Source: a virus
Strand: one strand, 5' to 3'
IMG/VR virus record: IMGVR_UViG_3300021956_000078
Span: 1-24,396 of that record
Length of the DNA stretch: 24,396 bases
Below the pieces are notes generated by a model. The model searched no databases and was not told where the DNA came from. It saw nothing but the letters and a program-made list of their open reading frames with translations. This document shows, piece by piece, positions 1 through 24,396 of the stretch (positions within the stretch are counted from its first letter, which is position 1; the number at the start of each line of letters is the position of its first letter). Both the position numbers and the translations under genes were made by a program.

Positions 1-1
1 A

Positions 2-895
2 CTGGTTTCGCTGATCATCGACCACCGCGAGGCGTGGCTCTTTGGCACGAACTCGGTTGAGGTCTGGTACGACGCCGGCCTGCAAGACTTCCCGCTCCAG
101 CGCATCCAAGGCGCGTTCAACGAGATTGGCTGCATCGCCCCGTACTCTGTCGCCAAGCTCGACAACGGCATCTTCTGGCTGGGCGCTGACGCCCGTGGCC
201 GAGGTATCGTCTACCGGGCCAACGGTTACACGGGTGTTAGGGTTTCTACTCATGCCGTTGAGTGGCACATCCAGCAGTACGCCAACATGGGCGACGCCGT
301 GGCCTACACCTACCAGCAGGACGGCCACAGCTTTTACGTGCTCAACTTCCCCACTGCCAACACGACCTGGGTGTATGACGTTGCGACTAGCGCATGGCAT
401 GAGCGTGCCGGGTTTGTGGCGGGCGAATTTACCCGCCACCGCAGCAACTGCCAGATGTCGTTCAACAACGAAATTGTTGTGGGCGATTTTGAGAATGGCA
501 ACATCTACGCGTTTGATCTGGACGTCTACGCCGACAACGGCAGCATCCAGAAATGGCTGCGCAGTTGGCGCGCGATACCGACCGGCCAAAACACCTTGAG
601 GCGCACGGCGCAACACACGTTGCAGCTCAACTGCGAATCTGGCGTGGGCTTGAACGACGGCCAAGGCAGCGACCCGCAGGTCATGCTGCGCTGGTCCGAC
701 GACGGCGGCCATACGTGGTCGAACGAACACTGGTCTGGCATGGGCAAGATTGGTCAGTATTACCGCCGCGTCTTTTGGCGCCGTCTTGGCATGACAGTGA
801 AGTTGCGCGACCGCGTGTACGAAGTGTCAGCCACTGATCCGGTCAAGATCGCCATCATGGGCGCTGAGCTACTGGCAAGCGGAACCAATGCCTGA
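2..895 (+). CDS. P22 gp10-like packaged-DNA stabilisation protein (5' partial)
   Basis: The reading frame is open from the left edge (first full codon at base 2) to TGA at 893-895, giving 297 C-terminal residues; the start lies outside the window. The visible protein is rich in Trp, Tyr and short beta-strand repeats, for example EAWLFGTNSVEVWYDAG and GIFWLGADARGRGIVYRANG. This pattern matches the Phage_stabilise family (P22 gp10, about 470 residues), a tail accessory factor that plugs the portal channel after packaging. The next genes are ejection-type proteins, the same neighbourhood as in P22-like phages. It overlaps the next gene by 8 bases, suggesting coupled translation. The family assignment is by remembered sequence pattern, not by a search. 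Confidence 0.75.
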   Translation: MVSLIIDHREAWLFGTNSVEVWYDAGLQDFPLQRIQGAFNEIGCIAPYSVAKLDNGIFWLGADARGRGIVYRANGYTGVRVSTHAVEWHIQQYANMGDAVAYTYQQDGHSFYVLNFPTANTTWVYDVATSAWHERAGFVAGEFTRHRSNCQMSFNNEIVVGDFENGNIYAFDLDVYADNGSIQKWLRSWRAIPTGQNTLRRTAQHTLQLNCESGVGLNDGQGSDPQVMLRWSDDGGHTWSNEHWSGMGKIGQYYRRVFWRRLGMTVKLRDRVYEVSATDPVKIAIMGAELLASGTNA

Positions 896-2198
896 ATTTA
901 TCAATGCCACTAACATCACGCCGCCGCGTGTCCCGCTGATTGATCAGCGCACGGGGCTGATGTCGCGTGAGTGGTATCGATTCTTTCTTAACTTGTTCAA
1001 CCTGACAGGCGGCGGCACCAACGCTACGTCGCTGGTTGACTTGCAGCTTGGGCCGCCGCCAGTTGTTGGCGAGGACATCGGTGGCATCAACATCGACATC
1101 GAGGCCCTCAAGCAACAGCCGACGCAAGAGTCGGCCATCGAGCAGATTGCGCAGATCGACAAGCAACTGAACGCGCTTGAGCAAACGCCGCGCCCTGAGC
1201 TTGGCACCATGGCGCCGCTCCAACAAGACAACGTGCCTTGGCTGACGTTCAATGTCGCGCCGTTGCCCGTGCCTACGGCTGTGGGCAGCATGTACTGGGA
1301 CGGCGGCACGACGATGGGTGTGCAGGCCACGGCCAACGTCTTGATCCGTATAGGCGAGGCTGAGTATGTCTACGCCAAGGCGTCGTCGGCCGTTACCAAG
1401 GGTCAGCTCTGCTACCACACCGGCGCCGTGGGCGCGTCTGGCGTCATCACCGTAGCTCCCACGCCGCTGGCGTTGGCTGACCCCAACCAGATCGTTGGCG
1501 TGGCCGCTGAGACAATCGCGCTCAACGGCTTTGGCTTGATCCAGATTAGCGGCGTTTTGCGCGGGTTCAACACGACCGGCAGCAGCGTCGGCGAGACGTG
1601 GGCGGACGGCGACCCGCTGTATTACAACCCGGCGTATGTAGGCAGTTTTACCAAAACTAAGCCGTCAGCACCTAACCAAAAGACCTACATTGGTGAGGTG
1701 ACCAACGCTGGGTCTGGTGGCTCCGGGTCCATACACATTCGCATCGTGCCAGGCTCTGTGCTAGGCGGCACGGACTCCAACGTGCAGTTCGGCACGCTGG
1801 CCAACGGCGACCTGATCCAGTACGACAGCGCGCTTCAGTACTGGAAAAACGTCACGCCGGCGTCGGTTATCGCCGCCGCTGGCGGGCCGCCCGTCACCAA
1901 GACGGCGGACTTTACGGTGGCGGCCAGCGAGACTTGGCTGATCAACAACAAGTCAGGGTCAACCTGCACGGTGACGCTACCCGCCCCCTCAACCAACAGC
2001 GGGCGCACCTTGCATTTTCAGAACTACCAGGCGCAGACGCTGGTGTCAGCTTCGAGTAATGTTGTGCCTTTGGCCGGCGGAGCGGCAACAACGGCCATCC
2101 TGAGCGCCGTAGCGGGCGCTAACGCCACCCTTGTGTCTGACGGTACAAACTGGATAATGACGCAATACATCTCGAACAACGCACTACTTTTGGAGTAA
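888..2198 (+). CDS. Probable tail/needle-type virion protein with C-terminal adhesin-like domain
   Basis: This 436-residue protein starts at ATG 888, inside the end of the gp10-like gene. The N-terminus (about 1-45) has the sequence LMSREWYRFFLNLFN, a segment often seen at the start of podovirus tail proteins. Residues about 75-110 form a short helical stretch rich in Gln and Glu. A Gly/Thr/Ala-rich beta region follows. The C-terminal 100 residues alternate TVTLPAPSTNSGR, VVPLAGGAATT and LVSDGTNWIMTQY, a repeat style typical of phage fibre or decoration domains. By position it corresponds to the P22 tail-needle slot, but sequence similarity to gp26 is not evident. A role in host contact or tail plugging is inferred. 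Confidence 0.6.
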   Translation: MPEFINATNITPPRVPLIDQRTGLMSREWYRFFLNLFNLTGGGTNATSLVDLQLGPPPVVGEDIGGINIDIEALKQQPTQESAIEQIAQIDKQLNALEQTPRPELGTMAPLQQDNVPWLTFNVAPLPVPTAVGSMYWDGGTTMGVQATANVLIRIGEAEYVYAKASSAVTKGQLCYHTGAVGASGVITVAPTPLALADPNQIVGVAAETIALNGFGLIQISGVLRGFNTTGSSVGETWADGDPLYYNPAYVGSFTKTKPSAPNQKTYIGEVTNAGSGGSGSIHIRIVPGSVLGGTDSNVQFGTLANGDLIQYDSALQYWKNVTPASVIAAAGGPPVTKTADFTVAASETWLINNKSGSTCTVTLPAPSTNSGRTLHFQNYQAQTLVSASSNVVPLAGGAATTAILSAVAGANATLVSDGTNWIMTQYISNNALLLE

Positions 2199-2202
2199 TA
2201 AC

Positions 2203-2541
2203 ATGACTGTAACCGTCAAAGTGCTCATTCCGGCAAAGACTGCCGAGAATAGCCAAACGACCCAATACACAGCGTCGGGCGTGACCACGATCATCGACAA
2301 GTTCACCGCGACCAATTACAACGCCGCTGCGGCGACCATCAGCGTGAACCTAGTGACGGCTGCCGACACGGCTGGCAACCAGAACTTGATCACCAAAACC
2401 AAGACGCTCCAGCCGGCTGAGGTCTATACTTTTCCTGAGATTGTCGGCCAGGTCTTGGCACCGGGCGGGTTCATCTCTACAATCGCCGGAACTGCATCTG
2501 CAATCAACATCCGCGCCAGCGGTCGCGAGGTGACACAATGA
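2203..2541 (+). CDS. Small virion-associated protein, function unknown
   Basis: The product has 112 residues. A TTTTGGAG ribosome site lies about 8 bases before ATG 2203. The protein is Thr/Ala-rich and looks all-beta, with alternating short strands (TTIIDKFTATNYN, ATISVNLVTAAD, SAINIRASG), no membrane segment and no cysteine. The gene sits between the tail-type protein and the first ejection protein and overlaps the latter by ATGA at 2538-2541. A structural role is inferred from context only; I do not recognise a named family. Confidence 0.65.
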   Translation: MTVTVKVLIPAKTAENSQTTQYTASGVTTIIDKFTATNYNAAAATISVNLVTAADTAGNQNLITKTKTLQPAEVYTFPEIVGQVLAPGGFISTIAGTASAINIRASGREVTQ

Positions 2542-3587
2542 GCTTTTGGACTGACTTACGCGACACTGTTGAATCAGTCGGTGTTGCTGTTGGCAACTAT
2601 GTATTGCCTGGCTCGGCTTTGATCACCAAAAACTTGGTTAGCGAAGGCGCGCAAGATCAACTTAATTCAACCGTTGGCCAACTCGCGCTGTTGGGTGGTG
2701 GCGTTGCTGGCGGCGTTGCGGGTAATCTCGACAATTACAGCACGGCCTACGACAAGGTAGCTGGCCTGTTTGGCGGTGGCGGAAGCGCAGGTGTGACTGG
2801 CCAGCAAGCCGTCGATGCGTTCAACGCGGGCAAGATTAGCGCGGCTGAGTTTGAGGCGATCGCCAATGGCGCAGGCACGACCAGCCAAGGATTGTTGAGC
2901 GGCGCTGGCGGCGCATTGACTAAGTATTTAACCCCGGCGTCCATTCTGGCTAGTGGCGCGTTTGGCGCCAGCGCCGCGCAGAAGGCTGCCACGACGCAAG
3001 CCGAGGCGCAAAGCCAAGCCAATCAATTGCTATACAGCATGTACAAAGAGCAGCAAGGGCTGCAAGAGCCATGGCGTCAGGCTGGCCTGCGCGCGCTGCC
3101 CAAGGTCGAGCAGATTGCAAGCGAGTACAAGCCGTTTACGCCCAGCGAAATGTACACCGACCCTGGCTACGCATTCCGTTTGTCTGAAGGCCAGAAGGCG
3201 CTTGAGCGTAGCGCTGCTGCACGCGGCGGTCTGCTGTCCGGCACCACTGGCAAAAATCTGTTGCGCTACGGCCAAGAGATGGGCAGCCAAGAATACAACG
3301 CCGCTCGCAATCGTTACATTCAAGACTACGCCAACAAGCTAAGCGCGCAACAAACGCTGGCCGGCTATGGCACCGGCGCCACGAACGCGTTGGCAAACGC
3401 CGCCGGCCAGTACGGCTCGCAAGCAGGCGCAGGTATCACCAACATCGGCGCGGCGCAGGCTGCTGGCCAAGTCGGCCAAGCAAACGCTTTGACTGGCGCG
3501 TTGGGCACTGGGCTGAACTACATGGCCAACCAAGATTTGGTCAACGCATTGACCCGCCGCTCGGCCTACGGCAACCCGACCGCGTAA
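2538..3587 (+). CDS. Ejection (DNA transfer) protein, P22 gp7-like
   Basis: The product has 349 residues and its start overlaps the previous stop as ATGA. The N-terminal half has glycine- and alanine-rich hydrophobic stretches (about residues 45-65 and 110-150), as expected of proteins that enter the host envelope. A helical region follows (AAQKAATTQAEAQSQANQLLYSMYKEQ). A conserved-looking segment at about 225-275 (ARGGLLSGTTGKNLLRYGQ, then EYNAARNRYIQDYANKL) is typical of podovirus DNA-transfer proteins that follow the gp10 gene. The C-terminus is Gly/Ala/Asn-rich low complexity. It is the first of three consecutive large ejection-type genes. Assignment rests on domain style and gene order. 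Confidence 0.65.
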   Translation: MSFWTDLRDTVESVGVAVGNYVLPGSALITKNLVSEGAQDQLNSTVGQLALLGGGVAGGVAGNLDNYSTAYDKVAGLFGGGGSAGVTGQQAVDAFNAGKISAAEFEAIANGAGTTSQGLLSGAGGALTKYLTPASILASGAFGASAAQKAATTQAEAQSQANQLLYSMYKEQQGLQEPWRQAGLRALPKVEQIASEYKPFTPSEMYTDPGYAFRLSEGQKALERSAAARGGLLSGTTGKNLLRYGQEMGSQEYNAARNRYIQDYANKLSAQQTLAGYGTGATNALANAAGQYGSQAGAGITNIGAAQAAGQVGQANALTGALGTGLNYMANQDLVNALTRRSAYGNPTA

Positions 3588-3596
3588 GGAGCGAAT

Positions 3597-4997
3597 ATGC
3601 CTATTGATCCATCCATCGCCCTTGGCGTGCGCCCGCTAGAGGTTGCCAATCCGCTGAACCAACTTGCGCAAGTGTCGCAAATTCAGTCGGCGCAACGTCA
3701 AGGTGAAGTTGCGCAAATGCAGCTCGAGCAGTTGAAGCAAGACCGCGACGAAATGACCAAGCTGCAACAGGAATTGGTTGCTAAAGGTGGCAGTCCTGAT
3801 TTGCGCGCTTTAGCCACTACTTTGCTCAAGTCGCCTAAACACGTTGCGCAGGGCATTGAGCTGCTGCAAAAGTTGGACGAGCAAGACAAGTACGAAGGTG
3901 TGCTGAAAAAACTGTATGGCGGCGGCGCTGCTGCCGCGCCGGCTGCCGCGCCGATGGCGCCTGCCATGCCCGGCACGTTGGGCTCTGGTACGTTCGGCGC
4001 TATGCCCGCGCCCGCCGCTGCGAATGCGTTGGCGCCCGCCCCCACCGCGCCTGCTGCGCCAGCAAACGCGTTGGTAAACCAGCCCAACTCAGCTACTGAT
4101 TTAGAAGGCAAAATCGCCATGTTGGCGCCGTTTGCGTCGCGCCCTGGCGTTAAAGAGCAGATTGCTGGATTGCAGGCACAACTTACCGAGCTGCGCAAAC
4201 CGATTGTGGCCGCCGCAGGCTCTACAATTTACGGTCCTAGCGGCAACATCATTGCTAATGTGCCGGCGCAACCGACTGAGTTGCAACGCAACTATCAATA
4301 CGCCAAGAGCCAAGGGTTCCCCGGCAGCATTTTTGATTACGAACGCGAAATTAAATTGGCAAGTCGCACGCCTGCGCAACCGACAGCGCCGGTCGCTGTG
4401 GTTGATGAGACTGGCAAGACACGCTACGTTAGCCGCGAGGAAGCTATTGGCAAAGGCATGACGCCCGCCTCTGCGTTTGAAGGTCTAACACCTAAGGAAA
4501 TTCAGAAGCGAGAAGCTGCGCTGCCGCAAGCTAAAGCCTCCGTATCAGGGTTTGAAAGTAAAACCGACCAGTTTATTAAAGAGCTGGAAAAGTTGCGCGA
4601 TGACGAAGGTCTTGACCAAATTACAGGGCCGGTATACGGTCGCACGCCTAGCGTAAGCCGCGCAGGTAGCCGGGCGCAAGCGTTGTATAACAAGATTTTT
4701 GCCAAGGGTGGTTTCCAAGGGCTGCAAGATTTGCGTGAAGCATCTAAAACTGGCGGCGCGCTGGGCAACGTATCAAACGAAGAAGGACGCCGTTTGGAGG
4801 CATCAGTTGTTGGTGGTTTAGACCGCACGCAAAACATCGCAGACGTCAAGCAGGGCATTAACGATCTGATTGAAGACTTAAAAGCATCCAAGGCACGCGT
4901 TCGCAACACGTTTGACGACACATACCAATATAAGACTGAGCGCCGTGGCGGCGCTGGTCCAGCCGCATCTGCACCTGATCCGTTGGGGATTCGATAA
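3597..4997 (+). CDS. Internal virion / ejection protein (gp20 position)
   Basis: The product has 466 residues; ATG 3597 follows a TAAGGAG site 5 bases upstream. Residues about 18-65 form a strong Gln/Glu/Lys coiled coil (QLEQLKQDRDEMTKLQQEL). Residues about 105-160 are an Ala/Pro linker. The C-terminal 160 residues are again helical, with DQITGPVYGRTPSVSRAG and GNVSNEEGRRLEASVVGGLD, a segment I associate with phage internal virion proteins. The stop (TAA 4995-4997) shares a base with the next ATG. By eye it is somewhat less GC-rich than the next gene. It probably ships in the capsid and is ejected with the DNA; this is inferred from order and composition. Confidence 0.6.
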   Translation: MPIDPSIALGVRPLEVANPLNQLAQVSQIQSAQRQGEVAQMQLEQLKQDRDEMTKLQQELVAKGGSPDLRALATTLLKSPKHVAQGIELLQKLDEQDKYEGVLKKLYGGGAAAAPAAAPMAPAMPGTLGSGTFGAMPAPAAANALAPAPTAPAAPANALVNQPNSATDLEGKIAMLAPFASRPGVKEQIAGLQAQLTELRKPIVAAAGSTIYGPSGNIIANVPAQPTELQRNYQYAKSQGFPGSIFDYEREIKLASRTPAQPTAPVAVVDETGKTRYVSREEAIGKGMTPASAFEGLTPKEIQKREAALPQAKASVSGFESKTDQFIKELEKLRDDEGLDQITGPVYGRTPSVSRAGSRAQALYNKIFAKGGFQGLQDLREASKTGGALGNVSNEEGRRLEASVVGGLDRTQNIADVKQGINDLIEDLKASKARVRNTFDDTYQYKTERRGGAGPAASAPDPLGIR

Positions 4998-7447
4998 TGG
5001 CAACACTCGCTGAAGTCCGCGCGCAATACCCCCAGTATTCCGATATGTCGGATACGGCGTTGGCTGACGCGCTGTACAAGAAGTTCTACTCCGACTTGCC
5101 CCGCGCAGATTTTGACGTCAAAATCGGGCTCAAAACCGAACCACCCAAAACCGGCGCCGATCTGATCCCCGGCCAATCTGTGCAGGCGCCCCCCGCACAA
5201 ATTATCGGGCCGCGTAAAGGCCAAGGCGGTATGCTAGGTGAGACGCTGGGCGGTTTGATTGAAACACCCATTGCAGTGGGCGCTAGTTTGTTGAGCGGCC
5301 CCGTCACATATTTGTCCGGCGCTCTTGGGCCTGAAGCACAACGCAAAGTCGCTGGCGCTATTCAGTACGAGCCACGCACGCAGATGGCCCAGCAGACACT
5401 GGAAGCCATCGGCCAAGCAGCCGAAGCGGCCAAGCTGCCGCCGTACATGCCGGCCAGCAATCTGGCCCGTACCGTGCCTTCTGCTGCTCGAACAGTTGGC
5501 AGAGCGCTGGGTGAAGAAGGCGCTTTGGTGCGCGAGTCTGTCGCCGCGCCGCTGGCCGCCCGCGCCGAGCGAGTGCAACAGCAACGCATCCGTGAAAGCC
5601 AGATCAACGCGCCGCGCATCGACGCTGCCAAGGACGCGTTGGAGCTGGGTATCGCTCTTAATCCGGCGGTGTCTAACCCGACCAAGGGCAACGTGCTCAA
5701 GTCCCGGGTTGTCGGCACTGGCAACCTGGACGCCAAGCTGGCCGAGCAAAACCTGCCCAAGTACACCTCCGCCGCCAAGCGCGACATGGGGCTGCCTGAC
5801 ACGGTGAAGCTCGACGCCAACGGCTTTGAGCAGGCCCGCAGCGCACCGGAGATCAGCAAACCATACGAAACCGTGCGCGGCATGAAGTCGCTGGCGCCTG
5901 ATGACGCCACGTACACGCAGCTGGACGCGCTGCGCGTGACGCCGCTGGTGGGCGATACTGGCCAAGCCGCTGCGGCCAATGCGCTGCTCGACGCGGTAAA
6001 GCAACAGCTGAGCGCAGGCGTCGATGGCCGCACGCTGGTCGACAGCATTCGCCAGCGCCGCCGTGAGGCCCAGGCTATATACAACCAGCAGTCCAAGGGC
6101 GTCAACCCACCGTCACCGGAAGCGCTGGCCAAGGCCGACATGAACATGGGCGTGGCAAACGTTCTCGAGGGCATGATCGAGAACAACATCACGAACAACC
6201 CGACGTTGCTGGGCGACTTCCGCAACGCCCGCGCAGCCATGGCCAAGACGTATGACTACGAGCGCGCCACGAACTTCGCTACCGGCAACATCGATCCGCA
6301 GATCATTGCCAAGATGGCCGAAGAAGGCAAGCCGATGTCTGGCCTGCTGGCCAAGATCGGTAACGTCGCGGCCAACTTCCCCGAGGTGTCTCGCGCCAAC
6401 GTAACCGGCAAGACGCAGTGGGGCGAGAAGATCACGCGCTCGAGCCCTGGCGGCACGGTGGGTGCCCTTGCTGGCGCGCCGTTTGGCCTGCTGGGCTCTA
6501 TCGCTGGCGGCGTTGTCGGCGCTGTGGGCGGCAACATCCTTACCGCTGCCGAAGCACGTCGCATGGCCACGCCTGGCTATCAGGCCAAGTACGCAGTGCC
6601 CAAGGACTACCGTCCGCCGGTCAACAACTTGCGCCCGGCAGAGATCAATTACGGTCCGAACCAGTTGGTGCCGTATGACTTTGCGCAGTCTGTGCTGACG
6701 CCTGAGCAGGCGCCCTACCAGCCGAACTTTGTTTTCGGTCGCGGTACGCCTGACGTTCGCACCGGCCTGCCCGAGACGCCGCCGTTGCTTGGCGCGCCGT
6801 CGGCTGAAGGCACCATCAACGCCTTGCGCGCTGAGGACGTACGCCGCGCGGGCGTGTCCCGCGCCTTGGGTCAGGAGGCTGAGGCCCGCGCTGCGGCTGC
6901 CGAGGCCGCTGCACGCCGCCCGGCCACACGCGAGGTCATCCTTGACTTTGACCCGGTTACGGGGCGCTACCGCGAGGCCAGCCAGGGCATCAAAGGCGCT
7001 ACGCCCGAGACGTTCCAGCGTCTGTCGGCGCTAGACGACGCGGCCAAGAAAGTCACCGAGGGTAGGCTGTTCGATTTAACGGCAACCGAGAAGGTTGCCT
7101 GGGACAAGGCCACGGTGGACATCAAGCAGTTGGGCGAAGGTTTTGCCAAGCTCGACGACAAAGCCATCGCTCAGAAGATGATGGATCGCAAGTGGGTCGA
7201 GGGCGCCATTACCAAGGCACGTCAGCAAGAGCAGGCGTTTGCCGACATCGCCGCCCGCGCGCAGAACGAGCGCATGCGCCAGGAGGCCCTGGCCAAGCGC
7301 GAACAGATGATGGACCTGCTCGACACCCTCGAAGCCCAATACGCCAAGCCGCGCCCGACCTCTGGCGGCGGCCAAGGCCCCAAAACCCGTGCTGCCATCC
7401 GCAACCAGCTGGTCGGCGGCGAAAAGAAAAACAACCTTGCCCCGTAA
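4997..7447 (+). CDS. Large ejection protein (gp16-like position)
   Basis: This 816-residue protein starts at ATG 4997, overlapping the previous stop by one base. Residues 1-45 (MATLAEVRAQYPQYSDMSD, then ALADALYKKFYSDLP) are the short N-terminal module common to podovirus internal and ejected proteins. Residues about 485-520 form a glycine-zipper hydrophobic stretch (GGTVGALAGAPFGLLGSIAG and beyond) that could cross or bind a membrane. The last 200 residues are Ala/Glu/Arg-rich and probably coiled coil. No lysozyme or transglycosylase catalytic motif is obvious. It is the last and largest of the three ejection-type genes, fitting a channel component for DNA entry; this function is inferred. 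Confidence 0.6.
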   Translation: MATLAEVRAQYPQYSDMSDTALADALYKKFYSDLPRADFDVKIGLKTEPPKTGADLIPGQSVQAPPAQIIGPRKGQGGMLGETLGGLIETPIAVGASLLSGPVTYLSGALGPEAQRKVAGAIQYEPRTQMAQQTLEAIGQAAEAAKLPPYMPASNLARTVPSAARTVGRALGEEGALVRESVAAPLAARAERVQQQRIRESQINAPRIDAAKDALELGIALNPAVSNPTKGNVLKSRVVGTGNLDAKLAEQNLPKYTSAAKRDMGLPDTVKLDANGFEQARSAPEISKPYETVRGMKSLAPDDATYTQLDALRVTPLVGDTGQAAAANALLDAVKQQLSAGVDGRTLVDSIRQRRREAQAIYNQQSKGVNPPSPEALAKADMNMGVANVLEGMIENNITNNPTLLGDFRNARAAMAKTYDYERATNFATGNIDPQIIAKMAEEGKPMSGLLAKIGNVAANFPEVSRANVTGKTQWGEKITRSSPGGTVGALAGAPFGLLGSIAGGVVGAVGGNILTAAEARRMATPGYQAKYAVPKDYRPPVNNLRPAEINYGPNQLVPYDFAQSVLTPEQAPYQPNFVFGRGTPDVRTGLPETPPLLGAPSAEGTINALRAEDVRRAGVSRALGQEAEARAAAAEAAARRPATREVILDFDPVTGRYREASQGIKGATPETFQRLSALDDAAKKVTEGRLFDLTATEKVAWDKATVDIKQLGEGFAKLDDKAIAQKMMDRKWVEGAITKARQQEQAFADIAARAQNERMRQEALAKREQMMDLLDTLEAQYAKPRPTSGGGQGPKTRAAIRNQLVGGEKKNNLAP

Positions 7448-7450
7448 ACC

Positions 7451-7672
7451 ATGGACTACCAAGTACTTTTCAACATCGCCGTGGCTGTGGCTGGCTTCTT
7501 CGGTGGCTGGACACTGAACCGCATCTACATGGCTATCGACCGCTTGGACAACGACGTGCGTGCGTTGCCAACCCACTATGTCGCCCGCGATGACTATCGC
7601 AACGACATGAAAGACGTCCGAGAAATGCTCGGGCGTATCTTTGACAAACTAGACGGAAAGGCCGACCGATGA
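7451..7672 (+). CDS. Small membrane-anchored coiled-coil protein of the lysis cassette
   Basis: The product has 73 residues, with one N-terminal membrane segment (about 6-25, FNIAVAVAGFFGGWTLNRIY) followed by a charged helical tail (RNDMKDVREMLGRIFDKLDG). It starts 3 bases after the last ejection gene and overlaps the next gene by ATGA at 7669-7672. This topology is common beside phage holins and could be a holin, antiholin or lysis accessory. Nothing in the sequence decides between these. Confidence 0.65.
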   Translation: MDYQVLFNIAVAVAGFFGGWTLNRIYMAIDRLDNDVRALPTHYVARDDYRNDMKDVREMLGRIFDKLDGKADR

Positions 7673-7836
7673 AACCCTACATCCTTGCCCGACTGAAAGA
7701 AGCCTCCACTTGGCGCGGCATCATCCTGCTGCTGACCGCCGTGGGCGTGCCCGTGGCCCCGGCCATGGCCGACGCCATCATCTCTGTGGGTCTGGCAGTC
7801 GCCGGCCTCATCGGCGTCGCTGCGCCTGACGCATGA
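7669..7836 (+). CDS. Putative holin, 55 aa
   Basis: The ATG at 7669 overlaps the preceding TGA, and the stop at 7834-7836 overlaps the next ATG (7833), so three lysis genes are joined by two ATGA overlaps. The protein has a basic amphipathic N-terminus (MKPYILARLKEASTWRG). It is followed by two hydrophobic segments, about 18-32 and 36-52, separated by a short turn with Pro and one Asp. Size, topology and position before the endolysin fit a small holin that forms the lethal inner-membrane lesion. No close family is claimed. Confidence 0.7.
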   Translation: MKPYILARLKEASTWRGIILLLTAVGVPVAPAMADAIISVGLAVAGLIGVAAPDA

Positions 7837-8309
7837 ACTTCGACACAGCTTTTGAAAAGCTGGTCGGGTTCGAGGGCGATTACAGCAACGACAAAGATGA
7901 TCCCGGCGGTGCAACCCGTTATGGCATTACTGAGCAAGTTGCCCGAGAGAACGGATACAGCGGGTCCATGCGCGAGCTGCCCCTTGACTTTGCCAAGGCT
8001 GTTTACAAACGCAAGTACTGGGACGCCATCCAAGCAGATGCGCTGCCTCCAGCAGTGCGATACGCGGTCTTTGACAGCGCGGTCAACTCAGGCGTTGGTC
8101 AAGCCACCCGCTGGCTCCAGCGGGCGCTAGGCGTCAAGGACGATGGAGTGATCGGGCCTCGAACCCTGGCGGCAGTCGCTCAAGCAACGCCCGACGGGCT
8201 TCTGCGCCGGTTCCTTGGGCAGCGGCTGGTGTTCCTGACAACGTTGCCGAACTGGCCGACGTTTGCGAAGGGCTGGGCTCGCCGAGTGGGCGACCTTCTG
8301 ATGTCCTGA
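7833..8309 (+). CDS. Endolysin, glycoside hydrolase 108 family (N-acetylmuramidase-type)
   Basis: The product has 158 residues. The N-terminus carries the GH108 signature: FEGDYSNDKDDPGGATRYGI at residues 13-32, with the predicted catalytic Glu at position 14 and the DPGGxTxxGI motif. It continues with YKRKYWDAIQADALP and AVFDSAVNSGVGQATRWLQ, then a peptidoglycan-binding-like GVIGPRTL segment. It would cleave the glycan strand of peptidoglycan once the holin opens the membrane. No signal peptide is seen, so export depends on the holin. It is slightly shorter than many members. Its last 176 bases are overlapped by a convergent minus-strand gene. Confidence 0.9.
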   Translation: MNFDTAFEKLVGFEGDYSNDKDDPGGATRYGITEQVARENGYSGSMRELPLDFAKAVYKRKYWDAIQADALPPAVRYAVFDSAVNSGVGQATRWLQRALGVKDDGVIGPRTLAAVAQATPDGLLRRFLGQRLVFLTTLPNWPTFAKGWARRVGDLLMS

Positions 8310-8466
8310 GCACGGCGCGGTACGCCGCCAGCGCATCCTTCAGCTCGCACTGCAACTGCTGGATGCGGTCATCTTGCTCCTGCATCTTAACGTAGGCGTC
8401 GTGGGCGAACTTTGCCAGGTTGTCAGGGCTCCAAGTCTCAAACTGTGGCATGGTCATCTTAATCAT
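8134..8466 (-). CDS. Small hypothetical protein, antisense to endolysin end
   Basis: This minus-strand ORF of 110 residues begins at ATG 8464-8466, overlapping the zinc-ribbon gene by 8 bases, with an AGGAA site about 4 bases upstream. Residues 1-52 look like a real folded protein (WSPDNLAKFAHDAYVKMQEQ and a helix ending ALAAYRAVLR). From residue 53 the frame runs antisense to the endolysin gene, and the composition turns into Ser/Thr/Ala/Pro low complexity, so the tail may simply be read-through up to the first stop. It is the last gene of the minus-strand operon that starts near 10823. Function is unknown. Confidence 0.5.
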   Translation of the reverse strand: MIKMTMPQFETWSPDNLAKFAHDAYVKMQEQDDRIQQLQCELKDALAAYRAVLRTSEGRPLGEPSPSQTSASSATLSGTPAAAQGTGAEARRALLERLPPGFEARSLHRP

Positions 8467-8647
8467 TTCGTTCCTGTTTGCTGGGTGCGTCGCATTCGGC
8501 GCGGGCTCGCTTGGACGGCTTGACGACGACGCGTTCCTCGGTAGTGAAACAGTGCTCGTTGGCGCAACAGCGCCGGCGGTAAACGTAGGTGCCTCGGCTG
8601 CGCGTCTCTTTCACGTCAGTCCATGCACCGCACTCAGGGCACTTCAT
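8459..8647 (-). CDS. Zinc-ribbon protein, 62 aa (NrdR/Ogr-like N-terminal ribbon)
   Basis: The frame is open further upstream, but the start is placed at 8647 because that ATG overlaps the stop of the preceding gene as ATGA. The product begins MKCPECGAWTDVKETRSRGT and continues YVYRRRCCANEHCFTTEERV. The pairs C3/C6 and C27 or C28/C33 can bind one zinc, and the layout resembles the N-terminal ribbon of NrdR and related regulators. The C-terminal third is basic and disordered. It could bind DNA or RNA as a small regulator. There is no ATP-cone domain, so it is not NrdR itself. Confidence 0.7.
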   Translation of the reverse strand: MKCPECGAWTDVKETRSRGTYVYRRRCCANEHCFTTEERVVVKPSKRARAECDAPSKQERND

Positions 8648-8835
8648 TCCTCGCCTCTGATGTAGCGTCCCAGCCGATAGATCGACGCCTCGTAGCGGTC
8701 GCACATGGCGCTGGCGTACTCTTTGGCTGACTGCGCCTCCAACAGCTTGCGTTTGCACTCCTCGTACTCACGCACGGCCAGCACCTCAGCGCTAGGCGGT
8801 TGGAACAACTCACGAAGTTGAGCGATAAATTTCAT
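8644..8835 (-). CDS. Small hypothetical helical protein, 63 aa
   Basis: The ATG (8833-8835) and the stop (8644-8646) both form ATGA overlaps with the neighbours, strong evidence for a real, translationally coupled gene. The protein is helical and charged (REYEECKRKLLEAQSAKEYA), without cysteine pairs or a membrane segment. I recognise no family. It is probably an accessory of the minus-strand nuclease/helicase operon. Confidence 0.65.
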   Translation of the reverse strand: MKFIAQLRELFQPPSAEVLAVREYEECKRKLLEAQSAKEYASAMCDRYEASIYRLGRYIRGEE

Positions 8836-9014
8836 TTGACTGCCTCCTGTAAAAGTTCGATACGTTCTCTGGCCGTGCGCAGCGCCGTGTAGCGCTGGTG
8901 CAGCCGCTCAAGAAAGGTCACCCGACGCGCGCCAGCGCGCTCGGCGTTGAGCAGGTCAAGCACCTGCTGCTCGGTGAGCAGATTTAGCTTCTTGTTTAAG
9001 TCTCTCCAATTCAT
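8832..9014 (-). CDS. Small hypothetical protein, 60 aa
   Basis: An upstream ATG exists at 9032. The start is placed at 9014 because GGAG (complement of 9022-9025) lies 7 bases before it and the product then opens MNWRDLNKKLNLLTEQQVLD. The protein is helical and basic, with ERAGARRVTFLERLHQRYTA, which could be a small nucleic-acid-binding helix bundle. The stop overlaps the next ATG. The start overlaps the preceding gene by 59 bases, unusually long for this operon. Function unknown. Confidence 0.6.
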   Translation of the reverse strand: MNWRDLNKKLNLLTEQQVLDLLNAERAGARRVTFLERLHQRYTALRTARERIELLQEAVK

Positions 9015-9141
9015 TTCGTCGCTCCAGGTCAATGAGTTGATTGGTCAGGCGCAGCATCAGCCGCTCCGCCTGGTTGTATTGCCGCACCGCGATGCGCAAC
9101 TGCGCCTTCGTGGAACGTATCCGGTCTTTGATTGTGTTCAT
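8956..9141 (-). CDS. Small coiled-coil protein, 61 aa
   Basis: The ATG (9139-9141) overlaps the preceding gene's TGA (9138-9140). The protein is almost entirely helical and charged (DRIRSTKAQLRIAVRQYNQA and LIDLERRNELERLKQEAK), consistent with a coiled coil. No motif of known function was seen. It belongs to the same coupled minus-strand series. Confidence 0.6.
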   Translation of the reverse strand: MNTIKDRIRSTKAQLRIAVRQYNQAERLMLRLTNQLIDLERRNELERLKQEAKSAHRAAGA

Positions 9142-9284
9142 TTGAGATACGACTCCTGAAAAGATTTAAGTGCTTTGCCATATTCTTCGGCGATAAACAA
9201 CGCAAGTTTTTGTGTTGACCATAAAAATGCTCGATGCTTACGAAATAGTTTTTGTTGCCGGCGTCTAATGTGTCGAAGTTTCAT
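9138..9284 (-). CDS. Very small basic protein, 48 aa
   Basis: The ATG at 9282-9284 overlaps the helicase stop at 9281-9283, and its own stop (9138-9140) overlaps the next ATG. The product is very basic at its N-terminus (MKLRHIRRRQQKLFRKHRAF) and ends EYGKALKSFQESYLK. The double overlap fills the space between the helicase and the next gene exactly, which supports it despite its size. The local DNA is less GC-rich than the rest of the operon. Nucleic-acid binding is a guess from charge. Confidence 0.6.
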   Translation of the reverse strand: MKLRHIRRRQQKLFRKHRAFLWSTQKLALFIAEEYGKALKSFQESYLK

Positions 9285-10573
9285 TTCAAACTCTCCATGG
9301 CTATGTCAGATAGCGTTCGTTTGTCTTGTAGTGCGGCGAATATGCGCTCGTCCACGGTGCCTTTGGTCAACAAGACGTAGCACCAGACGTCATGTCGCTG
9401 GCCGCTGCGGTGCAGTCGACCGATCGATTGCTCGTACAGCTCGAGGCTCCATGGCAGGCTGAGCCAGACAAGGTGGCAGCCGCCGTGCTGGAGGTTGAGC
9501 CCGTGGCCGGCGGACTTGGGGTGCAGACATAGTAGGCGTACACGTCCGGCATTCCACTCGTCAATGCTCTCAACTGTTCTGGCGTCAGGGAAACGTCGCT
9601 TGAGTTCATTCAGTTCCTCGATGTAGTTGTAGAAGACGATCGTGTTGGCGTGCTGGTTCTCGTCCAACAGGTCGGCCAGCGCGTCGAACTTGTGCGACGA
9701 CAACTGCATGGCGCCCTGGTCGGTGTAGATGAAACCGCTGGCCAACTGCTGGAGCTTTTGCGTGACGACGGCAGCGTTCTGAGCGATGGCCGCCAAGTCG
9801 TCACCGAATTGCACCACGAAGTCTTTTTTCATGGTGTTGTAGTCGGTCATCTCCATCTCGCATTCCACCGGCACCGTGTGCAGGGGCGGCAGTTTGTCCT
9901 TGTACTCGCCAGGCTCCAGCACGAAGGTGGCCGGCTTGATGCGCGCCATCACCTTCTCGAGCGATCCTTGCATCGGCTCCCACTCGGTGTGCGTCCCACG
10001 CACGCGCTGCCAGAAGTACTGCTGCTGGAAGGCGCCTTTGCTGCGGCCAAGCAACCGCTGGTCAATGATCTTGCACTGCCCGAACACGTCCTCGAGACCG
10101 TTGCTAGTGAAGCTGCCGGTCAGGCCCCAGCGCACCTGGAATTGGTCGATGACTTTGTTGAGCGCCTTGAAGCGTTGGCCGCTGGGGTTCTTGAGGCGTG
10201 TGAGTTCGTCGAACACGATGCCAGTCACATGCGATAGGTCATGCTCGGCAAGCCATTGCAAGTTGTCGTAGTTGGTCACCACAATGTCAGCGCCAGAATA
10301 AAGCGCGGTCAATCGATTCGTTGGCGTTCCCACAGCCACGGCAAGTTCTAGCTTAGGCGCCCACTTGGCCGCCTCGATGGGCCATACGCTCACGCAGACG
10401 CGCTTGGGCGCCAGCACCAGCCAGCACGGGACATGGCCCTCACGCACCATGTCTCGCATGGCCGTCAGCGTGATGGCAGTCTTGCCGGCACCGACGGGCG
10501 CCAGCACCATGGCGCGGTCGTGCTCGAACAGGAAGTCAGCTGCGGCTTCTTGATACGGCCTTAACGAAAGCAT
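9281..10573 (-). CDS. SNF2-family DEAD/DEAH-type helicase/ATPase
   Basis: The product has 430 residues. I use ATG 10573, one codon inside the open frame, preceded by AAGGAAG; a TTG lies just before it. Helicase motifs are complete and in order: Walker A APVGAGKT (25-32), DEAD-box-type DELT (122-125), motif III-like GLTGSFTS (from 150), motif V SAGHGLNLQ (354-362) and motif VI QSIGRLHRSGQ (382-392). The RLHRSGQ form is characteristic of SNF2-type ATPases. Such phage proteins are thought to act on duplex DNA during replication or recombination. Its start overlaps the VRR-NUC gene by 38 bases, a pairing often seen in phages, suggesting joint action. Confidence 0.9.
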   Translation of the reverse strand: MLSLRPYQEAAADFLFEHDRAMVLAPVGAGKTAITLTAMRDMVREGHVPCWLVLAPKRVCVSVWPIEAAKWAPKLELAVAVGTPTNRLTALYSGADIVVTNYDNLQWLAEHDLSHVTGIVFDELTRLKNPSGQRFKALNKVIDQFQVRWGLTGSFTSNGLEDVFGQCKIIDQRLLGRSKGAFQQQYFWQRVRGTHTEWEPMQGSLEKVMARIKPATFVLEPGEYKDKLPPLHTVPVECEMEMTDYNTMKKDFVVQFGDDLAAIAQNAAVVTQKLQQLASGFIYTDQGAMQLSSHKFDALADLLDENQHANTIVFYNYIEELNELKRRFPDARTVESIDEWNAGRVRLLCLHPKSAGHGLNLQHGGCHLVWLSLPWSLELYEQSIGRLHRSGQRHDVWCYVLLTKGTVDERIFAALQDKRTLSDIAMESLK

Positions 10574-10823
10574 CAACTTCTTCCTTGGACTTTAATACTA
10601 TGTAGTTCTGACCCAGGCGCTGCATGTTGCGGGCAAACACCTCTTGCAGTGGGGACAGCACGCCGTGCGCGGCTTTGAGTTCAACGAAGACGACGCCGCC
10701 CTCGGGCAGCACGACGATGCGGTCGGCCACGCCCCGGTGCGCAGGGCTCACGAACTTGTAGGCGATGCCGCCGATCTCTTTCACCTTCTTGACTAGGTAC
10801 GCCTCGATTGCCGCTTCTTTCAT
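10536..10823 (-). CDS. VRR-NUC domain nuclease
   Basis: The product has 95 residues. The frame extends upstream to 10877, but ATG 10823 has an AAGGAG site 8 bases before it, and MKEAAIEAYLVKKVKEIGGI is the usual VRR-NUC beginning. The PD-(D/E)XK core is intact: VADRI with Asp34, and FVELK with Glu48 and Lys50, followed by LSPLQEVFARNMQRLGQNY. The family is known as stand-alone phage nucleases related to the FAN1 catalytic domain, cutting branched or flap DNA. It is the first gene of the minus-strand operon, downstream of a promoter-like TATACT at 10850-10855. Confidence 0.88.
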   Translation of the reverse strand: MKEAAIEAYLVKKVKEIGGIAYKFVSPAHRGVADRIVVLPEGGVVFVELKAAHGVLSPLQEVFARNMQRLGQNYIVLKSKEEVDAFVKAVSRSRS

Positions 10824-10849
10824 TGCTGTATCTCCTTTTCTCCGCCGCG

Positions 10850-10877
10850 AGTATACACGTAAAAAAGTTTTGCACAA
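10850..10877 (-). promoter_or_regulatory. Putative promoter of the VRR-NUC/helicase operon
   Basis: On the minus strand, TTGTGC (complement of 10872-10877) is followed after 16 bases by TATACT (complement of 10850-10855), a 5-of-6 match to the sigma70 -10 box. The -35 box is weak (3 of 6). It lies 27 bases before the VRR-NUC ATG. It overlaps the divergent plus-strand promoter, so the two cannot easily be used at once. Confidence 0.5.
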
Positions 10878-10898
10878 ATTATTTTTCTGTGCTATGCT
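10870..10898 (+). promoter_or_regulatory. Putative extended -10 promoter for the replication genes
   Basis: TTGCAC (10870-10875) is followed after 17 bases by TATGCT (10893-10898), preceded by TGC, giving an extended -10 element. It stands 28 bases before the GTG start of the DUF2800-like gene and faces away from the VRR-NUC operon. Confidence 0.6.
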
Positions 10899-10926
10899 GG
10901 AGGCTCATCAACTAAAGGAGAGTAGA

Positions 10927-12051
10927 GTGCAACATTCAAATATCGTTGGCGGTTCGACCGCCAAGCGCGTCATCAACTGCCCCGGCTCAGTGGTGCTGGT
11001 GCAGAAGATGCCACCCCAAGGCAGTAGCAAGTACGCTGACGAGGGTACGCTCCTGCACGACACCATCGCTGACGTGCTGCACCACCTCAAAGAGCCCGAG
11101 GACTACCTGGGCCGCACCTACAACGATCAAGTCTTGACGCAAGAGCTGATTGATGAGAAGCTGCGCGTAGCGTTGAGCCTGCTCGACGAAGTAGACCCTA
11201 ACCAAGAGATGGTGTATGAAGTCGAAACGCGTGTCGGCTTTGGTGACATTCTTCCAGGTGTGTTTGGAAGCACTGACCTTATTGGCCGTATTGGCAGCCG
11301 GGCCATTGTCCTTGATTGGAAGTTTGGTGATGGTGTTGCTGTTGATGCTGACGAAAACCCCCAGCTGATGTTTTACGCAGCAGCGGCCATGCGCACGCCC
11401 GAGGCCATGTGGGCGTTTGAGGGTGCAACCGAGATCGAGTGCATCATCATCCAACCACCCGTCATGCGCCGCTGGGTGACAACGCCAGAGCGCATCGCCA
11501 AGTTCGAGCAGCAGCTGGTGGCCGCTGTCAAGACGGCCTTGAAGCCGGGCGCCCCGCTCGCCACTGGCGACCACTGCCGCTGGTGCTCCGCCAAGCCCAT
11601 CTGCCCGCAGATGAACGGCGCGATAGAGCGTGAGACGCAGCGCGTCGTGTCGCTACTGACGCCTGAGGAGCTGGGCGCGTGCCTCAAGCGCGCGGAAGAC
11701 CTCGAGACATACATCAACGACCTGCGGGCGCTGGCCTTCACAGTGCTCGAGAACAATGGTACAGTGCCAGGCTACAAGCTCGTCGCCAAGCGCGCTACAC
11801 GGCAGTGGCGTGACGACAAAAAAGCAGTCGAATGGCTGAAGACGCAAGGCGTCCTTAGTCCATTCAAAGAACCCGAGGTGCTTTCTCCGGCGGCAGCAGA
11901 GAAGGCCCTCAAAAAGAGCAAGGTGGCGTTGCCTGACGATCTCGTCGTGGCAGTGTCATCGGGCAGCACCTTGGTGCCGGAGAGCGATCCCCGGCCTGCG
12001 GCGCTTCAAATCGGGAAGCAGTTAACTGCGGCCCTTTCTAAACTAAAGTAA
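10927..12051 (+). CDS. DUF2800-like PD-(D/E)XK nuclease (Cas4/RecB-type)
   Basis: The open frame starts at 10765, but that would run through the divergent promoter. GTG 10927 has AAAGGAG 6 bases upstream and gives 374 residues. Motifs: C18 in NCPGS, then EGTLLHDTIADVL (His44), D117 in GSTDLIG, and D130 with K132 in VLDWKFGDG. Cysteines C217, C220 and C226 (CRWCSAKPIC) with C18 could hold an iron-sulfur cluster as in Cas4/AddB-type nucleases. In many phages a DUF2800 gene stands beside a DNA-binding protein and a family A polymerase, exactly as here, so a role in replication or recombination end-processing is likely. The C-terminal 100 residues are helical. Confidence 0.8.
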   Translation: MQHSNIVGGSTAKRVINCPGSVVLVQKMPPQGSSKYADEGTLLHDTIADVLHHLKEPEDYLGRTYNDQVLTQELIDEKLRVALSLLDEVDPNQEMVYEVETRVGFGDILPGVFGSTDLIGRIGSRAIVLDWKFGDGVAVDADENPQLMFYAAAAMRTPEAMWAFEGATEIECIIIQPPVMRRWVTTPERIAKFEQQLVAAVKTALKPGAPLATGDHCRWCSAKPICPQMNGAIERETQRVVSLLTPEELGACLKRAEDLETYINDLRALAFTVLENNGTVPGYKLVAKRATRQWRDDKKAVEWLKTQGVLSPFKEPEVLSPAAAEKALKKSKVALPDDLVVAVSSGSTLVPESDPRPAALQIGKQLTAALSKLK

Positions 12052-12059
12052 GGACTATC

Positions 12060-12710
12060 ATGTCAAATCTCGTAAAGTTCTCTCAAGCCAACCTGCCTGC
12101 GGTGTCTTCTCTGTCCACCGCCTTGCGTCAGCTCGAAGTCGATGCCGGCCCCGGCGCCACGGTGATCCTCAAAATGGATCGCACGGGTCACTGGGTCTTT
12201 GGCGCCGATCAGACTGAGGTCGAGCCCGACTCGCAGTGGGCCGTCAATCCCTTCTCTTTTGTCCATGGCTACATTGCCTGGGGCGATGGTGAAGTGCTTG
12301 GCGAAAAGCTCGTCGGCGTGGCTATGCCGCTGCCTGAGCTGGAAGCCGCGCCTCCTGGCGCCAAGAAGGGCTGGGAAAAGCAAGTCGGTCTGTCTCTCAA
12401 GTGCATCAGCGGAAGCGATGAGGGCATGGAAGCGCGTTATACCACGACGTCTGTCGGCGGTATGAAGGCGGTCCAGGCACTCGCCGTGGCCATTGCTGCG
12501 CAGGTGGACAAAGACCAGACGAAGCCGGTGGCGGTGATCACGCTGGACAAAGACCACTATCAACACAAGAGCTACGGGCGCATCTACACGCCAGTGTTCA
12601 AGGTTGAGGACTGGATCAGCATCAACGGCGAAGACCAAGCCGAGGAAGCTGAGCCCGAGGTCGAGGCAGCGCCTGCCGCACCGACGCGCCGTCGTCGCTC
12701 CGCTGCGTGA
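12060..12710 (+). CDS. Probable phage single-stranded DNA-binding protein
   Basis: The product has 216 residues, with GTAAGGA before ATG 12060. It has a beta-rich core (GATVILKMDRTGHWVFGADQ, then YTTTSVGGMKAVQALAVAIA and IYTPVFKVEDWISINGE). It ends in an acidic Glu/Ala/Pro tail (about 200-211) with a terminal RRRRSA. It sits between the DUF2800-like gene and the polymerase, the slot usually held by a DUF2815 or SSB-type protein. An acidic tail is a common feature of SSB proteins. Functional assignment is from position and architecture, not from a recognised motif. Confidence 0.5.
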   Translation: MSNLVKFSQANLPAVSSLSTALRQLEVDAGPGATVILKMDRTGHWVFGADQTEVEPDSQWAVNPFSFVHGYIAWGDGEVLGEKLVGVAMPLPELEAAPPGAKKGWEKQVGLSLKCISGSDEGMEARYTTTSVGGMKAVQALAVAIAAQVDKDQTKPVAVITLDKDHYQHKSYGRIYTPVFKVEDWISINGEDQAEEAEPEVEAAPAAPTRRRRSAA

Positions 12711-12717
12711 GGTCGTC

Positions 12718-12876
12718 ATGCAGATCGACCTACACGTGAGTGAGATCAACGCCGCCATTGCCCTGTTCTCAGGCTTGGCGGAGAAAATTCGTGAGCAAGC
12801 CATTGCACAATCGACCCCGCCCGTGCCCCCACAAGAGCCGGTGTCCGAGGTCGAGAACGCTGGCGGTACTGACTAA
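12718..12876 (+). CDS. Small hypothetical protein, 52 aa
   Basis: The ATG at 12718 follows the previous stop by 7 bases; GAGGTCGTC just upstream gives a plausible ribosome site. The product is an amphipathic helix (LHVSEINAAIALFSGLAEKI) followed by a Pro/Glu-rich tail. No family is recognised. It shares the operon of the replication genes and ends 79 bases before the polymerase start chosen here. Those 79 bases contain no better feature. Confidence 0.5.
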   Translation: MQIDLHVSEINAAIALFSGLAEKIREQAIAQSTPPVPPQEPVSEVENAGGTD

Positions 12877-12955
12877 CGAATCGGGGCCGAAAGCGGATGC
12901 TGGCGCGTCGGGGGCATCCGACACAACGGTGCAGCGAGTAGGCCCCACCTATACC

Positions 12956-15775
12956 ATGTCAATCCTCTGGATCGATTTTGAAACCCGCAGCCGGTGCGAC
13001 TTGCCCGAGGCTGGGGTGTACAACTACGCGCAGGACGCGAGCACTGACGTGCTGTGCATGTCCTACGCCTTCAACGACGAGGAGGTGCGCACCTGGGTGC
13101 CCGGTGAGCCCTTCCCCGCCCGCGTGGGGCGTCACACCGGCCAGATCAGGGCGCACAACGCCGCGTTCGAGCGCTTGATCTTCTGGTACGTGCTCCAGAT
13201 CAATTACGACCTCGAGCAGTTCTACTGCACCGCCGCGCAGGCCCGCGCCAACTGCGCCCCTGGCTCGCTCGAAGACGTGGGCCGCTTCGCATCGGCCAAC
13301 ATGCGCAAGGACCATCGCGGCTCGCAGCTCATCCGCCTCCTCTCCATCCCGCAGGCCGACGGCAACTTCCGCCAGGACGCCGCGCTGATGCAAGAGATGA
13401 TCGAGTACTGCGAAATGGACGTCAACGCCATGCGCGCCGTCTCCAAGGCCATGCGCGACCTGACCGCTGACGAGCTGGCTGACTACCACGTCAACGAGCG
13501 CATCAACGACCGGGGCGTGCTGGTCGACACCGCCTTGGCCAAGGCCGCCATGCGCTACGCGCAGGACGAGCTGGTCGAAATTCAAGACGTGGTGGCCGAG
13601 GTTACGAACGGCGAGATCACCAGCGTGCGCAGCCCCAAGATGCGCGAGTGGGTGCTGGCGCGTGTCGGTGACGAGGCCAAGAAGCTGATGGTCGTGCACA
13701 AGGACGGCGAGGCCAAGTATTCAATCGACAAGACAGTGCGAGCTAACCTGCTCGCGATGGAGAATCCCGATGAAGTACCACCCGACGTGGCGGAAGTCAT
13801 CCAGTGCGCCGACGACCTCTGGGCGTCGTCGGTTGCGAAGTTCAGCCGCATGGCAGCGCTGGCAGACGTCGAAGATAGCCGAGTCCGAGGCGCTTTTGTA
13901 TTCGCTGGGGGTTCCGCCACTGGCCGTGCATCGAGCTATGGATTACAGGTGCACAATTTCACTCGCAAATGCGTTGAAGAACCTGATGCAGTACGCATGG
14001 CTATGGTCCGAGGACACGCCATCGTTCCCAAATATGGCAAGCGCGTCACCGACGTCCTCAAAGGCATGCTCCGACCCGCCATCACCCCAGCCCCCGGCAA
14101 ACAGCTTATTGTCGCGGACTGGTCGGCGATCGAAGCGCGTGTGACGCCTTGGCTCTCCAACTGCCCCGCTGGCGACAAGAAGTTGCACGTGTTTGCCAAG
14201 GGCGAAGACGTCTACAAGGTCAACGCCGCTGCAACCTTTCACACGACTTACGATCAGGTCAACAAAGACCAACGCCAGATCGGCAAGGTGCAGGAGCTCG
14301 CTTGTTTTTCCGCTGAAACCAAAGTCTTGACCAATAACGGAGTCAAGACTATAGTGGAGGTTCAATTAACTGATCAACTATGGGACGGTGTGGAATGGGT
14401 GACTCATCAGGGCGTGATTTACAAGGGCCAACAGCAAGTTATCAGCGTGTGCGGAACCGAGGTAACGCCGGATCATCTGATCAGCATCGGAAGCTCATGG
14501 AAGCCGGCATGGCAACTCGTTTCAAACAAACAGTTGCTGATCCAAGCGTTGGAAGCCGGTTCGGCTTTCTTACCGTCTTGGGCGTTGAGTTTCGCTTTCA
14601 AGGCGCCTGTCGAATGCGGATGGTTAGAGTCCAGTGTGATTGCGGTGCAGAACCGCATTTGGTCTACTTTTACAACCTTCTCAAAGGCGCGTCTACGCGG
14701 TGCTCTACGTGCGCAAAAAAAGCGGCAGGGTTTTGGCGAAAAGATTTTTTCAAATATGCCGATGCCTGTCCTGACGATGACCATCGACGGCGGCTACTCA
14801 ACCGGCTATCTGCTTGCAAAAACAGATGCCACAACCCCAAAGATCGAGGTTATCCAAACTACGGCGGCAGGGGGATATATTTATTTGAGCCCTGGCGCAC
14901 TGACAAAGCCGCATTTCTCCGATACGTTGTCACCCTTGACGGATGGGATCAGCCGCATCTTGAGCTGGATCGCATCGACGTCAACAAAGGTTATGAGCCG
15001 GGCAATCTGCGGTTTGTTACGCGGCAAATCAATCGAGACAATCAACGCAAAGTCCAAGACATGCAACGGTACATCCTCGAACTTGAGGCCCGTGTACGAC
15101 ATCTTGAACAGCGGCTCGCGCAATCGGTTCACCATTCTGACTGAGCAAGGCCCGTTGATTGTGCATAACTGCGGTTTCGCTGGCGGCGTGGGCGCCTTCG
15201 CGGCCATGGGCCGCATCTACGGCGTGAACCTGCCCGAGTCTGACGCGCGTCGCATGGTGGACGCCTGGCGCCGTGCCAACGCATGGTCGGTGCCGTACTG
15301 GCAGTCGCTTGAGGAAGCGTACACCCGCGCGATGCGCAACCGTGGCCATGAGTTCACCGCAGGCCGCGTGGCGTATCTTTTCGATGGCCAGCACCTTTGG
15401 TATGTACTGCCGTCTGGCCGCGTGCTATGCTACCCCTACGCTCGTTTGGAAAGCGATGGGATAACTTACGCCAAAGCATCGTGGAAACCCGCAGCGGACG
15501 CCAAAGAGTGGCCCCGCGCGCGGCTTTGGAAGGGTCTGGCGTGTGAGAATATCACCCAGGCCACCGCTAACGACATCCTGCGCCATTCGCTGCGTGAACT
15601 AGACGCGAAGAGGCTCGATGTGGTGCTGCATGTGCATGATGAAATCGTGGTTGAGTCTGATCAACCCGAGGCTGCGCAGGCGGTGCTCGAGCAAGTGATG
15701 ACGACCCCGCCCGCATGGGCATATGGGCTGCCGCTGGCCGTGGAAGGCCAAGTGATGCAGCGTTATGGAAAGTAA
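12956..15775 (+). CDS. Family A DNA polymerase containing an intein
   Basis: The precursor has 939 residues; removal of a 289-residue intein leaves about 650. ATG 12956 opens MSILWIDFETRS, exo motif I (Asp7, Glu9); the frame extends upstream, but no better start or strong ribosome site was found. Exo II is HNAAFE (67-72) and exo III YCEMDVNAM (151-159), so proofreading looks intact. Polymerase motif A is ADWSAIEAR (Asp388), motif B begins RQIGKVQELA (Arg440, Lys444) and continues after the intein as CGFAGGVGAF, and motif C is HVHDEIVVE (His894, Asp895, Glu896). The intein occupies residues 450-738. Flanking DNA is distinctly more GC-rich than the intein. It is the replicative polymerase of the phage and needs protein splicing to restore the O-helix. 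Confidence 0.93.
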   Translation: MSILWIDFETRSRCDLPEAGVYNYAQDASTDVLCMSYAFNDEEVRTWVPGEPFPARVGRHTGQIRAHNAAFERLIFWYVLQINYDLEQFYCTAAQARANCAPGSLEDVGRFASANMRKDHRGSQLIRLLSIPQADGNFRQDAALMQEMIEYCEMDVNAMRAVSKAMRDLTADELADYHVNERINDRGVLVDTALAKAAMRYAQDELVEIQDVVAEVTNGEITSVRSPKMREWVLARVGDEAKKLMVVHKDGEAKYSIDKTVRANLLAMENPDEVPPDVAEVIQCADDLWASSVAKFSRMAALADVEDSRVRGAFVFAGGSATGRASSYGLQVHNFTRKCVEEPDAVRMAMVRGHAIVPKYGKRVTDVLKGMLRPAITPAPGKQLIVADWSAIEARVTPWLSNCPAGDKKLHVFAKGEDVYKVNAAATFHTTYDQVNKDQRQIGKVQELACFSAETKVLTNNGVKTIVEVQLTDQLWDGVEWVTHQGVIYKGQQQVISVCGTEVTPDHLISIGSSWKPAWQLVSNKQLLIQALEAGSAFLPSWALSFAFKAPVECGWLESSVIAVQNRIWSTFTTFSKARLRGALRAQKKRQGFGEKIFSNMPMPVLTMTIDGGYSTGYLLAKTDATTPKIEVIQTTAAGGYIYLSPGALTKPHFSDTLSPLTDGISRILSWIASTSTKVMSRAICGLLRGKSIETINAKSKTCNGTSSNLRPVYDILNSGSRNRFTILTEQGPLIVHNCGFAGGVGAFAAMGRIYGVNLPESDARRMVDAWRRANAWSVPYWQSLEEAYTRAMRNRGHEFTAGRVAYLFDGQHLWYVLPSGRVLCYPYARLESDGITYAKASWKPAADAKEWPRARLWKGLACENITQATANDILRHSLRELDAKRLDVVLHVHDEIVVESDQPEAAQAVLEQVMTTPPAWAYGLPLAVEGQVMQRYGK
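14303..15169 (+). mobile_element. Intein in DNA polymerase motif B
   Basis: The in-frame insert has 289 residues. Block A begins at the splice residue Cys1 (CFSAETKVLTNNGVKTIVEV). Block B is GTEVTPDHLI with Thr55 and His58. Block F is VYDILNSGSRNRFTIL from residue 264, and block G ends LIVHN with His288 and Asn289, followed by Cys as the +1 extein residue. All key splicing residues are therefore present. The 190 residues between blocks B and F contain no LAGLIDADG or HNH motif in this frame and look like a Ser/Thr/Ala linker. The endonuclease is instead in another frame of the same DNA. Base composition is less GC-rich than the flanking polymerase, suggesting recent arrival. Confidence 0.92.
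14509..15144 (+). CDS. HNH-type homing endonuclease overprinted on the intein
   Basis: The product has 211 residues and is read in a different frame from the intein and polymerase. ATG 14509 has GGAAG 5 bases upstream; ATG 14497 (also after GGAAG) and ATG 14380 are alternatives. Residues 15-25 (GSRFGFLTVLG) and C43/C45 with C65/C68 form the small zinc-ribbon-like N-terminal module seen in phage HNH proteins. The catalytic region is ACKNRCHNPKDRGYPNYGGR (102-121), LELDRIDVNKGYEPGNLRF (151-169) and RQINRDNQR (172-180), a well-known form of phage HNH endonucleases. Residues 182-205 form a coiled coil encoded over intein block F. It ends 25 bases before the intein does. It probably cuts intein-less polymerase alleles; target and activity are inferred. 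Confidence 0.85.
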   Translation: MATRFKQTVADPSVGSRFGFLTVLGVEFRFQGACRMRMVRVQCDCGAEPHLVYFYNLLKGASTRCSTCAKKAAGFWRKDFFKYADACPDDDHRRRLLNRLSACKNRCHNPKDRGYPNYGGRGIYLFEPWRTDKAAFLRYVVTLDGWDQPHLELDRIDVNKGYEPGNLRFVTRQINRDNQRKVQDMQRYILELEARVRHLEQRLAQSVHHSD

Positions 15776-15811
15776 AACGCCCGTCGGTGTGGAGCCGAGC
15801 GGGCGTTTTTT
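15774..15811 (+). terminator. Rho-independent terminator after DNA polymerase
   Basis: AAAACGCCCG (15774-15783) pairs perfectly with CGGGCGTTTT (15800-15809), with an inner CGG/CCG pairing and a run of six T at 15806-15811. It overlaps the polymerase stop codon and lies 15 bases before the primase-helicase start, so it may partly separate polymerase from primase expression. Confidence 0.85.
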
Positions 15812-15826
15812 GCCGGAGAATCAAAC

Positions 15827-18130
15827 GTGGAGTTCTTAGATTTTATAGTAAACCTAGCCCCTGAGGGCGAAACCGCACTGATTGTGCGTCAAAAACCACA
15901 GCTCAAGGATCAAGAGCTGCAATTCCACGCCGATGGGGCCATCAAGTGCACCTGGCCGGCATATCTGCCCAGCAAGTGGAGAGACAACGGCTGGGCGTGG
16001 TACGGCAACACGGCGAGCTTTGTGATCGACCGCTTTGAGGAGGGCCGCGTCTCAGCGTCTGCCGCCAATTGCGACTACGTGCTGGTGATGGTGCTGGACG
16101 ACGTGGGCTCGGACAAAGTGCCCAACACCTGCCCGCTGCCGCCCACCTGGAAGATGGAAACCAGCCCCGGCAACTATCAGTGGGGCTACGCCTTTGACGT
16201 CGATAACCAGCCCACCAAACGCGAGTTCGCTGCGGCCATCAAAGCCATCGCCGCTGCGGGCTACACCGACGCTGGCGCCATTAACGCTGTGCGCAACTTC
16301 CGCCTGCCAGGCTCGGTCAACCTGAAGCCCGGCAAGGACAATTTCGCCGCGCAGCTGGTCGAGTTCACCCCCGCCCGCGCCTACACCTTGGCCCAGCTTT
16401 GCGAGGCCATGAACGTCACCTACGACGTCGCCACCGCTGACGAGTTCCGCCCCATCCGCATCAGCGACGACGGCACTGATGACGTGCTGGCGTGGCTCTC
16501 AGGCCAGGGCCTGCTAGTCTCACGCCCCAACCTCGAGGGCTGGTGCGGCATCATCTGCCCCAACAGTGCCGAGCACACCGATGGCAACCCCGAGGGCCGC
16601 TACCTGCCCACCAGCCGGGCGTTTGTCTGCTATCACTCGCACTGCGTCGACTTCGATAGCGCGGCGTTCCTCCAGTGGGTTGAGGCTAATGGTGGCCCAG
16701 CCCACCGCCCCGGCCTGCGCGACGAGCTGCTGGCCGCTAAGATGGCCGGCGTGTTCGACAAGATCAAACCCACCGAGGCGTTCCCCGACGAGGCGGCCAA
16801 GGCCATCGCCGAGGTGGAGCGCAAAGAGCTTGGCCGTATCGACAAGGCGGCATGGTATGAGCGCTTTGCTTATATTCAGGACGACGAGTCGTACTTTGAC
16901 ATGCAAGACCGCCGGGAGCTTAGCCGCGCCACGTTCAACGCGCTGTTCCGCCACGTTAGCTGCAAGTCTATTCACAATGGCCGTCGCATCGAGGCGTCGG
17001 TCTGCTTTGACGAGAACCGCCAGGCCATGGGCGCCCGCGCCTTGGTCGGTATCACCTACGCCGCCGGCGAGGGCGTGCTGGTGGCCCGCGATGGCGACGT
17101 CTACGGCAACCGCTGGCGCGACGCCAGACCGCCGATCGGGGCCGGTGGCGACATCACCCTCTGGCTGCGTCACTGCGAGGCGCTGGTGCCCGATCAACGC
17201 GAGCGCGAGCACCTTTTCAACATCATGGCGTTCAAGGTGCAGCACCCCGAGGTCAAGATCAACCACGCGGTGCTCCATGGCGGCGATCAGGGCTGTGGCA
17301 AGGACACCATGTGGGCACCGTTTATCTGGGCCGTGTGCGGCCCTCAGTTCAAAAACCGGGGCCTGCTCGACAACGACACCCTCGGGTCGCAGTGGGGTTA
17401 CCAGCTCGAGTCCGAGGTGCTGATCCTGAACGAGCTGAAAGAGCCCGAAGCGAAGGACCGCCGGGCGCTGGCCAACAAGCTGAAACCCATCATCGCCGCC
17501 CCTCCCGAGATGCTGACAGTCAATCGTAAGGGTTTACACCCATATGACATGCTGAACCGCATGTTTGTGCTGGCGTTCTCGAATGATCCAGTTCCGATTT
17601 CATTGGACAGCCAGGATCGCCGTTGGTTCTGCGTCTGGTCGACTGCGCCGCGCATGAACCCAGACGAAGCCGCCGCCATGTGGCGTTGGTACAAGTCGGG
17701 CGGGTATGAGGCCATCGGCCATTGGCTGCACCACCGCGACGTGAGCGCGTTCAATCCGTCGGCAGCGCCGGCCATGACTGAATTCAAGGCCAACCTCGTC
17801 GAGCATGGTATGAGCATGGCCGAGAGCTATCTGGTCGACTTGATGCGCGAGCGGCGCGGCGAGTTTGCCAAGGGCGTGGTCGGCTCGCCGTTCCATTCGC
17901 TATGCGATCGGGTGGCCTCCGGTGCACCTTCTGGCGTTAAGGTGCCCCAGGCGGCGTTGTTGCATGCGTTGAAGGAGGCCGGCTGGGTGGATTGTGGTCG
18001 CCTCAAGTCGCGCACCTTCGACACCAAAAAGCACATTTTCTGCGCCCCTGACATGATTCGCCACAGTAAGTCCGAGCTGCGCGACATGGTGGAGGAGGCG
18101 CCTTCCCCGCTCATGGTGCGCGTCAAATAA
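15827..18130 (+). CDS. Primase/helicase, D5-like SF3-type (DUF5906) C-terminal domain
   Basis: The product has 767 residues from GTG 15827, with GGAG 8 bases upstream. The N-terminal half has YVLVMVLDDVG (Asp91/Asp92) and AVRNFRLPGSVNLKPG (154-169), the layout of RepB/archaeo-eukaryotic-type primases. A central region has clustered Cys/His (WCGIICPNSAEHTDG and FVCYHSHCVDF) that could bind zinc. The C-terminal helicase has Walker A GGDQGCGKDT (485-494), followed by SEVLILNELKEPEAKDRRAL and NRMFVLAFSNDPVPISLD with the arginine region DRRWF. It would unwind and prime the phage DNA for the polymerase upstream. A terminator lies between it and the polymerase. Confidence 0.85.
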   Translation: MEFLDFIVNLAPEGETALIVRQKPQLKDQELQFHADGAIKCTWPAYLPSKWRDNGWAWYGNTASFVIDRFEEGRVSASAANCDYVLVMVLDDVGSDKVPNTCPLPPTWKMETSPGNYQWGYAFDVDNQPTKREFAAAIKAIAAAGYTDAGAINAVRNFRLPGSVNLKPGKDNFAAQLVEFTPARAYTLAQLCEAMNVTYDVATADEFRPIRISDDGTDDVLAWLSGQGLLVSRPNLEGWCGIICPNSAEHTDGNPEGRYLPTSRAFVCYHSHCVDFDSAAFLQWVEANGGPAHRPGLRDELLAAKMAGVFDKIKPTEAFPDEAAKAIAEVERKELGRIDKAAWYERFAYIQDDESYFDMQDRRELSRATFNALFRHVSCKSIHNGRRIEASVCFDENRQAMGARALVGITYAAGEGVLVARDGDVYGNRWRDARPPIGAGGDITLWLRHCEALVPDQREREHLFNIMAFKVQHPEVKINHAVLHGGDQGCGKDTMWAPFIWAVCGPQFKNRGLLDNDTLGSQWGYQLESEVLILNELKEPEAKDRRALANKLKPIIAAPPEMLTVNRKGLHPYDMLNRMFVLAFSNDPVPISLDSQDRRWFCVWSTAPRMNPDEAAAMWRWYKSGGYEAIGHWLHHRDVSAFNPSAAPAMTEFKANLVEHGMSMAESYLVDLMRERRGEFAKGVVGSPFHSLCDRVASGAPSGVKVPQAALLHALKEAGWVDCGRLKSRTFDTKKHIFCAPDMIRHSKSELRDMVEEAPSPLMVRVK

Positions 18131-18157
18131 AAAAAGCCCCGGCGATTAGGCCGGGGC
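18128..18157 (-). terminator. Terminator of the minus-strand small-gene operon
   Basis: GCCCCGGC (18136-18143) pairs with GCCGGGGC (18150-18157) around a 6-base loop. Read on the minus strand, the stem is followed by seven T, so it is oriented for the minus-strand operon. It lacks a T run in the plus direction, though the hairpin also sits right behind the primase-helicase stop. Confidence 0.8.
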
Positions 18158-18175
18158 AACTAGGGTCGACAACTG

Positions 18176-18238
18176 CTAAAGACCGAGGAGAACGGCCAAG
18201 AGCCCCGCCAGTATAGCGGCAATCAGCGCGGCCAACAT
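18176..18238 (-). CDS. 20-residue hydrophobic membrane peptide
   Basis: The ATG at 18236-18238 is preceded 7 bases upstream by GGAGGAGG, the strongest ribosome site of this operon. The product is only 20 residues and entirely Leu/Ala/Ile/Val/Gly after the initiator (MLAALIAAIL, then AGLLAVLLGL), one transmembrane helix without charge. The gene overlaps the end of a Pro-rich mini-gene. It is the last gene before the terminator. It could be a membrane-active peptide such as a lysis regulator or toxin, but this is a guess. Confidence 0.5.
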   Translation of the reverse strand: MLAALIAAILAGLLAVLLGL

Positions 18239-18327
18239 AGCGGCGCCTCCTCCGCATCGGACGGGTAGCGCGGCCCCTTGGGCTCGCGATAGGGTGGAAG
18301 GGGGAAGGGTGGGAAGGGCCAGGTCAT
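18223..18327 (-). CDS. Proline-rich mini-gene, 34 aa
   Basis: The ATG at 18325-18327 overlaps the stop of the preceding gene (18324-18326) as ATGA, and the stop at 18223-18225 lies 16 bases inside the following mini-gene. The product begins MTWPFPPFPLPPYREPKGPR and ends in an acidic stretch. It is too short and biased for a family assignment. Its main support is the coupling chain, and it might chiefly deliver ribosomes to the next start. Confidence 0.4.
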   Translation of the reverse strand: MTWPFPPFPLPPYREPKGPRYPSDAEEAPLCWPR

Positions 18328-18644
18328 ACGTCGTTGTCCAAAATCTCGCCCTCGAGGTCGTCGACCATCTCATGCGGCAGCATGGGCAGGATGTCGACGT
18401 CGCGCACGTAAACGTTCACGACAGTAACGCTGGCGGGGTAATCGGGTTCCAGTTTCATGCCTGAGATGGGCTCTCGGGCGCCGATCTCCTCGGGCTCAAA
18501 TTCAAAGTAACAGAGCAGCTGCACCCCTTCGCGTTCCAGCCATGCGCTGCGCAGCCCCTGGGGCAAAGGCGGCGGCGCCAGGAAGGGCACCGGCTGCACG
18601 GCCTTCGCCAGCTCATCAAAGAATAGGTTTTTAATGCGGCTCAT
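18324..18644 (-). CDS. Hypothetical protein, 106 aa
   Basis: Start and stop both make ATGA overlaps with neighbours. The protein has a hydrophilic N-terminus with a Pro-rich patch (VPFLAPPPLPQGL), a central beta-like core (VQLLCYFEFEPEEIG, YPASVTVVNVYVRDVD) and an acidic C-terminus (EMVDDLEGEILDNDV). No known motif was recognised. It belongs to the late part of the minus-strand small-gene operon. Confidence 0.65.
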   Translation of the reverse strand: MSRIKNLFFDELAKAVQPVPFLAPPPLPQGLRSAWLEREGVQLLCYFEFEPEEIGAREPISGMKLEPDYPASVTVVNVYVRDVDILPMLPHEMVDDLEGEILDNDV

Positions 18645-18832
18645 GTCGTCACCCTCCGCGCCTCTTGGCGCCCTTGGTCGATGAGGCGGCGGGCCTCTGC
18701 TTGGTTTGTTTGATGTTCCGTGCGCAGCATAGCGCGGATCACCTCCGCCCGCGCCCTGGCGGCGTCTGGCGTGGTGGCGCGTTCGTATTGATAGCCGGCT
18801 TTGATGTAGTCCGCTTCGGTGTAGTGCATCAT
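18641..18832 (-). CDS. Hypothetical helical protein, 63 aa
   Basis: The frame is open further upstream, but the ATG at 18830-18832 overlaps the previous stop (18829-18831), and the upstream part is Arg-rich antisense-like sequence. The product begins MMHYTEADYIKAGYQYERAT and continues as a basic helix (RARAEVIRAMLRTEHQTNQA). The stop overlaps the next start. Function unknown. Confidence 0.6.
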   Translation of the reverse strand: MMHYTEADYIKAGYQYERATTPDAARARAEVIRAMLRTEHQTNQAEARRLIDQGRQEARRVTT

Positions 18833-19272
18833 TGCAGCATCTCCCGCAGCTTTGCGTAGTGGCTTGGATGTATCGCCATGCCCTCGAGTGCTTGGATCAA
18901 TTCCAGCGCGGCGGCGCGTATCTGCGCGGGCGTGGCTTTGCGTGCCTTGACGACTGGCGGCGGTGCGATGTAGTCGGGATCGACCTCCTCGACGACTTCG
19001 GGCCATTGGGCGTCCAGCATGGGCGCGGGCATATGATAGCGCGGGCAGTCGTGCTGCACGCGCGCCTGCACGCCGTCAAATTGGCGGTTGAAAAGGTGCA
19101 CGTAGTCCGAGGTGCTCATTCCAGGGACAAACGCCGGATAGTCGCGCCGGATGGGCGTGCTTTGCGGGCTTTTGATCTTAGGCAGTTTCCCGCTGTCGAT
19201 TATGGCGCGGTACTTGGCCGCATTGGCCTCGGTGACGGTGTAGCGGGTGGTGGCGTGTTGAATCGTGATCAT
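18829..19272 (-). CDS. Hypothetical protein, 147 aa
   Basis: The product has 147 residues, with ATGA overlaps at both ends. The N-terminal 60 residues look like a small alpha/beta module (ITIQHATTRYTVTEANAAKY, then RAIIDSGKLPKIKSPQSTPI). The rest is helical with a Pro linker (DPDYIAPPPVVKARKATPAQ). No catalytic motif or membrane segment was seen. It is the longest gene of this operon of orphans. Confidence 0.65.
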   Translation of the reverse strand: MITIQHATTRYTVTEANAAKYRAIIDSGKLPKIKSPQSTPIRRDYPAFVPGMSTSDYVHLFNRQFDGVQARVQHDCPRYHMPAPMLDAQWPEVVEEVDPDYIAPPPVVKARKATPAQIRAAALELIQALEGMAIHPSHYAKLREMLQ

Positions 19273-19601
19273 GCTGTTTGCTCCTCGGTTTCGTCATTGG
19301 TTGCGCAGGCGTCGCACTCGCCCGCCCATTTAGCGGCGTAGTGGGCCATGTCGTCGTATGAGTCAAAGTCGTGCTCCTCGCCGCAGTCCGGGCAGGAATA
19401 GGACCATTGGACGTCGAAGCCGATCGAGCAATAAACGCAGCCAGGCCAATCTTCGGACCAGACCCAGACATTGCCGCTGTTTTCGTTTACGCCTGCTTGC
19501 GCGTATTTGTCCAGTGTCAGGCCGGCGGCGCGGATGGCTTTGATGCAGTCGGTCAGGCGGTCAAGGTCTGCACCTTGGAATTGTTCAAAAAGGTTATTCA
19601 T
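19269..19601 (-). CDS. Cysteine-pair (zinc-ribbon-like) protein, 110 aa
   Basis: The frame is open further upstream, but ATG 19601 is preceded by AGGAG 8 bases upstream and the upstream part reads as Arg/Pro-rich shadow. The product has three CxxC pairs, C55/C58, C70/C73 and C96/C99 (CVYC, CPDC, CDAC). Two of these pairs could make one zinc ribbon, probably C70/C73 with C96/C99. A Trp-rich stretch (NVWVWSEDWPGC) precedes them. The stop overlaps the next start as ATGA. It may be a small DNA- or protein-binding regulator; no family recognised. Confidence 0.65.
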   Translation of the reverse strand: MNNLFEQFQGADLDRLTDCIKAIRAAGLTLDKYAQAGVNENSGNVWVWSEDWPGCVYCSIGFDVQWSYSCPDCGEEHDFDSYDDMAHYAAKWAGECDACATNDETEEQTA

Positions 19602-19615
19602 GTGTGTTCTCCTAA

Positions 19616-19744
19616 TTAGATTGCGAAGGCCACCCAGGTGATGGCGTAGATGGTAGCGACGACTGCGGCGGCGGTGACCCAGATGCGCAGGGTGCTGGGT
19701 GCGTCGATCGGGTCGGGCGTGTAGTGCTGGCGGTAGCGGTTCAT
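19616..19744 (-). CDS. Small single-span membrane protein, 42 aa
   Basis: The ATG at 19742-19744 overlaps the previous stop (19741-19743). The product has a polar N-terminus (MNRYRQHYTPDPIDAPSTLR) and one C-terminal membrane helix (IWVTAAAVVATIYAITWVAF). The gene fills the space between its neighbours exactly, ending 14 bases before the next start. Role unknown. Confidence 0.6.
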   Translation of the reverse strand: MNRYRQHYTPDPIDAPSTLRIWVTAAAVVATIYAITWVAFAI

Positions 19745-20007
19745 TGCTGGCTCCAGATGATGGGCTTGTCCATTTCGCGGCGAGCCAGCCAGCAGTCGCT
19801 GGTGAGCTTAAAAGCGATCGCGGGCTTTTCATTGCGGGCGAATTGCTGGCGCATGGCAAGCCAGTCGGTCTGCTTGCCAACGTTCACAATGTCGTCGCAG
19901 ATAAAAAGCGCGTCGAAGTCGTCGACGTCAATGGCGTGCTGCGCGGTGTAGCGCAGACCGTTGTCGCGGATGGATCGGATGACGCGCTGATAAGTTGCTT
20001 TGTTCAT
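19741..20007 (-). CDS. Hypothetical protein, 88 aa; first gene of the small-gene operon
   Basis: The ATG at 20005-20007 is preceded by TTGGAG 8 bases upstream. The protein is mixed alpha/beta (YQRVIRSIRDNGLRYTAQHA, DDFDALFICDDIVNVGKQTD, IAFKLTSDCWLARREMDKPI), with no known motif. A promoter-like pair and a dyad lie about 30-85 bases upstream, so this is probably where the operon's transcript begins. Confidence 0.65.
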   Translation of the reverse strand: MNKATYQRVIRSIRDNGLRYTAQHAIDVDDFDALFICDDIVNVGKQTDWLAMRQQFARNEKPAIAFKLTSDCWLARREMDKPIIWSQQ

Positions 20008-20038
20008 GTTGTCGCTCCAAGTTAAGTTGCTTAAAAAA

Positions 20039-20058
20039 TAGGCAATTCACACTGCCTA
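20039..20058. promoter_or_regulatory. Operator-like inverted repeat at the small-gene operon start
   Basis: TAGGCA (20039-20044) and TGCCTA (20053-20058) form a perfect 6-base inverted repeat around an 8-base spacer. It sits just where transcription from the neighbouring minus-strand promoter would begin, a typical place for a repressor site. No regulator for it is visible in the window. Confidence 0.4.
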
Positions 20059-20064
20059 CGCGTT

Positions 20065-20093
20065 AATGTAAGGGAATATCTTGCAAGCATCAA
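20065..20093 (-). promoter_or_regulatory. Putative promoter of the small-gene operon
   Basis: On the minus strand, TTGATG (complement of 20088-20093) and TACATT (complement of 20065-20070) are separated by 17 bases; each matches 4 of 6 consensus positions. It is 58 bases before the first ATG of the operon. Confidence 0.4.
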
Positions 20094-20125
20094 ACTGTTT
20101 TTTAATGGTTGACTGTTTTGTAGGG

Positions 20126-20146
20126 TTTTGCTACCTAGTAGCAAAA
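20126..20146. repeat. Perfect 9-base inverted repeat TTTTGCTAC/GTAGCAAAA
   Basis: TTTTGCTAC (20126-20134) and GTAGCAAAA (20138-20146) flank a 3-base loop. The left half plus two bases (TTTTGCTACCT) recurs at 20385-20395. It lies between the small-gene promoter and the first TTGTCCACG box. It could be an operator or a cruciform-forming element of an origin. Confidence 0.5.
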
Positions 20147-20202
20147 AACCTCGGTTGTGGGTGATCTGCGGATGATGGATGGATAGCGGAAAAGCGAGGA
20201 GG

Positions 20203-20604
20203 TTGTCCACGTCGAGGCCCGCATGAAATAAGGGCTGGCGGGCTTTGTGGATAATGTGGACTATTATTAGATATCATATCAGTTGAATGTAAGTGTATAC
20301 AATCTGACAGAATATGGGGCTGCGTTGCGCTCCGTGGAGCCACGCTAGTACCCTGTTTTCAAAAAGTTGTCCACGGAGGCCTCTTTTTGCTACCTTTTTT
20401 CTCCTAAGCCTTTGATTTATAAGGCTTTTTTCCGTGGACAATTCTTTGTCCACGCGTTTGACCCACAAGATTGACCACGCGCACGCCAGCGCCAGAGCTT
20501 GGTGGACATTGTGGACAATCAGTCAATCAGTTGTCCACGTTGTCCACGCTGGTGCGTGGCTGCGCGGCCAAGGCCTTGGGGCTGGGTTGTCCACGTTGTC
20601 CATG
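20203..20604. repeat. Array of DnaA-box-like TTGTCCACG 9-mers
   Basis: Exact TTGTCCACG occurs on the plus strand at 20203, 20367, 20446, 20531, 20540 and 20587, and on the minus strand at 20433-20441. Near copies are TTATCCACA (minus, 20246-20254, the exact E. coli DnaA box), TAGTCCACA (minus, 20255-20263), TTGACCACG (20471), TTGTCCACA (minus, 20510-20518) and TTGTCCATG (20596). Several are head-to-tail without spacer (20531/20540, 20587/20596). One pair is an inverted repeat with a 4-base gap (20433-20454). Confidence 0.85.
20406..20431 (+). terminator. Terminator-like hairpin within the origin region
   Basis: AAGCCTT (20406-20412) pairs with AAGGCTT (20421-20427) around an 8-base loop, followed by T to 20431. 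The stem is short with few GC pairs, so strength is uncertain. No plus-strand gene lies upstream before the primase-helicase, so it may end an untranslated transcript or be a structural element. Confidence 0.4.
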
Positions 20605-20683
20605 GAATTCGGGTTTTCAGATTTCGGCCCCCGGGTAGGGCCCTGGGCCTGGCCGGTCCGGCGGCGGAGGGGCTGCAAACAAA

Positions 20684-20717
20684 TTATTTTTATTTTTATT
20701 TTTATTTTTAATTTTTT
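20684..20717. repeat. AT-only tract with four tandem TTTTTA units
   Basis: Four perfect 6-base TTTTTA repeats cover 20687-20710 within a 34-base stretch containing no G or C. It stands in a GC-rich genome and next to a GC-rich block (20641-20675). It looks like a DNA-unwinding element or UP-type element upstream of the terminase genes. Confidence 0.8.
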
Positions 20718-20760
20718 CAGTTACCATCCGAACCACGCCATCGCGCGGCAAGGAGGAATC

Positions 20761-21246
20761 TTGTTCAAGTCAATACCGCTCACGTTGCGTGAAGTCAAAG
20801 CAACCGAAGCGACACTCACGCGCATTTACGACGCAGCCAAAATCGGACTGCGTGGTGACAATCTGGCGCTGGCTGCCGGCATGCGGCCTGAGGAGTACCG
20901 GCGACTGACGCAGCTAGACGAGATCGCCGCGTTGGCCGAACTCAAGGGCCGCGCCGACGGCGAGTTCGAGATCAGCACCGAGTTGCACAAGGCTGCCATG
21001 TCTGGCGACGCCAAGGCCGCACTCGCCATCCTGCAAAACGTCCACGGCTGGGTGGCCAAGCAGGCCATCACGGTCGACGTCAACCAGTCCATCAGCATCA
21101 CGGCAGCACTTGCCGAAGCGCAAAAGCGCGTCCTAGACGTCATCGACGTCGAGGCCAAGACAAACCAATTGGAGAATGACCTTGACAATCCTGTACTTGA
21201 GCATCGTGTTGCTTCTAGCGCTGTGGGCGATCGACACGCTGTATAG
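20761..21246 (+). CDS. Putative terminase small subunit
   Basis: The frame is open from GTG 20434, but that would read through the repeat array and AT tract. TTG 20761 has AAGGAGG 4 bases upstream and gives 161 residues. The N-terminal part (ATLTRIYDAAKIGLRGDNLA, then LAAGMRPEEYRRLTQLDE) looks like a helix-turn-helix DNA-recognition region. It is followed by a helical middle (KAAMSGDAKAALAILQNVHG) common in phage small terminases, and a C-terminus that would oligomerise or contact the large subunit. It lies directly before the large subunit gene. It would recognise the packaging site, possibly in the adjacent repeat region. Confidence 0.7.
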   Translation: MFKSIPLTLREVKATEATLTRIYDAAKIGLRGDNLALAAGMRPEEYRRLTQLDEIAALAELKGRADGEFEISTELHKAAMSGDAKAALAILQNVHGWVAKQAITVDVNQSISITAALAEAQKRVLDVIDVEAKTNQLENDLDNPVLEHRVASSAVGDRHAV

Positions 21247-21250
21247 GTAA
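21182..21250 (+). CDS. Possible 22-aa hydrophobic peptide at the terminase junction
   Basis: TTG 21182 has GGAG 7 bases upstream; the frame ends with TAA 21248-21250, 4 bases before the large terminase ATG. The product has a hydrophobic middle (ILYLSIVLLLALWAIDTLYR). It overlaps the last 65 bases of the small terminase in another frame. It may be a real membrane peptide, a coupling device for the large subunit, or chance. Confidence 0.25.
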   Translation: MTILYLSIVLLLALWAIDTLYR

Positions 21251-21254
21251 CCAG

Positions 21255-22781
21255 ATGCAGACTACCCGATACAGTGCGCAAGACGAACAAGAACTGATGG
21301 CGCGCCTGTGGGCGCCGGCGATCAAGGACAACCCGCTGGCGTTTGTGATGTTCGCGTTCCCGTGGGGGCAGGCGGGCACGCCGCTCGAGCACTTCAGCGG
21401 ACCGCGCAAGTGGCAGCGCGAGGTGTTGCAACAGATCGCCGACCACATCAAAGCAAACCACGGCAAGATCGACTTTGAGACGCTGCGCATGTCGGTGAGC
21501 TCGGGGCGCGGGATTGGTAAGTCGGCGTTGGTCAGTTGGATCACGATCTGGATGCTGTCGACGCGGATCGGCTCGACGACCATCATCTCGGCCAACAGCG
21601 AGAACCAGCTGCGCTCGATTACTTGGGCGGAGATTACAAAGTGGCTGGCGATGTCTATCAACAGCCACTGGTTTGAGGTAAGTGCGACGCGGCTGATGCC
21701 GGCGAAGTGGCTGACCGAGCTGGTCGAGCGCGACCTGCGTAAAGGCACGCGTTACTGGTCGGTTGAAGGACGGCTCTGGTCGGCGGAGAACCCCGACGCC
21801 TACGCTGGCGTGCACAACTTCGACGGGGTGATGGTGATCTTTGACGAAGCGTCAGGTATTGACGACGCTATCTGGGCGGTGACCAGCGGCTTCTTTACCG
21901 AGAACACGCCGAACCGCTTTTGGATGGCGTTCAGCAACCCGCGTCGCAACACCGGCTACTTCTACGAGACGCACCACAGCAAACGCGACTTTTGGCAGAC
22001 GAAGATTGTGGACGCGCGCACGGTCGAGGGCACCGACAAGCAGGTCTACAACCAGATCATCGCGGAATACGGGCCCGACTCGAGCCAGGCGCACGTCGAG
22101 GTGTACGGTCAGTTCCCCAACGCCAATGACGACCAGTTCATCTCGGCCAGTCTGGTCGACGACGCGATGGCAAGACCGAAGTACAAGGACAACTCCGCGC
22201 CCATCGTGATCGGCGTAGACCCGGCGCGCTTCGGGGCGGACGCAACCGTCATCGCGGTCAGGCAAGGACGCGACATCGTGAAGCTGATTAAGCACCGAGG
22301 CGACGACACCATGACCGTGGTCGGCCACGTGATCGACGCGATCGAGGAGTACAAGCCAGCGCTGGTGGTGATTGACGAAGGCGGGCTGGGGGCTGGCATC
22401 GTCGATCGGCTGAAAGAACAGCGGTACAAGGTGCGGGGTGTGAACTTTGGCAACAAGGCCAAGAATCCCATCATGTACGGCAACAAACGGGCGGAAATGT
22501 GGGGTGAAATGCGGGATTGGTTGAAGTCGGCGAGCATACCGCTTGACAGATTCTTGAAAACTGATCTAATTTCGCCTATGATGAAGCCCGATTCGCGTGG
22601 CACAATCTTTTTGGAGAGCAAAAAGGACATGAAAGCTCGCGGTTTAGCATCACCGGACGCAGCAGACGCCATTGCAGTGACGTTTGCGTTCCCCGTGGCG
22701 CACCGTGAGTACCGCGAACCGACCCGCGTGGCCCGCTCGTATGGGCCAAGCGCCGTAGCAACTGGCTGGATGGGAGCGTAA
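21255..22781 (+). CDS. Terminase large subunit
   Basis: The product has 508 residues. The ATPase domain has Walker A SSGRGIGKSA (82-91) and Walker B VMVIFDEAS (192-200, Asp197/Glu198). The RNase H-fold nuclease has GVDPARFGAD (Asp322), VVIDEGG (Asp374) and the late acidic ASPDAADAIAV. It would drive DNA into the prohead and cut the concatemer, together with the small subunit upstream and the portal downstream. The start ATG 21255 follows the small subunit stop by 8 bases, with only a weak AGG ribosome site, suggesting coupled translation. Length is typical. Confidence 0.93.
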   Translation: MQTTRYSAQDEQELMARLWAPAIKDNPLAFVMFAFPWGQAGTPLEHFSGPRKWQREVLQQIADHIKANHGKIDFETLRMSVSSGRGIGKSALVSWITIWMLSTRIGSTTIISANSENQLRSITWAEITKWLAMSINSHWFEVSATRLMPAKWLTELVERDLRKGTRYWSVEGRLWSAENPDAYAGVHNFDGVMVIFDEASGIDDAIWAVTSGFFTENTPNRFWMAFSNPRRNTGYFYETHHSKRDFWQTKIVDARTVEGTDKQVYNQIIAEYGPDSSQAHVEVYGQFPNANDDQFISASLVDDAMARPKYKDNSAPIVIGVDPARFGADATVIAVRQGRDIVKLIKHRGDDTMTVVGHVIDAIEEYKPALVVIDEGGLGAGIVDRLKEQRYKVRGVNFGNKAKNPIMYGNKRAEMWGEMRDWLKSASIPLDRFLKTDLISPMMKPDSRGTIFLESKKDMKARGLASPDAADAIAVTFAFPVAHREYREPTRVARSYGPSAVATGWMGA

Positions 22782-23042
22782 ATGGCTAAAAAAGGCGTAT
22801 CGCTAAGCGTTGGACGCGGTGAGAAGCTGCCCGTCAGCAAAGGCGCGGGGCTGACCGCCAAGGGCCGCGAAAAATACAATCGCGAGACGGGCTCGAACCT
22901 CAAGGCGCCCGCTCCCAATCCTAAGACCAAGGCTGACGCAGGGCGTAAAGCCTCGTTTTGCGCCCGGATGGAGGGCGTCGTCAAGCACGCCAAGGGCGAC
23001 GCAGAGCGCGCCAAAGCCTCACTCAAACGCTGGAAGTGTTGA
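22782..23042 (+). CDS. Small basic protein, 86 aa (DUF6321-like)
   Basis: It starts immediately after the terminase stop. The product is Lys/Arg-rich and Gly-rich (GAGLTAKGREKYNRETGSNL, then a segment with KASFCARMEGVVKHAKGD). I associate this pattern with the DUF6321 family found between terminase and portal genes. No enzymatic motif was seen. It may bind DNA or assist packaging or head assembly; both are guesses from charge and position. Confidence 0.7.
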   Translation: MAKKGVSLSVGRGEKLPVSKGAGLTAKGREKYNRETGSNLKAPAPNPKTKADAGRKASFCARMEGVVKHAKGDAERAKASLKRWKC

Positions 23043-23044
23043 TC

Positions 23045-23200
23045 ATGGCCACGAAACCCGGCTTATACAGTAACATTCACGCTAAACAAGAGCGCATCAA
23101 AGCTGGCAGCGGCGAGAAGATGCGCAAGCCTGGCACCAAGGGTGCACCGACGGCCAAAGCGTTCAAAGAATCGGCCAAGACGGCCAAGAAAGGCAAGTGA
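23045..23200 (+). CDS. Very small Lys-rich protein, 51 aa
   Basis: ATG 23045 begins MATKPGLYSNIHAKQERIKA, followed by GSGEKMRKPGTKGAPTAKAF. The frame is open upstream, but that part is the shadow of the previous gene. The product is about one quarter Lys/Arg, likely disordered, with a recurrent phage look. It is the second of three small basic genes between terminase and portal. Function unknown. Confidence 0.65.
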   Translation: MATKPGLYSNIHAKQERIKAGSGEKMRKPGTKGAPTAKAFKESAKTAKKGK

Positions 23201-23202
23201 CC

Positions 23203-23352
23203 ATGCCACTCGTAAAAAGCACCAGCAAAGAGGCGTTCCGCAAGAACGTGAAGGCGGAAGTCAACGCCGGCAAACCCGTCAAGCAGGCGGTCGCAATTGC
23301 GTATGCCACCAAACGTGCGGCAGCGCAAAAAACACCGGCAAAAAAGAAGTAA
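23203..23352 (+). CDS. Very small basic protein, 49 aa
   Basis: ATG 23203 is 3 bases after the previous stop. The product (MPLVKSTSKEAFRKNVKAEV, then NAGKPVKQAVAIAYATKRAA) is a compact basic helical protein ending in a Lys tail. I recall similar short phage proteins with the pattern AFxxNVKxExxxGKPxxQAxAIAY. It ends one base before the portal ATG. Function unknown. Confidence 0.65.
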   Translation: MPLVKSTSKEAFRKNVKAEVNAGKPVKQAVAIAYATKRAAAQKTPAKKK

Positions 23353-23353
23353 T

Positions 23354-24396
23354 ATGGCAACAGACTACACCGGCATCAACGCCGCAGCCGCAGTTGCTGT
23401 CGGTGGCTCCGCCAGAGACAAGAGCGACGCAGACATCCTGGCACTCGCGCGCTCGCGCATGACCATGGCCATCTCGGCCACGTCCGAGAGCCGCGAAGAT
23501 GAGCTGGATGACCTGCGTTTCATGGCAGGCTCGCCCGACAACCAGTGGCAGTGGCCCGCCGACGTGCTGGCCACCCGTGGTGCGGTGCAGGGCCAGACGA
23601 TCAACGCCCGCCCCTGCCTGACAATCAACAAGCTGCCGCAGCACGTTCGCCAAGTGACGAACGACCAGCGCCAGAACCGCCCCTCGGCCAAGGTGATCCC
23701 AGCCGACGACAACGCGGACGTCCAAGTGGCCGAGGTGTTCGACGGCATGATCCGTCACATCGAGTACATCAGCGACGCCGACGTGGCCTACGACACCGCC
23801 TGCGAGAACCAGGTGACATACGGTGAAGGCTACATCCGCATTCTGACCGAGTACTGCGACGACAACACGTTCAACCAAGACCTGAAGATCGGACGCATCC
23901 GCAACAGTTTCAGCGTCTACATGGACCCGCTGATCCAAGACCCGTGCGGGGCCGACGCCCAGTGGTGCTTCGTGACGGAAGACATCACGCACCGTGAGTA
24001 CGAGGAGCGCTTTCCCAACGCCACGCCCATCTCGACGATGGAAACGCTGGGCGTGGGCGACCAAGGCATCAGCCAGTGGATCAACGAGAACACAGTCCGC
24101 ATCGCTGACTACTATTACTACGAAAATACTAAGCGCATTCTGCACCTGTACCCGGGCAACATGACCGCGTTTGCTGGCACGCAGGAAGACAAAGACCTGA
24201 AGGCCCTGTACGGCAAGCCGCTCAGGAAGCGCGAGGTCGACGTCAAGCAGGTCAAGTGGTGCAAGATCAACGGCTACGACATCCTCGAGAGCACCGACTG
24301 GGCGGGCAAGTTCATCCCCGTCGTTCGTGTGATCGGCAACGAGTTCGAGGTCGATGGCCGCATCTTTATCAGCGGTTTGGTACGAAATGCCAAAGA
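23354..24396 (+). CDS. Portal protein, P22 gp1-like (3' partial)
   Basis: The frame is open from ATG 23354 to the right edge (347 codons seen), so the C-terminus is missing. Distinctive segments include DDLRFMAGSPDNQWQW near residue 55, then RPCLTINKLPQHVRQVTNDQ, RQNRPSAKVIPADD, VTYGEGYIRI and SFSVYMDPLIQDP. These are characteristic of P22-type portals, which form the dodecameric vertex channel for DNA entry and exit. It follows the terminase genes, as usual. P22 gp1 is about 725 residues, so roughly half is visible. Confidence 0.88.
   Translation, partial: MATDYTGINAAAAVAVGGSARDKSDADILALARSRMTMAISATSESREDELDDLRFMAGSPDNQWQWPADVLATRGAVQGQTINARPCLTINKLPQHVRQVTNDQRQNRPSAKVIPADDNADVQVAEVFDGMIRHIEYISDADVAYDTACENQVTYGEGYIRILTEYCDDNTFNQDLKIGRIRNSFSVYMDPLIQDPCGADAQWCFVTEDITHREYEERFPNATPISTMETLGVGDQGISQWINENTVRIADYYYYENTKRILHLYPGNMTAFAGTQEDKDLKALYGKPLRKREVDVKQVKWCKINGYDILESTDWAGKFIPVVRVIGNEFEVDGRIFISGLVRNAK

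Follow-up and report, generated by a model that had tools for sequence, protein, structure and literature searches.

According to the account in PMC4234260, which draws on Ziegelin and Lanka (1995) and Yeo et al. (2002), a winged-helix domain of the phage P4 alpha protein binds the repeats of the origin, and unwinding and priming follow. Initiators of mobile elements are likewise matched to an iteron array of their own in the Rep-iteron origins of SaPI/PICI elements, those of SaPI having helicase activity, and in PLE with RepA and its iterons (PMC7145576). Iterons that diverge along with their reader are already known from geminiviruses, in which closely related viruses have different iterons and correspondingly divergent reading parts of Rep (PMC12548392). 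Here, a cluster of nine-base repeats in a 24.4-kb virus fragment (the window), belonging to a phage genome of roughly 37-39 kb, was compared with these systems. The repeats are probably the iterons of a phage replication origin to which the primase-helicase encoded by the phage itself binds, in the manner of P4 (probability about 0.86). Binding of the 9-mers by this protein, taken alone, is somewhat more probable than the combined reading, and a replication start at the array is less so.

As in P4 alpha, primase, helicase and a winged-helix domain for repeat binding would be united in one polypeptide, the domain being predicted here and its binding proposed. The P4 primase is described as the bacterial Toprim type (PMC4234260), whereas the N-terminus of the window protein is weakly RepB_primase-like. 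The repeat sequence differs as well, and in the present phages its letters vary widely among relatives, following residues of the wing. The array may be said to work like a P4-type iteron origin; strict family membership is not established, since it would depend on the type of the primase domain and on structural resemblance to the P4 domain. The SaPI, PICI and PLE initiators belong to other protein families (PLE RepA is of the RepA_N type) and serve satellites, whereas the window derives from a free-standing podovirus-like phage. Geminivirus Rep is an unrelated protein, a rolling-circle initiator of small single-stranded DNA plant viruses.

The array occupies an intergenic region, with small leftward genes on one side and the rightward terminase (late) genes on the other (Table 1). 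An earlier note, made from the DNA letters alone, had described at least seven exact 9-mers and about five near copies within some 400 bases, an exact DnaA-box copy, tandem pairs with 9-base period and an AT-only tract behind them, and all of these were recovered. The seven exact copies of TTGTCCACG are the only ones in the window and are confined to 20203-20595; in 100 shuffles the mean count was 0.31 and the largest 2. Five near copies (TTATCCACA, TAGTCCACA, TTGACCACG, TTGTCCACA and TTGTCCATG) lie among them, of which TTATCCACA is the one perfect DnaA box, and three neighbouring pairs have a period of exactly 9 bp (starts 20246/20255, 20531/20540 and 20587/20596). The AT-only tract of 37 nt is the longest such run of the window, the runner-up measuring 12 nt. 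The array is thus clustered, intergenic and present once per genome; in two other phage contigs that were checked, the exact copies of their motif (TGACCCAAA) were likewise confined to a single array. In contrast to the placement beside the primase in the earlier note, the gene adjoining the array encodes the terminase small subunit (TerS), and the primase gene ends about 2.1 kb away. Single-strand folding of the AT side gave a stability no greater than that of shuffles, and searches for Rfam families and tRNAs gave no match.

Table 1. Features of the proposed origin, its proposed initiator and the adjoining terminase gene (window coordinates).
Feature	Position	Strand	Basis
Primase-helicase, 767 aa, proposed initiator	15827..18130	+	DUF5906 (9e-11); NrS-1 profile match
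C-terminal winged-helix domain, residues 640-767, proposed origin-binding domain	17744..18127	+	AlphaFold2, pLDDT 80, about 90 in core
Wing codons, residues 727-732 (K727, R729, D732)	18005..18022	+	Track motif positions 6, 8, 4
Putative origin iteron array, 12 nine-base repeats (7 exact TTGTCCACG, 5 near)	20203..20604		Motif counts; same-place arrays in about 190 relatives
Iteron TTGTCCACG	20203..20211	+	Exact copy
Tandem iteron pair TTATCCACA/TAGTCCACA, 9-bp period	20246..20263	-	Near copies; matching inverted pair in L090/L091 at about the same distance from terS
Iteron TTGTCCACG	20367..20375	+	Exact copy
Iteron TTGTCCACG	20433..20441	-	Exact copy
Iteron TTGTCCACG	20446..20454	+	Exact copy
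Near copy TTGACCACG	20471..20479	+	Near-copy scan
Near copy TTGTCCACA	20510..20518	-	Near-copy scan
Tandem iteron pair TTGTCCACG TTGTCCACG	20531..20548	+	Exact copies
Tandem iteron pair TTGTCCACG TTGTCCATG	20587..20604	+	Exact and near copy; again nearly identical to L090/L091 from 20604
37-nt AT-only tract, candidate unwinding element	20681..20717		AT runs of at least 12 nt common before terS in relatives
Terminase small subunit (TerS), TTG start at 20761, Shine-Dalgarno AAGGAGG at 20750	20761..21246	+	Excluded as main motif determinant

The earlier note had also proposed cumulative GC skew as a check. In the 24.4-kb window the curve climbs through the array without a minimum there, and in four long relatives and one complete isolate genome the minima were located away from the array. 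Skew was dropped as uninformative in all of these.

The proposed initiator is predicted to combine a helicase core with a C-terminal winged helix in one protein. Its residues 459-660 match the primase-helicase of phage NrS-1 (PDB 6k9c, 6k9e) in a profile comparison (E 1.7e-11), and the N-terminus scored 22.5 bits against PF16793 (RepB_primase), under the cut-off of 24.3. Due to the fact that the full-length AlphaFold model was too poor (mean pLDDT 60), the C-terminal domain was folded alone. The predicted winged helix consists of helices at residues 664-675, 689-698 and 708-717 and strands at 721-726 and 735-739; residues 727, 729 and 732 are placed in the loop between the two strands, which is the wing, and the segment 720-748 forms the wing region. 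A sequence search of this domain against solved structures gave no meaningful match, and Foldseek returned nothing below E 0.1. A second fold comparison yielded generic winged helices at Z 4-6.5; the C-terminal region of the NrS-1 protein was among them at Z 4.3, a match of the same common kind, and the origin-binding domain of P4 was absent among the fold matches listed.

Further replication genes are encoded in the window. The DNA polymerase A gene (12740-15775) contains an insert at about 14300-15170, inside the polymerase domain, which begins with CFSAETKVL, ends with VHNC, is lower in GC and matches a PHROG endonuclease (phrog_93); it is probably an intein. A gene for an SNF2-type helicase (PF00176) is located on the minus strand at 9281-10576, and the replication block of phage DSL-LC05 likewise carries an SNF2 helicase. 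A phage-encoded DnaA domain IV was not found in the window. One relative, L088 (MW202483.1), encodes at 11424-11720 a 98-aa protein that is a bare DnaA domain IV helix-turn-helix (PF08299, 1e-17), and its own array is not DnaA-like despite this protein. The small leftward open reading frames were also considered as source of the array binder and were ruled out, as they are not conserved among the relatives.

The location of the array allows another function to be considered, in which the primase-helicase would bind it mainly as a regulator, either of a repressor/operator field between divergent genes or of copy control, and not for the start of replication. The array region does divide the leftward small genes from the rightward late genes, and three promoter-like sites were counted versus 0.9 expected. 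Against a purely regulatory role stand the nature of the binder, a primase-helicase, the AT tract adjoining the array, and an anatomy that is that of known iteron origins. Regulation as the main role is therefore unlikely; the regulatory and origin roles may coexist.

Relatives of the phage were collected by a TerL search, which led to 80 viral contigs, and by primase searches, which added several hundred further places. In nearly all relatives that span the region an array of 9-mers is found just upstream of terS. Motifs were called with a register-limited consensus finder. Among 189 unique same-locus arrays the 9-mer varies between phages and reads TTGTCCACA, TGACCCAAA, TGACCCACA, TGACTCACA, TAGCCAACA, TTGCCTACA, TTGTCCATA, TAGCCGACA, TTGCCCACA or TGACCGAAA, besides others. 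The 126 well-defined arrays have 10.7 sites on average, and adjacent sites most often follow one another at exactly 9 bp (453 adjacent pairs). Within 150 nt before terS, 169 of the 189 relatives have an AT run of at least 12 nt, the median run being 15 compared with 5 inside terS. A second repeat family of the CACTAACTTAG type occurs upstream of terS in L054, L059, L064, L067, L086, L163, L241, L315 and L316, in several of them beside the main array.

Both the place and the architecture of the array are conserved and its letters are not, which makes it a poor fit to a site for the conserved host DnaA. A chromosomal-type origin, at which host DnaA would bind boxes of the TTGTCCACG and TTATCCACA kind and recruit the host replisome, is nevertheless suggested by the likeness of the repeats to the DnaA boxes of high-GC bacteria, by the one perfect box and by the AT tract alongside. 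In the relatives, however, 164 of the 189 arrays lack the strict box TTWTNCACA and 127 lack its relaxed form TTRTCCACR; phages with near-identical flanks have TGACCCAAA instead, the repeat letters track a phage protein (see below), and the phage brings its own primase-helicase and DNA polymerase. Dependence on host DnaA is accordingly very unlikely, and the DnaA-box likeness of TTGTCCACG is best read as incidental. Thus, the repeat-built replication origin proposed in the earlier note is well supported and its chromosomal type is not. The binder had been left there between host DnaA and a phage initiator; the letters favour the latter, since they follow residues 727, 729 and 732 of the primase-helicase and are not kept by the relatives as DnaA boxes.

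A natural exchange of motif and proposed reader was found between the window and its close relatives L090, L091 and L092, in which the flanking DNA is 93-98% identical to that of the window and the identity resumes at the very end of the array. The arrays of L090 and L091 are built from TGACCCAAA as opposed to TTGTCCACG in the window, and they contain an inverted tandem pair and a final direct tandem pair at distances from terS similar to those in the window. The primase-helicases of the window and L091 are 93% identical, with 53 of 767 residues differing. Of these differences 19 fall into the 29 residues of the segment 720-748, compared with 19 in the 650 residues at positions 1-650 (Fisher p 4e-17 when 720-748 is set against all other residues).

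These relatives also bear on the possibility that the array is a packaging site (pac or cos) bound by the TerS protein encoded directly downstream. Packaging sites are often located in or near terS, the array lies directly upstream of this gene, and the TerS of phage DSL-LC05 is Sf6-like. However, over residues 1-136 the TerS of the window is the same as that of L090 and L091 despite the different motif, and TerS was thereby ruled out as the main determinant of the motif. Over 91 loci the TerS columns reached less than half the mutual-information excess of the best primase column, a weak tracking of the motif for a gene located closer to the array than that of the primase. A packaging site is thus largely refuted and highly improbable.

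In the same 91 loci mutual information with the motif is highest at primase residues 732, 727, 745, 729, 726 and 723; column 458, which ranks fourth, is the sole listed one outside the C-terminal domain. When backbone distance was controlled for, the partial correlation with motif distance was 0.48 at primase residues 720-733, 0.20 in the next best window of residues, 0.11 in the best TerS window and 0.10 at primase residues 750-763. Out of 347 variable columns of primase and TerS, the best is residue 729 for motif position 8, residue 732 for position 4 and residue 727 for position 6. Since the repeat letters vary in about 190 related phages together with these three residues, the reader is taken to be the phage primase-helicase and not DnaA. 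Joint transfer by recombination of the primase 3' end and the array, only about 2 kb apart, is a very improbable sole cause of the covariation, even if the difference between the window and L091 resembles a replaced block, because the signal is strongest at residues 720-733 and weakens toward the gene end, nearer the array, the adjacent TerS carries little of it, and specific residues are coupled to the same bases in different lineages (S727 with G6 in three, loss of R729 with loss of C8 in seven pairs).

Rules were derived from the first set of loci and written down before 103 new loci were scanned: R729 with C8, G729 with A8 and S729 with T8; D732 with T4, otherwise C4; and S727 with G6, K727 with C6. 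In the new loci R729 went with C8 in 94 of 98 cases, the four misses being the second repeat family caught by the motif finder, and G729 with A8 (2/2) and S729 with T8 (3/3) were found throughout. S727 was accompanied by G6 (4/4) and K727 by C6 (49/51). D732 was paired with T4 in 18 of 25 loci and a neutral residue at 732 with C4 in 75 of 75; E732 was paired with T4 (3/3), contrary to the letter of the second rule, which suggests that any acidic residue at 732 acts alike. Many of the new loci are related to each other, so these fractions are non-independent trials, and the following pair test is the corrected version. Two loci from genome contigs found later fit the rules as well, namely L370 (A727/R729/T732) with TTGCTTACA and L373 (K727/R729/D732) with TTGTCCACA.

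For the pair test, a tree was built from primase residues 350-700, leaving out the C-terminal domain. On this tree of 189 relatives, 56 changes of the full motif are counted. Independent pairs with differing bases gave 7:0 in favour of agreement for position 8 against residue 729, 11:0 with three ties for position 4 against an acidic residue 732, and about 6:0 with three ties for position 6 against K727, where the sign test is weak (median p 0.03); for G6 against S727 the result was 3:0, three pairs being too few for significance. No clear partner residue was seen for motif positions 2, 3, 5 and 9. The code is incomplete, as is apparent from the 18 of 25 loci for D732 and from the clade L176-L223 (e.g. 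L185, L187, L189 and L193), in which the wing RLASREYQT goes with TAGCCAACA, TGACCCACA, TTGCCAACA or degenerate and nearly lost arrays. This clade may be read as a case of recent switching or of relaxed specificity. Either positions 2, 3 and 6 depend on further residues, or these phages are recent recombinants.

For the origin read by the primase-helicase, the following sequence of events is proposed. The winged helix at its C-terminus would attach the protein to the 9-mers, and bases 4, 6 and 8 of T-N-R-Y-N-N-A-N-N would be read by the loop of the wing (residues about 726-735). The resulting oligomer would open the adjoining AT tract, be loaded there as replicative helicase and then prime DNA synthesis, in the manner of the P4 alpha protein. 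Drift would affect repeats and initiator jointly, so that the repeat letters differ among close relatives, and the letters of the window lineage would happen to be TTGTCCACG and hence DnaA-box-like.

More tentatively, and with odds somewhat short of even, the wing may hold a compact and largely modular code (727 for base 6, 729 for base 8 and 732 for base 4) whose specificity is switched frequently within one phage family, as in the 56 changes, perhaps owing to competition with co-infecting phages or with satellites that parasitise the origin, and one of these specificities may have converged on the DnaA box. In a search of open-licence papers, no phage primase-helicase with such a code was encountered.

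Clustered 9-mers that resemble DnaA boxes are no sure sign of host DnaA in a phage. The predicted residue-to-base table can be tested with natural protein pairs. A scan of a genome collection for the host matched metagenome-assembled contigs only, two of them from Rhodoferax. The analysis provides a probable replication origin, together with a named initiator, that applies to a large freshwater family of podovirus-like phages of uncertain host, and the cause of such rapid changes in origin specificity becomes a question in its own right.
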